Below, piece by piece: positions 1 through 64,000 of a DNA stretch of 64,000 nt. Made by a program: the position numbers and the translations under genes. Source of the stretch: Acidobacteriaceae bacterium. GTDB lineage: Bacteria; Acidobacteriota; Terriglobia; Terriglobales; Acidobacteriaceae. The stretch is from the NCBI GenBank assembly GCA_030038435.1, contig JASHOY010000347.1, forward strand, positions 1 through 64,000, read 5' to 3'. The notes beneath the pieces are model-generated. The model ran no database searches. It was not told the DNA's origin and saw only the letters and a program-made list of their open reading frames with translations. Every line of letters starts with the position of its first letter. Position 1 is the first letter of the stretch.

Positions 1-1
1 C

Positions 2-55
2 ATGAAGATTATGATTGAGCCTGTTTCCGGAGCAGGTGCGGAACTGGGAGGGTAA
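2..55 (+). CDS. 3' end of an upstream reading frame (fragment)
   Basis: An open frame enters the window and stops at the TAA at 53-55, leaving a visible tail of about 17 residues ending AELGG. The stop lies 11 bases before the dehydrogenase start, and that gene's GGAGG ribosome site follows the stop directly, so the two are probably one operon. Too little is visible to name the product, and the frame could be fortuitous. Confidence 0.3.
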   Translation: MKIMIEPVSGAGAELGG

Positions 56-66
56 GGAGGGACGCA

Positions 67-1110
67 ATGGCCACCACTATGAAGGCCGCAGTCCTCCACG
101 GCCGTGAAGATGTAAGGATCGAAAGGGTCCCGGTGCCGGAAGCGGCGACGGGTGAACTCATTGTGCAAGTGGGCGCCGCGTTGACCTGCGGAACCGATCT
201 GAAGGTATTTCGGCGGGGCTATCACGCGCGCATGATCGTGCCCCCTGCGCTGTTCGGCCACGAACTGGCCGGCACGGTGGTTCAGGCAGGAGACGGCGTG
301 TCGGATTTTGGGCCCGGCGACCGCGTGGTGGCGCTGAATTCGGCTCCATGCGGGGAATGTTATTTCTGTTCGCGCGACCAGGAGAACCTGTGCGACGACC
401 TGCTGTTCAATAACGGCGCTTACGCGGAATACATTCGTATACCGGCGCGGATTGTGGCCAAAAACACATTGCATATTCCGGACCATGTAAAGCTGGAACA
501 TGCGGCGCTGACGGAACCGCTGGCCTGCGCGGTGCACGGGTTTGAGGACTCGAATCCGTGCCCCGGCGACACCGTAGCTGTGATCGGCGGCGGGCCGCTG
601 GGGCTGATGATTCTGCACGTGGCGGCGCTGGCAGGTTATGACGTGATTGCGCTGGTGCGGCACGAGGGTCAGGCAGAGGCGGCGCGGCAACTGGGAGCGA
701 CGCGTGTGGTGCAGACCGCAAACATTCGCAAGGCGATCCAGCAGACCCGCGCGCTGACGCCGGGGAGCCGCGGTGTGGACATTGCGATTGAAGCCGTAGG
801 CATTCCCGAGGCCTGGGAAGAGGCGTTGGAGCTGGTGCGCAAAGGCGGCACGGTGAACTTTTTCGGCGGCTGCGCTGTGGACACTAAGCTGACGCTTGAC
901 ACCAACCGCATGCACTATAGCGACATTACGCTGCGCGCGACGTTCCATCACACCCCGGAGCTCTGCCGGAAGGCGCTGGAGTTGATTGCCGGCGGGAAGT
1001 TTCAGTCGGGAGCCTTCATCACCGGGCACGCGCATCTCTACGAACTCAACCGCGTATTCGAGAAGTTGATGAAACGAAGCACCGAGATCAAGACCGCCAT
1101 TGTACCCTGA
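67..1110 (+). CDS. Zinc-dependent medium-chain alcohol dehydrogenase (sorbitol/threonine dehydrogenase-like)
   Basis: A 347-residue MDR-family NAD(P)-dependent dehydrogenase, expected to be cytoplasmic. C41 and the G-H-E motif at H65-E66 are the usual catalytic zinc ligands. C95, C98, C101 and C109 form the structural zinc lobe. The Rossmann motif GGGPLG follows at about 174-179. The ATG at 67 has a strong AAGGAGG site. The substrate cannot be read from the sequence. It ends 9 bp before hpnC and runs in the same direction, so it is probably co-transcribed with the squalene genes, which hints at, but does not prove, a role in isoprenoid or hopanoid metabolism. Confidence 0.9.
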   Translation: MATTMKAAVLHGREDVRIERVPVPEAATGELIVQVGAALTCGTDLKVFRRGYHARMIVPPALFGHELAGTVVQAGDGVSDFGPGDRVVALNSAPCGECYFCSRDQENLCDDLLFNNGAYAEYIRIPARIVAKNTLHIPDHVKLEHAALTEPLACAVHGFEDSNPCPGDTVAVIGGGPLGLMILHVAALAGYDVIALVRHEGQAEAARQLGATRVVQTANIRKAIQQTRALTPGSRGVDIAIEAVGIPEAWEEALELVRKGGTVNFFGGCAVDTKLTLDTNRMHYSDITLRATFHHTPELCRKALELIAGGKFQSGAFITGHAHLYELNRVFEKLMKRSTEIKTAIVP

Positions 1111-1119
1111 TAGCAGGCT

Positions 1120-2124
1120 ATGAACGCGGCAACGAGATCCCAGGAGAACGAAGCACAGCAGCAGAGCGAGCACGAGCTCGAGGAGCAGGGCTGGGCGGCG
1201 CTGCCGGCGGCCTACCGAATTCCGGAGAAGGCGCCGACGCTCGCCGAGGCCCTCGCATATTGCCGGCGGCTGGCTGAATCGCACTACGAGAATTTTCATG
1301 TAGCGACGTGGTTTCTTCCCAAAGCGCTGCGGCCGCACTTCCACGCCATATACGCCTATTGCCGCATCAGCGACGACCTGGGCGATGAAGTGCCGGACAG
1401 CGCGCAGGCCATGGCCCTTTTGAACCTGTGGGGAGGCGAGCTGGATGCGTGTTACGAGGGGCGGGCTCGGCATCCGGTGTTTGTGGCGCTCACAGCCACG
1501 ATTGGCGCCTGCGCGATTCCCAAGGAGCCGTTTGCGGATCTGCTGACGGCATTCCGTCAGGACCAGACAGTGAAGCGCTATGCGACGATGCACGATGTGC
1601 ACGGCTACTGCTTTAACTCGGCGAATCCGGTGGGGCGGCTGGTCTTGTATGCGTGCGGTGAAGCGAACGACGAGAACTTCCTGCTGTCAGACGCGACGTG
1701 CACGGCGCTGCAGCTCGCAAATTTCTGGCAGGACGTGCGCGTGGATTTCGGAAAAGGGCGCGTATACCTGCCGCAGGAGGACATGCGGCGCTTCGAGGTG
1801 AGCGACGAGACCATTGGGCGCGGCGTGGCTACGCCCGAGTTTCGGGCGCTGATGCGGTATGAGGTGGAATATGCGCGCAGCTTATTCGAAGTGGGATTGC
1901 CGCTGATCGGAAAGGTGAACCGCGATTTGGCCATCGATCTCGATCTTTTCAGCAGGGGCGGCCTGGAAATTCTGCGCGCCATCGAGCGACGGGATTACGA
2001 TGTCTTGAGTGCGCGCCCGGCCATATCCAGGCGCACCAAGCTGGCCCTGGCGATGCGCGCCCTGGGCGGCAAGGCGCTGCCGTTTCTACGCCTCAAAATG
2101 GAATCTGCAGGAAAGGCTGCTTGA
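1120..2124 (+). CDS. hpnC: Squalene synthase HpnC (hydroxysqualene-forming)
   Basis: Trans-isoprenyl diphosphate synthase fold, 334 residues. In the HpnCDE route HpnC converts presqualene diphosphate to hydroxysqualene. The first Asp-rich motif is DDLGDE at 85-90 and the second is WQDVRVD at 203-209; both bind magnesium-diphosphate. A Glu/Gln-rich N-terminal extension of about 25 residues precedes the conserved core. It is followed by hpnD with a 4-base overlap and then hpnE, the usual order of the three-gene pathway. The HpnC/HpnD distinction rests on gene order and on the RVDFGKGRVYLP region. Confidence 0.93.
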   Translation: MNAATRSQENEAQQQSEHELEEQGWAALPAAYRIPEKAPTLAEALAYCRRLAESHYENFHVATWFLPKALRPHFHAIYAYCRISDDLGDEVPDSAQAMALLNLWGGELDACYEGRARHPVFVALTATIGACAIPKEPFADLLTAFRQDQTVKRYATMHDVHGYCFNSANPVGRLVLYACGEANDENFLLSDATCTALQLANFWQDVRVDFGKGRVYLPQEDMRRFEVSDETIGRGVATPEFRALMRYEVEYARSLFEVGLPLIGKVNRDLAIDLDLFSRGGLEILRAIERRDYDVLSARPAISRRTKLALAMRALGGKALPFLRLKMESAGKAA

Positions 2125-3047
2125 CCCGAACAGAATCATCGGACGAGCGTACCCTCAGGCAGGCCTACGCGATATGCCGCGCCATTGCCCGGCGCGAAGC
2201 CAGGAACTTCTACTACGCCTTTATTGCACTTCCAGAGCCGCGGCGCAACGCCATCTGTGCTGTCTACGCGTTTATGCGCCGGGCTGACGATATCAGCGAT
2301 GACGAAACGCTTCCGCCGGAAGTGCGCCGTGAGCACCTTGATAAATGGCTTGCGGATTGGCACGCGGTGTGTGCATCCGGGCGCACCGTCGATCCCGTGT
2401 TTCGCGCAGTACAGGATGCAACCCAGCGGTTCGGAATCCCGCTGGCGCTGTTGGACGAGCTGGTGGCGGGGACGGCAATGGATTTGAACCGGGCTTCGAA
2501 TCGTGCCCCGGACACCTATGCCACGTTTGCGGACTTGTACCGGTACTGCTATCTGGTGGCGTCCGTGGTGGGGCTGGTATGCATTCGAATCTTTGGATAC
2601 AGCGACGCGGCGGCGGAAAAGCTGGCAGAGGAGACGGGCGTAGCTTTCCAGTTGACGAATATTCTGCGCGATGTGGCCGAGGACACGGCGCGGAATCGCG
2701 TGTATCTGCCGCTGGACGATATGGCGCGGCATGGGGTTTCGCTGGATGAAGTGTTGCACCGCAAAGCGGGTATGCCGCCGACTGCGAAGGAGCGTGCGTT
2801 GCTAAAGGAGATAGCAGGGCGGGCGGAGGAGTTTTATGGATCGGCGCGAAGGCTGGTGCCGCTGATCGACCGCGAAAGCCGTCCGGCGCTGCGGGTGCTT
2901 GTGAGCATTTATCACGCGCTGCTGGAGCGGATCCGCGCGGCCGATTACGACGTGTTTTCGCGGCGGGCAAGCGTGCCGGTGGCGCGAAAGTTGGCGATTG
3001 CAGGGGCGGGCCTGGCGGGAATGGCGTGGGCACGGTTTTTGTCTTAG
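2121..3047 (+). CDS. hpnD: Presqualene diphosphate synthase HpnD
   Basis: A 308-residue squalene/phytoene synthase family enzyme that joins two farnesyl diphosphates into presqualene diphosphate. Asp-rich motifs are DDISDDE at 56-62 and RDVAED at 183-188, followed by the family motif NRVYLPLDD. The start is a TTG at 2121 that overlaps the TGA of hpnC (TTGA), which implies translational coupling. The C-terminal residues after 290 are hydrophobic and Ala/Gly-rich, compatible with membrane contact. Confidence 0.94.
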   Translation: MTRTESSDERTLRQAYAICRAIARREARNFYYAFIALPEPRRNAICAVYAFMRRADDISDDETLPPEVRREHLDKWLADWHAVCASGRTVDPVFRAVQDATQRFGIPLALLDELVAGTAMDLNRASNRAPDTYATFADLYRYCYLVASVVGLVCIRIFGYSDAAAEKLAEETGVAFQLTNILRDVAEDTARNRVYLPLDDMARHGVSLDEVLHRKAGMPPTAKERALLKEIAGRAEEFYGSARRLVPLIDRESRPALRVLVSIYHALLERIRAADYDVFSRRASVPVARKLAIAGAGLAGMAWARFLS

Positions 3048-3242
3048 CCGTGATGCAGAGAGAATTTTTTGGTCCGCGGCGCTCCCGGCGCATCGATTTG
3101 CAAACACGAAAGTGGCAGTTTGGCGGCGCGCGGTCATTGATCAGATGAAAATGAACCACGCGGGTGCCAATCGCTGGTCCCCGAAATTGGGACCGGAGAT
3201 AACCGGATTGGGTACAAGACCAAGTTGTCATAAACCTGGGGA
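3048..3242. other. Intergenic spacer hpnD-hpnE with a short hairpin
   Basis: The 195-bp spacer is long for an operon whose other members overlap. It holds a 6-bp perfect hairpin, GGTCCC at 3176-3181 and GGGACC at 3189-3194, without a following T-run. It may be a processing or pausing site rather than a terminator. No promoter is obvious. Confidence 0.4.
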
Positions 3243-4682
3243 GTGAATTTGTCCTGCTCAAGAGAAACCTGGGAAACATCTGTTGCCGTGATTGGCGGCG
3301 GCGTAGCCGGGATGAGCGCGGCCTGCGCGCTGGCGGAAGCCGGCTTTCCGGTGCGGCTGCTGGAGCGGCGCGGGTATCTGGGCGGACGGGCGAGCTCGTA
3401 TCTGCATCCCGGGGTGAACGAGGTCATCGACAACTGCCAGCATGTGCTGTTCGGGTGCTGCACAAATCTCATTGGCTTCTACCGGCGCATTGGAGCGCTG
3501 GAGCGCATTCACTGGTCGAGCGGAATGACAATGATCGAACCGGGCACGGGAAGGCGCACCCTGCTGGGGCCGTCGAAGCTGGGGCCGCTGGAATTGCCCG
3601 CCCCTTTGCACGCGCTGCCGAAGATGCTGGCGGCAAAAGCTTTCACGCGGGCGGATAAGAAGGCGATTGCGCGGGCGTTTGCTGCGCTGCTGCGGCCAAT
3701 GCCACCGGATACCAGAGAGGATCTGGCTTCCTGGTTAACCAGACATAACCAGACGCCGGGAGCGATTGAACGGTTCTGGCGGCTGGTTCTGGCCAGTGCG
3801 CTGAATGCCGATCTGGATGCGATTGCGGTGCCCTATGCGGCCAAGGTGGTGCGGGAGCTGTTCATGAATTCCGCCGAAGCCGGGCGCATGGGCATGAGCA
3901 CTGTGCCGTTGAGCCAGCTATACGAAGGCGCGGCGGAGTTTCTCAAGCATCGCGGTTCGGAGGTCGTCTTCAACGCCAGCGTTGAATCGGCGGAGTGGGA
4001 TGAAGGGAATTCGCAATGGGCGATTGCAACGCGGAACGGGACGGTGACCGCCGATTTTCTGGTGCCGGCGCTGCCATTTGAGGCAATGGGGAAGCTGGCG
4101 GCGCAGATGCCGCCGGCGGAGGGAGTTGCGGAGCTGGCGGCGCAGATCGAGCGGCACGAGCATTGGCCGATTTGCAGCGCGCATCTGTGGTTCGATCGGG
4201 AGATTACGGATCTGGAGCACGCGATATTGCTCGATCGGGATTTGCACTGGATGTATAACAAGGGCCGGCTGCAGCCGTGGCGCGAGCGGCGCGGGAGTTA
4301 CCTGGAGTTATTGGTAAGTGCATCGCGAAGCTTTGCGGCGCTGACGCGGGAAGCGGCGATCGAGAAGGCGGTGAGCGAACTGCAGGAGTTTTTCCCAGAG
4401 GCGGCGGGGGCCAAGCTGGAAAAGGCGGCGGTGGTGAAAGAAGTGCGAGCGACGTTCGGTGTGCCGCCGGGAATTGACGCGGCGCGGCCGGGAGCGGTTT
4501 CGCCGTGGCCGCAGTGCTTTCTGGCCGGGGATTGGACGGCGACGGGTTGGCCCTCGACAATGGAGAGCGCGGCGCGATCGGGGCATCTGGCGGCGGAAGC
4601 GGTGTGCCGGGCGATTGGCGCGGAACAGAAGTTCCTGGAGTCGGATTTGAAGCCGCGGGGGCTGATGCGGTGGGTACGCTAA
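3243..4682 (+). CDS. hpnE: Hydroxysqualene dehydroxylase HpnE
   Basis: An FAD-dependent amine-oxidase/phytoene-desaturase-like protein of 479 residues that reduces hydroxysqualene to squalene in the HpnCDE route. The dinucleotide motif GGGVAG lies at 18-23, followed by the ERRGYLGGRA region typical of this family. Near the C terminus, FLAGDWTATGWPSTMESA is the second FAD-contact block. The GTG at 3243 sits on the GGGGAG at 3238-3243, so the in-frame TTG at 3249, five bases after that site, is an equally good or better start. The gene faces the ROK kinase, 31 bp apart. Confidence 0.92.
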   Translation: MNLSCSRETWETSVAVIGGGVAGMSAACALAEAGFPVRLLERRGYLGGRASSYLHPGVNEVIDNCQHVLFGCCTNLIGFYRRIGALERIHWSSGMTMIEPGTGRRTLLGPSKLGPLELPAPLHALPKMLAAKAFTRADKKAIARAFAALLRPMPPDTREDLASWLTRHNQTPGAIERFWRLVLASALNADLDAIAVPYAAKVVRELFMNSAEAGRMGMSTVPLSQLYEGAAEFLKHRGSEVVFNASVESAEWDEGNSQWAIATRNGTVTADFLVPALPFEAMGKLAAQMPPAEGVAELAAQIERHEHWPICSAHLWFDREITDLEHAILLDRDLHWMYNKGRLQPWRERRGSYLELLVSASRSFAALTREAAIEKAVSELQEFFPEAAGAKLEKAAVVKEVRATFGVPPGIDAARPGAVSPWPQCFLAGDWTATGWPSTMESAARSGHLAAEAVCRAIGAEQKFLESDLKPRGLMRWVR

Positions 4683-4713
4683 GGAAGCGGGGGCGCGCAA
4701 TAGAAACTGGATT

Positions 4714-5469
4714 TCAACCGGAATCCCGCCACAACGCTACCCCGCCGAGGAGGCCGTCTTCGTTGGAGACGATGCGGACGTTGGGGGGGAGATCGAAGGT
4801 GATTTTCCTGGCGTTGCCGCCGCCGATGTAGAGGCGGTCCCAGTTGAAGGTCGCGGCGGTCTGGGCGACGGCTTCCTGGAGCAGCTTGTTCCAGTGCTTT
4901 TTGCCATATTTTTTGAGGCCCCGGGCGCCGAGGTAGTCCTCGTAGGTCTTTTTGCGCCAGGGGTGGTGGCCGAGCTCGAGGCCGGGGCAGAGCTTGCCGT
5001 CAGTGAAGAGCGAGAAGCCCATGCCGGTGCCGAGAGTGATGATCATCTCGACGCCCTCGCCTTTGACGGCCCCGTAGCCCTGCACAGAGGCGTCGTTGGC
5101 TACGCGGGCAGGCTTCTTCCAGCGCTTTTCGACGGCATCCTGAAGGTGGAAATGGGCCCAGAGGGGGTGCAGATTTACGGCGATGTAAGTTACGCCGCGC
5201 TTGATAACACCGGGAAAACCGACGGAGACGCGGTCAAAGCCGGGAAGCTGGGCCTGGAGGCCGTCGAGCGCGTCGAGCACAGCCTTCGGCGTGGCGGGAA
5301 TGGGGGTGGGGACGCGCAGACGCTCGCTGAGGGGCCTGCCTTTGGGGTCAAGAAGCATAGCTTTGAGGCCGGTGCCGCCTATATCGATGGCGAGAGTGAC
5401 CGGCGCCGAGGAAAGAATGGAATTGCGGCGGCGGAGAGAAGATTTGACGGAAGGGGGTTTTGGGCTCAT
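4714..5469 (-). CDS. ppgK: ROK-family sugar kinase, polyphosphate glucokinase-like
   Basis: A 251-residue kinase of the ASKHA fold. Near the N terminus AIDIGGTGLKAMLLD is the phosphate-binding loop. The middle has GFPGVIKRGV and the ROK-type catalytic region ANDASVQGYG, and the late GTGMGF and YIGGGNAR loops complete the nucleotide site. The order and length match bacterial polyphosphate-glucose phosphotransferases, which make glucose 6-phosphate from polyphosphate or ATP; the phosphodonor is inferred from overall similarity. The start chosen is the ATG at 5469, because the region up to an in-frame ATG at 5508 is not family-like. Confidence 0.82.
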   Translation of the reverse strand: MSPKPPSVKSSLRRRNSILSSAPVTLAIDIGGTGLKAMLLDPKGRPLSERLRVPTPIPATPKAVLDALDGLQAQLPGFDRVSVGFPGVIKRGVTYIAVNLHPLWAHFHLQDAVEKRWKKPARVANDASVQGYGAVKGEGVEMIITLGTGMGFSLFTDGKLCPGLELGHHPWRKKTYEDYLGARGLKKYGKKHWNKLLQEAVAQTAATFNWDRLYIGGGNARKITFDLPPNVRIVSNEDGLLGGVALWRDSG

Positions 5470-5588
5470 CAGAAATGATTTTACTGTTGGTGGCCGGAAG
5501 AACTGCAAGTCCGCGAGCCAGCGAGTCAGCAGTCAGCAAGCCGGCGAGGCAGCGGGTCAGAGGCGGCGGGCGTTCAGGCCGGATCGCC

Positions 5589-5594
5589 TACACT
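5589..5594 (+). promoter_or_regulatory. Candidate -10 element (TACACT) of priA
   Basis: TACACT ends 9 nt before the priA ATG. No Shine-Dalgarno match and no convincing -35 are visible. One of ten similar cases in this window. Confidence 0.4.
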
Positions 5595-5603
5595 GATTGT
5601 TCC

Positions 5604-8102
5604 ATGCCTGTTTATTTCGAAGTCGCGCTGCCTGTGCCGTTGGATCGCACATTCACCTACACGGCGCCAGACATGCAGGCACCCAGGCGCGGATGCCGCG
5701 TGATTGCACCCTTCCGTAATGAGAAGCTGATCGGCGTGGTGACGGCGGTAGAGGTGGAGGCGCCAGCAGATTTCGAGGTGCGGCGTGTCGAGGCGGTGCT
5801 CGACGACGAGCCCCTACTTAGCGAGCATCTGATGGCGCTCGCCGGTTGGGTGGCGCAGTACTACATTGCGCCGCTAGGCGAGGTATTGCGGGCGATGCTG
5901 CCGCTGATGGCGGAGGTGCGGAGGTCGGTTTTCTACCGCATTACGGACCTGGGCCGGGATGTGCTGGCGAAGAGTGTCGACGGGGATGGTGAGTTATCCC
6001 ACTCTTTGCGCAAAGGCGGCGAAAAGCATGGGACGCAGAGCCTGTGGGGAGGGGATCGCGACATAGAGCGGCGAGTGCTCGAGCGCCTGATGCCGGGAGA
6101 GCCAGTGAAGGTTTCCACGCTGCGCACGGCTACAGCGGTTTCGCTGCCGGTGCTGGCCGGGATGGTGCGCAAGAAGTGGATTGCGCGCGAGACGGCGGCG
6201 GCAGAGCGCGATGCGCGGCGCATGGAGCGGTACGTGATGCTGATCCCCGAAACGCGACTGCCTCGGCTGACGGAGAAGCAGCAGGCGATTCTGGCGGAAT
6301 TGGCGGCATGCGGGGGAGAGCTGCCACTGGCCGAATTGCGGCGCAAAGCACTGCCTTCATCCACGCTGCTAACGCTGGTGCGGCGGGAACTGGTGCGGAT
6401 TGAGGAGCGGCCGGCGAAGTTTCATTTGGGTGCAATTGCGCCGGCGGGGCCGGAGTTTGCGCTGAACGGCACTCAAACCCAGGCGATGGAACTGGTAATC
6501 AGCGCCTTGGGCGGCTTCAAATCGTTTTTGCTGCACGGCGTCACCGGATCGGGGAAGACGGCGGTATATCTGGCAGCAATGCAAAGGGCGCTGGAGCGTG
6601 GAATGAGCTCGATTTTGCTGGTGCCGGAGATTGGGCTGACTCCGCAGATGGCGGGTCTGCTTGACCGGGCGTTCGGATCAAAGGTGGCGCTGCTGCACTC
6701 GGCGTTGACGCCGGAAGAACGCAGCGAACAGTGGCGGCGGATCCGGCGAGGCGAGGCGCCGGTCGTGGTGGGAACGCGTTCCGCCATTTTCGCGCCCGCG
6801 CCGAACCTGGGCCTGATCCTGGTGGATGAGGAGCACGATGGCAGCTACAAGCAGGAGGAGACGCCGCGCTATCATGCGCGCGATGTAGCGGTGATGCGTG
6901 CCAAGCTTGCAGGGGCGGTGGTAGTGCTGGGATCGGCGACGCCGTCGCTGGAGAGTTGGCAGAATGCGGCGCAGGGCAAGTATGCGCGGGTCACCATGAG
7001 CGAGCGAGTGATGAACCGCCCGCTGCCTGCCGTGGAACTGATTGACATGCGGCGCGAGTTTCAGGAGACGGGACAGGAGCAGCTCTTTTCGCGATCGTTG
7101 ATATCGCAGACCAAAGCCGCGCTCGAACGCGGTGAGCAGGCGCTGATTCTGTTGAACCGGCGCGGGTACTCATTTGTGGTGATGTGCCGGGCGTGCGGAG
7201 AAAAGCTCGAATGCCGGAACTGCGCGATTGCGCTGACGCATCACAAGCCGGCCGGGGAAGAAGCGGAAGTCGCCCGTGCGGGGCAGCGGCTGGAGTGCCA
7301 TTATTGCGGGTATCGGCGGACGGTGCCGACGCGTTGCCCGAAGTGCGACAGCGAGCACCTTTATTACCTTGGCGCAGGTTCGCAGCAGGGCGAGGAACGG
7401 CTGGCGGAGATTTTCCCGTTTGCGCGGATGGGGAGGATGGACCGCGATTCGGTGCGCGGCCGCCATGACCTGGAGCGGCTGCTGGCGCGGCTGCACACAG
7501 GGGAGATCAATCTGCTGGTGGGTACACAGATGATCGCCAAGGGACATGATATTCACGGCGTCACGCTGGTGGGCGTGGTGGGTTGCGATCATGCGCTTGC
7601 GCTGCCGGATTTTCGTGCGGCGGAGCGGGTCTTTCAGCTGATGACGCAGGTTTCAGGCCGCGCCGGTCGCGGCGATTTGCCGGGACGGGTAGTGGTGCAG
7701 ACGTATTACCCCGATCACTACGCGGTTCGGGCAGCAACCGCCCATGACTATGAAAGCTTTGCCGCACGCGAGTTGAAATACCGGCGGTGGATGCATTATC
7801 CGCCGTATAGCGCGCTGGCCAACGTGCTGGTGCAATCACAGAAACTGGAAGAAGCGGCGAAGTGGTCGGCAGCGCTGGGCAAGTGGTTCGAGGCAAGCCC
7901 GCCAGAGAATGTGCGCGTGCTGGGACCGTGCACGGCCCCGATTGCCCGCATCAAGGGCGTGTATCGTTTCCACCTGATTTTGAAGTCGAATTCGCGGAGG
8001 GCACTGAGTGTTGCGTTGCGCGGCATGCTGGCGCAGGCCGATGCGGCAGGCGTTCCGCGGAGGAGCGTGGTCGTGGATGTAGATGCACTGCGGTTGATGT
8101 GA
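5604..8102 (+). CDS. priA: Primosomal protein N' (replication restart helicase PriA)
   Basis: A 3'-to-5' DNA helicase of 832 residues that reloads the replisome at stalled forks. The N-terminal fork-binding domain begins PVYFEVALPVPLDRTFTY. Walker A GVTGSGKT is at 312-319 and the DEEH box is near 408. The zinc-binding region has the Cys pairs CRAC, CRNC, CHYC and CPKC, followed by GAGSQQGEE and the helicase motifs GTQMIAKGHD and QVSGRAGR. The ATG at 5604 starts the conserved domain; the frame is open upstream to 5460 but that stretch overlaps repeat-like spacer. Divergent from the ROK kinase. Confidence 0.95.
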   Translation: MPVYFEVALPVPLDRTFTYTAPDMQAPRRGCRVIAPFRNEKLIGVVTAVEVEAPADFEVRRVEAVLDDEPLLSEHLMALAGWVAQYYIAPLGEVLRAMLPLMAEVRRSVFYRITDLGRDVLAKSVDGDGELSHSLRKGGEKHGTQSLWGGDRDIERRVLERLMPGEPVKVSTLRTATAVSLPVLAGMVRKKWIARETAAAERDARRMERYVMLIPETRLPRLTEKQQAILAELAACGGELPLAELRRKALPSSTLLTLVRRELVRIEERPAKFHLGAIAPAGPEFALNGTQTQAMELVISALGGFKSFLLHGVTGSGKTAVYLAAMQRALERGMSSILLVPEIGLTPQMAGLLDRAFGSKVALLHSALTPEERSEQWRRIRRGEAPVVVGTRSAIFAPAPNLGLILVDEEHDGSYKQEETPRYHARDVAVMRAKLAGAVVVLGSATPSLESWQNAAQGKYARVTMSERVMNRPLPAVELIDMRREFQETGQEQLFSRSLISQTKAALERGEQALILLNRRGYSFVVMCRACGEKLECRNCAIALTHHKPAGEEAEVARAGQRLECHYCGYRRTVPTRCPKCDSEHLYYLGAGSQQGEERLAEIFPFARMGRMDRDSVRGRHDLERLLARLHTGEINLLVGTQMIAKGHDIHGVTLVGVVGCDHALALPDFRAAERVFQLMTQVSGRAGRGDLPGRVVVQTYYPDHYAVRAATAHDYESFAARELKYRRWMHYPPYSALANVLVQSQKLEEAAKWSAALGKWFEASPPENVRVLGPCTAPIARIKGVYRFHLILKSNSRRALSVALRGMLAQADAAGVPRRSVVVDVDALRLM

Positions 8103-8235
8103 CTGCGACGAGTCGGCAGGTCATGGTGATCAGCGAGTCGGCCCGCCAGCTCCTCACCAGGCGAATTCATCGCTCTGGTTGCACCATTCCGGTTCCTCAC
8201 AGGCTCAGTGCCGGTGTGGGCGAATGGAGACAAAT

Positions 8236-8535
8236 TTAGTCTGCTGCCGACTGCCGCGGAGACTCTCCCTCAAGGGAGTGCAGATCTTTTCCGGGTTTAA
8301 AGCGAACGGCCTTTCCTGGAGTGATGCTGACCTCGGTCCCGGTGCGGGGATTCCGGCCGATACCAGTTTTGCGGGCACGGACGCTGAAAACGCCAAATCC
8401 GCGCAGTTCGATGCGCTCACCTGCCGCCAGGGCCTGTTTCAGACCCTCGAATACCGTATCCACCGCAGCTTCGGCCTTGCTGCGCGGCAGACCCGTGCGC
8501 TCGATTACGTGATGGACGATGTCCTGCTTAATCAA
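8236..8535 (-). CDS. HU/IHF-family nucleoid DNA-binding protein
   Basis: A 99-residue histone-like protein. The beta-arm signature GFGVFSVRARKTGIGRNP runs into the KAVRFKPGKDL end of the family, with the helical dimerisation part in the first 45 residues. It bends DNA and shapes the nucleoid as a dimer. The start is a TTG at 8535, eight bases after GAGG. It faces priA tail to tail across 133 bp. Whether it is HU or IHF cannot be decided from the sequence. Confidence 0.93.
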   Translation of the reverse strand: MIKQDIVHHVIERTGLPRSKAEAAVDTVFEGLKQALAAGERIELRGFGVFSVRARKTGIGRNPRTGTEVSITPGKAVRFKPGKDLHSLEGESPRQSAAD

Positions 8536-8786
8536 TGGGGTAACCTCGCTGGCGGAACTCTAAAGACTTTACTACGCCTTACAGGTGAGATGCTACAGGT
8601 TTCCGGCAGGAAATGAAAACCCCGGAGCAGAATCGGCCGCAGGCCATGGGGCAGAAATGCGAAAAACGGGGCGCGAGGGAAGGCAATTTGTCAATTACCG
8701 CCGGCTTCCTTATGATGAATTTTCGCATTGCGCAAAGCGGTGCAAAAAGATTCGCGTGCAGAGGATGCTGCGCGCCACGGAGAGCT

Positions 8787-9341
8787 ATGGCGATTCTGAG
8801 CGACCGGTGGATCAGGGAACAGGCCCTGAATCATGCCATGATCGAACCTTTCAGCGAAAAACAGGTTGCCGCCGGGGTTATTTCCTATGGACTTTCATCT
8901 TACGGCTACGATCTGCGCGTCTCCGACGAATTCAAAATCTTCACCAATGTCAACAGCGCGATTATCGATCCCAAAGCGTTCGATGAGCGTTCCTTCGTCA
9001 CCGTGCATGCGGCTTCAGTCATCATTCCTCCCAATTCATTTGCGCTGGCTCGCTCGGTGGAGTACTTCCGCATCCCACGAGATGTGCTGACAATCTGCGT
9101 GGGCAAATCCACATATGCGCGCTGCGGAATCATAGTGAACGTGACGCCCTTTGAGCCGGAGTGGGAAGGATTTGTGACGCTGGAAATTTCCAATACAACG
9201 CCTTTGCCGGCGAAGATTTACGCCAACGAAGGTTTGTGCCAGATTCTGTTTTTCCTGGGGAACGAGCCCTGCGAAATCAGCTATGCCGATCGCAAGGGCA
9301 AATATCAAAAGCAGCAGGGAATTGTGCTTCCCAAATTGTGA
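8787..9341 (+). CDS. dcd: dCTP deaminase
   Basis: A 184-residue homotrimeric dUTPase-fold enzyme that deaminates dCTP to dUTP for thymidylate supply. Diagnostic blocks are [13 protein letters not shown] near residue 37, GKSTYARCG around 108, and the catalytic Glu region [18 protein letters not shown]. The ATG at 8787 has GGAGAG at 8779-8784 just upstream. An in-frame extension back to 8613 has no family similarity and is left out. Confidence 0.95.
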
Positions 9342-9445
9342 AGTTCTCCGGCATCTACGGTGCTTGACGGGGATTCCTGAAGGGAGCATTCTTCGCGGCC
9401 GAGCGCGGGGCGTCCGAATCCGCCGTCCGTTCTGGGAGGAGCGGA

Positions 9446-10147
9446 ATGTTTTCTATTTGCAGTCCTGATCCGATTCGTATCGGCGTTGCGTCGGAAGAGC
9501 CTATTCGTCTGACCGGGCTGACCAGCGTATTTGATCAGCCTGCCCAGGAAGGCCGTCCGCAGCTTGTGCCGGTGGCTGGAGGACTGGAAAAGCTCTTCGA
9601 GGACAAAACGCTCGGTTACCTCGTCGTGGACTTGCAATCGTCCTCTGGCGGTCTTCAAGTGCTGGAAACCATAAGGCGCAGGCGCCCGGACCTGCGGCTC
9701 ATTGTGATTGGCCCTTATGGAAACGACGAATTGGTGCTGGCTTCGATTGTCGCCGGAGCGCGCGCCTACCTGGATCTGACTGCGAACCCGGAGACCGTTT
9801 TCAAAGCGATTGAAGTGGTGACCGAGGGCTCGATCTGGGCGCCGCGGAAACTCCTGTCGCGGCTGATTGACCGCCTGTTGAAGCAGCCCGAAGCCGGTGC
9901 GGGCGGCGGCGAAACCCGCTTGACCGAGCGGGAGCGCCAGGTGCTGGAGTTGGTTACCATGGCTCGATCCAATCGTGAAATCGCCGAGGAATTGGGAATT
10001 GAAGAGCGCACCGTAAAGACGTATGTGGGGCGCCTGATGAGAAAGACGGGGGTGGATAACCGTATCCGACTGTCCATGACGGCCCTCAGCCATTCGCTTA
10101 CCGGCAGGCCGGCGGGGGCCGAAATAGGCCAGGAATCAAAGAAATAG
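9446..10147 (+). CDS. NarL/LuxR-type response regulator
   Basis: A 233-residue transcription factor. The receiver-like N-terminal half has an Asp at 62 (VVDLQ) as likely phosphoacceptor, but the acidic pocket reads SEEP instead of the usual paired Asp. The LuxR-type helix-turn-helix is at about 155-215 (LTERERQVLELV, NREIAEELGIEERTVKTYV). GGGAGGAG precedes the ATG. No histidine kinase is adjacent, so it is an orphan here. The AT-rich candidate small RNA begins just downstream. Confidence 0.9.
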   Translation: MFSICSPDPIRIGVASEEPIRLTGLTSVFDQPAQEGRPQLVPVAGGLEKLFEDKTLGYLVVDLQSSSGGLQVLETIRRRRPDLRLIVIGPYGNDELVLASIVAGARAYLDLTANPETVFKAIEVVTEGSIWAPRKLLSRLIDRLLKQPEAGAGGGETRLTERERQVLELVTMARSNREIAEELGIEERTVKTYVGRLMRKTGVDNRIRLSMTALSHSLTGRPAGAEIGQESKK

Positions 10148-10312
10148 TTGATTACCTTTGTGCTAAAACTATGGTTACTTTGAGGATGGTCCTTAGGTAC
10201 TCTTGTGCAACTTCAGTACTTACCGCAAGCTTATGTACAGAAACAACGCAGATCTGGGGAAAGGAGTTCTCCAGCAGCGTCGATGAACGTAGCTCGAGAA
10301 CTCCTCTTTTTT
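10148..10312 (+). ncRNA. Candidate structured small RNA A
   Basis: An AT-rich stretch after the response regulator leads into the core GCAGATCTGGGG (10248-10259) and CTCCAG (10269-10274), which can pair as CTGGGG with CTCCAG (one G-U). The core closely matches 38979-39004, 29 kb away, at about 20 of 26 positions. It merges into a terminator with a T-run. There is no coding frame of note. The 5' end is unknown; the start given is only the end of the preceding gene. The class is unrecognised. Confidence 0.5.
10262..10312 (+). terminator. Intrinsic terminator of candidate RNA A
   Basis: The arms AGGAGTTCTC (10262-10271) and GAGAACTCCT (10296-10305) are perfect 10-bp complements and are followed by CTTTTTT. 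The 24-nt loop can pair further (AGC with GCT, CGT with ACG). The 5' arm overlaps the conserved CTGGGG/CTCCAG hairpin, so the two structures exclude one another. Confidence 0.75.
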
Positions 10313-10655
10313 ACGCGTATTGACCCTTCAAGAATCAGACGCCGCCTGCTCATATCCTCATTTGGATTCCGCATCCTGCCCGGCCAGGGCTGGAATGCCG
10401 CGCGTCTACGCCGGCGGTTCCCAATCGAAGCGGAGCGCAATCTCACTGTCGCACAGTTATAGAATGCATACACTTAACACGTGGTTTACGCGCGGATAGC
10501 CCGCCGTGTCCGTCTAATGCTGTAGCCTGTTTCAGTACGGCAACCCAAAGTGCCGCCGACCGGATTCCCACGCTTCACACTCCCAGTAATTGGCTGCGGT
10601 AGATTCCGGGTAAGGTGCGCGTATTGAATACGGATTTTACCCTCTCCGCGCCGTC
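10313..10655. other. Non-coding leader region of the SYLF gene
   Basis: No supportable gene. It holds TATAGAAT near 10460, a possible -10, and a 6-bp perfect inverted repeat, CGTATT-G-AATACG, at 10620-10632. This ends 50 bp before the downstream start and looks like an operator. No other structure is evident. Confidence 0.4.
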
Positions 10656-10682
10656 ATGGCCGCGGAGCGAAAGGAAATGGAG

Positions 10683-11402
10683 ATGAAAAGGAAGTTTGTT
10701 TCGACCGGACTCTGCTTTTCGGTTTTCCTCAGCTTCGTGCTTGTCTTTTCCAGCAGTGCAGTTTGCCTGGCTTCATCGCGGGAGGATCTGCAGAATCGTA
10801 TTGCTTCAGCCAAGACCACGCTGGACGACATCATGTCCGCGCAGGACGCTACCATTCCCACCAACATTCTGGCCTCGGCTACCTGCGTGGCCGTCGTCCC
10901 GTCTTTGCTCAAAGGCGGTTTTATCATCGCCGGCGACTATGGTCAGGGGGTGGTGACGTGCCGCACCGGCCACGGCTGGAGCGGGCCGGTGTTTATTCGC
11001 CTGGCCGGCGGGTCGGTCGGATTTCAGATCGGAGGCGAATCCACGGCACTGGTCCTGATCGCCGTGAATCAGCGCGGATTCCAGGATCTGCTGAAGAGCA
11101 AATTCAAGATTGGCGCGGATGCGTCGGCTGCAGCGGGGCCGGTGGGACGCAGCGGTCAGGCGGCCACCGACTGGAAAATGAATGCCGAACTGCTCAGCTA
11201 CTCGCGCGCGAAGGGAGTGTTCGCGGGAGTCTCGTTAGGCGGCACAAGCGTGACCCAGAACCAGGAGGACACGCAGCTTTATTACGGCCAGCCTCACAGC
11301 TTCGAGTCGATTCTGACAGGCCAGGTTCCGGTGCCTCCGGGCGCAGTAAACTTTGTGCGCACCGTGGCCCACGACTTTGTGAAGGCCAAATCCGGAGATT
11401 AG
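10683..11402 (+). CDS. Secreted SYLF-domain (Ysc84-like) lipid-binding protein
   Basis: A 239-residue exported protein. Residues 1-32 form a signal peptide (MKRKF, a long hydrophobic run, then a cleavage-like CLASS). The rest is the SYLF/Ysc84 domain: ATCVAVVPSLLKGGFIIAG, the G-x-W segment GHGWSGPVFIRLAGGSVGFQ and AELLSYSRAKGVFAGVSLGG. Family members bind phosphoinositides or other lipids in eukaryotes; the bacterial role is not established. AAGGA at 10671-10675 favours the ATG at 10683 over the ATGs at 10677 or 10656. It faces the FAD oxidoreductase. Confidence 0.88.
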   Translation: MKRKFVSTGLCFSVFLSFVLVFSSSAVCLASSREDLQNRIASAKTTLDDIMSAQDATIPTNILASATCVAVVPSLLKGGFIIAGDYGQGVVTCRTGHGWSGPVFIRLAGGSVGFQIGGESTALVLIAVNQRGFQDLLKSKFKIGADASAAAGPVGRSGQAATDWKMNAELLSYSRAKGVFAGVSLGGTSVTQNQEDTQLYYGQPHSFESILTGQVPVPPGAVNFVRTVAHDFVKAKSGD

Positions 11403-11444
11403 AAGGCTCACCCAAGCGCGCAGCAGTCCGCAGCGAGCGGATTG

Positions 11445-11467
11445 CGGCGTGCTTATTTAGCACGCCG
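11445..11467. terminator. Stem-loop between convergent genes
   Basis: CGGCGTGC and GCACGCCG form a perfect 8-bp stem with the loop TTATTTA. It lies between convergent genes and may end transcription in both directions, though neither side has a clear T-run. Confidence 0.5.
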
Positions 11468-11515
11468 GAAGAAGAGAGAGCTTTGATCTAAGCAACGCGG
11501 AAGTGATCGAGAGGA

Positions 11516-13105
11516 TCAGATCGCACCCCTATCTTTGAGTACGGCCATGGCGGCGTTGCGGCCGTTGATACCGATTACGCTGCCGCCGGGGTGAGTGCAG
11601 GCGCCACATAAATAGAAGCCGGGCATGGGAGTGCGCGCGGTCAGCCGCTTCGACCACATGTAAGGCGGAAGACATTCGCCCTGGAAGATGTGTCCGCCGG
11701 TGAGGCCGACTTTCTTCTCGATATCCGGCGGACCGAGGACCTGCGCGTCGACTACTGCGGCGCCAATGTTGGAACAAAAGCGGTCGAGGGAATGAAGCGC
11801 GAGGTTGCGCGCCTGGTCGCGGCGGGAGTTCCAATCGCCGTGCGCGAGGGCGTAAGGGACATACTGCGCGAAGACGCTCATGGTGTGGAAACCAGCGGGA
11901 ACGATTGAGCGGTCGTGCACGCTCTGGAAATAGAGCTCACACCAGAGCTGATCGGGGAATTTGCCCTGGCGCGCGGCGGCAAAGCCGGACTTCCACTCCG
12001 CCTTGGTGAGGGGAGCGTTGATCTGGCCGTAGTGGTGGGGCTGGTCTGTGCCGGGTCGCGCGGTGAAGTTGGGCAGTTCGCGCAGTAGGACGTTGAGCTT
12101 TACGGTGCAGCCTTCGATGGGGATCTGCTCGACGCGGGCGCGCCAGGCTGGATCGGCGGACCTGCCGAGCAGACGCAGGGTCTGGCGCGGATCGGCGTTG
12201 GAGATGACTAGGCGCGAGGGGATGCGCTCGCCGCTTTCGAGACGCACGCCATCGCCGGGAAGGATCTGGGCGACGGGGACGCCGCAGGCAATGAGGGTGC
12301 CGGCTTCGCGCGCGGCATCGCAAAAGTAAAACGAGACCATGCCCATACCGCCGCGCACATAGCCCCACATGCCGGGCATGCCGCCGAGGCGGCCGGAAGC
12401 GTGGTGAAAACGGATAGAGGCGGTGCCGGGATCGAAGGGGCTGGCGTTGGCGCCGATGACGCCCTGACCGAGATAGGCGATCTGAAGGCGCTCGTCAGAG
12501 AGATAGCGTTCGACGAATTCGGCCATGGACCAGTCGAAGAGCAGTGCGCGGGCTTCGTGGTCGCTGGCGAGACGATCGTCGATCAGTTCGCGTGTGGGGG
12601 CATCGCAGAGCCAGAGGTCGCCGGGGCCGTCGGGGCGCATGGCGTCGCGCAAACGGCGGATGACGTCGTTCATGGCGCGCCAGCCGGCAATGTCGCGCGG
12701 CGAGAGCGCGCGGATTTCAGCTTCGCAGAGCTCGTCGTTGTCCCAGAGCTGAACGCTGGAGCCGTCGAGGAAGGGAACGAAGAGGCCATTGACGGCGGGC
12801 GTCCAGGCAAAACCGCGGCGGGGCAGGTCAAGCTCTTCGACCACCAAGGGATGAAGCAGGCCGGCGAGGTAAGCACAGGGAGACATGCGCACGCCGGGGA
12901 AGGGCTCTTCGATGGTGCAGGCTCCGCCGATGCGGGTGCGGCTTTCAAGCACGAGTACGCGCTGGCCGGCGCGCGCGAGATAGGCGGCGCAGGCGAGGCC
13001 GTTGTGGCCGGCGCCGACGATGATCGCGTCCCAGGTTTTTGCCGCGAGTTCGGAGATGGGCGCGGGCAATCCGATTTGGCCGAGGACATCGGCGGAAGAG
13101 AGCAT
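11516..13105 (-). CDS. Phytoene-dehydrogenase-like FAD oxidoreductase (PYROXD2-like)
   Basis: A 529-residue flavoprotein of the CrtI/amine-oxidase superfamily. The FAD-binding motif GAGHNG is at 31-36, with VLVLESRTRIGGA closing the Rossmann unit. The centre carries MWGYVRGGMGMVSF and the C terminus FYLCGACTHPGGSVIGING, both characteristic of the PYROXD2-like branch rather than of true phytoene desaturases. The substrate is unknown. No carotenoid genes are adjacent. The ATG at 13105 is chosen because the upstream open frame to 13519 is low-complexity and antisense to the next gene. A TATCAT box and no Shine-Dalgarno site precede it. Confidence 0.85.
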   Translation of the reverse strand: MLSSADVLGQIGLPAPISELAAKTWDAIIVGAGHNGLACAAYLARAGQRVLVLESRTRIGGACTIEEPFPGVRMSPCAYLAGLLHPLVVEELDLPRRGFAWTPAVNGLFVPFLDGSSVQLWDNDELCEAEIRALSPRDIAGWRAMNDVIRRLRDAMRPDGPGDLWLCDAPTRELIDDRLASDHEARALLFDWSMAEFVERYLSDERLQIAYLGQGVIGANASPFDPGTASIRFHHASGRLGGMPGMWGYVRGGMGMVSFYFCDAAREAGTLIACGVPVAQILPGDGVRLESGERIPSRLVISNADPRQTLRLLGRSADPAWRARVEQIPIEGCTVKLNVLLRELPNFTARPGTDQPHHYGQINAPLTKAEWKSGFAAARQGKFPDQLWCELYFQSVHDRSIVPAGFHTMSVFAQYVPYALAHGDWNSRRDQARNLALHSLDRFCSNIGAAVVDAQVLGPPDIEKKVGLTGGHIFQGECLPPYMWSKRLTARTPMPGFYLCGACTHPGGSVIGINGRNAAMAVLKDRGAI

Positions 13106-13168
13106 TTGTTGAACATGATAGCGGGGCGGACGCAAAGGCGAGTTCGGCTGCGCCTCTGCGCGAGCGGC

Positions 13169-13174
13169 TACACT
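13169..13174 (+). promoter_or_regulatory. Candidate -10 element (TACACT) of the acyltransferase gene
   Basis: GCTACACTGATT, the same decamer-like context as at priA, ends 17 nt before the ATG at 13192. There is no ribosome site between them. Confidence 0.35.
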
Positions 13175-13191
13175 GATTCTTTGTCCAGGCA

Positions 13192-14091
13192 ATGCGGGAA
13201 GCGATCGAATACTGGCTGGTGGTGGCGGTGGCGCGCACACTGGGACGCGTGCCACGCAAGTCTGCGCGCTGGATGGCGAGACTGGTTGCTGTTTCTGTCT
13301 ACTGGTGTTTGGGGCGGTTACGGCGCGTGGGTGGGCGCAATTTGCAGATGGCGCTGCCGGAACTTTCGCCGCAAGCCCGGAAGAAGATCCTGCGCGGAGT
13401 TTACGTCTCGCTGGCGTGGCAACTGGTGGAGTTTTGCCGCATGCAACGCTACACGCGGGAGAATACTCGCAACTGGATGCGCACCGAGGGACTGGTTCAT
13501 TACCAGGCAGCGCATGCAAAGGGCAAGGGGGTGCTGGTCGTGACTGGCCACCTGGGCGCGTGGGAGCTTTCCAGCTTCTATCACTCGCTGATGGGAAATG
13601 CGATGGGAATGGTGATCCGGCGGCTCGACAACCGGCGGCTTGACGCGTATGTGAACAACGTGCGCTGCATGCACGGCAACTGGGTGCTGCATAAGGACGA
13701 TTTTGGGCGCGGTTTGCTGATGGCGATGCACAAGAAGCAGACAGTGGGAATTTTGATGGACACGAACATGACGCCTCCGCAGGGCGAATTTGTGGATTTC
13801 TTTGGGATTTCTGCCTGCACGGGGACGGGGCTGGCGCATGTGGCGCGCAAGACGGGTGCGGCGGTGCTGCCGGGGTTCATGCTGTGGGAGGCGGCGGAGC
13901 GGCGCTATGTGCTGCACTTCGGCGAGGAGATCGAGATTCCGCATACAGAAGATGTGGCCGGTGACATCGTGGAGGGTACGCGGCGGTGCACGGCGGCGAT
14001 TGAATCGTGGATCCGGCGCTATCCTGACCAGTGGTTGTGGATTCACCGGCGGTGGAAGACGCGGCCGGCAGGCGAGACCGGGCTGTACTGA
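13192..14091 (+). CDS. Lipid A biosynthesis acyltransferase (LpxL/HtrB family)
   Basis: A 299-residue membrane-associated acyltransferase that adds a secondary acyl chain to the lipid A precursor. The catalytic H-x4-E motif is H120-E125 in GHLGAWE. An N-terminal hydrophobic stretch (about 28-41) and the [16 protein letters not shown] block at about 190-205 are typical. The C terminus has the [13 protein letters not shown] signature. The next gene, lpxD, starts 13 bp on, so both act in lipid A synthesis and are probably one transcript. The acyl chain and position cannot be predicted. Confidence 0.92.
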
Positions 14092-14104
14092 CGCGGAGGA
14101 ACAC

Positions 14105-15139
14105 ATGACACTGGGCGAACTGATCAACGCGCTGGGGGGGAGGCTTGTGCAGGGCACTCCGCAGTGGCAGATTGACGGCGTGAGTTCGGCGCAGATGGCC
14201 AGTCCATCGGATGTGGTCTTTGCTGAAGACGAGGCTTCAGGGGCGAAGGCGATGGCGAGTCTTGCCGGCGCGGTGGTGCTTCTGGCGGGGCGGGTTTCCG
14301 AATACCCGCCGGACAAGTGCGTGGTGGAGGCCGAGCAGCCGCGGTTGTGGTTTGCATTGGCGGCGAAGCTGCTGAAGCCGGTGATGCCGGCGCGCGGTAT
14401 CCATCCCACAGCGGTGGTGGGCGCGCACGCGGAGCTGGCGGACAGCGTGACCATAGGACCTTGCGCGGTGATTGAAGATTATGCGCGCATTGGCGCGGGA
14501 ACGCGGATTGACGCCGGCGCGGTGGTGGGACGGGGAGTGCGCATCGGGGAGTTCTGCCGGATTTATCCGCGCGTGGTGATATATCCGGGCACGGAATTGG
14601 GTAACTGGGTGGTGGTGCATGCGGGCGTAGTGCTGGGCTCAGATGGATTCGGGTATGTGAGGGACTCGGCATCGGGCGCCTACACGCAGTTTCCGCAGCA
14701 GGGCGTGCTGGTGATTGAAGACGACGTGGAGATCGGCGCGAATACGACAATCGACCGCGGGGCGCTTGCGGAAACGCGCATTCGCCGCGGGGTAAAGATC
14801 GACAACCTGGTGCACATCGGGCACAACTGCGATATTGGCGAAGACGTTGTTCTAGCTGCGTTGACGGGAATTTCGGGTTCTTCGACCGTGGGCAAAGGAG
14901 CGGTGATTGCGGGACAGGTGGGGATTGGCGATCATGCGCACGTGGGGCCGGGCGTGATCCTGGGCGGGCAGGCAGGCGTATTCAGCGGCGCCAGAGTGAC
15001 AAACGAGGGGCTGAAGCCGGGCACAGTGCTGTGGGGCACGCCGGCGCGTCCGCTGCCACAGGTGCTGCGCGAGCAGGCGGTGGTGGCGCGGCTGGCGAAA
15101 CGAGCCGCAAAGAAGAAGGAGAAGGGAGACGGCGGTTGA
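14105..15139 (+). CDS. lpxD: UDP-3-O-acylglucosamine N-acyltransferase LpxD
   Basis: A 344-residue enzyme for the third step of lipid A synthesis, transferring a hydroxyacyl chain from ACP to UDP-3-O-acyl-glucosamine. An N-terminal uridine-binding domain (1-100) is followed by left-handed beta-helix hexapeptide repeats (about 100-310). The catalytic His is H240 in [11 protein letters not shown] basic Lys/Arg-rich tail ends the protein. GGAGGA lies directly upstream of the ATG at 14105. Confidence 0.95.
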
Positions 15140-15204
15140 CCGCTTGCGGCAATGATGCAGCGCGCCGTTGGTATTTCAGGGCAGAAAAACGATGCCTATG
15201 CGGA

Positions 15205-15657
15205 CTATGCCGGATAGGCCCCTGTAATGTACCCCTCCAGATCCTGGATAGCCTGTTCCTGGCCGGAGATGACCCACTTCACCAGGTCGCCGATAGAGAC
15301 GATTCCCACGACGGCACCCTTATCGACTACGGGAAGATGGCGGAAATGATGCTGGGTCATCAGAGCCATGCATTCATCGACCGTGTTCTGAGGGCTTACG
15401 GCAGTCACGGGAGCGGTCATAATTTCCTGGACCTGGGTTTCCTTGGAGTGATGGCCCAGCAGCGCCACTTTGCGCGCGTAGTCACGCTCAGAGAGGATGC
15501 CGAGAAGCCGATTTCCTGACAGAACGATCAGCGCGCCGACGTCGTACTTTGCCATTGCCGTCAGGGCAGCATACACCGACTCTTCAGGCCCGATCGACAG
15601 AATTCTATTTTGAGGCTTGTTTTTGAGCACGCAGGCTATGGAATCGGTAATTTTCAT
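15205..15657 (-). CDS. Tandem CBS-domain protein
   Basis: A 150-residue protein made only of two CBS motifs (about 18-70 and 80-135), each with the G-I-(L/V)-S-x-(R/G)-D ending (LGILSERDYARK, VGIVSIGDLVKW). Such stand-alone pairs bind adenosine nucleotides and act as energy sensors or regulators; the partner is not identifiable here. The ribosome site AAGGAGG lies 9 bases before the ATG. It converges with lpxD. Confidence 0.92.
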   Translation of the reverse strand: MKITDSIACVLKNKPQNRILSIGPEESVYAALTAMAKYDVGALIVLSGNRLLGILSERDYARKVALLGHHSKETQVQEIMTAPVTAVSPQNTVDECMALMTQHHFRHLPVVDKGAVVGIVSIGDLVKWVISGQEQAIQDLEGYITGAYPA

Positions 15658-16030
15658 GGCGACGTCCTCCTTATGACGTGATCTACAAGAGCTGAATCAA
15701 GGCCCGGGTACGGTAACAACGCCTGCCGCGTGGCAAACTAGGCAGGTAATTTCGGTCCCACGGAGAGCTTGCCAACCGGGTATCGAGACACTATAGCCCA
15801 TTCCGAGCGGAACAGAACAGTGCGACGGCAATCTCCGGCAAAGTTGCCGCAAACGGGCAAACCTTGCCAGAGGAAGTTTCGAATTGGAAGCAGATGGTCG
15901 CGATGGCGCTCAACTCCTCCTAAATGTTCATCCCGCGATGGATTCATTCCCTGTGCGACAGGTTGCCTGAAAGTGATTCAATTCTCCTGGGGCAAACCTT
16001 CTGCGGCGGCCCGCTAGAATTGTCATAGCC
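15658..16030. other. Divergent intergenic region CBS gene / hemE
   Basis: 373 bp without a supportable gene. It holds two small hairpins built from GGCAA/TTGCC: CGGCAA 15826-15831 with TTGCCG 15844-15849, and GGCAA 15856-15860 with TTGCC 15864-15868. A further CCTGCC/GGCAGG pair lies near 15722-15746. No known riboswitch consensus is complete. Confidence 0.45.
16015..16020 (+). promoter_or_regulatory. Candidate -10 element (TAGAAT) of hemE
   Basis: TAGAAT lies 10 nt before the hemE ATG. There is no ribosome site, so transcription would begin at or just before the start codon. Confidence 0.45.
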
Positions 16031-17113
16031 ATGGAACCGATAACTCAGGGGCCGCACGCAGCAGAGGCCGTGTTAGTTGGTAACCGTTTTGTCCGCGCCT
16101 GCCGGCGGCTGCCGGTCGACCGCACACCGGTCTGGTTTCTACGCCAGGCCGGGCGTTATATGCAGGAATACCGCGAGGTACGAAAGCACCATAGCCTGGT
16201 GGAGATTTGCAAGCGGCCGGAACTGGCTGCCGAAGTAACCATCACGGCCGCCGAGAAACTGGGCGTAGATGCGGCGATTATTTTTGCCGATCTGCTGCTG
16301 CCGCTGGAACCGATGGGGCTGGACTTCGAATTTCAAAGCGGCGAGGGACCCGTGGTCCATCGCCCAGTGCGCACGGAGGAAGATGTGGTGGCGCTAAGAA
16401 CCGATCGCGCCGGCGAACTCGGTTATGTCGCGCGCGCGATAGAAGGAGTGGCGAACCACTTTCACAGCACACTCGGGGTCATTGGGTTCTGCGGCGCACC
16501 CTACACGCTGGCCAGTTACATGATTGAAGGCGGAGGATCGCGCAACTATATCTATACCAAGCGAATGATGTACAACGATTCTTCAGCGTGGCGGATGCTG
16601 CTCGACAAGCTGGTGATTGTGCTCGAGGAGTACTGCCAGTTGCAGGTTGCGGCGGGCGCCGATGTCATCCAGATTTTCGATAGTTGGATTGGTTCCCTGG
16701 GGCCGGCGGACTATGCCGACTACGCATTCGATGCTTCGCGCAGGCTGGTGCGCGCGGTGCAGGAACTGGGCGTTCCGGTAATCTACTTTGGCGTGGAGAC
16801 AGCCGGACTGTTGGGACAGATGGCGGCAACCGGCGCCGACGTCATCGGCCTGGACTGGCGGCAGCCACTCGATGCGGGCTGGCGTGCCGTTGGGCACGGC
16901 CGCGCCGTGCAGGGCAATCTCGATCCAATCACGTTGTTCGCGCCTTTGGAAGTGCTTGAAGAGCGAGTTCACCAGATTCTTCAAGCGGCGGCCGGTAGAG
17001 CCGGACATATTTTCAACCTCGGTCATGGAATTGTTCCGGGGACTCCAGTCGAGAACGTGCAGGCGGTGGTGCGCATGGTTCGTGAGTTCATGTCGAGGGC
17101 CGCAAATGGCTAA
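16031..17113 (+). CDS. hemE: Uroporphyrinogen decarboxylase
   Basis: A 360-residue haem-pathway enzyme that removes four carboxyl groups from uroporphyrinogen III to give coproporphyrinogen III. The signature PVWFLRQAGRYMQEYR near residue 36 supplies the substrate-binding Arg residues, and GFCGAPYTLASYMIEGGGS near 155 is the second family signature. NLGHGIVPGTPVENV closes the fold. It overlaps hemH by 8 bases. Confidence 0.97.
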   Translation: MEPITQGPHAAEAVLVGNRFVRACRRLPVDRTPVWFLRQAGRYMQEYREVRKHHSLVEICKRPELAAEVTITAAEKLGVDAAIIFADLLLPLEPMGLDFEFQSGEGPVVHRPVRTEEDVVALRTDRAGELGYVARAIEGVANHFHSTLGVIGFCGAPYTLASYMIEGGGSRNYIYTKRMMYNDSSAWRMLLDKLVIVLEEYCQLQVAAGADVIQIFDSWIGSLGPADYADYAFDASRRLVRAVQELGVPVIYFGVETAGLLGQMAATGADVIGLDWRQPLDAGWRAVGHGRAVQGNLDPITLFAPLEVLEERVHQILQAAAGRAGHIFNLGHGIVPGTPVENVQAVVRMVREFMSRAANG

Positions 17114-18113
17114 ACAGGCTGTTTTGCTGTTGGCGCACGGGACGCCGGAGAGCGCCGGGCAGATTCCCGAGTATCTGCGCAACGTGGTGAGCGGGCGGCC
17201 GATGCCGCAAGCCGTGATCGAGGAGATTCAGCACCGGTATGCGCTTATCGGGCATAGTCCGCTGACGGAAATCACGCTGGAGCAGGCGCGGGGCGTGGAA
17301 ACCGTGCTGGCCGAGAGGGGAGTGGCAATACCGGTTTATGTGGGGATGAGGAACTGGCGGCCGTACATTGCTGACGTTGTGCGGGGGATGCGGGCCGATG
17401 GAGTGGAAGAAGCCGCGGTGATCTGCATGGCGCCACAGAATTCCCGCACCAGCGTCGGCTTATACCGGCGAGCGGTATTGGCGGAAGCAGCGGGCATGCG
17501 GATCGACTTTACGGAAAGCTGGGCGGATCACCGGCTGTTGGCAGAAGCGTTTGCAGAGCGGTTACGCCCCTTGCATGCGCGGCTCAGCACGGAAACCGGC
17601 GCTCCGGTTCCGGTGCTGTTCACGGCACACAGCGTGCCAACGCGCACGGTGCAAGCGGCGGCGGAGCTGGAAACAGGACCGCGCTTGTGGCCGGGCACGG
17701 GCGCAGATCCTTACGAAGCGGATGCGCGCAGGACGGCGGAGCTGGTTGCAGCATGCCTGCCGGAGATTCCGCGGTGGTGGTTTGCGTTTCAAAGCCAGGG
17801 AGCCAGCGGCGGCCCGTGGCTGGGGCCGTCGGTGGAGGAGACTCTGAAAGCGATTGCCGCCCAGGGCGTCACGATACTTATACTGCAGCCGATCGGGTTC
17901 CTTTGCGATCATGTTGAGATTCTTTACGATGTGGATCATCTTTTTCGCGAGGTTGCGGCAGGGCTGGGCGTTCGCCTGGAACGGCCGGAGTCACTGAACG
18001 CGTCGCCGACGCTTACGCGTGCGGTTGCCGAGCTGGCTATGCAGGGTCTGGACCGGTTAAAGGGACGAGATGAGGACAATCGGGGCGGAGGGGCGCTTTT
18101 GGAGACGAGATAG
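17106..18113 (+). CDS. hemH: Ferrochelatase
   Basis: A 335-residue enzyme that inserts ferrous iron into the porphyrin. LLLAHGTPES opens the protein, FTAHSVPTRT holds the metal-site His, and LQPIGFLCDHVEILYDVD is the C-terminal signature. The ATG at 17106 lies inside the last codons of hemE. The sequence alone does not settle whether the substrate is protoporphyrin IX or coproporphyrin III (the alternative route); a neighbouring oxidase or HemQ would, and none is in the window. Confidence 0.95.
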   Translation: MAKQAVLLLAHGTPESAGQIPEYLRNVVSGRPMPQAVIEEIQHRYALIGHSPLTEITLEQARGVETVLAERGVAIPVYVGMRNWRPYIADVVRGMRADGVEEAAVICMAPQNSRTSVGLYRRAVLAEAAGMRIDFTESWADHRLLAEAFAERLRPLHARLSTETGAPVPVLFTAHSVPTRTVQAAAELETGPRLWPGTGADPYEADARRTAELVAACLPEIPRWWFAFQSQGASGGPWLGPSVEETLKAIAAQGVTILILQPIGFLCDHVEILYDVDHLFREVAAGLGVRLERPESLNASPTLTRAVAELAMQGLDRLKGRDEDNRGGGALLETR

Positions 18114-18375
18114 GGCGACCACCAGCCAGCCGGCGAGCGAATCGCCCAATCCCAGAGAAATCCGAAGTGACGAAAGTGGGATTTTCTTCTTACCAGGCGT
18201 AAAACGGGACTAAAATCAAAAGGATCAATGACCACGCCCAAAGTCTTCCTCGATGGTGAGCGAGTTTTGCGGGTACAATTCCGTCTTCGGAGGAAGGAAT
18301 TTATTCGTTGTTGCAGCCTGCCGGCTGCCGCGAGTAGCGAGGAGGCGCGGTTTAAACTGCCTGGGAGTTTTAAAA

Positions 18376-18597
18376 GTGGATCGCAGGGGAAATGAAACCA
18401 GATGCCCGCGGTGCGGGAGCGAGCGTTTTCTCCGCGCCGAGCGCGTTGGTTTCTTACAAGCTAAAATCTATCCATTATTTGGCTACTTTCCATGGGAGTG
18501 CAGGGCGTGCAGATTGCGCTGCATGATGCCGAGGCGAGACCCGAAAAAAAAGCTGGCAAACGCGCAGAGCAGAGCGAAGAACACATCTGCTTCATAA
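18376..18597 (+). CDS. Small zinc-ribbon protein
   Basis: About 73 residues from a GTG at 18376, preceded by GGGAG. CPRCGSERF and CRACRLR form two Cys pairs separated by an aromatic hydrophobic stretch (IYPLFGYFPWE), a layout seen in short uncharacterised proteins of acidobacteria. The tail is Lys/Arg-rich. The function is unknown; nucleic-acid binding or a membrane-adjacent zinc site are possible. The frame is open upstream to 18253, so a longer protein cannot be excluded. GGTACAAT near 18272 may be the promoter. It ends 11 bp from the convergent proline dehydrogenase. Confidence 0.6.
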   Translation: MDRRGNETRCPRCGSERFLRAERVGFLQAKIYPLFGYFPWECRACRLRCMMPRRDPKKKLANAQSRAKNTSAS

Positions 18598-18608
18598 GGG
18601 AAAGAGAT

Positions 18609-19532
18609 TCAGCGGAAGAGATTCCTGGCCAGAAAGAGGGCGTTGGCCGGGCGCTCGGCGAGACGCCGCATGAAATAAGGGTACCAATCGCGTCCAAACG
18701 GCACATAAACGCGCACGGGATATCCCTCGGCGGCGAGACTATGCTGGAGGTCGCGGCGAATCCCGTAGAGCATCTGGAATTCGAAATGGCCAGGGTCGAT
18801 TGCGCCTGTCCGGGCAAATTCTTTTATGGCCTGGATGAGAGCTTCATCATGGGTGGCTAGAGCGTGATGTTGCGGGCTTTGCAGGAGCTTGCGCGCCAGG
18901 AGCAGGAAGTTTTTGTCGACGTCGGACTTTAGCGGAAAGGCGACTTCAGGCGGCTCAGAATAGGCGCCTTTGCAGAGGCGCACCGGGATGCCTTCGGCAA
19001 GCAGCTGTTCGATATCCGCCTCCGATCGGTAAAGGTAGGACTGGATTACAACCCCGATCGATGTGCGCAGGTCCGCTCGAGCATGAATGCGGCGCACGAT
19101 GTCAAGAGTGACCTGGGTGAGCCGCGACTCCTCCATATCGATGCGCATGAAACTCTGAACCGAACGAACATGGCGCGTGAGCTCTTCTGTAATGGCCTCG
19201 GCCAGATTGGGATCAAGGTTCAAGCCCATCTGCGTCAGCTTCACGCTGATGTGGGCGTTGGCTTTATGGTTTGCCAGCCAGTCGAGTATCCGGTGGTAGA
19301 CTTCGGCGGCGCGATGGGCCTCGACTTCGGACGTGACGCTTTCGCCGAGGGAATCGAGAGTAACGGCGATACCCTGGTTGTTAAGCGCTTGAGTGACGGC
19401 GAGCGCATCTGCCACTTCAATACCGGCTACGAAACGCGAGCAAAGGCGATGGCCGAGGCGCGAACTCTCGCAGAAGCGCCGCAAGTTGCGGTTGCGGGAT
19501 AGAGCGAGGAAGGTGGTTCGCAATGAAGACAT
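18609..19532 (-). CDS. Proline dehydrogenase
   Basis: A 307-residue FAD enzyme with a TIM-barrel fold that oxidises proline to pyrroline-5-carboxylate. Conserved blocks are GIAVTLDSLGESV, HISVKLTQMGLNLD, FMRIDMEES, VRLCKGAYSEP and, at the end, RVYVPFGRDWYPYFMRRL with the proline-binding Arg pair. It is the stand-alone type; no pyrroline-5-carboxylate dehydrogenase gene lies nearby. Confidence 0.94.
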   Translation of the reverse strand: MSSLRTTFLALSRNRNLRRFCESSRLGHRLCSRFVAGIEVADALAVTQALNNQGIAVTLDSLGESVTSEVEAHRAAEVYHRILDWLANHKANAHISVKLTQMGLNLDPNLAEAITEELTRHVRSVQSFMRIDMEESRLTQVTLDIVRRIHARADLRTSIGVVIQSYLYRSEADIEQLLAEGIPVRLCKGAYSEPPEVAFPLKSDVDKNFLLLARKLLQSPQHHALATHDEALIQAIKEFARTGAIDPGHFEFQMLYGIRRDLQHSLAAEGYPVRVYVPFGRDWYPYFMRRLAERPANALFLARNLFR

Positions 19533-19989
19533 CTTGCTTCTGACTTGGGAAAGCTAGTTGGCCCACCGTCCAGCAGTTTGATTTTGCTCAGCGGCTTAAG
19601 TTTCTCACATGCGGAAGGTGCAACCTGGTGAATGCAGCGTACACAGTCCCAAGTTGCGGAACGCGGGTTCGGCAATCCGACAAGCTGGTCACAGTTCGAT
19701 TGAGATTTGCCTCGAACTGCGCCTGGATAAAGGTCATACCATATGAACCGCAACCGGTCCAGCCCATGGCGAGGTGGCTACGCACGCCTGCACATGCACG
19801 CCTGGAGCGAGGAGATGACGGGAAAAACCGGGGGCAGGGGACAAGGCTGGCAAAGACAACATGAATTCAAGCATGGCTGGCTCAACAGTAAGCGGGGCCG
19901 AGAGATGCTCGATGCCCAATCCACGGACGGGTCGGCTATTCTAAACAGGTCACCGCAGCTATTTCCCATTTTGCTCCCGAGGAGTTGGA
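19533..19989. other. Intergenic region without a recognised gene
   Basis: 457 bp between divergent genes. Short open frames exist (for example 19743-20012) but have no family resemblance or good ribosome site. GGCTATTCTAAAC near 19935 could be a -10 for the metallophosphoesterase. No repeats or hairpins of note. Confidence 0.4.
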
Positions 19990-21507
19990 TTGACGCCGAA
20001 AGAGACCGCTAAACGCCTGGGCGAGATGGCGAGAATATGTGTTTTGGCAATCCTGGTCGCGAGTGCGGTTTGGGCATCGCCGGCGCGTCCCGGCTATGCT
20101 GGCGAAAAGCCGGTCCGGGTTCTGATGGTGAGCGACATTCATTTCGAGCCGTTCCGCGATCCGGGCAAGGTTGCGCAACTGGCAGCGGCGCCGGTGAGTA
20201 AGTGGGCGGCAATCCTCGGGACAGCGCCGTCCGCAGGTGGTGCGGAGCGCTTTGCGGCTTTACAGAACGCGTGTCATGCCAAAGGCACGGACACCGACTA
20301 CACGCTTTTTGCGTCGAGTGTCGAGGCGATGCGCGCGGATGCGTCAGGAGCAAAGTTCATCACCGTGAGCGGCGATCTTTTGGCGCACGATTTCTCCTGC
20401 AAGTACGCGGAAGTTACTCCACGTGCGACGCGGTCCGGGTACGAAGCCTTCGCCGCGAAGACACTGGAATTTGTGATGGAGGAATTGCGCGGCGCCTTTC
20501 CCGGCGTGCCGGTGTATGCGGCGCTAGGAAATAACGACTCGGGATGCGGGGATTACCAACTTGATGCCGGAGACATGTTCCTGAAGGTCATTGCGCCCGC
20601 GATTAGCGCGGATGTGCCTGTGGGCGAACGCGGTGAGGCGCGACGTGACGTTGCTGCGGGCGGGTATTACGGCGTGATGCTGCCGGCGCCGATGCAACAT
20701 ACGCGCTTGCTGGTTCTCGACGACATATTCATGTCAAAGAAGTATTCGACCTGCGGGGGCAAAGCTGATCCTGCGCCGGCGGCGGAGCAGATTGCGTGGC
20801 TGCGCGGCCAGCTTGATCAGGCGCGGCGCGCGCACGACAACGTCTGGGTGATGGCGCACATTCCGCCGGGAATCGATCCATATTCGACGATACGGAAGAT
20901 GACCGATGTGTGCGCGGGTGACAAACCGGTGATGTTTTTGAAGTCGTCGGCTCTGCCGGAGACGATTGCAGAGTTTGGCGACGTGGTGCGGCTGGCGATA
21001 TTTGCGCACACGCACATGGACGAGCTGCGCCTGCTGAGCGCCAACAACGTGGGCGGTCATGAGGAAACGGTGGCCTTGAAGATGGTTCCGTCGATTTCGC
21101 CGGTGGATGGGAACAATCCGTCGTTTGTGGTTGCCAGTGTGGATCCTTCAACGGCAGTGTTGAAGGATTTTCAGGTCATCGCGGCGTCAAATCAGACCGG
21201 GGTGGGGACAGCATGGCACGAAGAGTATGACTTCGACCGCGCGTATAGCACGACGGCCTTCACGCCGGCGTCAGTGGAGCGGCTGATTGCGGGTTTCCGC
21301 GCCGACCCGGAAGCGAAAACGCAAGCCAGCCACGAGTATCTTGAACTCTATTTTGTCGGAGGTGACGAGTCGTCGCTTTTGAAGCCTTTCTGGCCTGAGT
21401 ACACTTGCGCGCTGGACAACGACACGGCTGCCCGATTCAGGTCGTGCATGTGCAGCGCCGGGCGCTCCCAAGCCACCGAGCCCGAATCCGGGGCCGAAGA
21501 TCAATAG
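19990..21507 (+). CDS. Secreted metallophosphoesterase (acid-sphingomyelinase-like)
   Basis: A 505-residue calcineurin-fold phosphoesterase with an N-terminal signal sequence (hydrophobic about 15-30). The metal ligands follow the family order: D49-x-H51 in SDIHFEP, GD in VSGDLLAHD, GNND in ALGNNDSGC, MAHIPPG, and AHTH in IFAHTHMDEL. Multiple Cys residues suggest disulfides in the periplasm. The size and the DIHFEP start resemble sphingomyelinase-like phosphodiesterases; the substrate is unknown. The TTG at 19990 is supported by GAGGAG 6 bases upstream. Its end overlaps the convergent ribE by 7 bp. Confidence 0.85.
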   Translation: MTPKETAKRLGEMARICVLAILVASAVWASPARPGYAGEKPVRVLMVSDIHFEPFRDPGKVAQLAAAPVSKWAAILGTAPSAGGAERFAALQNACHAKGTDTDYTLFASSVEAMRADASGAKFITVSGDLLAHDFSCKYAEVTPRATRSGYEAFAAKTLEFVMEELRGAFPGVPVYAALGNNDSGCGDYQLDAGDMFLKVIAPAISADVPVGERGEARRDVAAGGYYGVMLPAPMQHTRLLVLDDIFMSKKYSTCGGKADPAPAAEQIAWLRGQLDQARRAHDNVWVMAHIPPGIDPYSTIRKMTDVCAGDKPVMFLKSSALPETIAEFGDVVRLAIFAHTHMDELRLLSANNVGGHEETVALKMVPSISPVDGNNPSFVVASVDPSTAVLKDFQVIAASNQTGVGTAWHEEYDFDRAYSTTAFTPASVERLIAGFRADPEAKTQASHEYLELYFVGGDESSLLKPFWPEYTCALDNDTAARFRSCMCSAGRSQATEPESGAEDQ

Positions 21508-22172
21508 CCGTTAGCTACCAGCCAGCTTGCCGTCAGGTTCGAATGGGGTCTCGTCGCCTCCGACTGCGCGGCGGCGAGCTTTACCAGCACATCTGCCTCA
21601 ACGTTCACAGGAGCGCCCTCGGCGAGGGTATGCAGGTTGGTGCGCCAGTAGGTAAGAGGGAGGATGGCGATGGAGATGGTTTCGCCGTCGAAGCCGGCAA
21701 TGGTGAGGCTGATGCCTTCCACCGCAACCGAGCCCTTGTGAACCATCCACTGGCGAGCTTCCTGCGGAACGCGGACTTTCAGCGTCCAGTCGGTGGTTTC
21801 GCGATGGAAGGCCGGGTCTTCCGGTGAAATTACCGGGACAAGCGAAGCGAGTGTGCCGCAGCCGTCCACATGTCCCTGAACGATGTGGCCGCCGAGGGGG
21901 CTGCCGGCGGCTGTGGGCAACTCGAGATTGACATTTGCGCCGGGAGCGAGCGCGCCCAGCGAGGTGCGGTCAAGCGTCTCCTGCGCCAGGTCGGCGTGGA
22001 AGTAAGTCGGGTCGACGTCGAGGGCGGTGAGGCAGACGCCGGAGACGGCGAGGGAGTCGCCTTCGCGCAGGCGGCCGGCGATTCCTGGAGCCTCTACAGT
22101 AAGCCGGCGAACGCCGCCCCGGTCCACAAGGCTAACCAGCGTTCCGGTCTGCTCGATAATGCCGGTAAACAT
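21501..22172 (-). CDS. ribE: Riboflavin synthase alpha chain
   Basis: A 223-residue trimeric enzyme that dismutates two molecules of 6,7-dimethyl-8-ribityllumazine to riboflavin. Two tandem lumazine-binding domains are visible, the first opening MFTGIIEQTGTL and holding VSGVCLTALD, the second holding GHIVQGHVDGCG and VAVEGISLTI. No other rib gene is adjacent. Confidence 0.95.
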   Translation of the reverse strand: MFTGIIEQTGTLVSLVDRGGVRRLTVEAPGIAGRLREGDSLAVSGVCLTALDVDPTYFHADLAQETLDRTSLGALAPGANVNLELPTAAGSPLGGHIVQGHVDGCGTLASLVPVISPEDPAFHRETTDWTLKVRVPQEARQWMVHKGSVAVEGISLTIAGFDGETISIAILPLTYWRTNLHTLAEGAPVNVEADVLVKLAAAQSEATRPHSNLTASWLVANGY

Positions 22173-22178
22173 GGACTT

Positions 22179-22184
22179 ATTTTA
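22179..22184 (-). promoter_or_regulatory. Candidate -10 element (TAAAAT) of ribE
   Basis: On the minus strand TAAAAT lies 6 nt before the ribE ATG, with no ribosome site, implying a leaderless mRNA. Confidence 0.45.
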
Positions 22185-22273
22185 AGGGACCAAGGTGCTA
22201 AGGAACGTGGGGGCCATTCAGGACTGAGAGAACCGGGAAGGACGCAGAACTTTACCCGGCGCAATGATAAGCT

Positions 22274-23155
22274 TTGCTCTATCAGGCGCCCCGCGAGTTG
22301 AAGAAAAGAGCCCAAGACGATCATGCCCCGGAGATTTCCGCACACTTGCTTTCGAGGTCGACTACGCTTTGCGTCCGCGATGTCTATTGCCGGGGGCGGT
22401 GCCGGGGACAAGGCGAAGAAGAACACGCTTCAGCAACGGAGATGGTGTTCCCCTATCGCGGAACTTACATACGCCATCTCGGCGCAAATCAGGCCGTGGC
22501 AGAAGCTAACCAGGTGCTGTTCTTTAACGCGGGCGAAGAATATCGCGTAAGCCATCCGATCCCGGGAGGCGATGCGAGTCTTTCACTGACGGTTGATCCG
22601 GCTCTGCTGCTTGAAGTGACGCCGGAAGGGCTGGTCAGCGGACAATCGATACCCAGGTTTCACTGTCAGCGATTGCGCATTGATGGGCGAACGCAGGCGC
22701 TGGTGGCGATGTTGCGGCATAGCCTGCGCAAGAGAATCGCCGAGCCCCTGGAGGCGGAAAGCCTGGCTCTGACACTGATGCAGCGTGCACTAGGGCCGCG
22801 CACAACACATGCGGCAGCAGCCAGCAACGGGCGGCAGCGCCTGGTCGACCGGGTGAAGCTGGTCCTGGCGGGCGACCTTGCGCGGCGCTGGACCCTGGCG
22901 GAGATCGGGGCCGAGGTCCATTGCTCGCCGGTTTATCTAACGCAGGTCTTTCAGCAGGTCGAAGGAATGCCCCTTTATCGATACCAGCTTCGCTTGCGGC
23001 TGGCGCGAGCGCTTGATTTGCTTGACCGCTACGACGATCTGACGGTCCTGGCCCTGGAATTGGGCTTCTCCAGTCACAGCCATTTCAGCTCTGCTTTCCG
23101 CACCGCGTATGGGCGATCACCCACCGAGTTCAAACGCGCGGCGATTGGCATGTGA
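22274..23155 (+). CDS. AraC-family transcriptional regulator
   Basis: A 293-residue regulator. A cupin-like N-terminal half (MVFPYRGTYIRHLG, VLFFNAGEEYRVSHP) would bind an effector. The C-terminal pair of helix-turn-helix units spans about 190-290 (RRWTLAEIGAEVHCSPVYLTQ and ALELGFSSHSHFSSAF). The TTG at 22274 begins a plausible protein and residues before the cupin part look family-like, but a shorter start is possible. Divergent from ribE; the target is unknown. Confidence 0.88.
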   Translation: MLYQAPRELKKRAQDDHAPEISAHLLSRSTTLCVRDVYCRGRCRGQGEEEHASATEMVFPYRGTYIRHLGANQAVAEANQVLFFNAGEEYRVSHPIPGGDASLSLTVDPALLLEVTPEGLVSGQSIPRFHCQRLRIDGRTQALVAMLRHSLRKRIAEPLEAESLALTLMQRALGPRTTHAAAASNGRQRLVDRVKLVLAGDLARRWTLAEIGAEVHCSPVYLTQVFQQVEGMPLYRYQLRLRLARALDLLDRYDDLTVLALELGFSSHSHFSSAFRTAYGRSPTEFKRAAIGM

Positions 23156-23249
23156 AGGGCAACCCGCAAATCGCTAAAGATTCTGACAGCGCCTGCGAGA
23201 ATGGTTGTGGCCTACTGATTTTGCCCGAATCGCGGGTTTGGAGAAGACG

Positions 23250-23405
23250 ATGGCTCAAAAGACATGCGCTGCATGCGACTTTCCGCTGGAAGGTGATGTG
23301 ATCGAAGTGAGCATTGGCGGCAAGACCGTAGAAGTTTGCTGCGAGGAATGCGCTCAGAAACTGAGAGAAGCAAATGCATCCGCCAAGGCAGCGGGCAGAG
23401 GCTGA
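23250..23405 (+). CDS. Small TRASH-like metal-binding protein
   Basis: A 51-residue protein with two Cys pairs: CAAC at 6-9 and CCEEC at 31-35, the latter followed by AQKLREANA. The spacing resembles TRASH/YHS-type metal-sensing fingers (C-x2-C...C-x3-C). A GGAGAAG site precedes the ATG at 23250. The tail is Ala/Lys-rich. It probably binds copper, zinc or another soft metal; no metal-transport gene is nearby to confirm this. Confidence 0.65.
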   Translation: MAQKTCAACDFPLEGDVIEVSIGGKTVEVCCEECAQKLREANASAKAAGRG

Positions 23406-23744
23406 CGGACGGAAAACCACAGCGGGCCGGATTGCCTTGCCATATCAGGAAGTCCGGCCGCTTTCCACTGACGGCGAAGCGGCGCGCTCGAGGTTAGAGA
23501 TAAGAGACCGGGCGGCTAAGCGTCGGAGAAACTGGATTCTATGAACCACGAACGATGCGCGGAAAGACCGCCGGCGGAGGGTGGAAGGACGCACGCTTTC
23601 CCCCCGGCCTGAAGGTTGGATGGATTTTGGGCTGTTGTTGACACGAATGAATTCATGCTCTTTCCAAGCGGTGATTTTTTCGGCGACCCGCGGGAAATTG
23701 CTATTCTCGCTATGAGGTCCCCCATCTTCTTGAGCACTTGAACA
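23406..23744. other. Intergenic region with a terminator-like stem
   Basis: 339 bp. A stem made of GGCCGGA (23424-23430) and TCCGGCC (23452-23458), closed by GGAAA/TTTCC, probably ends the small metal-binding gene. TTGACA at 23638-23643 is a perfect -35 hexamer but no good -10 follows at 16-18 bp. No gene seen. Confidence 0.45.
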
Positions 23745-25619
23745 ATGATTCCTGCCGGGGCGGGTGGAATGAAGCAGTTTGAGTCGTTTGTACTTGACAC
23801 ATCGAATGCGTGTCTCTGGCAGGGTGGAGTGCGGATTTCCCTGCCTCCCAAGCCGTTTGAGCTGCTGCGTTATCTGGTGGAGAATCCCGCGCGGCTGGTA
23901 ACCCACGATGAGCTGCTGGATGCGCTGTGGCCGGAGACATATGTGCAGCCCCAAGTGCTTCGGACCTATGTGCTGGAACTTCGCAAGCTGCTCGGAGACG
24001 ACGCAGACCATCCGCGTTTCATACAGACGCAGCCCAAACGGGGTTACCGTTTTGTAGCGGTGGTGACAGAGACCACGGTTATAGGGCATTCGGCGCCAAT
24101 GGCTGTTGCAGCGGCAGAGTTGCAGCCGCCGGATATAGTTGGGCGAGATCGCGAGCTGGCGCAGCTTCACGACGGATTGCAGGCCCTGAACGCCGGGCAG
24201 CGCAGAATTCTCTTCGTAACCGGCGAAACCGGAATCGGCAAAACCACACTGGTGGACACCTTCTGCCGGCAGCTTCGCTCAACAGGTGTGGCAAACGTGG
24301 CGCACTGCCAGTGCGTGCAGGGATTGGGGAGCAAAGAAGAATACTACCCGGTGATTGAAGCGCTGAACCAGCTCTGTGCTTCCCCGGAAGGAGATGTAGT
24401 CTGCCGCGCGCTGGCACGCATGGCTCCGGCGTGGCTGCCACGCGGCGATCAGTCTTTGGATGGGAATAGCGATTCCATCAACCTGCGGGCGGGCCATGAG
24501 CGCACGGCCGGAGACCTGTGCCGCGCGTTGGAAGAGCTTTCCGCAACCAGGCCGCTGGTGCTTGCCTTCGAGGATCTGCATTGGGCGGATAGCGCCACCA
24601 TCAATCTGATTTCCGCGCTGGCGCGGCGGCTGGCGCGCGCCAGACTCATGGTGGTGGCCACATACGTGCCCGATAAGGTGAGTCGGGATCATGCGCTCGA
24701 ATGTCTGAAGCGAGATTTGCTTATGCACCACTGCTGCGCCGAGATTGTGGTTCGTCCGCTGGCCAAGCAGGCGCTTGCGGAGCTGCTTTCAAAGGAATTG
24801 CGCCAGCAGAATCTGCCGGCGGGACTGGCGGAGTTTGTGCACCATCATTCCGTCGGCAATCCGCTGTTCGCAATATCGGTACTGGACCACCTGATCGCGG
24901 AGGGCTACCTGGTCCGGCGCAGCATCGGCGGATCTGCGCATTGGGAACAGGGGTTGCCGCTCGGCGAGATGGCTTCTGTCGTGCCCCGCGGGCTGCTGGA
25001 GATGATCGAACTGGAGATTGCGCGCCTCACCAGCGATGAGCAGTGCATCCTGGAGGCGGGCAGCCTGGTGCCGGTGGCGTTTCCCGCCTGGGCCGTAGCG
25101 GCGGCGCTGGATAGGGATGCGGTGGAGACCGAGGAAACGTGCGATACATTGACTCGGAGATTGCATTTTGTGGCGCGGGCGGGTGAAGACGAATTACCCG
25201 ACGGTACGCGGTCCACCTTCTACGCCTTTACGCATGGGCTATATCGTGAAGTGCTCTATCAGCGGCAGGCAGCGCCGCGAAGAGCGCGGCGGCACTTCCG
25301 CATTGCGGAGCAGTTGGGCAATTACTTTCGAGGACGCGAAGCCGACGTGGCGCGCGAGATGGCGTTCCACTATGAAGCCGCTGGGAATTGGAAGCAGGCC
25401 GCCGCGGCGCTGCGCTCGGCGGCCCGCGGCGCGAGCCTGAGGAGTGCTCATCACCAGGCGGCAGAAATTCTGGAGCGGGCACTGCGGCTGGCGCAAAATC
25501 TGAACGCAGCCGACCGCGACGGGGAAGTGGAAGCTATTCGCGCGGAGTTGGAATCGGCACACGGAGCGATGGCCGGCGGCGGCCGGCCAAAACTAAATAT
25601 CCGTCAGGAAATAATTTGA
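23745..25619 (+). CDS. Winged-helix/AAA-ATPase transcriptional regulator
   Basis: A 624-residue protein. Residues about 10-105 form an OmpR/CadC-type winged helix (LPPKPFELLRYLVENPARL, HDELLDALWP, RFIQTQPKRGYRFVAVV). An AAA/STAND-type ATPase follows, with Walker A GETGIGKTT near 160 and Walker B VLAFEDLHWAD near 275. No transmembrane segment is seen. Related acidobacterial proteins usually continue into long TPR arrays; this one ends about 200 residues after the ATPase core with only a few helical repeats. An ATG at 23769, beginning MKQFESFVLD, is a good alternative start. Confidence 0.82.
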   Translation: MIPAGAGGMKQFESFVLDTSNACLWQGGVRISLPPKPFELLRYLVENPARLVTHDELLDALWPETYVQPQVLRTYVLELRKLLGDDADHPRFIQTQPKRGYRFVAVVTETTVIGHSAPMAVAAAELQPPDIVGRDRELAQLHDGLQALNAGQRRILFVTGETGIGKTTLVDTFCRQLRSTGVANVAHCQCVQGLGSKEEYYPVIEALNQLCASPEGDVVCRALARMAPAWLPRGDQSLDGNSDSINLRAGHERTAGDLCRALEELSATRPLVLAFEDLHWADSATINLISALARRLARARLMVVATYVPDKVSRDHALECLKRDLLMHHCCAEIVVRPLAKQALAELLSKELRQQNLPAGLAEFVHHHSVGNPLFAISVLDHLIAEGYLVRRSIGGSAHWEQGLPLGEMASVVPRGLLEMIELEIARLTSDEQCILEAGSLVPVAFPAWAVAAALDRDAVETEETCDTLTRRLHFVARAGEDELPDGTRSTFYAFTHGLYREVLYQRQAAPRRARRHFRIAEQLGNYFRGREADVAREMAFHYEAAGNWKQAAAALRSAARGASLRSAHHQAAEILERALRLAQNLNAADRDGEVEAIRAELESAHGAMAGGGRPKLNIRQEII

Positions 25620-25694
25620 CAGTATCTGGATAAGGACTTAACGACTTGGCGAGATGAGTTGCGTAGTGTGATCGACAGACAGGAGGTCACACCA

Positions 25695-26087
25695 ATGCAA
25701 ACCTCGACTCGCTCCCTTCTTTCGGCCGCAGTAATCACGGCGGCTGCAGCTTTGGCACCTCACGCCGCTCATGCGGCAAGTGCAACTGTCAACGTTCCAT
25801 TCAGCTTCACCGCTTCCGGCAAACAGTGCCCCGCCGGCGCCTATCAAGTCCGCCTGGAACAGATGAATCAGGTGGTGCGGCTCAGCAATGCTCGCGGTCA
25901 CATCGACCTCGTCTGGCTGGCGGGTCCCGGCAACCCCGCTCCCAACGCCAAGCGCGTGGTTCTGCTTTTTGACCGTGCCGGGGACTCGCACGTTTTGCGT
26001 TCGGTGCAGGACGGCGACGCCATTACCGCACGGCTCGATCAGCACGCTCCAGCGCACGAACAGTTGACGGAGGTGGTTGGCCAGTAG
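25695..26087 (+). CDS. Small secreted protein of unknown function
   Basis: A 130-residue protein with a clear signal peptide (Arg at 6, an Ala-rich core, likely cleavage after HAAHA near residue 27). The mature part begins ATVNVPFSFTASGKQCPAGAY, a beta-rich fold recurrent in acidobacterial exported proteins, and contains the motif RVVLLFDRAGDSHVLRSVQDG. An ideal AGGAGGT site lies 7 bases before the ATG, and a strong terminator follows, so it is probably a well-expressed single gene. No function is known to me. Confidence 0.78.
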   Translation: MQTSTRSLLSAAVITAAAALAPHAAHAASATVNVPFSFTASGKQCPAGAYQVRLEQMNQVVRLSNARGHIDLVWLAGPGNPAPNAKRVVLLFDRAGDSHVLRSVQDGDAITARLDQHAPAHEQLTEVVGQ

Positions 26088-26144
26088 CTCAGCCCGGATT
26101 CAGGATTCCCGGTCTGCGAAAACCGCACGTGGAACGGGAAGTTA

Positions 26145-26187
26145 GAGGGCGCATTGGAGTTCCTCCATGGATGCGCCCTCCTTTTTG
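26145..26187 (+). terminator. Strong intrinsic terminator
   Basis: GAGGGCGCAT (26145-26154) pairs with ATGCGCCCTC (26171-26180), with an inner TGGAG/CTCCA helix, followed by CTTTTTG. It ends the small secreted-protein gene and stands 18 bp from the end of the convergent hydrolase gene. Confidence 0.9.
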
Positions 26188-26204
26188 CGCTTTGCCCAGA
26201 CCCC

Positions 26205-27428
26205 TCACTTGAAGAGGGCCAGATCGATGCCGTCAGCCATGGCTTTATATCCGGCGTCGTTAGGGTGCAGGTGGTCGCCGGAATCGTAAAGCGGATTGAA
26301 TTGAAGCGGATTCTGGGGATCGCGGGTGATTTTGTCGAAATCGACTACGCCATCGAAGGTGCCACTGCTGCGGATCCAGTTGTTGACCGCCTCGCGCACC
26401 TGCTCTCCCTGTTCGCTGTAGTAGCCGGCGCCCTGATAGGGAGTAAGCGTCGCGCCGTAAACTTTCATGCCGTGCTCATGGGCCGCTTCTACAATCTGGC
26501 GCAGGCCCTCTTCTAACATCTGCGCATCAACGTTGTCTTCAGGCGCGGTGAGGTGATGGAGACGTCCGATGTCGTTGATGCTTTCCAGAATGATGACGTA
26601 GCGTGCGCCGTCCTGGGAGAGGACGTCGCGGTCCAGGCGCGCCAGCGCGCTGGGCCCGGCCTCGTCATTGAGCACACGGTTTCCGCCGATGCCTTCGTTG
26701 AGAACGCCAATGTGCTGGAGTGAGGAGTCCGCCTGCAGCCGGCTGGCGAGCACATCAGGCCAGCGGTCGTTGCCGTTGCGGGTGGAATGAGCGCCGTCGG
26801 TGATGGAGTCGCCGAGGGTAACGATGGAGCGCGAGCCGTGGACGAAGTTCACATCGACACCATCGACAAAATACCAGGACTCGGTTTTGGTCGGCTGATT
26901 GAGGGAAGCTGCCGCGGCCTGGTCGCCGTCGGCAATGTAGTTGGTCTGGTCGGCGAAGGCATGATAGGTTTCAGCGCGCATGATCTGGGAAGGCAGGAAA
27001 AAGCTGATGGCGAGGTCAGAGAGCGGCGAGACATCGAGGGTGACTGGGTCGGAATAAATTTCGGCGCCGGGGGGAATGCTGATAGTGGTTGAGCCGCCGA
27101 AGGTCAGCGGGTGGTCGGAGCCGGTATTAATGGCGTCGCTGCCCGCGCTGATGGCTACGTGGGCATTCTTGAGGATGAGCTGATCGCGGCCGTAGGCGTT
27201 GGTGAAGCGAACACGAAGCTGAGTTCCGCCGGCGGAAACATGGACGATTTCGCGCAGCGTGACAGCAGCGAAGGGATGCACGGCGAATCCGCCTTCGGCA
27301 AGCATGGGCGATGCCGCCCAGGTTCCATTCCATTGCGGATGGGAACCTGATTGCGCGGAGCAAGCCGATGCCGCCGCGAATGCAAAGAAGAAAGCTGAAA
27401 CTAAGGCGATCCAACGCCGGTACATCAT
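26205..27428 (-). CDS. Secreted SGNH/GDSL hydrolase
   Basis: A 407-residue exported esterase. Signal peptide: MMYRR, a Phe/Ala-rich core, then ACSAQS. A beta-sandwich N-terminal domain (about 30-185) precedes the SGNH fold with block I LGDSITDG, block II GIGGNRVL, block III ESINDIG and block V DHLHPND, giving Ser, Gly, Asn and the Asp-His pair. Related enzymes deacetylate or de-esterify plant polysaccharides; the substrate here is unproven. GGGAGGG lies 6-7 bases before this ATG, favouring it over the ATG 11 codons upstream. Confidence 0.9.
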   Translation of the reverse strand: MMYRRWIALVSAFFFAFAAASACSAQSGSHPQWNGTWAASPMLAEGGFAVHPFAAVTLREIVHVSAGGTQLRVRFTNAYGRDQLILKNAHVAISAGSDAINTGSDHPLTFGGSTTISIPPGAEIYSDPVTLDVSPLSDLAISFFLPSQIMRAETYHAFADQTNYIADGDQAAAASLNQPTKTESWYFVDGVDVNFVHGSRSIVTLGDSITDGAHSTRNGNDRWPDVLASRLQADSSLQHIGVLNEGIGGNRVLNDEAGPSALARLDRDVLSQDGARYVIILESINDIGRLHHLTAPEDNVDAQMLEEGLRQIVEAAHEHGMKVYGATLTPYQGAGYYSEQGEQVREAVNNWIRSSGTFDGVVDFDKITRDPQNPLQFNPLYDSGDHLHPNDAGYKAMADGIDLALFK

Positions 27429-27637
27429 CGAGTACCCTCCCAACGGAATGAGTTTGCGCATGCAAGCCGAAGTCTATCACGCGCAGGAATCCCGACTTGC
27501 CTTAGAAGCCGCCCGCATCATGGAGGGATAAATCAAGGGGCAATCGAGGCGTTACCGATTCCGGCAAAGTTTTTGCTTTACGGGAGGCGGGTTCAGGGGT
27601 AATGTTAGGCACACTCCCGAAAATTGGAGACAAGAAC

Positions 27638-28348
27638 ATGAGCGTTCTTCCGACACTCCCGGCTGGAATTAGCCTTCCCGACGTGATTATGTCTGTAGGC
27701 GGACTGGGCACGGCGGCGTTTGGCCTTCTCGAAGCGATCAAGCCGGTGTTTCCGGTGATCAACCAAATCGGATTTGGCGGGATCAGCGCAACTGTTTCCT
27801 CCCTGACGCCCAATGAAGCGGGAGGGGGCGCGCCAATCAATGCGCTTCCCCGCGCCAAGGTGCTGGACTCGCTGCTTGCCAACTGGGTGAACGGGACTGA
27901 CCTGGGAAACCAGAAGGCGATTGCGAAATCACTCATCAAGCTGCACCTGAGCGGGGGGAATGCAGCCGCTCTGGCAGCGGTGACCAACGTGGATTCCACG
28001 CTGCTGACGCAGGCGGCGGGAAGCATGGCGGCGGGCACGGCGCTGACACAGCTGCAGAACGACGCTTATTCACGCTTCGACCTGATAGTGACCGCAATGC
28101 TCGACGAAGTCTATCAGCACGCCGACCAGTTCTACCGTAACTGGATGCGCGCCCTGGCCGCAGTCATCGCCGTGGTATTGGCCGTGGCCGGGGGATACGT
28201 CGTGGAGAGTGGATTTCAAAATAGCGGGCAGCTATTGGCGGCGGTTCTGGTTGGACTGTTGGCTACACCTCTGGCGCCGATCGCGAAAGATGTGTCGACG
28301 GCTCTGTCCACCGCTGTGAATACCATGCAGCTGCTCAAGGGGAAGTAG
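27638..28348 (+). CDS. Uncharacterised membrane protein (hydrolase partner)
   Basis: A 236-residue protein that I do not recognise. The N-terminal 165 residues are soluble and partly helical with a Gly/Pro-rich linker (about 58-70). Two transmembrane helices follow at about 171-189 and 198-214, and the last 20 residues are helical and polar, so it is probably a bitopic hairpin anchored near the C terminus. GGAG precedes the ATG at 27638. The gene ends 7 bp before the hydrolase, so the two are almost surely one operon and may work together. Confidence 0.6.
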   Translation: MSVLPTLPAGISLPDVIMSVGGLGTAAFGLLEAIKPVFPVINQIGFGGISATVSSLTPNEAGGGAPINALPRAKVLDSLLANWVNGTDLGNQKAIAKSLIKLHLSGGNAAALAAVTNVDSTLLTQAAGSMAAGTALTQLQNDAYSRFDLIVTAMLDEVYQHADQFYRNWMRALAAVIAVVLAVAGGYVVESGFQNSGQLLAAVLVGLLATPLAPIAKDVSTALSTAVNTMQLLKGK

Positions 28349-28355
28349 TGCGGCG

Positions 28356-29228
28356 ATGACGATTTTCCTCGATCTTCGGCTACAGCCGGTGGGCGGGGGG
28401 CTGGCGGCGCGAGTCTCCACCTGCCAGGGAACCGGCATTGACAATTACATGGGCCTGGCGATGAGCGATTTTGTTGCCGCGATTCGCGGCCGGCACGTTC
28501 TGATTGCCACACATGGCTTCAACGTGAACCGCGCTCACGGCATCGCCAGTCTTTCCAACTGGGAGAGCCTCCTCGAGCTTCCCCAAGCTTCGGCGTTTGT
28601 GGGATTGCTGTGGCCGGGCGATTCGATCTGGGCGCATGGGCTTGATTATCCCGACGAACCCAGGGTGGCCGACCAGGCGGGTGAGCTTGTGGCGCCATTT
28701 ATCGATGCGAATTTTCAGAGCGCGGCGAGCATCTCATTTTCTTCGCACAGCCTGGGCGCGCGTGTGGTGCTGAAGACGATTGCCACCATGAGGCTGCCGG
28801 TGCGGCGGCTGACGCTGATGGCAGGGGCCATCGACGACGACTGCCTGAGCGGGGAATTTTCTGCGGCTGCGGCCAATGTTGAAAGGGTTTCAATTTTAGC
28901 GTCGCGGAAGGACACCGTGCTTTCGCAGTTATTCCCCATCGGCAACTTCTTCGCCGGAATCCTGGATGTGGGGCATCCGTGGTGGAAGGCGGCAATCGGA
29001 CATTGCGGGCCTGCAAAAGGGTGTCCGGAGAATATTACGCTGCCGTTCGAGATTCCTGACGGATGGGAATTCAATCACGGGAATTATCTGCAGGTCGATC
29101 CGCCTCCGGTGCCGAAGTTGCCGCTGCCCGTGGAAGTGCCGCCGCAGCAAACGCCGGTGCCGAGTGGAGGTGCGGCAGGCTGGCAGGAGGCGTTTTCAGC
29201 GGGGTTTGAATCGACGCGCTTTCGATAG
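28356..29228 (+). CDS. Alpha/beta hydrolase, DUF900-like
   Basis: A 290-residue hydrolase. The oxyanion segment THGFNVNRAHG is at 52-62 and the nucleophile elbow reads SHSLGA with S132. The elbow lacks the first Gly of the GxSxG consensus, as in DUF900-type proteins. A likely acid lies in the GAIDDD region near 175-180 and the His near 260 (FNHGNY). The C-terminal 40 residues are Pro-rich. There is no signal peptide, so it is probably cytoplasmic or held by the membrane partner. Substrate unknown. Confidence 0.7.
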   Translation: MTIFLDLRLQPVGGGLAARVSTCQGTGIDNYMGLAMSDFVAAIRGRHVLIATHGFNVNRAHGIASLSNWESLLELPQASAFVGLLWPGDSIWAHGLDYPDEPRVADQAGELVAPFIDANFQSAASISFSSHSLGARVVLKTIATMRLPVRRLTLMAGAIDDDCLSGEFSAAAANVERVSILASRKDTVLSQLFPIGNFFAGILDVGHPWWKAAIGHCGPAKGCPENITLPFEIPDGWEFNHGNYLQVDPPPVPKLPLPVEVPPQQTPVPSGGAAGWQEAFSAGFESTRFR

Positions 29229-29326
29229 GTCGCCGGTATTTTATATGTTTGAATTTTTATCGCTTTTTCTTCGCCTTTCCACAGCCATCTGGGCTATGCT
29301 GTCTTGGCAGCTCAGGAGGTTGCAGA

Positions 29327-29830
29327 ATGGACTATCAAAAGGACTTGATCTCTGAATTCGATCGCGAAGCCGCGAAAACCCGCAAGACCTTCGAAGCCAT
29401 CCCCGACGGTGTGGATTGGAGTTACAAGCCGCACCCCAAGTCAATGCCCCTGGGGCGTTTGGCGGGCCATATTGCCGATATGACGGGGGAGTGGGCGATG
29501 ATGACGCTCACCAAGGACAAGCTGGAGTTTGCCGCCGACCACAAGTGGGAGCAGTACGTGCCCGAGAGCCGCGCGGCGCTGGTGGAGAAGTTCGACCGCG
29601 AACTGCCGACGACGCGCAAGCAGCTTGAGGCGGCCACGCCGGAGCAGTGGGAGCAGCACTGGCAGTTCATTTTCGGGGGGCAGAAGTTTGTCGATGAGCC
29701 GAGACACCAAGTCTTCCGCGATATGGTTTTGAACCACATGATCCACCACCGGGCACAACTGGGGGTCTACATCCGGCTCGTGGGCGGTAAGGTTCCGGGG
29801 TGCTACGGGCCTTCGGCGGACGAAATGTGA
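29327..29830 (+). CDS. DinB-family protein
   Basis: A 167-residue four-helix-bundle protein of the DinB/YfiT superfamily. The metal ligands H48 (GHIADM), H137 and H141 (NHMIHHRAQL) fit the three-His site. Members include thiol transferases and many uncharacterised stress proteins. The ATG at 29327 has a perfect CAGGAGG site 7 bases upstream. An unusually stable hairpin follows the gene. Confidence 0.88.
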   Translation: MDYQKDLISEFDREAAKTRKTFEAIPDGVDWSYKPHPKSMPLGRLAGHIADMTGEWAMMTLTKDKLEFAADHKWEQYVPESRAALVEKFDRELPTTRKQLEAATPEQWEQHWQFIFGGQKFVDEPRHQVFRDMVLNHMIHHRAQLGVYIRLVGGKVPGCYGPSADEM

Positions 29831-29879
29831 AATGCAGCGGACCGCGATCCCTGGATTGAGGTCAGAAAAGCAGGCTGGC

Positions 29880-29911
29880 GTCCATTTCCTCCTTCAAGTG
29901 AGGAAATGGAC
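29880..29911. repeat. Perfect 12-bp inverted repeat between dinB-like gene and thiE
   Basis: GTCCATTTCCTC and its exact complement GAGGAAATGGAC flank the 8-nt loop CTTCAAGT. There is no T-run on either side. It probably stabilises or ends the upstream transcript. It carries no TPP-riboswitch sequence. Confidence 0.7.
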
Positions 29912-29972
29912 ACATGACGGACAGATGCTGTGCCGAGAATTGAGAGCGGCGAGCTGAGGCAAGAGGATCGTC

Positions 29973-29978
29973 TACGCT
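29973..29978 (+). promoter_or_regulatory. Candidate -10 element (TACGCT) of thiE
   Basis: TACGCT ends 6 nt before the thiE ATG and there is no ribosome site, consistent with a leaderless transcript. Confidence 0.4.
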
Positions 29979-29984
29979 GATGGC

Positions 29985-30626
29985 ATGGCATTTTCGTTCC
30001 CAAAGATTTATCCGATTCTCGATTCTTCCTTTCTTCCGGCTGCAGGGCGCGCAGAGTTCCTGCGGCGGCTGGGCAAAGAGCTCGCTGAAGCGGGCGTGAC
30101 GATACTGCAGTACCGGAATAAGACCGGCCCGGAGGCGGAAATTCTCGCCGACGCGGCGACTCTTCGTTGCGCCATGCCGCCAACGCAGGTCAAACTGATT
30201 CTGGATGACCGCGCAGACCTGGTGGAGCAAGCTGGATTTGACGGCGTTCACGTGGACGCAGGGGACGCCTCACCAGCGGAGGCGCGGCGGATTCTCGGAG
30301 CCGAGCGCATCGTGGGCACCTACGGCGGGGGCGTGGCGTTTCTGCCCGGTATTCTGGAAGCGCCGGTCGATTACTGGGCCGTGGGTCCTGTTTATCGCAC
30401 CACCACGAAACAGACGGACAAAACGCCGATCGGGCCGGAGGGCGTGCGCAAAATGCGCGAGATAGCCGGGCCGGACCGGGTATTGACCTGCGCGGCTGGG
30501 ATCACGCTGGATACCGCGCCGCTGGTGCTGGCTGCCGGCGCCAGCGCGGTGGCCGTGGCTGCGGCGATCTTCCGCACCGCCGAGCCGGCGGCGGAGTTTC
30601 GGCGGTGGATGGCCAAGTTGGGGTAA
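29985..30626 (+). CDS. thiE: Thiamine phosphate synthase
   Basis: A 213-residue TIM-barrel enzyme that joins the pyrimidine and thiazole phosphate halves of thiamine. Conserved blocks are LQYRNK, LILDDRADLVEQAGFDGVHVD, DYWAVGPVYRTTTK and a C-terminal phosphate loop GASAVAVAAAIF. The usual Gln after GVH-(V/L) is replaced (VHVDAGD instead of HLGQ-D), a mild divergence. No TPP riboswitch or other thi gene is present. Confidence 0.88.
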   Translation: MAFSFPKIYPILDSSFLPAAGRAEFLRRLGKELAEAGVTILQYRNKTGPEAEILADAATLRCAMPPTQVKLILDDRADLVEQAGFDGVHVDAGDASPAEARRILGAERIVGTYGGGVAFLPGILEAPVDYWAVGPVYRTTTKQTDKTPIGPEGVRKMREIAGPDRVLTCAAGITLDTAPLVLAAGASAVAVAAAIFRTAEPAAEFRRWMAKLG

Positions 30627-30762
30627 GCAGCGAGTCCGCGGGTCAGCAGGTTAGCATTCAGACAGCGTTCAGGCGGCGCGATCCGGGCTCGAAATGGATT
30701 GAAGTTGCGAGCGCTTGGAAAACTTAGAGACAAAGTCGCGGAAATCAGATAGAACCGTTTCA

Positions 30763-32340
30763 ATGCAGACCCCGGAAGTTGCTCACGTCAAAAAGTCCCC
30801 TCCATCGGCTGAAGCGCCGCGTATGGTGCAGACGCTGGGGCTGTTCAGCTCCACGGCTATCGTCATCGGATCGATGATCGGCTCGGGAATTTACATTGTG
30901 GATGCGGACATTGCGCGCGACACCAATTCGCCGGCGCTCTACCTGGGCGCGTGGGTGATCACCGGGATCATGACCCTGATTGGCGCGCTCAGCTACGGAG
31001 AGCTGGCGGCGATGATGCCCAAAGCCGGCGGGCAGTATGTATATCTGCGCGAGGCGCTGGGGCCATTGTGGGGATTTCTCTTTGGGTGGACGCTGTTTCT
31101 AGTGATCCAGACGGGAACGATCGCCGCAGTTTGCGTGGCTTTCGGCAAATTTCTCGGCGTCTTCTTCCCTTCGGTTTCGCAGACGCACTGGCTGTGGCAC
31201 ATTGCGCATGTGCCGGCGTGGCGGGTGGGGCCGATGGAACTGGGCAACATGGAAATCGGCGTGAGCACGGCCAACCTGGCGGGGATTCTGGTTGCGGTTT
31301 TTCTGGCGATTGTGAACATTTTTGGCGTGAAGCTGGGCGCGATTATTCAGAACATTTTCACTTCGGCGAAGGCGCTGTCGCTCGCCGGCCTGGTTATTCT
31401 CGCGTTTGCGGTGGGGCGAACCGCCGAGGCGTGGAACGCGAACTTCGGCACGGGCTGGAGCCAGTTCTGGCGCAATGCAGGGTGGCACTCGCTGCACCCG
31501 GTGCAGGTGGGTATGGGCGGGCCGGTGGCCCTGGTGAATGTAGTGGTGATCCTGGCCGTGGTGCAGGTGGGGTCGCTGTTTTCGGCCGACGCGTGGAACA
31601 ACATTACATTCACAGCCGGCGAGGTGAAGAACCCGCGGCGCAATATTCCGCTTTCGCTGGTGATGGGTACGGGATTTGTGCTGGTGGTTTATTTTCTGGT
31701 CTCGCTGGCCTACCTGCTGGTGCTGCCCATGCGCGGCGACGCGCACGGGGCCACGGTGATGGCCCGCGGCATCCAGCATGCAGCGGAGGATCGCGTGGCG
31801 ACTGCGGCCTTAGGGGCAATTTTTCATTCCGCGGGCGCGTGGCTGATGGCCGGCGCGATTTTGATTTCGACATTCGGCTGCGCCAACGGACTGACGCTCG
31901 CCGGCGCGCGTGTTTATTACGCCATGAGCCGCGACGGTCTGTTTTTCAAATCGGTGGGCATGCTGCACCCGCGTTATAAGACCCCGGTGGCAGGGTTGCT
32001 GGTGCAATGCCTGTGGACGGTGCTGCTGTGCGTCTCGGGTTCCTATAGTCAGTTGTTGGACTACATCATTTTTGCGGAGCTGGTTTTTTATATTCTGACC
32101 ATCGGCGGACTTTTTGTCCTGCGCTTTAAGCAGCCGGATGCGCCGCGGCCTTATAAAACCTGGGGATATCCCTTTCTGCCCGCGCTCTACATCGTCATGG
32201 CGGCATGGATTTGTCTTGTATTATTGCGTTACAAGCCTCAGTACACGTGGCCGGGCCTGGCCTTGGTATTGCTCGGTATCCCGGTGTACCTGTTCTGGTC
32301 GCGCCGTTCGGCAAAGGATGCCCTCCGGAACCCGATCTGA
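30763..32340 (+). CDS. APC-family amino acid permease
   Basis: A 525-residue inner-membrane transporter with about 12 predicted helices. The first unwound helix has the substrate-binding GSMIGSGIY motif, and the protein shows the usual amino acid-polyamine-cation pattern, including GELAAMMPKAGGQYVYLREA. The ATG at 30763 gives a short cytoplasmic lead; an in-frame ATG at 30715 would add 16 residues. Substrate not predictable. A second, distantly related permease follows 87 bp downstream. Confidence 0.88.
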   Translation: MQTPEVAHVKKSPPSAEAPRMVQTLGLFSSTAIVIGSMIGSGIYIVDADIARDTNSPALYLGAWVITGIMTLIGALSYGELAAMMPKAGGQYVYLREALGPLWGFLFGWTLFLVIQTGTIAAVCVAFGKFLGVFFPSVSQTHWLWHIAHVPAWRVGPMELGNMEIGVSTANLAGILVAVFLAIVNIFGVKLGAIIQNIFTSAKALSLAGLVILAFAVGRTAEAWNANFGTGWSQFWRNAGWHSLHPVQVGMGGPVALVNVVVILAVVQVGSLFSADAWNNITFTAGEVKNPRRNIPLSLVMGTGFVLVVYFLVSLAYLLVLPMRGDAHGATVMARGIQHAAEDRVATAALGAIFHSAGAWLMAGAILISTFGCANGLTLAGARVYYAMSRDGLFFKSVGMLHPRYKTPVAGLLVQCLWTVLLCVSGSYSQLLDYIIFAELVFYILTIGGLFVLRFKQPDAPRPYKTWGYPFLPALYIVMAAWICLVLLRYKPQYTWPGLALVLLGIPVYLFWSRRSAKDALRNPI

Positions 32341-32427
32341 CTTCCTGAGGAGCACATGATTGGTGCTTTGATCTGGCTTAGAACAGGCAAGGGGTAGTAG
32401 TACAAGCAAGAACAGGAGAGGAACTGC

Positions 32428-33924
32428 ATGGCGAGCAAGCTGTTTGCGACCAAGCCCATCAGCAACATCCTGGCCGAGGCCGAGGGAGCAGGCGAGCACA
32501 CGTTGAAGCGCGCTCTCGGCCCTGTCAACCTGATCACCCTGGGCATCGGCGCAATTATCGGCGCGGGCATCTTCGTGTTGACGGGCACGGCAGCGGCGCA
32601 GTTTGCCGGTCCCGCCATCGTGATTTCCTACATGATTGCCGGCGCGGGGTGTGTCTTTGCCGGTTTGTGCTACGCCGAGTTTGCTTCGATGCTGCCCATT
32701 GCCGGCAGCGCCTACACTTACGGTTACGCAACCATGGGCGAGCTTGTGGCCTGGATCATCGGCTGGGCCCTGGTCCTTGAGTACGCGTTCGGTGCGGCCA
32801 CCGTTGCTGTGGGCTGGAGCGGGTTTGTCAGCAGTTTGCTGGAGTTTTTCGGAACCAAACTGCCGTTCAACGCTACGCCGTCTGTGGCACTAACCCTATT
32901 CGGGCACCCATTCAAAGCACAAGTGGATATCTTCGCGCTCTCGGCGATCGTGATCATCACCATTGTGCTGGTAGTGGGGGTGCGCGAGTCGGCCAACTTC
33001 AACAGCGGCGCAGTGATGATCAAAGTTTCGGTGGTGCTGGTTTTCATTGGTCTGGCGCTGGCATTTGCATTTGGCCATTGGCATCACATGATGACCAACT
33101 GGCAACCGTTCATTCCCAGAAACCGGGGCCACTTCGGGCAGTTCGGCTGGTCGGGGATCATGCGTGGGGCCGGAGTAGTGTTCTTTGCATACATTGGCTT
33201 CGACGCGGTTTCAACGGCTGCGCAGGAAGCGAAGAATCCGCAGAAGGACATGCCCTTTGGGATTCTGGGGTCGCTGATTGTCTGTACCGTTCTGTACATT
33301 TTTGTGGCCGGTTTGCTGACCGGGATCAAGCCCTACAGTTCGCTGAATGTGCCGGCGCCCGTGGCGGACGGAGCGGCGGCCATCGGCGTGCGATGGGGCG
33401 TGCTGTTAATTGACCTGGGTGCTATTGCCGGGCTGGCTTCGGTGATGCTGGTAATGCTGCTGGGGCAATCGCGCGTGCTTTACACCATGTCCTGCGATGG
33501 ACTGCTGTGGAAGTGGGTGGGACGTCTGCATCCACGCTTCCGTACCCCTTACATCATTTCCATTGTGGTAGGCACCTTTGCGGCGCTGCTGGCGGCTTTC
33601 CTCCCCATCACGCTGCTGGGCGAACTGGTGAGCCTGGGAACGCTGCTGGCATTCACCATCGTGTGCCTGGGCGTGTGGGTGTTGCGGGTCAGGCAGCCCG
33701 AGCTGCATCGGCCGTTTCGCACGCCGTGGGTTCCGGTAGTACCCATCTGCGGGATGATCGTTTCGCTGGCGCTGATGCTTTCCCTTGATGAGCCGGCGTG
33801 GATCGGCTTTGGAAGCTGGCTGATCATCGGGCAGATTATCTATTTCACTTACAGCCGCAGGCACAGCAACGTGCAGCGGGCGCTGGCGGCGGCGACAAAA
33901 CCGGATGTCCGGGTGGGGCGCTAA
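32428..33924 (+). CDS. APC-family amino acid permease (cationic amino acid transporter-like)
   Basis: A 498-residue inner-membrane transporter with about 12-13 helices. GIGAIIGAGIFVLTG is the first-helix substrate site, followed by CYAEFASMLPIAGSAYTYGY, characteristic of the CAT/YfnA branch. A ribosome site AGGAGAGGA precedes the ATG. It shares the strand with the first permease, so co-expression is possible. The stop is directly followed by the remnants of a PIN-domain gene. Confidence 0.9.
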   Translation: MASKLFATKPISNILAEAEGAGEHTLKRALGPVNLITLGIGAIIGAGIFVLTGTAAAQFAGPAIVISYMIAGAGCVFAGLCYAEFASMLPIAGSAYTYGYATMGELVAWIIGWALVLEYAFGAATVAVGWSGFVSSLLEFFGTKLPFNATPSVALTLFGHPFKAQVDIFALSAIVIITIVLVVGVRESANFNSGAVMIKVSVVLVFIGLALAFAFGHWHHMMTNWQPFIPRNRGHFGQFGWSGIMRGAGVVFFAYIGFDAVSTAAQEAKNPQKDMPFGILGSLIVCTVLYIFVAGLLTGIKPYSSLNVPAPVADGAAAIGVRWGVLLIDLGAIAGLASVMLVMLLGQSRVLYTMSCDGLLWKWVGRLHPRFRTPYIISIVVGTFAALLAAFLPITLLGELVSLGTLLAFTIVCLGVWVLRVRQPELHRPFRTPWVPVVPICGMIVSLALMLSLDEPAWIGFGSWLIIGQIIYFTYSRRHSNVQRALAAATKPDVRVGR

Positions 33925-33929
33925 AGCGG

Positions 33930-34301
33930 AATCTTACCCGCTTTGTGATCTGGATCCTGATCGATCTTCGCATCGGGAAGGCTGGCAGAGCTATCCTGGC
34001 CGATCCCACGAATACTTTCTTGGTCAGTATGGCAAACCTATGGGAGATCGCGATCAAGCGTGCGCTAAAGAGCGGCGCATTTGCCTATGATCCCCGCGCG
34101 ATCAGGCAGCAAATGATAGCCAACGGATACCTGGAGTTGCCCATCGACGGCACCCATGCTGTCGTCGTTGATTCGCTGCCACCGATACACAGAGACCCTT
34201 TTGACCGCCTACTAGCCGCGTAAGCCATGGTCGCAGGAATCACATCGCTTACGAGAGACACGCGGCTGGCGGATTATCCCGCTCCCATCCGCAGGGCTTA
34301 G
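33930..34301 (+). pseudogene. Decayed vapC-type PIN-domain toxin
   Basis: Translated in one frame, the region gives FVIWILIDLRIGKAGRAIL, LWEIAIKRALKSG and LPPIHRDPFDRLLAA, all hallmarks of VapC PIN ribonucleases. The first strand with the catalytic Asp (LLDTH) is missing, with only non-homologous bases between the permease stop and 33945. After LLAA comes a TAA at 34221-34223 where relatives have Gln, and the frame then continues AMVAGITSLTRDTRLADYP to a TAG at 34299, with the last catalytic region intact. So it carries both a 5' deletion and a nonsense change. No antitoxin gene remains. Confidence 0.8.
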
Positions 34302-34309
34302 AAGTCCCT

Positions 34310-34738
34310 TTATGCCGCCGTCTTGGCGCAGAATTCGTCGAAGGCGCGGATCAGCTCGCCGGCGATTTCCTGCGCCGTGGCCTGCTCAATGACATAGCGC
34401 TGCATCAGGTAGACGAGCTTGCCGTCGCGCATGATGGCGATGGCTGGCGAGCTTGGCGGATTGTCTTCAAAATAACCGCGGGCGCGCTCGGTAGCTTCGC
34501 GGTCCTGACCGGCGAAGACGGTGATCTTGCGGTCGGGCTGATTTTGGGCGTTGGCCAGCGCCAGGCGCAGGCCGGGACGCATTTTGCCTGCCGCGCATCC
34601 GCAGATGGAATTGACCACGACGAGTGTGGTCCCGGGCTGATTAACCGCCGCGTCTACGTCTTCGGCGGTGCGAGTCTCTTGAATGCCGGCGCGGGTCAGT
34701 TCCTCGCGCATGGGGATCACCATAATCTCTGGATACAT
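34310..34738 (-). CDS. Bacilliredoxin (BrxA/BrxB family)
   Basis: A 142-residue thioredoxin-like protein of the YphP/YqiW family. The Cys-Gly-Cys active site is at C46-C48 (NSICGCAAG). Family members remove bacillithiol from proteins; in organisms without bacillithiol they may act on another low-molecular thiol. The PSSPAIAIM segment fits the cis-Pro loop. GGAGG precedes the ATG. Divergent from murB. Confidence 0.92.
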   Translation of the reverse strand: MYPEIMVIPMREELTRAGIQETRTAEDVDAAVNQPGTTLVVVNSICGCAAGKMRPGLRLALANAQNQPDRKITVFAGQDREATERARGYFEDNPPSSPAIAIMRDGKLVYLMQRYVIEQATAQEIAGELIRAFDEFCAKTAA

Positions 34739-34797
34739 GCAGCTTTACCTCCGGCAGGGGAACTGCCTGGTTCCATTTTAGCGGAAAGCCGGTGGTG

Positions 34798-34803
34798 TAG
34801 CCT
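34798..34803 (+). promoter_or_regulatory. Candidate -10 element (TAGCCT) of murB
   Basis: TAGCCT ends 7 nt before the murB ATG; there is no ribosome site. A weak match, listed because it follows the same pattern as nine others. Confidence 0.25.
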
Positions 34804-34810
34804 TGAAGCG

Positions 34811-35854
34811 ATGATCGTCAAAGAAAATGAAGCGCTTGCGCCGCTGACTACGCTGGGCGTTGGCGGGCGGGCGCGGTGGTTCGCCGAAGCCGTGACTGAG
34901 GCGGATGTGGTCGAAGCGGCGGGGTGGGCGCGCACCCGCGGCGTGTCGCTGTTTGTGCTCGGCGGAGGCAGCAATGTGCTGATTTCCGACGCTGGTTTTG
35001 ACGGCATGACGTTGCAAATCAAGACGCGGGGAGTGGGAACCGAGGATGCATGTGGGGTGCGTTTCTACCGAGTTGCAGCGGGCGAGGACTGGGACGACTT
35101 TGTGAGCCGCGCTGTCGCCGAAAATTGCGCCGGCATTGAATGCCTCGCGGGGATACCCGGCACTGTGGGTGGCACCCCGGTGCAGAATGTGGGCGCATAC
35201 GGACAGGAGGTGGCTTCGGTCGTTGAGCGGGTGCGGGCATTTGATCTGGAGCGGCGTGAGTTTGTGGAGTTGCCGGCAGAAGATTGCGGATTTTCTTATC
35301 GGCGCAGCCGCTTCAATTCCGATGACCGCGCGCGATTTGTAGTGACTCGAGTAGACTACCGGCTGCATCGCGGCGGAAGTCCGACGATCGCATATCCCGA
35401 CGTGCAACGGGCACTGTGCGAGCGCGAAAGAGCCGCCGGCAAGCCTGGACTGGCGGATGTTGCGGATGCGGTGCGGCGGATACGGAGATTGAAGGGGATG
35501 CTGAAAGTGGAGGGCGATCCGGACTGCAGGAGCGCGGGAAGCTTTTTCAAGAATCCTGTCATAACCGCGGAGCGATGCGGCGAAATCGCCGCCCGTGGTG
35601 CGCCACCACCGAGCTTTGCTGCTGGTCCGGGTCTGGTGAAAGTTCCGGCGGCGTGGCTGATCGAGCAGGCAGGTTTCGCCAAGGGATATTCGTTGGGCGC
35701 GGCCGGTATTTCCTCGCGCCACACGTTGGCGCTGGTGAATCGCGGGGGCGGGTCAGCAGCAGAGATCCTCTCTCTCGCCGGGGAGATTTCAGCTCGCGTT
35801 GAAGAGCGCTTCGGAATCCGTCTGGAGATGGAGCCGGTAAAAATCGGCTTCTGA
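34811..35854 (+). CDS. murB: UDP-N-acetylenolpyruvoylglucosamine reductase MurB
   Basis: A 347-residue FAD enzyme that makes UDP-N-acetylmuramate for peptidoglycan. GGGSN at 51-55 is the FAD loop, AGIPGTVGGTPVQNVGAYG at 113-131 the family signature, YRRSRF at 163-168 supplies the catalytic Arg (type I pattern), S244 in GSFFKNP is the proton donor and the C-terminal LEMEPVKIG carries the Glu. The frame is open back to 34544 but that part is antisense to the bacilliredoxin gene, so the ATG at 34811 is used. Confidence 0.95.
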   Translation: MIVKENEALAPLTTLGVGGRARWFAEAVTEADVVEAAGWARTRGVSLFVLGGGSNVLISDAGFDGMTLQIKTRGVGTEDACGVRFYRVAAGEDWDDFVSRAVAENCAGIECLAGIPGTVGGTPVQNVGAYGQEVASVVERVRAFDLERREFVELPAEDCGFSYRRSRFNSDDRARFVVTRVDYRLHRGGSPTIAYPDVQRALCERERAAGKPGLADVADAVRRIRRLKGMLKVEGDPDCRSAGSFFKNPVITAERCGEIAARGAPPPSFAAGPGLVKVPAAWLIEQAGFAKGYSLGAAGISSRHTLALVNRGGGSAAEILSLAGEISARVEERFGIRLEMEPVKIGF

Positions 35855-35979
35855 GCCGCACCGCTTTCAGGCGAAGTCGACATGAACCTGGTTCTCCGGA
35901 GAGAGACACGACGGGGTGGTCGGGGAAGGCGAACCCTCGCGCTGCTTCGCACCGGAGCGCGAGAAGGTGCCGCCGACAC

Positions 35980-36456
35980 TCAATCCTGGCTCGTGCTGGA
36001 TTCGCGCCACGGGGACGCTTGAAGCCAGCTTGCCGGAAACGAGTCGTCTTCTTCTGCGGAAACGATAGTTCCCTGATGATAAAGAATGCGCCAGCCATCG
36101 CAGGTTCTCTGCCAGATGGTCGCTCGTCGCGTGATTCGCTCGAGCTGGCGCAATGTGTAAGTGATCAGGTAGGTGTCCGGTCCGAGCCGGCGAAGAGCGT
36201 GGTCGTAAGTTCGCCAGCCGGCGGAGGCAGCATCGACCGGAGGATGCTTTTCCAACTCGTCAAGGATGAACTCCCGGCTGTAGCGGCGGCCTGAAGCTCC
36301 CGCTTCCCAGTAGTCGGGCGCGGTTGACTTTTCAAAGTCAGCACGGGTGCTGCCGAATTCTGCGGTATGGAAAATGGGTTCGCGACGCCGGAGTTCTTCG
36401 AGGACTGGCAGCAGCGCGGGATCGGTGTGGGTGAAGGCCCGATTTTGTGTGCTCAT
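35980..36456 (-). CDS. DUF4440/NTF2-like protein
   Basis: A 158-residue protein of the SnoaL/NTF2-like fold (LRRREPIFH start helix, DYWEAGASGRRYSREFI, TYLITYTLR, WQRTCDGWRILYHQGT). DUF4440 proteins are mostly uncharacterised. No signal peptide. It is convergent with murB at its end and its promoter region faces thrC. Confidence 0.75.
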   Translation of the reverse strand: MSTQNRAFTHTDPALLPVLEELRRREPIFHTAEFGSTRADFEKSTAPDYWEAGASGRRYSREFILDELEKHPPVDAASAGWRTYDHALRRLGPDTYLITYTLRQLERITRRATIWQRTCDGWRILYHQGTIVSAEEDDSFPASWLQASPWRESSTSQD

Positions 36457-36508
36457 GGCGCGTGTCTTGATCAGGTCGAATGTTTCCGGCGAGGAGCAAA
36501 ATCCGCCC

Positions 36509-36514
36509 TACGCT
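36509..36514 (+). promoter_or_regulatory. Candidate -10 element (TACGCT) of thrC
   Basis: CCTACGCTGTTAGG ends 18 nt before the thrC ATG in an otherwise ribosome-site-free leader. Confidence 0.35.
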
Positions 36515-36532
36515 GTTAGGCTAACACCAGCG

Positions 36533-37888
36533 ATGAACGACAACTTACACCAGTTGCGCTGTATCGGATGCGGCGCGCAGATCAAGGGCGCGGACGCCCA
36601 GCCGGACTTCCGTTGTGCCGTCTGCGGCGAGCTTTTTGAAGTGGAATATCCCGGCTGGAACCAGCGAAAGGGCCCGGACCGGCCCAACCCCGGCGCGCTC
36701 AAATGGCTTTGGCGCGAGCGGCGCTGCTCGGCGGAGGCGCTGGATCAGTCGGGCGTGTGGCGATATCGCGAGCTGCTGCCGATTCTGGACAGCTTTGGCA
36801 ATACCGTGAGCCTGCGCGAAGGCAACACGCCGCTCTATCGCCTGACGCGCGCGGCAAAAGCGCTTGGCATCGACCAGCTCTATGCCAAGCACCAGGGCCT
36901 GAACCCCACGGGCTCGTTCAAAGACACGGGGATGACCGCGGCTTTGAGTGTGGCGCGTGAGCGCGGCTTCGAATGGGTGGCCTGCGCCTCGACGGGGAAC
37001 ACATCAGCGTCGATGGCCGCCTACGCGGCGCGCGCGGGCATGCGCAGCCTGGTGTTGATTCCCGACGGCAAAATAGCGTGGGGCAAGCTCTCTCAGGCCA
37101 TGGATTACGGAGCGATAACCTGCCAGTTGAAGACCGACTTCGACGGCTGTCTGCAGCTGCTGACGCAGATTGTGAAAGAGGCGCCGGTCTATCTGCTCAA
37201 TTCGGTGAATCCTTACCGTCTGGAAGGGCAGAAAACGCCAGCCTTCGAGATTGCCGAAGCGTTTGACTGGAACATTCCCGACCATTTGATCGTGCCGGGA
37301 GGGAACCTGGGCAACAGTTCGGCGCTGGGCAAGGGATTCCGTGAAATGCGCGAGCTGGGATTGACGGCACGGATGCCGCGGATTTCTGTGATTCAGGCTG
37401 CAGGGGCCAATCCCCTGGTGCGGAGCTTGGAAAGCAACGAGGGCAGGGCAATGCAGCCGGTAGAGGCGCACACGCGGGCCACGGCCATCCGCATCGGGAA
37501 CCCGGCATCGTGGCGCAAGGCGGCGCGTGCCATTCGCGAAACGGGTGGCTGGTGTATCGATGTGACCGAGGCGGAGATTGCGATTGCCAAGGCGGAGATT
37601 GGCGCGGAAGGGTTGGGTTGTGAGCCGGCATCGGCAGTAACCCTTGCGGGCTTGAAAAAGCTGCGCGCGAAAGGAGCCATTGCATCAGGGGAAACGGTGG
37701 TGCTGGTTCTGACCGGGCACACGCTCAAGGATGCCGATTACACGATCGATTTCCATCGCGGAGCGCTGCTGAGCGCTGAAGAGAAAGAAGGCGTGGAGGC
37801 GGAAATCGAATCGCTGCGTCGCAATGCCGTACAGATGGAAGCCTCGGCAGATGCGGTGCTGGCGGCCCTGAAAGCGGGCGCGCGATGA
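36533..37888 (+). CDS. thrC: Threonine synthase
   Basis: A 451-residue PLP enzyme that converts O-phosphohomoserine to threonine. An N-terminal zinc-ribbon-like segment with CIGC and CAVC (9-33) is a feature of one threonine-synthase subgroup. The PLP Lys is in TGSFKDTGM (near 127), and CASTGNTSASMAAYAARAG is the phosphate loop. It overlaps thrB by 4 bases (ATGA), so the last two steps of threonine synthesis are translationally coupled. Confidence 0.95.
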   Translation: MNDNLHQLRCIGCGAQIKGADAQPDFRCAVCGELFEVEYPGWNQRKGPDRPNPGALKWLWRERRCSAEALDQSGVWRYRELLPILDSFGNTVSLREGNTPLYRLTRAAKALGIDQLYAKHQGLNPTGSFKDTGMTAALSVARERGFEWVACASTGNTSASMAAYAARAGMRSLVLIPDGKIAWGKLSQAMDYGAITCQLKTDFDGCLQLLTQIVKEAPVYLLNSVNPYRLEGQKTPAFEIAEAFDWNIPDHLIVPGGNLGNSSALGKGFREMRELGLTARMPRISVIQAAGANPLVRSLESNEGRAMQPVEAHTRATAIRIGNPASWRKAARAIRETGGWCIDVTEAEIAIAKAEIGAEGLGCEPASAVTLAGLKKLRAKGAIASGETVVLVLTGHTLKDADYTIDFHRGALLSAEEKEGVEAEIESLRRNAVQMEASADAVLAALKAGAR

Positions 37889-38859
37889 GCGGCGGGACCG
37901 ATGGCGGCTGCCTGCGGCTGCGGCTTCCGGCGACTTCGGCGAATCTGGGGCCGGGATTCGACGCAGTCGCAGTAGCGCTGGATTTTTTTCTCGAAATTGA
38001 GGCCGAGCCCGCCGCCGAGTTTTCCATCCACGCAAGCGGCCGCGACCGCGAGCGATGCGCCCGGCTTGAGGACAACCTGATACTCGAGGCCTATCGGAGC
38101 CTGCTGAAAGACCACGGCAAGCCCGTTCTGCCCCTGGCAATTCAGATGAAGAACGGAATTCCTCTGGGTATGGGATGCGGATCGTCGGCTGCGGGCAGGT
38201 TGGCTGCAATTGCCTTGGCCGACCACTTCGGGCAGCTTGGCTGGACGGCGGAACAGATCATCGACGAGGCGTATCGCCTGGAGGGACATCCCGATAACGT
38301 GGCGGCTTGCTGGCTGGGCGGCCTGGTGACCGCCGCGTGCGAAGGCAACCGGGTGCGCGTGGCGCAGGTTGATCCGCCGCCACGATGGCGCGCGATCCTG
38401 GTACTGCCTGCGCAGCCTCTGGCAACGAGCAAAGCGCGCGCCGTGCTGCCGACTGCATTCCCAAGAGAAGATGTGGTGGCCAATATTCAGTCCGCATCTC
38501 TGCTCGGCCTGTCGTTTTCACAGGGGCGCGGCGATCTGTTGCAGGTGGCAATGCGCGATCGGATTCACCAGCCCTATCGTGCGCCGTTTTGCCCCCTTCT
38601 TGAGCCTCTGCTGCCCCTGGTGGGTGAGAACGGCATCCTGGGTGTGGCCTTGAGCGGAGCCGGACCGGCGGTTTTGGCGGTTGTAGATCAGGTGTCAAAC
38701 CTCGACGGCGCGGCGCAGGCAATTCTCCGCGCCGCCCAACCGGTGCAGCCGCCGGAACTTCTCTCCTGCCGGTTTCTTCCCGCCGGGGTCAGCCATCCGG
38801 TTGAGGTGTGCAGGGACCCTGAAAAGGTGGTAAGCGGAGACCCTACAGAGGTTCTCTAG
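37885..38859 (+). CDS. thrB: Homoserine kinase
   Basis: A 324-residue GHMP-family kinase that makes O-phosphohomoserine. The start PATSANLGPGFDAVAVALD and the ATP loop PLGMGCGSSAAG (around 90-101) are diagnostic, and GVALSGAGPAVLA is the C-terminal glycine-rich motif. It precedes a terminator-bearing intergenic element. Confidence 0.95.
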   Translation: MSGGTDGGCLRLRLPATSANLGPGFDAVAVALDFFLEIEAEPAAEFSIHASGRDRERCARLEDNLILEAYRSLLKDHGKPVLPLAIQMKNGIPLGMGCGSSAAGRLAAIALADHFGQLGWTAEQIIDEAYRLEGHPDNVAACWLGGLVTAACEGNRVRVAQVDPPPRWRAILVLPAQPLATSKARAVLPTAFPREDVVANIQSASLLGLSFSQGRGDLLQVAMRDRIHQPYRAPFCPLLEPLLPLVGENGILGVALSGAGPAVLAVVDQVSNLDGAAQAILRAAQPVQPPELLSCRFLPAGVSHPVEVCRDPEKVVSGDPTEVL

Positions 38860-38892
38860 TGCCATTACCCATGATTCCAGGAGACTTGGTAT

Positions 38893-38933
38893 TTAGGTAA
38901 GGTCCACTTTTGGGTTACTCGTCTGTTACCTAA
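38893..38933. repeat. Inverted repeat TTAGGTAA / TTACCTAA
   Basis: Two perfect 8-bp arms (38893-38900 and 38926-38933) separated by 25 nt, upstream of the candidate RNA B core. The spacing suits an operator for a dimeric regulator or a hairpin stem. Related half-site TTAGGTAC occurs at 10193-10200 in front of RNA A. Confidence 0.5.
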
Positions 38934-39047
38934 GTTTACTTGCTATTCGCTTCACGAATCCTTAAATTCGCACCGTGAGCAGTTCTGGGGGAGGGCTGCT
39001 CCAGGCGCCCGCGATCCCTCCCGGGATCCGGGCGCCTTCTCTATTTA
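38934..39047 (+). ncRNA. Candidate structured small RNA B
   Basis: Carries GCAGTTCTGGGG (38979-38990) and CTCCAG (38999-39004), the same hairpin core as at 10248-10274, then a very stable terminator stem. There is no credible coding frame. The 5' end is unknown; it probably lies downstream of the TTAGGTAA/TTACCTAA repeat. It is separate from thrB, which ends 75 bp earlier. Confidence 0.5.
39004..39047 (+). terminator. Intrinsic terminator of candidate RNA B
   Basis: GGCGCCCG (39004-39011) pairs with CGGGCGCC (39029-39036), extended by GATCCC/GGGATC around the 4-nt loop TCCC: 14 bp with one bulged C. It is followed by TTCTCTATTTAT. Confidence 0.8.
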
Positions 39048-39242
39048 TCCCCCCCGGTGGAGGCTTTTTAAATAAAACAAAAAAGGCATGTTATAGAAAA
39101 TAGGAAGGGTAAGGTAGCGGCCGCCGTTCAAGGATTGATCTATGGAACCAGGTTTGCGACTTTCCCATGCGTCACCGCATCCCATGAAAGCGCGGTTTTG
39201 GGTACTACAATCGGTGAGGGCGCAAATGCCGCAAGGAGGAAC

Positions 39243-39575
39243 ATGGCAGGTTTGGGTGTTGTGGAAGTAAACGATGCAAATTTTGATGAGGAAGTTCTGC
39301 GCAGTGAGCAGCCGGTATTGGTTGATTTCTGGGCTGCGTGGTGTGGACCCTGCAAGGCGATCGGTCCAGCGGTCGACGGGGTGGCGCAAGCTTACGCCGG
39401 CAAGCTGAAGGTCACGAAGGTGAATGTGGACGCAAATGGGGCGACGCCAATGCGCTACGGTATCCGTGGAATTCCCGCGCTGCTTTTCTTTAAGGATGGC
39501 AAAGTGGCTGACCAGATCGTGGGTTACGTCCCGCAAGATGTGATCGAGGAGAAAGTGAAACGGCTGCTGGCGTAA
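39243..39575 (+). CDS. trxA: Thioredoxin
   Basis: A 110-residue thioredoxin with the active site W33-C34-G35-P36-C37 and the cis-Pro loop GIPALLFF. It reduces protein disulfides in the cytoplasm. AAGGAGG lies just before the ATG at 39243, and a near-ideal bidirectional terminator follows. An AT-rich leader (39065-39110) probably holds its promoter. Confidence 0.96.
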   Translation: MAGLGVVEVNDANFDEEVLRSEQPVLVDFWAAWCGPCKAIGPAVDGVAQAYAGKLKVTKVNVDANGATPMRYGIRGIPALLFFKDGKVADQIVGYVPQDVIEEKVKRLLA

Positions 39576-39615
39576 GGAGCGGGCGGCGAGGGCATTCCCG
39601 CCTCGGTAAGAAATT

Positions 39616-39657
39616 GGCAAGAAAAAATCCGGCCAGAGCGCCGGGTTTTTTCTTGCC
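39616..39657. terminator. Bidirectional intrinsic terminator
   Basis: GGCAAGAAAAAA is complementary to TTTTTTCTTGCC, with an inner TCCGG/GCCGG(G) part. The A-run and T-run make it work in either direction; it ends the thioredoxin gene. Confidence 0.9.
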
Positions 39658-39926
39658 CGCGGCCCGGAACAGGGGAGCGGGTGCTGAAGAAACCGCGGCC
39701 TGTTGCCGATAGACGTTATGGACAGGTGCGCTTAACCCGTTTTGGGACAACTCTGCCTCTTTTCCTTTTCTGAAATTTCCCGCCTGACATTTCTTCTTTC
39801 CAATCTTGAGTTCTCTCTTTACCCGCGTAAAGGTGGAAGGGACGGCCAATCCTTAGCTCATGCTAAAGCGACGGCCGGAACAAGCGGGCGAGGCGGAGAG
39901 TGCCGCGCTCCCGGAGGAAGGCCGAA
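39658..39926. other. Intergenic leader of the flagellar regulator genes
   Basis: No gene. It contains two small perfect inverted repeats: CTTTAC-CCGC-GTAAAG (39816-39831) and TTAGC-TCAT-GCTAA near 39855, plus T-rich stretches around 39757-39800. GCCGATAG at 39705-39712 resembles a sigma-28 -10 but lacks a matching -35. Confidence 0.4.
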
Positions 39927-40679
39927 ATGAGATTGCTGATTGCCGAAGACGACTGGGCGCTGAGCCATTTTCTGCAGCGCGGTCTGGAGGCTGATGGATA
40001 CAGGGTGCGGCTGGCTGCCGACGGCGGAACGGCGGTCGAGGCATTCCGTGAAGATCTCCCCGATTTGACGATCCTCGATCTGAACCTGCCGGTAAAGGAT
40101 GGCGAGCACGTACTGGACGAGGTGCGGCTGCTGAATCCCGACTTACCGGTGCTGGTACTGACCGCGCGCCAGGAAGTCGATACGCGCGTACGCTGCCTGG
40201 ATCGAGGCGCCGATGACCTGATGATCAAGCCTTTCAGCCTGCACGAGCTCCGCGCACGTTGCCGGGCGTTGTTGCGGCGCAAGCGGGAAGCGCGGCTGGA
40301 ACTGCGCGCCGGAGACCTGGAACTGGACCGGCTGGAACATTCGGCCAGACGCGGTGGTCAGCCCATTGCGCTCACCAACAAGGAGTTCGCACTTCTGGAG
40401 CACCTGATGCTCAATCGCGGCCAGTGCGTTACCCGGGTGGAGCTGCTCGACACGGTGTGGAACATGGAGCCGGCGCAGACCACCAACATCGTGGATGTTT
40501 ATGTGAATTACCTGCGCCGGAAACTCAACGATCCACCGCCAGGCATACTGATCCGCACCGTGCGCGGATGCGGCTACCTGGTGCCTGCGGAAAGCGAGCT
40601 GGCGCCCAAAGATGTGGCGCTGCTTCCAAACCTGGCAACTGTGGCCGGAAGTCCGGCTCCAGGCGTCGCGATGAATTAA
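39927..40679 (+). CDS. OmpR-family response regulator
   Basis: A 250-residue two-domain regulator. The receiver has the acidic pair in IAEDDW, the phosphoacceptor D51 (ILDLNLP) and the Lys in LMIKPF near 101. The winged-helix output domain spans about 125-225 (ALTNKEFALLEHLMLNRG, NIVDVYVNYLRRKL, IRTVRGCGYL). It lies 42 bp before the sigma-54 activator and the flagellar genes, with no histidine kinase nearby. GGAGGA precedes the ATG at 39927, which starts the receiver. It may govern the flagellar island. Confidence 0.9.
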   Translation: MRLLIAEDDWALSHFLQRGLEADGYRVRLAADGGTAVEAFREDLPDLTILDLNLPVKDGEHVLDEVRLLNPDLPVLVLTARQEVDTRVRCLDRGADDLMIKPFSLHELRARCRALLRRKREARLELRAGDLELDRLEHSARRGGQPIALTNKEFALLEHLMLNRGQCVTRVELLDTVWNMEPAQTTNIVDVYVNYLRRKLNDPPPGILIRTVRGCGYLVPAESELAPKDVALLPNLATVAGSPAPGVAMN

Positions 40680-40721
40680 GAGCTTACTGAAGATTGCGCG
40701 ACCAGCGCGAGGAGTTGAAAG

Positions 40722-41975
40722 ATGCAAACTGTCCCGGCTTCCGTCTCATCCGGCGCCATTCGTATCCATCCGCGCACTGCGCTGGTTGCCAGCGCCGACA
40801 GCAATTTCCGCCGCCGCCTGGTGCAGGTTCTTAGCGGCTTGCGCTGGCAGGTGCGCGAAGCCGCAGGGGGCGCCGAGGCCTGGTCGCAGCTTGAAGCTGC
40901 CACCCCGGAAGCCATGATTGTCGATTCCTGGCTGCCGGATCTCGAGTTGAAGGAGTTTCTGAAAGACTTTCGCGATTCATTTCCACAAGTAGAACTGGTG
41001 GCCGCCTGCGCATCAGACAAGATGGATGGCCCGCGCGGCCCCCATCGGCAGGAGCTTCTTTATGCGCTGCGGAGCACCCAGGAAACCGATACTGCGGCTT
41101 GGAATGTGGCACCAGCGCGCTCCGATGAGCTTACCCTTCCCCAAACTGCTCGCGACGCACACGCCGTGGCCGCTGAGAATCCGGGCACGCCGTTGCCAAC
41201 CCGAAGCCCGGCCGACCGGCTTCCAGAGCTCATAGGTGACGCACCCTGCATGGTGGAAATCAGCCGCCGCGTGCGCCTGGTGGCCCCGCGGACGACGCCG
41301 GTGCTCATCGAGGGGCCCACCGGGTCGGGCAAGGAGATTGTAGCCGAGGCTGTGCACAGGCTCTCGCCACGCAGCCGCAAGCCCTTTGTAGCCATCAATT
41401 GCGCGGCCATCCCCGAAGCACTGCTTGAAGCCGAGCTTTTCGGTCACACGCGCGGCGCGTTCACCGGCGCGGTGCAGGGGCGCGTGGGCCGCATCGAGGC
41501 TGCCGATGGTGGCACCCTGTTTCTGGATGAGATTGGCGAGATGCCGCTCGGGCTGCAAGCCAAATTGCTGCGTTTTGTCGAGTGCGGCGAGTTGCAGCGA
41601 GTAGGAGACAACGAGACGGTGAAGGTGGATGTGCGGGTGGTCGCGGCCACTCACCGGCCGCTGGCGCGCCACGCAGAGGATGGCCGCTTCCGCTCTGATC
41701 TTTATTACCGTCTGGCGGTGTTTCTCATCCGTACTCCGGCGTTAAGCGAACACGCCGCGGACCTGCCGCTGCTGATCGAGCATTTTCTCGAACAAATGGG
41801 CCGGCGGGCGCCGGTGAAGCGCATGGACGAAAGCGCGCTGGCCCGGCTGGCCGGGCACACCTGGCCGGGAAATGTTCGCGAGCTGGAGCACGTGCTGGAA
41901 CGGGCCGCGATTCTGGCCGGGGACGAGCCGGTGATTACGGCTGGCGAAATCGACTTCGGGCTGATGGTGAACTGA
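40722..41975 (+). CDS. Sigma-54-dependent activator lacking a Fis domain (FlgR-like)
   Basis: A 417-residue enhancer-binding-type protein. The N-terminal receiver-like domain has D68 in IVDSWLP but an incomplete acidic pocket. After a linker, the AAA+ domain has Walker A GPTGSGKE (198-205), the sigma-54 contact loop GAFTGA (245-250), Walker B LFLDE and the R-finger region [11 protein letters not shown]. It ends about 25 residues after that motif, so the usual C-terminal Fis helix-turn-helix is absent, as in Helicobacter FlgR. It begins the flagellar block (flgB starts 19 bp later), so it is the likely activator of the sigma-54 promoter at 48781. Confidence 0.9.
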
Positions 41976-41994
41976 CCGGCGAGGAGGCTGGCCT

Positions 41995-42363
41995 ATGGGC
42001 ATGGCGATCGAGACGCGGCTGAGCGAGCAACTGGCATGTTACCTTGACCTGGCTTCCGACGAGGCCAAGGTAACGGCGGCGAACATGGCCAACATCGATA
42101 CTCCCGGTTACAAAGCCGAGGGTTTCGATTTCACGGCGGAGATGCAGAAGGCGATGGGCGAAGTGGACCAAGCCGCCGGCGTGCAGGCGGTGCGGGTGCA
42201 GCCAGAGGATGGTCTTATAGCGCGACCTGACGGCAACGATGTTTCCATGGACCGCGAAGGGTTGAACCTGTCGGAGGCGCAATTGAAGTTCAAGACTGGC
42301 GTAGCCCTGCTGAAAATCGAGTATCAGCAGGTGATGGACGCTATCCAGTCTGGCGCCAAATGA
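41995..42363 (+). CDS. flgB: Flagellar basal-body rod protein FlgB
   Basis: A 122-residue proximal rod protein, exported by the flagellar type III system. The family signature NMANIDTPGYKAEGFDF is near residue 31, and the C-terminal helix (LKFKTGVALLKIEYQQVM) is typical. GAGGAGG precedes the ATG. Confidence 0.94.
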   Translation: MGMAIETRLSEQLACYLDLASDEAKVTAANMANIDTPGYKAEGFDFTAEMQKAMGEVDQAAGVQAVRVQPEDGLIARPDGNDVSMDREGLNLSEAQLKFKTGVALLKIEYQQVMDAIQSGAK

Positions 42364-42386
42364 GCCGGAGATAAGGAGCAGGCCTA

Positions 42387-42881
42387 ATGAACCTCTTCGG
42401 GGTGATGGAGACTTCCGGCAGCGCCATGCAGGCGGAACGAATGCGTGCCGAAGTGGTGGCGGCGAACATGGCCAACGCCGAAACCACGCGGACGGCCTCC
42501 GGGGGCCCCTATCGCCGCCAGGAGGTGGTTTTTGCGGCGGATCAAGGAGATCCTAATTTTCTGAACTCGATCGGCGCGGCCACGCAGTCTGGATTGGGAG
42601 CTGTGCCGGTGCCGCTCGTGACCTCTCCGCTGGGCTCGGTTGCGGTGGCGCCCGGCGTGCATATTGCGCAGGTGGTCCAGGACCCCTCGCCGCCGCTCCA
42701 ACGCTATGATCCCGGTGATCCCGATGCGGGACCGGGAGGATATGTTTCCTATCCCGACATCAACCCGCTTACGGAGATGGTGGATCTCATGGGTGCGACG
42801 CGGGCTTACGGACTGAATGGTTCCGCTGTGCAGGCGGAGAAAACAATGATCGATTTGGCACTGGAGATCGCCAAGAGCTAG
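42387..42881 (+). CDS. flgC: Flagellar basal-body rod protein FlgC
   Basis: A 164-residue proximal rod protein. MNLFGVMETSGSAMQAERMRAEVVAANMANAETTRT is represented by its N-terminal NMANAET block, GPYRRQEVVF follows, and the C terminus has YVSYPDINPLTEMVDLMGATRAY. AAGGAG lies upstream. Its TAG overlaps the possible GTG of fliE by one base. Confidence 0.95.
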   Translation: MNLFGVMETSGSAMQAERMRAEVVAANMANAETTRTASGGPYRRQEVVFAADQGDPNFLNSIGAATQSGLGAVPVPLVTSPLGSVAVAPGVHIAQVVQDPSPPLQRYDPGDPDAGPGGYVSYPDINPLTEMVDLMGATRAYGLNGSAVQAEKTMIDLALEIAKS

Positions 42882-43243
42882 TGGGAGAGACAGGAAGCGC
42901 TGGAAACAAGGCAGCAGGGGGTGGAACTATGGTGGCGGCAATGAGTGCAGTGACGGCGGCGGGGAATACCAGCGCGGCTACCGCGAGTGCGGGGTCTGCT
43001 TCGGCGGAGCAGCCGCAGCAGGCAGCCCCGTTCAGTGACCTGCTGACGAATGCTGTGGGACAGGTAAGCCAGCTCCAACAGCAGGCACGGGCGGCTGTGG
43101 AAGGGCTGATGACCGGCTCCGGCGTGGATGTGCACGAGGCAATTATTGCCGAGCAAAAGGCCGAGATGGCATTCGAGCTGGCGCTTTCGGTGCGCAATAA
43201 GGCCGTCGAGGCATACCAGCAGGTCATGGGAATGCAGTTCTAA
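42881..43243 (+). CDS. fliE: Flagellar hook-basal body protein FliE
   Basis: A 120-residue adaptor between MS ring and rod. The conserved C-terminal half reads VHEAIIAEQKAEMAFELA and SVRNKAVEAYQQVMGMQF. The GTG at 42881 overlaps the flgC stop; an ATG at 42929 with a GGGTGGA site is a serious alternative and would drop a Gly-rich lead of 16 residues. Confidence 0.92.
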   Translation: MGETGSAGNKAAGGGTMVAAMSAVTAAGNTSAATASAGSASAEQPQQAAPFSDLLTNAVGQVSQLQQQARAAVEGLMTGSGVDVHEAIIAEQKAEMAFELALSVRNKAVEAYQQVMGMQF

Positions 43244-43291
43244 TGGCCAGCCCCGGGGCGATAGCGGACGGGGACTGGAGAACGCAAAAGC

Positions 43292-44944
43292 ATGGCGACG
43301 GGGACACAGTTGGAGAAGAGCACGCCGGCGATGCCCGGGCAGCCGCAGTTGGCTGGACGCCTGGCCGCGCTTTGGGGTCTGGGCCGGATGCGCTGGGCCG
43401 CCATGCAGCCGGCACAACGCCGGGGCATGCTCACGGCGGCGCTGCTGGTATGCGCCCTGGTCGTCGGCATTTTGTGGTTTGCGTTGCGCACCGACTGGCG
43501 AACGCTCTACGCCGGGCTCGATGCGGACGATGCCCAGCAGATCGGCGAAGTGCTTACCGCAGCTAAAATTCCCTTCAATGTGACTGCCGATGGAGGCGGT
43601 ATCCAGGTTCCGGCGCCGTTCCTGGACAAAGCGCGTCTGGCGGCGGCCGCCGGTGGGGGGACAAAGAGCGGCCGCATGGGCTTCGAGCTCTTCGATAAGC
43701 CCAACTGGGTAGGCTCAGAGTTCGATGAACAGGTGAATTACCAGCGCGCTCTCGAAGGCGAGCTCGAACACACCATTGATTCCCTGGCGGATATCAAAAC
43801 CACGCGCGTTGACCTGACCATGCCCCACGATTCCCTCTTTCGCGATGAGGAACGGCCGGCAAAGGCGGCGGTGGTGATCAAGTTGCGCCACGCCACGCTG
43901 GCCGAGGGTGAGGCCGATGCCATCCGCAACCTGGTGGCCTCGGCGGTGGATGGGCTGACACCTGAGCATGTTGTGCTAGTGGACGCCGACGGGCACTTGC
44001 CATTGGGCCCTAAGACACCCGAGGCGATGAGGCTCAGCGCCGAGCAGGCGCTTGAAGAGAAACTGGTCTCGACGCTGGAACCAGTAACCGGCGCCGGGAA
44101 TGTTCGAGCTTCCGTGACGCTCGACTACGACCAGCAGGCCACGGACACAACCCAGGAAACCTACGATCCCAGCCAGACGGTGACGCTCTCGATGCAGCGT
44201 AGCAGCCAGTCCGCAGGCGGCCAGCCGGTGGCGGCTGGCGTGCCCGGGACAGCCTCGAACGCACCCAACACCCAGGCCCTACCGGTCTATCCCAAGCAGT
44301 CCACGCCGCCGGAAACCGCGCAGACCGAGTCGGGAACCTACGCGACCTCGAAGACGGTGCGGCACATTGTCCAGGACCCCGGGAGACTGCACCGCATGAC
44401 GGCTGCGATCGTGGTCAATGACCGGCTGGTGAGCCCGGCACACGGCGGCAAACCGGCGGTGTGGCAACGCTGGTCGGCTGCCGATTTGCAGAACCTCAGC
44501 GCCCTGGCGCAGGCGGCGGTAGGCTACGATTCCACGCGCGGCGATCTGGTTACGGTACAGGACCTCGCCTTCGAGGACAACCGCACCGCCAGCGCAACTC
44601 CAATTACCCAGCGTGTCCTCGATACCGCAGAGAACTCGCCGGAATTGCTGAAATATGCCGCCCTGGTGCTGGGCGTGTTTCTGGTGCTGGCTATGGGGGT
44701 GCGCCCGGCACTGCGCGAAGCCACAAAGCTGCCCGCCGGAGCGAAGCAGCACAAGAGCGGCCCCAAGGAATTGGCTGCCGGGGCCACGGCAATGGCGGAA
44801 GCCGTGCTAAAGCCTCCCGAGTCCGTGGAGCTTGACCCGGAGCGGGTGCGGGCGCAGGAGATCTTCGACCAGGTGACATCGCATCTGAAGCGGGAGCCGA
44901 CGCAGAGCTCGCGCCTGCTGCAAAGCTGGATTCACTCGGATTAG
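43292..44944 (+). CDS. fliF: Flagellar MS-ring protein FliF
   Basis: A 550-residue membrane protein that forms the MS ring. Transmembrane helices lie near 47-66 and 455-475, with the periplasmic ring-building motifs between them (LYAGLDADDAQQIGEVL, GRMGFELFDKPNWVGSEFDE, NYQRALEGELEHTI, VVIKL). The C-terminal cytoplasmic tail binds FliG. An Ala/Gln/Ser-rich linker at about 295-345 is longer than in the E. coli protein. Confidence 0.95.
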   Translation: MATGTQLEKSTPAMPGQPQLAGRLAALWGLGRMRWAAMQPAQRRGMLTAALLVCALVVGILWFALRTDWRTLYAGLDADDAQQIGEVLTAAKIPFNVTADGGGIQVPAPFLDKARLAAAAGGGTKSGRMGFELFDKPNWVGSEFDEQVNYQRALEGELEHTIDSLADIKTTRVDLTMPHDSLFRDEERPAKAAVVIKLRHATLAEGEADAIRNLVASAVDGLTPEHVVLVDADGHLPLGPKTPEAMRLSAEQALEEKLVSTLEPVTGAGNVRASVTLDYDQQATDTTQETYDPSQTVTLSMQRSSQSAGGQPVAAGVPGTASNAPNTQALPVYPKQSTPPETAQTESGTYATSKTVRHIVQDPGRLHRMTAAIVVNDRLVSPAHGGKPAVWQRWSAADLQNLSALAQAAVGYDSTRGDLVTVQDLAFEDNRTASATPITQRVLDTAENSPELLKYAALVLGVFLVLAMGVRPALREATKLPAGAKQHKSGPKELAAGATAMAEAVLKPPESVELDPERVRAQEIFDQVTSHLKREPTQSSRLLQSWIHSD

Positions 44945-44961
44945 GGAAAGGCACTCAAGCG

Positions 44962-46014
44962 ATGGCAGAAGAGGGAAGCGAAAACGGCGCGGCGCGGCGG
45001 CATACGTCGGCGAACCTGCAGGGCGTGCGCAAGGCTGCGGTATTGCTGGTTGCCGTGGGCGAGAGCCTGGCCAAGGAAATCCTGCGCGCGCTACCCGAAG
45101 CCGACGTGCAGCGCATCACCGAGGAGCTGGCTGACCTGCGCGGCGTGACGCCGGAGCTTTCGGCGGAAGTGCTGGAAGAGTTCTGGCAACTGCTGGAGAC
45201 GCAGAATTTTATGGTCCACGGCGGAGTGGACTTTGCCAGCCGGTTACTGATCGAGGCCTTCGGGAAAGACCGTGCCGAGGACATGATGACGCTGGTGCGG
45301 CGCTCGCAGGAGGCCGCTCACGGCAATCTCGCCAAACTGCAGCGCACCGACCCGCAGCAATTGGGCAAGCTGCTCGATACCGAGCATCCGCAGACCATCG
45401 CCCTGGTGCTGGCGCACCTCGATCCCAAACGGGCCTCGCTGGTGCTGGACAACCTCAGCGACGAGCACAAAGTAGTGGCCATCCAGAGGCTGGCGGGGAT
45501 GCGGCAGTTTTCCCCGGAAATGGCCCAGAAAGTGGCGCTGATTCTGCACCGGCGCCTGGAGAGCGTTGGCGATGCGGGGCGCAGGAGCTACTCCGGATTC
45601 AAGGCGGTTGCCGATCTGCTGAACCGCGTCAACGCCGAGGAATCCAAGCGGATTCTCGAAGCCATTGAGGAGGGTCAGCCCGAGCTGGCCTTGAACATCC
45701 GCAACCTGATGTTCACATTTGAGGACCTGGTGACGGTGCCCGCGGCGACCATCCGCGAGATTGTTTCCGGCGTAGATAAGCGGCAGCTGGCGATGGCGCT
45801 GCGCGGCGCAGACGAGGAACTACGGGCGCAGATCTTCAAAGCTATGAGCTCTCGCGCCGTGGAAATGTTGAAAGAGGACATGGAGGTGCTGGGGCCGGTG
45901 CGCTCACGCGAAGTGGCGCATGCCCAGCAGGAGATCCTCAACCTGGCGCGGCGGCTGGAGGCCGAGGGCAAGGTGGTTTTGAAGCTGGAGACGGGAGACG
46001 AGATGCTGGTATGA
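44962..46014 (+). CDS. fliG: Flagellar motor switch protein FliG
   Basis: A 350-residue C-ring protein that transmits torque and sets rotation direction. The middle domain holds the EHPQTIALVLAHLDP block near 137, and the C-terminal domain has LMFTFEDLVTVPAATIREIV with the charged torque helix. The C-terminal tail (about 330-350) is extended relative to the E. coli protein. Confidence 0.96.
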   Translation: MAEEGSENGAARRHTSANLQGVRKAAVLLVAVGESLAKEILRALPEADVQRITEELADLRGVTPELSAEVLEEFWQLLETQNFMVHGGVDFASRLLIEAFGKDRAEDMMTLVRRSQEAAHGNLAKLQRTDPQQLGKLLDTEHPQTIALVLAHLDPKRASLVLDNLSDEHKVVAIQRLAGMRQFSPEMAQKVALILHRRLESVGDAGRRSYSGFKAVADLLNRVNAEESKRILEAIEEGQPELALNIRNLMFTFEDLVTVPAATIREIVSGVDKRQLAMALRGADEELRAQIFKAMSSRAVEMLKEDMEVLGPVRSREVAHAQQEILNLARRLEAEGKVVLKLETGDEMLV

Positions 46015-46105
46015 GCGACCGGGCTTCGCTCTGAACCGCCGGCCGTGGATGGGGCGAAGGCTCCGATGACGCCGGCGGTAGTAATGGAAAAGACGAGAGG
46101 CAGCT

Positions 46106-46873
46106 TTGAGTCTTGCAGCCAAGTTAACGGCGGACAACACGCGGACAGAGATATTCGAGTATCCGCTCAGCCCGGGTGCACCGGAAACGATCGCCTGGGA
46201 AGGGTTCGCCGCGGAAGTTGGAAGCGGCCGACAAGAAGCGAACCAGAATGCGCTCGCGGATGCAGCGCGCCGCGACGCCGTTTTCGAGAAACGTATAGCG
46301 GAAGAGACCAAGCGGGCATTCGAGGCCGGGCTCGAGAGTGGCCGGCAGGAGGGGCGCAAAACTGAGCGCGATGCCCAGGCTGCGGCAAAGGCAGCGTTCG
46401 AGGCGCGTCGTGTTCACCAGGCGACGGAACTGATAGCGAAATTTGCGGAGGAACGCGACCGTTATCTGCGCACGGTGGAGCAGGAGGTGGTTAAGCTGGC
46501 CCTGGCCGTGGCGGCTCGCATTCTGCGCCGCGAAGCGCAAATGGATCCACTCCTGCTGACCGGCGCGGTGCGCGTGGCGTTAGGGCAGCTTTCCGCGTCA
46601 ACCGAGGCGCGATTGCGCGTACCCGCGGGCGAAGCGGAACTGTGGACCGACGCCGTCACGCTGCTTCCCAACCTCGGAGTGAAGGCAGTGGTCGTGGCCG
46701 ATGAAGCGATGCGGCTGGGTGATTGCAAAGTGGATACAGAGCTGGGGTCGGTCGACCTTGGCATTCGCTCGCAACTGGGCGAGATTGAACGTGGTTTCTT
46801 CGACCGTGCGGGAAGCCTTCCGCGCCAGCCGGCTGCTGAGACGCAGCACGGGGCGGCGGGAGTGGAGCGATAA
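46106..46873 (+). CDS. fliH: Flagellar assembly protein FliH
   Basis: A 255-residue regulator of the export ATPase. A central Ala/Glu/Arg-rich coiled coil (about 50-145) and a C-terminal FliI-binding domain (VKLALAVAARILRREAQ, GDCKVDTELGSVDLGI) fit the family. The start is a TTG at 46106, five bases after GAGAGG. It abuts fliI with no intervening base. Confidence 0.88.
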   Translation: MSLAAKLTADNTRTEIFEYPLSPGAPETIAWEGFAAEVGSGRQEANQNALADAARRDAVFEKRIAEETKRAFEAGLESGRQEGRKTERDAQAAAKAAFEARRVHQATELIAKFAEERDRYLRTVEQEVVKLALAVAARILRREAQMDPLLLTGAVRVALGQLSASTEARLRVPAGEAELWTDAVTLLPNLGVKAVVVADEAMRLGDCKVDTELGSVDLGIRSQLGEIERGFFDRAGSLPRQPAAETQHGAAGVER

Positions 46874-48187
46874 ATGGCGTCGCTGCTGGGGCGCTATTTC
46901 ACCTCGTTGGAGCGGACCCAGCCGTGGCGCTGGCGCGGCAAGGTGGTCGAATCGGTAGGGCAGACCATCGAGTCGGCGGGGCCGCTGGCGTCGGTGGGCG
47001 AGTGCTGCGAGATTCGCGACCGAGCGGGACGCCGGCATCTGGCCGAAGTCATCGGTTTTCGCGGATCGAATGTACTATCCATGCCTCTGGAATCGGCCGA
47101 GGGGGTCCGCTTCGGAGATGAAGTCGCGGCATCGGGCCGCGGCTCGGAGATCGAGGTGGGGCCCGGACTCATGGGCCGGGTTCTCAATGCGCTCGGCGAA
47201 CCCATCGATGGCGGAGGCGCGCCTGTAGCTGTATCGCGGTTGCCGCTGGAAGGCGCGGTGCGGCCTCCGCTGGACCGCGTGCCCATTCGCAACCCTCTGG
47301 GGACAGGCATTCGCGCCATTGACGGTATGCTGACCGTGGGCCGCGGGCAGCGCGTAGGCGTGTTCGGGGGATCCGGTGTGGGCAAGAGCACCCTGATCGG
47401 GATGATGACCCGCAATACCGAGGCCGATGTGACGGTGGTCGGCCTGGTTGGCGAGCGCGGGCGTGAGGTAGGGGAGTTTCTCGAGGATTCTCTGGGAGCC
47501 GAAGGGCGCGGACGCTCTGTGGTGGTGGTTTCAACCTCAGATCAGTCGCCGCTGCTGCGGCTTCGGGCGGCGTTGGCTGCCACCACGGTGGCCGAGTATT
47601 TTGCCGCAGCGGGGAGCCACGTCTTGCTGGTGCTCGACTCGCTGACGCGCTTTGCCATGGCGGCGCGCGAGATCGGATTGGCCTCCGGCGAACCACCTAC
47701 CGCCAAGGGATACACGCCGTCGGTGTTTGCCAGGCTGGCGCGGCTAGTTGAGCGTACCGGCCAGTTCCGTTCCGGGTCGATCACCGCTTTCTATACCGTG
47801 CTGATGGAAGGGGATGATCAGCAGGACCCTCTAGTGGACGCGGTACGCTCGCTGCTCGACGGGCACGTGGTGCTTTCGCGGACACTGGCGACCGAGGGGT
47901 GGTATCCGCCCATCGAGGTACTGGACTCCATCAGCCGGCTGATGCCCGCCGTTGCCGCCCGGGAACATCGCGACCACGCCATGCTGTTGCGTCGCTTGAT
48001 GGCCATCTACGCGAGGTCGGAAGACCTGGTGCGCATCGGCGCGTACAAGCCGGGATCGGATGCGGATCTGGACCGTGCGCTGGGCGCGCGGGATGCACTG
48101 CGCGACTTTCTTACCCAGGGCGCACACGAGCGAGTAGGCTTTGCGGACTGTGTGCGCGGACTGGCCGCCCTAGCTGGGGAGGTATGA
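46874..48187 (+). CDS. fliI: Flagellum-specific ATP synthase FliI
   Basis: A 437-residue export ATPase resembling F1 beta. Walker A GGSGVGKST at 165-173, GLVGERGREVGEF near 191-203, Walker B VLLVLDSLTRFAMA, and the export-ATPase signature SGEPPTAKGYTPSVFARL. It forms a complex with FliH and FliJ, which are its direct neighbours. Confidence 0.97.
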   Translation: MASLLGRYFTSLERTQPWRWRGKVVESVGQTIESAGPLASVGECCEIRDRAGRRHLAEVIGFRGSNVLSMPLESAEGVRFGDEVAASGRGSEIEVGPGLMGRVLNALGEPIDGGGAPVAVSRLPLEGAVRPPLDRVPIRNPLGTGIRAIDGMLTVGRGQRVGVFGGSGVGKSTLIGMMTRNTEADVTVVGLVGERGREVGEFLEDSLGAEGRGRSVVVVSTSDQSPLLRLRAALAATTVAEYFAAAGSHVLLVLDSLTRFAMAAREIGLASGEPPTAKGYTPSVFARLARLVERTGQFRSGSITAFYTVLMEGDDQQDPLVDAVRSLLDGHVVLSRTLATEGWYPPIEVLDSISRLMPAVAAREHRDHAMLLRRLMAIYARSEDLVRIGAYKPGSDADLDRALGARDALRDFLTQGAHERVGFADCVRGLAALAGEV

Positions 48188-48190
48188 GGG

Positions 48191-48715
48191 GTGGCAGTTT
48201 CTCGTGCTCTGCGACGCCTGCTGCGCGTTCTTGAAACCGAGGAGGAACAGCGGCGGCTGGAACTGGAATCGGGGCTGGGCGATCTGGCCCGGCTGAAGCG
48301 GGCGCGAGAGGCGGCCGGACGGCGCGACTGCAGTGGCCGGGGGCTGGTGTCAGGGAGCGTACATTCGGGAGAAGTCCGCGACCGGCTCGCGGGACTTGAA
48401 GAGACACGGACTGCGCAGCGCATTACCGCGGCGTTGAAACCTCGAATCGCGGCGGCCGAGACGGCAGCTGCAGAACTTCGAAAAGGGTACTTGGCCAAGC
48501 GGACGGAGCGGCTCCAGGTTGAAACGCTGCTGGAAAAGACCATCGCCAGGGAAGAGGCCGAAGCTGAGAAGCGAAGCCAGCGGACGCTGGATGAGCGTTT
48601 CCTCAGCGAATTTCAGAGCAAGGCGAAAGTGCGCAAAACCAATGCGGCGAGCGGCGCAGTCGATGTCCGCAGCGAGACAGATGAAGATGAGGAAAAATTC
48701 GGATGCTGTTCCTAG
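48191..48715 (+). CDS. fliJ: Flagellar export protein FliJ (chaperone escort)
   Basis: A 174-residue, almost wholly helical, Arg/Glu-rich protein that should form an antiparallel coiled coil like FliJ and the gamma subunit of F-ATPases. Identification rests on position right after fliI, size and coiled-coil character; the sequence itself is weakly conserved. The GTG at 48191 has GAGGGG just upstream. Confidence 0.75.
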   Translation: MAVSRALRRLLRVLETEEEQRRLELESGLGDLARLKRAREAAGRRDCSGRGLVSGSVHSGEVRDRLAGLEETRTAQRITAALKPRIAAAETAAAELRKGYLAKRTERLQVETLLEKTIAREEAEAEKRSQRTLDERFLSEFQSKAKVRKTNAASGAVDVRSETDEDEEKFGCCS

Positions 48716-48780
48716 GGATTTCCCGAATTGGTAGCAGCAGTTCCAATCCTGACAATTCTCTAACCCTCCCACCACCGCTT

Positions 48781-48796
48781 TGGCACGCCTTCTGCA
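48781..48796 (+). promoter_or_regulatory. Sigma-54 promoter of the fliK-like gene
   Basis: TGGCACG-CCTT-CTGCA matches the -24/-12 consensus TGGCACG-N4-TTGCA at all but one base, with the 10-nt gap between GG (48782-48783) and GC (48794-48795). The transcript should begin near 48807, 2 nt before the ATG at 48809. Confidence 0.8.
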
Positions 48797-48808
48797 TACT
48801 TTTCCGGT

Positions 48809-50542
48809 ATGACCATGACCGTGGCGATGGAGACCAACGCGGGAATAGCGGCGGGCACAGGAGTTTCCCCGCTGGAGATGCTGGCCGACGCCGGAAAGGA
48901 AGGGGAAACGGAAGCGGCTGTGCGCGGAGCGGAAGGTCTTCGTGGAAGCTGGCATGAAACCCTCGCCCAACTGGGCATGAAGACTCCGGATGGGGAAGAG
49001 CCATGGATCGAAAGCCCCGTTTCGGGGACTGTCGGCGAAGCGGACAGCGGGCAAGAGATAGCGCAACCGCGGATGGCGATTGTGCCCCAATGTGCCATCC
49101 AGGCAAGGGCCAGCGGCGCAAAAACAGTTTGGCCACAGGCGAGCCCCGGGGGCTCCTCCGGCCGGGCGGCAGGGATGCAATTTCCCGGGAAAGACGCGGC
49201 GAAATCGATCGCGGAAATGGCAGGCGAGACCAAGCTCCGCGCGGTGGCTAAGAGCAACTTTAGACCGCGCTCCTGGGCTTCGCGCGGAGACTCGCCAGCG
49301 GCAGCTGCGAAAACGAACGACGACCAAGCTACACCGGGAATCGCTCTGGCTGTGACCGCCTTTTCGGCGACCGCCAGCACAATGCTTCCCGTCGGCGCGC
49401 CGGCCGGGGTTCCCGGCGCTGCCTTGCCGGCCACAACCTCGGGGAAGAAGAGCGGTCGAGCAGAAATGGCGGCGGGAGAACGCCTAAGCACTGCAACATC
49501 CAGCGGGGAAAAGCCAGCCGACAGGGATGCAGGGAAATGGTGTTCGGTTGAGGAGGACTCTGGAGCGCGCGGGGAGAATGGTGCGTCCCTGTATCCGGCA
49601 ATTTCGCAGCTGTCTGCTGAGTCGGGGAAGCTGGAAGGAGCCGGTGGCGCGGGCCCGGGGCAGACGCAGAATGCGGAGCACTGGCCCGAGCAGGATGCCG
49701 CTGCGAATAACGCGCAGGCGCATAAAGCGGAAACCGTCAACCGCGCAGGAAACGCGTCGCACGCTGCACCTGGTGCTGGCCTGGCCGCACCGTCCGCTGC
49801 AGACGCTTCGAAGCAGACGGCGGCGATGGCAGGCAGAGGCGCGCACACCGCGGCCACATTGCAGACGTTGAACCCGGCGGCCGACTCGACCGGCCACGGC
49901 AAGCATGTCAGCGAAGCAAAGGGCGAAATTGCGGCAATTGAGAATTCATCCTTCGCGCGTGATCCCTCCGGGTGGCCGCAGCGGGCAGGCGCAACCCTCA
50001 GTCGTGAGGCTCCGGCGTCCGCGGGTACCAGCGTGGCAACAGAGCAGGAAACATTTGCCGCGCTGGACACGGACACGAACGGCGGCGCACCGGCGTGGAT
50101 TCACACCGCGCCTCATCAGGCCGAAGCCGGATTCCAGGACCCCGCGCTGGGCTGGGTAGGAGTGCGCGCAGATGTGACGGGCGGCGCGATCCACGCTGCT
50201 GTGGTACCCGGATCGGCTGACGCGGCCCAGGCGCTTTCCGGGCACATGGCAGGGCTTAGCGCCCATCTGGCCGTCCAGCATCCGGCTGTACACTCGGTGA
50301 CCGTTGCTGCGCCAGAGGCAAACGGCGCCCACCAGGGAGCCGGGCAGGGCGCACAGCAGGGATACCAGGGCTCGCGGGAAAGCGGGGGACAAACTGCGGG
50401 TCGGCCCGGCGAGCCACAAAACGATCCCGTTCGAGGCGGGCTGGCGGCGGGTTCCACGGAGAGTGCGACTCTCGCCGCCAGAGCGCCGGCCGGCGCCACG
50501 ATTGGCCTTCCCGGAGGAGAGTATATTTCGGTGCTGGCCTGA
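48809..50542 (+). CDS. fliK: FliK-like flagellar hook-length control protein
   Basis: A 577-residue protein, Ala/Gly/Ser-rich and poorly conserved through most of its length, as FliK proteins are. The C-terminal 110 residues resemble the export-switch domain (VRADVTGGAIHAAVVPGSAD, GHMAGLSAHLAVQHPAVHSV). Position between fliJ and flgD is the standard place for fliK. It would act as a hook ruler and trigger the switch from hook to filament export. Start ATG 48809; because the sigma-54 start site is nearly at this codon, an ATG at 48827 is possible. Confidence 0.78.
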   Translation: MTMTVAMETNAGIAAGTGVSPLEMLADAGKEGETEAAVRGAEGLRGSWHETLAQLGMKTPDGEEPWIESPVSGTVGEADSGQEIAQPRMAIVPQCAIQARASGAKTVWPQASPGGSSGRAAGMQFPGKDAAKSIAEMAGETKLRAVAKSNFRPRSWASRGDSPAAAAKTNDDQATPGIALAVTAFSATASTMLPVGAPAGVPGAALPATTSGKKSGRAEMAAGERLSTATSSGEKPADRDAGKWCSVEEDSGARGENGASLYPAISQLSAESGKLEGAGGAGPGQTQNAEHWPEQDAAANNAQAHKAETVNRAGNASHAAPGAGLAAPSAADASKQTAAMAGRGAHTAATLQTLNPAADSTGHGKHVSEAKGEIAAIENSSFARDPSGWPQRAGATLSREAPASAGTSVATEQETFAALDTDTNGGAPAWIHTAPHQAEAGFQDPALGWVGVRADVTGGAIHAAVVPGSADAAQALSGHMAGLSAHLAVQHPAVHSVTVAAPEANGAHQGAGQGAQQGYQGSRESGGQTAGRPGEPQNDPVRGGLAAGSTESATLAARAPAGATIGLPGGEYISVLA

Positions 50543-50626
50543 GGCTGAGCAAGGGGAGAGGGCGGGACGGAGATTGACAGAGACGGAACCAAAGTCAAGA
50601 GGCAGAGCAGAAAGGAAGGAAAGGCG

Positions 50627-51193
50627 ATGGCGGCAGCGGCAGGAATTTTGAGCCAGATGAAAGCGCAGGCGCAGGCCAGCACGGTACTCCACCCCATGAG
50701 CACTTCTGCAAGCAGCACCGGCGGCACAAACAGTGCGTCCGATGACTCGGCAACCATATCGGCCAACGATTTTCTTACTTTGCTGGTGACGGAGATGCAA
50801 AACCAGGATCCGACTGCGGATACCGATCCCAACGAATACATCAACCAGCTTGTGCAGGTGAACAGTCTGGAGCAGCTCATCGGCATCAACCAGACGCTGA
50901 CTACGGCGTTTGGTTCGACAACGGACGCGGCCGCGAACACGGCCACCCAGGCGCCAAGCGCAACCTTGGGATCGCAGCAATCGAGCCCAGCGAATCAAGA
51001 ATCCACACCGGCGGTCGCTGCGCCCGCGGTCAACGCTACTTCTGCGACGTCCAGTGGCTCTGCGTTACAATCTTTCGCCGCGCGACTGGCGCCAGGTAAT
51101 CTCAGTATTCCTGCGTCAAGCCACGCAGCGCAACGAGTTGCGCATGCGCTTGACGGCCAAACGGGCAATCAACCAACGGCAACGAGCTACTGA
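50627..51193 (+). CDS. flgD: Flagellar hook assembly (cap) protein FlgD
   Basis: A 188-residue hook scaffold. The conserved N-terminal block is FLTLLVTEMQNQDPT followed by DPNEYINQLVQVNSLEQL, near 48-85. The remaining 100 residues are an Ala/Ser/Thr/Gln-rich tail without the FlgD Ig-like/Tudor domain. An AAGGAAAGG ribosome site precedes the ATG. It is followed by a stable hairpin and flgE. Confidence 0.9.
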   Translation: MAAAAGILSQMKAQAQASTVLHPMSTSASSTGGTNSASDDSATISANDFLTLLVTEMQNQDPTADTDPNEYINQLVQVNSLEQLIGINQTLTTAFGSTTDAAANTATQAPSATLGSQQSSPANQESTPAVAAPAVNATSATSSGSALQSFAARLAPGNLSIPASSHAAQRVAHALDGQTGNQPTATSY

Positions 51194-51241
51194 AGCTCCA
51201 ACTGCAGGCCGCGGCCCGTCTGCGCCTGCGTTCAACCCTGG

Positions 51242-51267
51242 CCCACAGGCGGGTTCTCGCCTGTGGG
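51242..51267 (+). other. Stable hairpin upstream of flgE
   Basis: CCCACAGGCG and CGCCTGTGGG form a perfect 10-bp stem with a 6-nt loop (GGTTCT), 36 nt before flgE. It has no T-run, so it is more likely an mRNA stabiliser or processing site than a terminator. Confidence 0.6.
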
Positions 51268-51302
51268 ATGGAAACCGGGAGAACTTCAAGAGGAGAATTC
51301 TC

Positions 51303-52835
51303 ATGGCAAGTTTTTCCATCCCGCTGACCGGACTCAATGCCGATTCGGTCGCATTAAACACCATCGCCAACGACCTCTCAAACATGAGCACGACGGCATT
51401 CAAGGCGCAAACCACCAACTTCGCCGACCTCTTCTACCAGCAGATCGGGACCACCGGCTCCGGCGACCCGATCCAAGTGGGAGCGGGGACGCAGGTGGCG
51501 AATACGGAGACGAACTTTTCGACGGGAACGCCCAACTCGACGGGCGTCGATTCCGATGTGGCCCTGCAAGGCAACGGCTTCTTCGTGGTGAGCGGCGGCG
51601 GCAACCAATTCCTCACACGTGCAGGCAATTTCCAAACCGACTCGAACGGCAACCTGATTACCTCAAACGGGCTAAGCGTGATGGGCTATCCGGCGACTAA
51701 TGGCGTGGTGAATACCAACGCGACGCTCACACCGATCAACATCCCAATCGGCAAATCTGAGGCGCCTAGCGCTACGGCGAACTTTGGCATGACGGCGGTC
51801 CTGGATTCATCGGCCGCAGCGGGCAGCAGCATCTCCGGGTATGCGCCGGTGTTTGATTCGCTGGGCAACCAGTATCAGGCTACTGTGACCTATACCAAAA
51901 CAGGGACCAATCAATGGTCGTACAACATTACCTTGCCGGACACCCTGTCGGCGAACACAAGCACGGCGGGCGGCATGACAACCATCGACTACAACTTTGG
52001 ATCTAACGGCGGCACCCTGGCTACCGTGGATCCCGGCACTAATCTGACGATCACAGGACCCAATGCGAGCGCTATTTCCACGACCATCACCGCACCGAAT
52101 GTTACCTCCAACGAGTCCATAAGCACCTATGCCACCTCTCTGCAGAACGCACTGACGGCGGCTGGAATTACGGCTACGGTGACAGCGTCGGCAACCGGTC
52201 AGTTACAGATCAGCGGTGCAGGGATCTCCACTTCGGGGAGCGTGATTCAGGATCCCGTGGGCTCCTCCAACGCATCGGGAACTCTCAATTTCAACGCCAG
52301 CGGAAATCTGATCACCCCGGCAACGAATGTGGGTGGGATCACCTTCAGCGGGCTTTCCGACGGGGCCGCGCCCATGAACATGACCTGGGACCTGTTCAGC
52401 ACCAATGGCACAGGAAATGTCACCCAGGTGGATCAGGCCTCGGCGATTTCCAATTACACCGGCGACGGCTACGCGAGCGGGACCTATGAGGGCTTCAGCA
52501 TTGGCTCCGACGGCACGGTGACGGCGACTTTCTCCAACGGCCAGAAGCTGAATGTCGGTCAACTGGCATTGGGTAACGTGGCCAATCTACAGGGGCTCGA
52601 GGGCATGGGCGACGGCGACTACGCGACGTCACTGGCCAGCGGAACGGCAACGGTCGGGACCTCGGGAAGCGCGGGCCTCGGCACCATGGAGGGCGGAGCG
52701 CTGGAGGGCTCGAACGTAAATATCTCGCAGGAATTTTCCGACTTGATTGTTGCGCAGCGTGCATTCGAGGCCAATGCCAAGTCGGTCACCACCTTCGATA
52801 CCGTCACCCAGGACACGATCAACATGGTGCATTGA
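51303..52835 (+). CDS. flgE: Flagellar hook protein FlgE
   Basis: A 510-residue structural protein of the hook. The N-terminal rod/hook signature NTIANDLSNMSTTAFKAQTT is near 21-40, the F-x-V signature block DSDVALQGNGFFVV near 85, and the C-terminal motif SDLIVAQRAFEANAKSVTT near 480. The central part is Ser/Thr/Gly-rich and variable. AGAGGAGA precedes the ATG at 51303. Confidence 0.96.
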   Translation: MASFSIPLTGLNADSVALNTIANDLSNMSTTAFKAQTTNFADLFYQQIGTTGSGDPIQVGAGTQVANTETNFSTGTPNSTGVDSDVALQGNGFFVVSGGGNQFLTRAGNFQTDSNGNLITSNGLSVMGYPATNGVVNTNATLTPINIPIGKSEAPSATANFGMTAVLDSSAAAGSSISGYAPVFDSLGNQYQATVTYTKTGTNQWSYNITLPDTLSANTSTAGGMTTIDYNFGSNGGTLATVDPGTNLTITGPNASAISTTITAPNVTSNESISTYATSLQNALTAAGITATVTASATGQLQISGAGISTSGSVIQDPVGSSNASGTLNFNASGNLITPATNVGGITFSGLSDGAAPMNMTWDLFSTNGTGNVTQVDQASAISNYTGDGYASGTYEGFSIGSDGTVTATFSNGQKLNVGQLALGNVANLQGLEGMGDGDYATSLASGTATVGTSGSAGLGTMEGGALEGSNVNISQEFSDLIVAQRAFEANAKSVTTFDTVTQDTINMVH

Positions 52836-52855
52836 GTTGCGTCGGCGGTGCGCTC

Positions 52856-53332
52856 TCAGTCCTCAGGGACGGGACGGTCTTTGTACCGCCTCGCCGCCTT
52901 ACCCGCGGGATCTACTTCGATGAACAGGGCCTTACCCCGGGCGAGTACGGCACCGGTATTATCGAGGATGCGCGCTTCCGTGTGGTGCTTGCGTCCGTCG
53001 CTCTGCATGGTCCGGCCCTCAATTCGAATGGGCGCACGCGAAGCAACTGGGCGCAGGTATTCGACCTCGATGTGACGCGTCATAGCAGTAAAGCCTTTGG
53101 CGCGGACGGATTTGCTCATCGCCTCGTCAAGCAGGGCGGCGACAATGCCGCCGTGCAGGAATCCGCGTGGGCCTTCAAACATTTCGGGAATTGCCGGCAG
53201 AGAAACCACCGATCCGTCGCCTGCCAGCAAAAATTCGAGCCTCAATCCCGCGGGATTGGCCTGACCGCAGCCGAAGCAGCGATTTTGGGCGGTGTGATCC
53301 ATTGGCTTAAGTTGTTCCTGGGCTCGTGTCAT
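52856..53332 (-). CDS. PaaI-family hot-dog thioesterase
   Basis: A 158-residue acyl-CoA thioesterase-like protein. An N-terminal zinc-finger-like CFGCGQANPAGLRL precedes the hot-dog core with FLHGGIVAALLDEAM (the typical G-G-x3-x-x-D-x4 helix) and EVEYLRPV. The CoA substrate is unknown. It converges with flgE 20 bp apart. Confidence 0.85.
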   Translation of the reverse strand: MTRAQEQLKPMDHTAQNRCFGCGQANPAGLRLEFLLAGDGSVVSLPAIPEMFEGPRGFLHGGIVAALLDEAMSKSVRAKGFTAMTRHIEVEYLRPVASRAPIRIEGRTMQSDGRKHHTEARILDNTGAVLARGKALFIEVDPAGKAARRYKDRPVPED

Positions 53333-53498
53333 AGGCTCCTATACTTCTTCTTCCAGTATTTCACTTTATCTATGACTTTCGATGGCGGATAGACCTCGGC
53401 GCCGGCGGCGAGGTCACGAGTCTGCTACCTGAGCGAACGGGCTGACTGTAAACTTCTTCTCCGGCTCTTTCGTCTATCTTTTCATTGAGGGATACTTG

Positions 53499-53747
53499 AT
53501 GCGGTTTTCATGGATGATCAAAGGCCTTTCTTTGCTGTGTATCACCTTCTGGGTCTTTGTGCTGGTGAGCTCTACGGCGCAGCCAGCCTACGCTTATGTG
53601 GACCCGGGAACGGGCCTTTTCCTGGTGCAAATGGTCGGTTCGACATTTGCCGGTATGATGTTCTTGCTCCGCAAACGCATACGTCAGTTTCTGGGACGTT
53701 TCTTCAGCCGCTTTGCAGAGGCAAAAGGTGATTCTGTCGAGCGCTGA
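53499..53747 (+). CDS. Small DPGTG-motif membrane protein
   Basis: An 82-residue protein with an N-terminal hydrophobic helix that may be a signal (about 8-25, ending ATQPAYA-like), then YVDPGTGLFLVQMVGSTFAG as a second membrane helix and a basic C terminus (RKRIRQFLGRFF). Similar DPGTG small proteins sit in surface-polymer gene clusters. GAGGGA lies 6 nt before the ATG at 53499. It ends 7 bp before the methyltransferase. Function unknown. Confidence 0.7.
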   Translation: MRFSWMIKGLSLLCITFWVFVLVSSTAQPAYAYVDPGTGLFLVQMVGSTFAGMMFLLRKRIRQFLGRFFSRFAEAKGDSVER

Positions 53748-53754
53748 GCCGCCT

Positions 53755-55134
53755 ATGCCCAAAGACGGGACCTTTCGCGACCCTCAGGGTCGACTTTATC
53801 TGGAAGACAATCGCGTACTTCGTGAAATCTACCCCGACCATCTGGAGCCGGTTCTGGCCTGGATTCAATCCCGAATAGCGCGGGAGTGGATGCATCAAGG
53901 GCGCTTGATCTCGACGAAGATCCTGTCGGGCGGTGCGGGACAGGCTGGACTGCTCGAACATGAGCGGCTGTTTTTTCCCTCTTATCCCTGGGAGTGGTCG
54001 CCGGGCCAATGGCGAGCTGCCGCCGGTCTCACCCTGGATCTGTGCGAAGAGGCCATCGACCAGGAGTTTATCCTCAAGGATGCGACTCCGCTCAATGTTC
54101 TGTTCCGCGGGCCCAAGCCGGTCTTCGTGGATGTGTTGTCGTTCGAGGCGCGTGACCCACGCAGCCCGTTGTGGATGGCTTATGCGCAGTTCGTGCGTAC
54201 TTTTCTTCTTCCCCTGGCTGCGTACGACTATCTTGGCTGGCCGCTGGGATGGACGCAACAACGTCGCGACGGGTACGAATCCGGCGATCTGGCGCAATGG
54301 CTTTCCTTCTTGCAGAGCTGGCGAAATCCGCTCCGCTCGCTGGTAACGCTTCCGCTGCTGCTGGAGAAGGGCTCCTCGCGGAACGGCAAGCCCAGAGAGT
54401 CCTACAGGCGCGAGGTCTCCGAAGAGGTGTCGGGCCATGTGGTGCGCCGGACGGTAAAGAAAACTCGAAAACTGCTCGAGATGCTGGCGCCGGCCCGGCG
54501 CGCGTCCCGATGGAGCAATTATACGGACGCAGCGACGCACTATAGTGCGGAGGATCGGTCAGGTAAAGAAGAATTTGTTCGCCGGTCGCTGGATAAGATC
54601 CAGCCTGCCCGGACGCTTGACGTGGGGGCCAATACGGGCGCGTTTTCGCGGATCGCGGCTCGCGCAGGTTCAGACGTCGTGGCTTGGGACACCGATGTGC
54701 AGGCGTCGGATCTGAATTGGCAGGCTGCGCAGAACGAGGGGCTGTCGATTCTGCCCATGGTTGCCGATTTCGCGCGCCCTACGCCCGCGTTGGGATGGCG
54801 AAATTCCGAACAGCAGAGCCTTCTGTCCCGGGCGCAAAACGGGTTCGATTGCGTGATGATGCTTGGCATCCTGCATCATCTTCTGCTTGCTGATCAGATA
54901 CCTCTTTCCTCGATCGTCGATCAACTGGCCGCGATTTCCAGACGGTGGGCAATACTTGAGTGGATACCAATGAACGATAGCCAGTTTGTCGGTCTTTGCC
55001 GGGGCCGGGAGGCAATCTACGGCCATCTCTCTGAGGACTATTTCCGAGAGACCATTGCCAGAAGATTTGCCATTCGCGATCGCCAATCCCTGCGCAATGG
55101 ACGCAGCCTGTGGTTGATTGAGGCGCCTGCATGA
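53755..55134 (+). CDS. Class I SAM-dependent methyltransferase
   Basis: A 459-residue two-part protein. An N-terminal domain (FRDPQGRLYLEDNRVLRE, FILKDATPLNVLF and FVDVLSFE) is found in a family of large methyltransferases annotated as nodulation NoeA-like, and the C-terminal half is the Rossmann methyltransferase with TLDVGANTGAFSRIA, near 285, and a DCVMMLGILHHLL loop. The substrate is unknown, possibly a lipid or sugar head group. It overlaps the sulfatase-fold gene by 4 bases. Confidence 0.82.
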   Translation: MPKDGTFRDPQGRLYLEDNRVLREIYPDHLEPVLAWIQSRIAREWMHQGRLISTKILSGGAGQAGLLEHERLFFPSYPWEWSPGQWRAAAGLTLDLCEEAIDQEFILKDATPLNVLFRGPKPVFVDVLSFEARDPRSPLWMAYAQFVRTFLLPLAAYDYLGWPLGWTQQRRDGYESGDLAQWLSFLQSWRNPLRSLVTLPLLLEKGSSRNGKPRESYRREVSEEVSGHVVRRTVKKTRKLLEMLAPARRASRWSNYTDAATHYSAEDRSGKEEFVRRSLDKIQPARTLDVGANTGAFSRIAARAGSDVVAWDTDVQASDLNWQAAQNEGLSILPMVADFARPTPALGWRNSEQQSLLSRAQNGFDCVMMLGILHHLLLADQIPLSSIVDQLAAISRRWAILEWIPMNDSQFVGLCRGREAIYGHLSEDYFRETIARRFAIRDRQSLRNGRSLWLIEAPA

Positions 55135-56771
55135 AAGGACGCTGGCTGCTGGAAGCAGTAGGCGCGGCCTTGTTGCTCCTGCTGCCGGATTTTTGTCCCC
55201 TGATTCTACCGCGGAAAATCGCCTTCTATCATCACCGCCTTCCCGTGACCAATATCGTAGGCGGGGTGCTGTTGGATCTGCTCGGCGCCGCGATACTCGG
55301 GACCATATTGATCGTTCTATTTTCACGGATGTCTGCAGGCTGGCGGCGCGGTGTGGGCGCATGTCTTGCGGCTTTGGTCTGCTGGCGCGCAGCTGGAGTC
55401 TTTTCCATCGTTTTCGGTCTTTGGAACTCGAATCTGGGGCTGGCGAGGGCTGCCCAGTCGTCGGACGCTTATTGGGGGATCATGCATTTCTGGAGCCGAT
55501 TCGGCCGTTTCAGCGCCTACGTGCTGGTACTGCTGTTCGCAGGGCTCGCCTGGGTTATGCCCACGGTTTTGGCGCGCATCGTGCGAGCTGTACGCTTCGG
55601 CCTGGCGGCATTTTCATTTTGCGCCCTCTGGATTGTGCCTCAATTGATGGCGTTGGCGCTGGCGCGCCCAGTGAAACCTGCGCCCGTACAAGCTTCCGTA
55701 AAGTTGCACCCTGCTCATCGCCGGCGAATCATTTGGGTGCTATTCGATGAACTTTCTTTCAATCTTCTCTTCGACCACCATCCTCCTGCGCTGCCTACGC
55801 CGAACCTCCAGAATCTATATGACACGAGCGTTTCGTTCGGCAACCTTGATCCGGTCGGCTACTACACAGACCGGGTGATTCCTTCGCTGCTTGCAGGTTT
55901 TCGCATTGACCAGATCGCGAGCACCTCCCGCGGCGAGCTTCTGTTCTTCAACATGCAAGATCATCGATGGGACGCATACGATTCGCGGCACACCCTGTTC
56001 GCCCTCGCTTCCGCAAACGGGTGGAATCCCGGTGTCGCCGGCTGGTACATTCCCTATTGCCGGACCTTCGGCGCGGTTTTGAGTTCGTGCTCCTGGGTTC
56101 CCGGCATACAGGAAGATCTGCCCATCGAACGAGACGGCGCATCGGAAAGCAAATCCGCGATGGCCAACGCACTGGTACTGCCCGAAGCCCCGCTGACGAG
56201 GCTCGTTTCCGGCAAGCGCAGGGGCAGGACAGCGATGCTTGACCACAACATTCGCGATTATCTTCAGGTAATGAAAAACGCCGGCGGCCTCATCCAGGAT
56301 GGAAACATTCGATTCATATTCCTGCATCTGCCGGTTCCCCATCCCCCCGGATTTTACAATCGGAAAACGCATCGTCTGACCGCGGGCGGCGATTATTTGG
56401 ACAACCTGGTGCTTGCCGATGACACACTAGGAGTTCTCCGGCAGGAGATCGACCGCACGCCATGGGCCAGCCAAACCACGCTGATCGTTTCGTCAGACCA
56501 TTCCTGGCGGGTCCCACTCTGGAGAACCGGTAATGATTGGACCGCCGAGGAGGAGCGCATCTCCCAGGGACGGTTCGATCCTCGGCCGGTTTTTATCATT
56601 CACTTTCCCGGGCAGGACAGTGGTGAGGAAATATCTGAGTCCCTTCCGGAACTTGTCGAATACCAGATCATTGCGGGCATGTTGACGGATGAGATCAAGG
56701 TTCCTGGTGATCTCCAGTCCCGGCTTTTGCTTCCGGCGCCGGTGTCAAGACAGAGTGCCATGGTCCCCTGA
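55131..56771 (+). CDS. Membrane-anchored sulfatase/phosphatase-fold protein
   Basis: A 546-residue protein. About five N-terminal membrane helices (1-180) precede a periplasmic alkaline-phosphatase-superfamily domain that begins RRIIWVLFDELSF (the metal-binding Asp-Glu), with VIPSLLAG and, late, LIVSSDHSWR supplying further ligands. The layout recalls phosphoglycerol- and phosphoethanolamine-transferases. No Cys-x-Pro-x-Arg sulfatase signature is seen; the acceptor is unknown. Translationally coupled to the methyltransferase. Confidence 0.75.
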   Translation: MKGRWLLEAVGAALLLLLPDFCPLILPRKIAFYHHRLPVTNIVGGVLLDLLGAAILGTILIVLFSRMSAGWRRGVGACLAALVCWRAAGVFSIVFGLWNSNLGLARAAQSSDAYWGIMHFWSRFGRFSAYVLVLLFAGLAWVMPTVLARIVRAVRFGLAAFSFCALWIVPQLMALALARPVKPAPVQASVKLHPAHRRRIIWVLFDELSFNLLFDHHPPALPTPNLQNLYDTSVSFGNLDPVGYYTDRVIPSLLAGFRIDQIASTSRGELLFFNMQDHRWDAYDSRHTLFALASANGWNPGVAGWYIPYCRTFGAVLSSCSWVPGIQEDLPIERDGASESKSAMANALVLPEAPLTRLVSGKRRGRTAMLDHNIRDYLQVMKNAGGLIQDGNIRFIFLHLPVPHPPGFYNRKTHRLTAGGDYLDNLVLADDTLGVLRQEIDRTPWASQTTLIVSSDHSWRVPLWRTGNDWTAEEERISQGRFDPRPVFIIHFPGQDSGEEISESLPELVEYQIIAGMLTDEIKVPGDLQSRLLLPAPVSRQSAMVP

Positions 56772-56873
56772 AGTAGGCTAACCCTGGCTGACCGGCCCGA
56801 TTCAGGCATAGGAAGTGCTTGACCTGAGGGCCGTGGCCCGCTGAGACTGAAGGGGCGGCGCACGGCGGATGAA

Positions 56874-57326
56874 TTGGGCCGTCTTTTGCACTCGAAGTCA
56901 ACGAATCCCCGGAGGACTTTTTCCATTTCAAATGTCCATGGATGCCGGACGGCTAGAAGGCGCGTTCCGGCCGTTTATTTTGCCGGCGTAGCTTTTTTGA
57001 CTGTTCTGGGCTCGTCAGGATGTCATCGCCAGGGGCAGCTCACCGACCAGCAGGCAGAAGGCAAACAGCTTTACGACGTGCGCTGCGCGCACTGTCACGA
57101 GTACAACGATCTGGCGCTGAAGAAAGTTCCACCCGACCTGCACGGAGTGTTCAATTCCCCGACGCTGCCCAGCGGCGCGCCGGCTACTGACGTGCAGGTG
57201 GCGCGCACCATACTCACCGGCAAGGGAATGATGCCGTCATTCGCAGGGCGCTTTACCACGGCGCAAATGGAGGCGTTGCTGGCGTACCTGCACACCACGC
57301 AATTCGCGGAGGAGGGCAAACCGTGA
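56874..57326 (+). CDS. c-type cytochrome, probably a lipoprotein
   Basis: A 150-residue protein. The haem motif CAHCH is near residue 72, with a downstream Met in MMPSFAGRF as likely sixth ligand. Before it, a hydrophobic segment ends in the lipobox-like LGSSGC, so the mature protein may be a periplasmic lipoprotein. The TTG at 56874 is the first start in frame; the true start may be internal because the first 30 residues are unlike a signal. Its TGA overlaps the GTG of the next gene (GTGA). Confidence 0.78.
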   Translation: MGRLLHSKSTNPRRTFSISNVHGCRTARRRVPAVYFAGVAFLTVLGSSGCHRQGQLTDQQAEGKQLYDVRCAHCHEYNDLALKKVPPDLHGVFNSPTLPSGAPATDVQVARTILTGKGMMPSFAGRFTTAQMEALLAYLHTTQFAEEGKP

Positions 57327-57964
57327 AGATCGGAGTTCTGGGTTCCGGCATTGTCGCGCAGACGCTGGCCGGCGGTTTTCTGAAGCATGGTTACGAAGTG
57401 ACCATGGGCACGCGGGACGCGGCCAAGCTGGCCGAATGGCAGGGAAAGAATCCCACGGCGCAGGTGCGTAGCCTTAGCGACGCGGCAGCTTTCGCTGAGA
57501 CCATCGTGCTGGCAGTGAAGGGAACGGCCGCAGCCGATGCGCTGCGCGCCGCCGGCAGCGAGAATCTTGCCGGCAAGCCGGTAATAGACGCGTGCAATCC
57601 CATTGCCGATGCTCCGCCAGATCATGGGGTGCTTCGTTTCTTTACCACCCTGGACGATTCTCTGATGGAACAGCTGCAGAAGGAGTTTCCCCAGGCGCAC
57701 CTTGTCAAGGCGTTCAATTCGGTTGGCGCGGCGCGAATGGTCAACCCGGAGTTCGAGGGCGGCAAGCCGACCATGTTTATCTGCGGAGGCAATGCTGGCG
57801 CCAAGGCGGTGGCGACGCGGATCCTCGATGACTTCGGCTGGGAGACGGCCGATATGGGCAGCGTGGAAGCTGCTCGCGCCATCGAGCCGTTGTGTATGCT
57901 ATGGTGTATTCCCGGATTTCTGCACAACCAGTGGATGCATGCTTTCAAGCTGTTGCAGGAATAG
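57323..57964 (+). CDS. NAD(P)-binding reductase, F420-dependent NADP reductase-like
   Basis: A 213-residue Rossmann protein. The nucleotide motif GVLGSGIVAQTLAGGFLKHG opens the sequence and TMGTRD suggests NADP preference. The rest (VLAVKGTAAADAL, AFNSVGAARM, ILDDFGWETADMGSVEAARA) follows the F420:NADP reductase/NPD family. Such enzymes need F420 in some members, but no F420 synthesis gene is present. It starts with GTG at 57323 and shares 4 bases with the cytochrome gene. Confidence 0.8.
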   Translation: MKIGVLGSGIVAQTLAGGFLKHGYEVTMGTRDAAKLAEWQGKNPTAQVRSLSDAAAFAETIVLAVKGTAAADALRAAGSENLAGKPVIDACNPIADAPPDHGVLRFFTTLDDSLMEQLQKEFPQAHLVKAFNSVGAARMVNPEFEGGKPTMFICGGNAGAKAVATRILDDFGWETADMGSVEAARAIEPLCMLWCIPGFLHNQWMHAFKLLQE

Positions 57965-58028
57965 GGCTTGGGTAAACGCTAGTCACAAGTGACGATTCCG
58001 AAATCGGCGGCCGCGACTGAAAACACCG

Positions 58029-58034
58029 TATACT
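58029..58034 (+). promoter_or_regulatory. Candidate -10 element (TATACT) of miaB
   Basis: TATACT, a near-consensus -10, ends 10 nt before the miaB ATG. No ribosome site is seen. Confidence 0.5.
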
Positions 58035-58044
58035 CGAAGTTGTG

Positions 58045-59364
58045 ATGGCGACCGAAAAAACATTCTATCTGGAGACCTTCGGCTGCCAGATGAACGCGCA
58101 CGATTCTGAAAAGGTGATCGGCACGCTCGAACAGCAAGGCTACCGGCAGGTCGATTCCGAGGAGAGCGCCAGCCTCATCCTCTACAACACCTGCTCCATA
58201 CGCGACAAGGCGGAGCAGAAGGTCTTCCACCGGCTTAATGATTACAAAGCTCTCCACAAAGCGGGAAAGCGCTTTGCGGTGCTGGGCTGCGTGGCGCAGC
58301 AGGAGGGCGAAAAGATCTTCGAGCGGGCACCTTACGTCTCGCTGGTTTCCGGCTCTGCATCGTACCGGCGCCTGCCTGAGATGCTGGCCCGGCTTGAAGC
58401 GGGTGAAACTCGCGTCACCGGTCTCGACGACCGCCAGACTGAGGAAACATTCGAGACCGAATTCACCGCCCGCCAGAATCCCTATCGCGGCTACATCACG
58501 ATTATCGAAGGGTGCGACAAGTTCTGCTCCTATTGCGTTGTGCCCTACACGCGCGGCAAAGAGCGCAGCCGCACTTCGACGTCGGTGCTCAACGAGGCAC
58601 ACCGCATTGCCGACCTGGGCTATTCCGAAATCCAGCTTCTGGGACAGAACGTCAACAGTTATCGCGACCCGGAGGGCAAGCGCAGCTTTGCCGACCTGCT
58701 CACCGCGGTCGGCGAAGTTCCCGGCATCCGGCGCGTACGCTTTACAACCAGCCATCCCCGCGACTTTACCCGCGACATTGTAGAAGCCATCGACGCCGTG
58801 TCCACGCTCTGCGACCACGTTCATCTTCCCGTTCAATCTGGTTCCACGCGCGTGCTCAAAATGATGGCGCGCGAATACAGCTCCGACTGGTACCTGGAAC
58901 GCATCAGCTGGATCAAGTCAGCGCGGCGCCGTATTTCCATCACTACCGACATCATCGTCGGTTTTCCCGGAGAGACGGCCAATGATTTCATAGAAACCAT
59001 GGACCTTCTTTCCCGGGTGCAATACGATGGCGTCTTCGGGTTCAAATACTCGCCGCGCCCAAACACTCCGGCACTGACCATGATCGACTCCATTCCTGAC
59101 GAAGAAAAGGCGCGGCGGCTTCAAGTTTTGCTTGATCGCCAGCGTGAAATTCAGAGGGTTAATTACGCCAAGCATCTGGGGGAGAATATTGAAGTGATGG
59201 TTGAGGGGCAGAATCCCGCCCGCGGGCAGATCGTGGGACGCAGCAGCCAGAACAAGCCAGTGAATTTCACCAGCGCTCAGCCCATTGCGCCCGCGCCGGG
59301 CAGCTATTGCCGCGTGAAGATTACGGCGACCTTCCCGAACAGTCTTGTCGGCCAGGCCATCTAA
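58045..59364 (+). CDS. miaB: tRNA-2-methylthio-N6-dimethylallyladenosine synthase MiaB
   Basis: A 439-residue radical-SAM methylthiotransferase that modifies A37 of tRNAs reading UNN codons. The N-terminal cluster Cys residues are C14 (TFGCQMN), C50 and C82; the radical-SAM C-x3-C-x2-C is C157, C161, C164 (GCDKFCSYC). A C-terminal TRAM domain (about 375-435) binds tRNA. A GTG at 58042 directly before the ATG is an alternative start. Confidence 0.96.
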   Translation: MATEKTFYLETFGCQMNAHDSEKVIGTLEQQGYRQVDSEESASLILYNTCSIRDKAEQKVFHRLNDYKALHKAGKRFAVLGCVAQQEGEKIFERAPYVSLVSGSASYRRLPEMLARLEAGETRVTGLDDRQTEETFETEFTARQNPYRGYITIIEGCDKFCSYCVVPYTRGKERSRTSTSVLNEAHRIADLGYSEIQLLGQNVNSYRDPEGKRSFADLLTAVGEVPGIRRVRFTTSHPRDFTRDIVEAIDAVSTLCDHVHLPVQSGSTRVLKMMAREYSSDWYLERISWIKSARRRISITTDIIVGFPGETANDFIETMDLLSRVQYDGVFGFKYSPRPNTPALTMIDSIPDEEKARRLQVLLDRQREIQRVNYAKHLGENIEVMVEGQNPARGQIVGRSSQNKPVNFTSAQPIAPAPGSYCRVKITATFPNSLVGQAI

Positions 59365-59394
59365 ACGAAACTGAAAGGGGCATGAAGGGGGCAT

Positions 59395-59883
59395 ATGGAT
59401 ATCGAAGTCAGAATACGCGGACTGATGATGGACCCGGCGAGCAACATGCCCATTATTGTGCTCAAAGATATCTCCTCGGAGACGGTGATGCCCATCTGGG
59501 TCGGAATCTTCGAAGCTAATGCCATCGCCATCGAAATTGAGAAGATGGCCGCGCCGCGCCCCATGACCCACGACCTGACCAGAAACCTCATCCGCCACCT
59601 GAATGCGCAATTGGAACGTGTTGTAATTACAGAAATTAAAGACGAGACGTTCTTCGCGGTCCTGTGGCTGCGCCAAGGCGAAGACTCTCTGGCTGTCGAT
59701 GCCCGGCCGTCGGATGCAATTGCACTGGCGCTGCGTGCGGACTGCCCCATCTTCGTGGATGAGCGCGTGATGCAGACGGCAAAGCTAAACACGACCGGCC
59801 CGCCTGAGGGCCCGACCGCAGAGCAACTCCGCGGGTGGCTCGAGGGACTGAACGATGAGGATCTGGGGCGATACAAGATGTAG
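59395..59883 (+). CDS. Bifunctional nuclease-family protein (DUF151)
   Basis: A 162-residue BFN/DUF151 protein with the signature LKDISSETVMPIWVGIFEANAIA near residue 23 represented here by the PIWVGIFEA core, then RPMTHDLTRNL and the DARPSDAIALALRADCPI block. Plant relatives have DNase and RNase activity; most bacterial ones are untested. A 30-bp gap from miaB implies co-transcription. Confidence 0.88.
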   Translation: MDIEVRIRGLMMDPASNMPIIVLKDISSETVMPIWVGIFEANAIAIEIEKMAAPRPMTHDLTRNLIRHLNAQLERVVITEIKDETFFAVLWLRQGEDSLAVDARPSDAIALALRADCPIFVDERVMQTAKLNTTGPPEGPTAEQLRGWLEGLNDEDLGRYKM

Positions 59884-60043
59884 GCGCCCTGCGACGCTGT
59901 ACCCAAACTGCAACCTGGCTTTATAGAGAATCGTATTTCAAACAACTCTTTCGATTAATTCCATCCTTTCAATAACACACGCGTAAAAAGTCATGTGTAG
60001 CTTCAAGTTTCTCGCCATGCAAATCCGGTGGCGGGAAGACCTG

Positions 60044-61363
60044 TTATGCGGCGGATAAGGACTTCATCGCGTTGCGCTGCGCTCCAAGTTGGCCGGCAAG
60101 CGCCAGCAAAGATTCGTCTGCATGGCGAGCGGAGGCCAACTGCATTCCGCCTTGCGCGCAGGGAATTGCGACAGCCGGCACCCCGGCAAGGCTGATCGGC
60201 GTGGTGTAGCGCAGCAACCGGTTGCGGGTCTCACTGTGATTGGCACCAGCGGCGAGGCGCGCTACGGGGATGGCAGGCAGCAGCAGTAACTCCTGGGCGG
60301 CGAACAAGTCATCCATACGATCGCGAAATACTCGGTGCAGGTTGCGAAGTGCGTCGATCTCGGGATCTGTGATGCGCGAGCCCCATTCCAGCCGCTGGCG
60401 AATGTCCGGCTGAATGCGGTCAAAGTTTCCGGCGTGAATGCGCGCCGCCTCCCATGCTTGGATCGGAGCGAAGATCTCTATCGAGTCTGCCCACCAGGTT
60501 GCATCGAAGGTCCGGCGTTCCAGGCCCAGCGATTCAAGCTCCAGGGCGGTGTATTCCAGGTTCTCTACAATCGCAGGTTCACAGTCATGCAAATAACTAA
60601 CGGAGACAACCGCGAAACGTCTGAATCGACGCTCCGGCTCTGCATTGGCGGGAGCAAAAGGCGCGGCCAGCAGGGGCGCATCCTCGAGATCGCGAAACAG
60701 CCAGCCCATGGTGTCAAAGGATTGTGCCAGGTGCAAACCGCCGCGCCAATTCCCGCGACCCAGGGTCGCGCGATAGCCGGCCAGCTTTCCCAGCGCTGCA
60801 GGTGCGCGGACTGATCCGCCCGTGTCTGTTCCGATGGCGGCCACCGCCGAGCCTTCAACCACGCTGGCCACCGCGCCGCTGGACGAGCCGCCCGTCAGCG
60901 CGCTGCAATCGCCGGGCAATAGGCAATCTCCAAACTCCGGGTTCTCGCCGGTGATTCCGTACGCCAGCGGATGCAGATGGGTTTTGCCAATGATGACAGC
61001 GCCCAATGTGCGAAGTTCTTCCGCCAGCCAGGAATCGTGCGCGGCCTTGCCGTTGGTTTCAGCATAAAAACGGACACCGGCAGTGGTCGGTGCGCCGGCC
61101 ATATCGAAGCAATCTTTTATTGAAACGGGCAGGCCCCAGAGCGCGCTGCGGCCGTCGCCAAACGGCCCACCCTCGGTGCGCGGCATGGCTTCTGAGCGTA
61201 CCGCCTGCAAGCGCGTCCATTCGGCGTTCTGCCAAATGTAGGTGTTGCGACCGGCATTCCCATTGGCTCGCGACAATGCCAGATCGGCCAATGTGGAGGG
61301 CTTCGTCTTGCCTTCCGCAAGCGAAGTGCGCAGCGCGCGAATGGTCCATTCGGGAAAGCTCAT
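60044..61363 (-). CDS. Amidase-signature-family hydrolase
   Basis: A 439-residue enzyme with the Ser-cisSer-Lys triad: K83 in VSIKDCFD, a cis-Ser in GGSSSGA (158-164) and the nucleophile S184 in GTDTGGSVRAPA. It hydrolyses amides; the substrate range of this family is wide (free amides, acyl-amino acids, or gatA-like transamidation). No gatC or gatB is next to it, so a free amidase is more likely than GatA. Convergent with the DUF151 gene. Confidence 0.9.
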   Translation of the reverse strand: MSFPEWTIRALRTSLAEGKTKPSTLADLALSRANGNAGRNTYIWQNAEWTRLQAVRSEAMPRTEGGPFGDGRSALWGLPVSIKDCFDMAGAPTTAGVRFYAETNGKAAHDSWLAEELRTLGAVIIGKTHLHPLAYGITGENPEFGDCLLPGDCSALTGGSSSGAVASVVEGSAVAAIGTDTGGSVRAPAALGKLAGYRATLGRGNWRGGLHLAQSFDTMGWLFRDLEDAPLLAAPFAPANAEPERRFRRFAVVSVSYLHDCEPAIVENLEYTALELESLGLERRTFDATWWADSIEIFAPIQAWEAARIHAGNFDRIQPDIRQRLEWGSRITDPEIDALRNLHRVFRDRMDDLFAAQELLLLPAIPVARLAAGANHSETRNRLLRYTTPISLAGVPAVAIPCAQGGMQLASARHADESLLALAGQLGAQRNAMKSLSAA

Positions 61364-61369
61364 ACACCG

Positions 61370-61375
61370 ATTCTA
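61370..61375 (-). promoter_or_regulatory. Candidate -10 element (TAGAAT) of the amidase gene
   Basis: On the minus strand TAGAAT lies 6 nt before the ATG at 61363; no ribosome site. Confidence 0.45.
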
Positions 61376-61524
61376 AGTAAATCGCAACGATGCCGCGGCA
61401 GCGCCATGGAGAGATATTCTCCATGGCAGATCGATTTGCCGCACAACTGCGGCTCATTGCCCAGGCATGGCTTTACACAGCAGTATCAGACCAGGTGCGC
61501 TGGTTTGGCGGCAAAGCTGATCGC

Positions 61525-62004
61525 TTATGGTTCGCTCACTCGCACCGTCATCTGAACTTCGACCAAGCTGTTTCGCGGCAAAGCGCTCACGCCCAGCGCC
61601 ACGCGAACATGGCGTCCTGCTTCGCCAAAGACCTGCGCCAGCAGATCGGATGCGCCATTGATCACCGACGGGGAATCGCCGAAACCAGGCGCTGCGTTGA
61701 CGTAACCGGTAACGGCTATCACTTCGGCCACGCGATCGAGCGAGCCCAAATCGCGCCTGAGCACAGCGAGTTGCGTAAGTGCGCAGGCGCGAGCGGCGGC
61801 GTAGCCTTCCTCGACGGTTCGGTTGGCGCCGGCCATGCCGGTGATGATGCCGTCGGGACCGGTAGAAATGACGCCGGAGAGATACATAAGGTTTCCGACC
61901 AGTTTGGAGGAAACGTAATTCCCTCCCGGCGCAGGCGGAGCAGGCAAGATGAGATTGAGTGCAGCCAGGTTCGCTTCAGGTTTCGTGGGATCGGCCATTT
62001 GCAT
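61525..62004 (-). CDS. RidA/YjgF-family protein
   Basis: A 159-residue member of the reactive-imine deaminase superfamily. LMYLSGVISTGPDG, VTGYVNAAPGFGD and the C-terminal LPRNSLVEVQMTV are family blocks; the catalytic Arg expected in the terminal region appears to be replaced (LPRNS rather than a typical LPxxxxVE with Arg), so it may belong to a non-deaminating subgroup. It begins 6 codons from a second in-frame ATG (61998). Confidence 0.82.
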   Translation of the reverse strand: MQMADPTKPEANLAALNLILPAPPAPGGNYVSSKLVGNLMYLSGVISTGPDGIITGMAGANRTVEEGYAAARACALTQLAVLRRDLGSLDRVAEVIAVTGYVNAAPGFGDSPSVINGASDLLAQVFGEAGRHVRVALGVSALPRNSLVEVQMTVRVSEP

Positions 62005-62007
62005 TCG

Positions 62008-62013
62008 ACTGTA
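62008..62013 (-). promoter_or_regulatory. Candidate -10 element (TACAGT) of the RidA-family gene
   Basis: On the minus strand TACAGT ends 3 nt before the ATG at 62004 (9 nt before the one at 61998), so the mRNA would be leaderless or start inside the coding region. Confidence 0.35.
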
Positions 62014-62158
62014 GCATGGCCGGCCGGAATTGTTGATTGCATCGCTGCGACCTGGCCGCGGGCGTCTGCCATGGGACGCCGCCACGCGCGGTGTAGCGAA
62101 TTCCGTGTGCCATACTGAGTTTGCTTGCGCTGCGGAGCGAGGGCGGAGACAAGCTCGA

Positions 62159-62653
62159 ATGACAAGCCAGCCAATCCGGAATGCGCCCAACCAGGAATGG
62201 ATGCGCCGCGCCATCGCACTGGCCACGGAGAATGTGGCCTTGGGAAATGGGGGACCATTCGGCGCGCTCATCGCGCGCAATGGCGCCATCGTCGGCGAGG
62301 GCGCCAACACGGTTACGGCCACCAATGACCCGACGGCGCACGCCGAAGTCAATGCGATCCGCGCGGCGGCCAGGGCGCTGGGCACCTTCTCGCTCGCGGG
62401 CTGCGAGCTTTATACCAGTTGCGAACCCTGCCCCATGTGCCTGGCCGCGGCTTACTGGGCGCGAATCGATGCCATTTACTATGCTTCGAGTGCCGTCGAT
62501 GCTGCGCGGGCGGGCTTCGATGACGCTTTTCTCTACGGCGAGCTCCGCAAGGATTCGCATGCGCGCACGCTTCCCGCAACGCAATTGCTGCGCGAGGAGG
62601 CCTGGGCCAGCTTTGCCGCATGGATTGCGTCGACTACGAAAATCCCTTACTGA
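62159..62653 (+). CDS. Nucleoside/guanine deaminase-like protein (CDA fold)
   Basis: A 164-residue cytidine-deaminase-fold enzyme. H61-A-E63 and C91-x2-C94 (SCEPCPMC) bind zinc and activate water. TNDPTAHAEVNAIR and the C-terminal region with DDAFLYGE resemble guanine deaminases (GuaD) rather than tRNA adenosine deaminases. The ATG at 62159 is used; the frame is open to 62030, but the upstream part is spacer and overlaps the promoter region of the RidA-family gene. GGAG lies 11 nt before the start. Confidence 0.88.
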   Translation: MTSQPIRNAPNQEWMRRAIALATENVALGNGGPFGALIARNGAIVGEGANTVTATNDPTAHAEVNAIRAAARALGTFSLAGCELYTSCEPCPMCLAAAYWARIDAIYYASSAVDAARAGFDDAFLYGELRKDSHARTLPATQLLREEAWASFAAWIASTTKIPY

Positions 62654-62780
62654 TTCCAAGGATGCGTTTGCCGTGACCGCTCGTGCCATGCACGAAGCGT
62701 CTCATCGCCAATCCGCGCGCGACAGTTTCTGCCTCGACGGTATAAATTAAAAAGGCGCCGGCTTTGAAACAATTGCACCA

Positions 62781-64000
62781 TTGAAACTGCGCCGGTCCGG
62801 GATCACCGTGCGACCACTTCTTGCCTTTGTCCTCATTGCCATTGCCCAGTTTGCAGCGACTCTGCAAGCTCATGCCCGCGACTTCAACGTAAGAGACTAC
62901 GGAGCCAGTGCCGATGGCACAACGCTGGACACCCGGTCAATCCAGGCGGCAATCGACGCGGCGGCCAAGGCTGGCGGAGGCACTGTGGTCCTGCCGCCCG
63001 GCACCTATCTTAGTGGCTCAATCTTCGTAAAGTCGAATACCGTCCTCGATATCGAAAAGGGCGCGCGAATTCTGGGTTCGCAAAAGCTGGCCGATTACCC
63101 GGAGCTGCCCACGCGCGTGGCGGGCATCGAAATGATCTGGCCTGCCGCGCTGGTGAACGTTTACGAACAATCCCATGCAAAAATCACGGGGCAGGGAACC
63201 ATCGATGGCGACGGCAAAATCTGGTGGGACAGTTACTGGGCGCTGCGCCGCAAATACGACCCCGAAGGCCTGCGCTGGGCCGCTGACTACGACTCGCGCC
63301 GTCCCCGCCTGATTCAAATTTACAAGTCCAGCAATATCACGCTGGCCGGCCCGCTGCTCACCCGCTCCGGCTTCTGGACGGTGCACATCTGTTTTTCCAA
63401 CCACGTGCACGTCGACGGCATCACCATCCGGAACAACGTGGGCGGACGCGGGCCCAGCACCGACGGCATCGACATCGACTCGTCGAAGAATGTTCTTGTC
63501 GAGCATGCCGATATTTCCGACAATGACGACGCCATCTGCTTCAAATCCGGCCGAGATTCTGACGGGCTGCGCGTAAATCGCCCCGATGAAAACATAGTGG
63601 TGCGCGATTCGATTGTGCGCGACGGCGCGGCTGCCGTTACTTTCGGGAGCGAAACCTCGGGCGGATTCCGCAACATCGAGGTCTATAACATCCACGCCTT
63701 CGGTCATGTGCCCAACGGCATCCTCTTCAAGTCGGCGCGCACCCGGGGCGGCTGGGCGGATAACATTCGCATCCACGATCTGCAACTTGACGGCGTGCCT
63801 GTCGCGATCCATATCGGCATGAACTGGAACCCCAGTTACAGTTACGCCAAGATCCCGGCAGGACTTACAAACGTCCCTCCGTACTACAAAATCCTGGCCA
63901 CGCCCGTACCGCTTTCCAAAGGCATGATGCGAATTCAGAACGTGCATATCTGGAACATCCAGGCCACCGGCGCGCGCCGCGCATTCGATGTGAGCGCATT
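62781..64000 (+). CDS. Glycoside hydrolase family 28, polygalacturonase-like (5' part, continues past the window)
   Basis: At least 406 residues of a secreted parallel-beta-helix pectin hydrolase. A signal peptide (VRPLLAFVLIAIAQFAATLQ) precedes DFNVRDYGASADG. The three catalytic Asp residues are D228 (STDGID), D249 and D250 (DNDDAICFKSG), with the GH28 spacing of 21. The usual GHG reads GSETSGG and the RIK loop FKSARTRGG, as in rhamnogalacturonase- or exo-type relatives. The first TTG at 62781 or the GTG at 62808 can start it; neither has a good ribosome site. Confidence 0.9.
   Translation, partial: MKLRRSGITVRPLLAFVLIAIAQFAATLQAHARDFNVRDYGASADGTTLDTRSIQAAIDAAAKAGGGTVVLPPGTYLSGSIFVKSNTVLDIEKGARILGSQKLADYPELPTRVAGIEMIWPAALVNVYEQSHAKITGQGTIDGDGKIWWDSYWALRRKYDPEGLRWAADYDSRRPRLIQIYKSSNITLAGPLLTRSGFWTVHICFSNHVHVDGITIRNNVGGRGPSTDGIDIDSSKNVLVEHADISDNDDAICFKSGRDSDGLRVNRPDENIVVRDSIVRDGAAAVTFGSETSGGFRNIEVYNIHAFGHVPNGILFKSARTRGGWADNIRIHDLQLDGVPVAIHIGMNWNPSYSYAKIPAGLTNVPPYYKILATPVPLSKGMMRIQNVHIWNIQATGARRAFDVSA

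Follow-up and report, generated by a model that had tools for sequence, protein, structure and literature searches.

Two loci in the analysed stretch of 64,000 nucleotides (the window), which we call A and B, are almost certainly genuine and conserved small RNA (sRNA) genes of the Acidobacteriaceae. The best model of their action, in which we place fair confidence, is an Hfq-assisted base-pairing sRNA regulon that comprises A and B and is controlled by a common activator. According to this model, A and B would be stand-alone sRNA genes of one Acidobacteriaceae regulon, each possessing its own promoter and intrinsic terminator.

The two loci share a short core, in which GCAGATCTGGGG (10248-10259) and CTCCAG (10269-10274) of locus A correspond to GCAGTTCTGGGG (38979-38990) and CTCCAG (38999-39004) of locus B. 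Approximately 21 of 26 positions agree when one gap is allowed, in keeping with the figure of about 20 in the earlier note, and a search of the 64-kb window for GCAGATCTGGGG with one mismatch or fewer returned exactly these two sites, both on the + strand. Both loci are indeed situated in intergenic, AT-rich DNA (39% and 43% G+C just upstream, vs 61% for the window), and each is followed by an intrinsic terminator. A BLAST-type search, which did not require the motif yet recovered the same core, matched A in 21 of 100 Acidobacteriaceae genomes (core 10238-10264, 88-97% identity), and a sequence search matched B, often in multiple copies, in 77 of 100. The similarity of A and B therefore exceeds chance, because each site is conserved independently. 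Furthermore, a 5' motif and upstream boxes are common to both, which upholds the proposed link between the two loci, and the proposal of an sRNA family was right for a group larger than had been claimed.

The RNA encoded at locus A was originally thought to span 10148-10312. Two alignments of its relatives (A1 and A3) and a covariance model placed an RNA of about 74 nt at 10239-10312 (+ strand), leaving 10148-10238 as promoter. This covariance model matched the window at 4.5e-20 (the window sequence being a member of its training set), and also matched divergent relatives. The first part of RNA A is a conserved 5' tail, AGAAACAACGCAGATCTGGGGAA (10239-10261, + strand), whose approximately 23 nt are nearly invariant and predicted to be unpaired for the most part or weakly paired. 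It has the conserved sequence AGAAACAACG at its predicted 5' end and starts with AGN-AAN-AAC, an (ARN)3 run in which the variable positions among relatives coincide with the N of ARN. The second part is the intrinsic terminator (10262-10312, + strand), comprising a stem-loop at 10262-10305 and six T residues at 10307-10312, so that the predicted transcript would end near 10312, as anticipated. Among 56 relatives the sequence of this terminator varied freely while its pairing was kept (85% of cells paired); 12 of its 18 pairs showed two-sided changes, and none of 500 shuffles attained its covariation score.

We also examined the distribution of A with the exact pattern AAYAACGCAGATCTGGGGAA, which occurred in 110 stretches (contigs) among 84,980 species genomes. 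The records of all of these were titled Acidobacteria or a subgroup thereof, except for two contigs from a single MAG that bears the label Proteobacteria. A stem-loop and T-run directly followed 112 of the 115 pattern matches, 111 of them in Acidobacteria or Acidobacteriaceae records; the invariance of the 20-mer in this set is partly due to selection, as the 20-mer was the search key. Of the three matches lacking a terminator, one was cut by a contig end and two belonged to an unrelated repeat in the Proteobacteria-labelled MAG, in which one further copy passed the T-run filter and was also unrelated. That MAG (WFRP01) carries three copies of the 20-mer in all (L062 1192-1211, L091 2861-2880 and 3004-3023), apparently parts of an unrelated repeat with AATAACGCAGATCTGGGGAAAAAAGACGTTCTCGGAC in at least two and without the A terminator. 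Named strains that possess A include, for example, Terracidiphilus gabretensis, Silvibacterium bohemicum, Acidipila rosea and Occallatibacter savannae.

Near-matches to the 20-mer outside the Acidobacteriaceae were mostly unsupported, and those inspected were inside reading frames. Locus L008 was dropped as a relative, since its match was limited to the upstream half of A and fell within an open frame at the beginning of a contig. Two loci from other families, L206 and L210, were matched by the covariance model and had the motif and a terminator, without matching neighbours or boxes. In L206 (genome G314), AAAAACGCAGATCCGGGGAA leads directly into a terminator 13 nt past the end of a gene, and it is either a chance sequence or a 3'-UTR element distantly related to A.

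The genes surrounding A were also conserved. In the window, A is preceded by a LuxR/NarL-type response regulator (RR) gene (9446-10147, + strand; Pfam GerE 4.5e-16) and followed by a gene for a Ysc84/SYLF-domain protein (ysc84; 10656-11402, + strand; Pfam Ysc84 6.5e-35). Among loci with sufficient flanking sequence, A had the RR gene on its 5' side in 79 of 92 and ysc84 on its 3' side in 80 of 85, each in the same orientation as A. Relatives of this RR were present in 83 of 100 family genomes at E <= 1e-25. Among the 30 best RR loci, A was within 700 nt in 8, while 17 others, which were located by position and not by the sequence of A (although the last extraction step used a short pattern), contained an RNA in the same slot with CACCTACCACAGAACCTGGGAGA as its tail and a -10 element, CATACT or GATACT, that is clear and coincides in position with the -10 of A. 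This RNA, which we call A', lacks a clear ARN run and has a covarying terminator of its own (91% of cells paired and two-sided changes in 9 of 15 pairs among 15 aligned sequences). A diverged A' often occupies the RR-sRNA-ysc84 slot in genomes that lack A, and intermediates (AACACAGACCTGGGAGAAG) occur in another genus in the same dcd-RR-sRNA-ysc84 setting. Thus a single sRNA gene, which has diverged into two or more sequence classes, extends over much of the Acidobacteriaceae. The core CAG-N(2-3)-CTGGG is common to A, A', the intermediates and B, and the motif CAG-N2-CTGGGG is common to A and the B copies adjacent to trxA.

Small RNA B (38975-39046, + strand) consists of a hairpin at 38978-39000, whose GGGGG loop is at 38987-38991, and a terminator at 39003-39037 with a T-rich tail. 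Its relatives, which were found by sequence in a way that favours invariant members, shared an invariant 19-nt hairpin, CAGUUCU-GGGGG-AGGGCUG. The outer pairs of this hairpin varied compatibly (A-U, G-U and G-C), and the terminator 3' of it also covaried in the alignment of relatives. A covariance model of B (R2) matched 25 genomes, all of them Acidobacteriaceae, and none of roughly 220 others sampled from the phylum. In the window, B is located between a thrB-like GHMP kinase (homoserine kinase) gene (37885-38859, + strand; Pfam GHMP_kinases_N 4.3e-14) and the thioredoxin gene trxA (39243-39575, + strand; Pfam Thioredoxin 5.4e-32), both assigned with the aid of synteny, which also indicates that this is a common location of B.

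The regions upstream of both genes contain RTTACY boxes. The upstream boxes of A are ATTACC (10151), GTTACT (10174) and GGTACT (10196), together spanning 10151-10201 (+ strand). RTTACY was present between -110 and -30 in 92 of 111 A loci, as compared with 2 of 104 in a control interval (-600 to -520) and 8 of 111 in shuffled sequences, and 70 matches were at exactly -68 or -69 relative to the conserved tail. A putative sigma70-like promoter on the + strand would comprise the -35 element TTGTGC (10203-10208), a 17-nt spacer and the -10 element CAAGCT (10226-10231); the TTG is conserved at -38 to -36 in relatives of A, and the -10 element in the window is weak. Similarly, B is preceded by GTTACT (38914) and GTTACC (38925), which are 11 bp apart (38914-38930, + strand), and by a predicted sigma70-like promoter, TTGCTA (38940-38945), 17 nt and TAAATT (38963-38968), on the + strand, to which both the sequence and its relatives point. 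RTTACY was observed in 26 of 30 B loci with this trxA-type promoter (control, 1 of 29) and in 2 of 26 B paralogues outside that class, a division drawn from context and sequence type that is descriptive. In 10 of 26 paralogues away from trxA (L162-L194), a TGGCAC-N-GTGC(CA) element immediately precedes the -35 element, and these paralogues look as if they had been rewired to another regulator.

These shared boxes make it likely that A and B form one regulon. In the proposed mechanism, both genes would be switched on by a common activator bound to the RTTACY boxes immediately 5' of the -35 element, and this activator could be the LuxR-type RR that is encoded beside A. Of 99 A loci in which the RR was adjacent (or not assessable), 88 had boxes, vs 5 of 13 without an adjacent RR. 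This association fits the neighbouring RR as activator, and may also reflect shared ancestry. However, boxes persist in three genomes without a detectable RR orthologue, so that the activator may be a different protein. The receiver domain of the RR scored below the Pfam cut-off (Response_reg, 1.9e-4) and is degenerate, with GVASEEP replacing the usual acidic pair and the K of GA.AY..K substituted; the protein is perhaps phosphorylation-independent. An OmpR/PhoB-type RR gene is located just past trxA, downstream of B (39900-40679), and its product could instead be the protein that binds the boxes spaced by 11 bp at B. The arrangement RTTACY-N5-RTTACY was found at two sites in the 6.4-Mb genome, one at B and the other inside a reading frame. 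A PhoB-like phosphate box was rejected, as these two strict 11-bp pairs do not allow a phosphate regulon to be inferred.

A likely RNA chaperone is present in the family. Hfq was found in 59 of 60 family genomes, with three matches in the genome of the window. Up to three Hfq-like matches, of which one is strong and two are weak, occur in most Acidobacteriaceae genomes, those in the genome of the window including C354:2785-2973 and C95:16844-17014; to our knowledge, several Hfq-like paralogues per genome are unusual. In enterohemorrhagic E. coli (EHEC), Hfq binds repeated A-R-N trinucleotides (PMC4104026), and the (ARN)3 run of A would be a motif of this kind. Hfq could thus hold RNA A through its 5' (ARN)3 stretch and its U-tail while A offers the seed GCAGAUCUGGGGAA to C-rich mRNA sites, and B would offer a related motif in its GGGGG-loop hairpin, both RNAs acting in trans. 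We consider it somewhat probable that A acts by such Hfq-assisted base pairing. An exact search for the 12-nt complement of the seed in 60 genomes returned approximately 31 matches outside the sRNAs, which is near the estimated chance number, and the complements inspected were inside reading frames.

A different explanation of the same G-rich motif is that A and B sequester a protein through GGGGA or the GGGGG loop, in the manner of Csr/Rsm sponges or decoys, and do not base pair. The very strong conservation of this short motif, its exposure in a hairpin loop in B, the several copies per genome and the RR beside A, a layout like that of GacA and RsmY/Z, would all be consistent with a sponge. 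However, CsrA (PF02599) was missing from all 60 family genomes searched, with a control search that was positive in three of the control genomes, E. coli, B. subtilis and T. maritima. This absence excludes a CsrA sponge, and a sponge for a different protein seems doubtful to us. We regard as a tentative possibility a family-wide circuit in which an atypical LuxR-type RR drives at least two CAG-N2-CTGGGG sRNA classes, of which one has been amplified and placed under other promoters, and which act with an RNA-binding partner other than CsrA, possibly an Hfq-like paralogue.

We also evaluated whether A is a cis-acting 5' leader (an attenuator or RNA switch) of ysc84, in which formation of the terminator is opposed by a conserved alternative hairpin. 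The frequent same-strand position of ysc84 downstream of A favours this interpretation, and the earlier note had likened A to an attenuator or RNA switch, based on a CTGGGG/CTCCAG pairing that both A and B allow. Among the 56 relatives of A, however, this helix was paired in 63% of cells with no two-sided changes at all, while a control in which one strand was slid by one column paired in 76%. Forcing the CTGGGG/CTCCAG helix gave the window RNA a predicted fold of -15.7 kcal/mol, vs -24.9 kcal/mol for the terminator fold, a difference of about 9 kcal/mol, and the CTCCAG of A is part of the variable terminator arm. The pairing did not hold in B either, where CTGGGGG contributes the loop and the inner part of the stem to another hairpin and CTCCAG is variable (CTCTAG, TTCGGG). 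The switch is unsupported, because its helix is not conserved and is energetically worse, and CTCCAG belongs to a terminator arm. A cis-acting leader is also difficult to reconcile with the five A loci that lack ysc84 within 3.5 kb or more downstream, with the two or three tandem copies of A, each with a separate upstream region, between RR and ysc84 at three loci (L044, L054 and L105), and with the median of 384 nt between the start of the conserved tail and the start of the ysc84 match. Four A loci without the RR have the order dcd-sRNA-ysc84. Judged by its sequence, A is an independent unit, with promoter-like elements and a covarying U-run terminator, that is kept when its neighbours change, and its retention after the loss of either neighbour makes a trans-acting RNA the simplest interpretation and a leader improbable. 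It is highly improbable that the A 20-mer is a DNA element (an operator, in view of the perfect palindrome CAGATCTG within it and of CAG-N2/3-CTG, retained in A' and B) or a short ORF, given its fixed position downstream of the promoter, the T-run terminator joined directly to it in nearly all pattern matches, and predicted RNA lengths (51-75 nt among relatives) that vary freely, which disfavours an ORF.

We also compared A and B with known systems. Rfam 15 contained no family that matched the window at the gathering cut-off, and gave only tRNAs in 37 relative loci. Acido-1 (RF01686), which the earlier note had named as an example of acidobacterial RNA classes, scored below its gathering score in the window and in the relatives, and neither Acido-1 nor Acido-Lenti-1 (RF01687) was among the Rfam matches to A and B up to E = 10. 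These two families are noncoding RNA candidates of Acidobacteria (PMC2864571), as A and B are, but A, B and their relatives score below the gathering scores of both. Only four annotated sRNA families have been counted for the phylum (PMC9029176, Table 1). We found no description of sRNAs in Acidobacteriaceae in the open-access literature, a coverage that leaves out most subscription papers. Acidobacteria are abundant in soils, and A and B represent two sRNA families that are widespread in Acidobacteriaceae and have no counterpart in Rfam. Their promoters can be tested, and a candidate regulator and a probable chaperone are available, which offers a concrete way into the study of post-transcriptional control in Acidobacteria.

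In its features, A would resemble the Hfq-dependent trans-acting sRNAs, being short and having its own predicted promoter, a conserved single-stranded segment, an intrinsic terminator and an (ARN)3 run, and Acidobacteriaceae genomes encode Hfq. As a difference from that group, no Rfam family is matched by the G-rich seed or by the hairpin of B with its GGGGG loop. The hairpin loop of B exposes a repeated short motif and occurs in several copies per genome, as in CcsR/'cuckoo' RNAs and sX13, but the loops of those RNAs are C-rich whereas that of B is G5, and the Rfam scores for sX13 (E 0.41) and CcsR1 (E 2.9) were sub-threshold and insignificant. Several sRNA genes that share a putative upstream activator box, a LuxR/NarL-type RR gene adjoining A and a conserved GGA-containing motif recall the GacA-controlled RsmY, RsmZ and CsrB RNAs. 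The GacA palindrome is TGTAAG-N6-CTTACA, whereas the A and B box is RTTACY in direct repeat, and CsrA, the defining partner of those RNAs, was the protein absent from the 60 family genomes searched. Taken together, A and B appear to be ordinary bacterial small RNAs in kind, and new as families.
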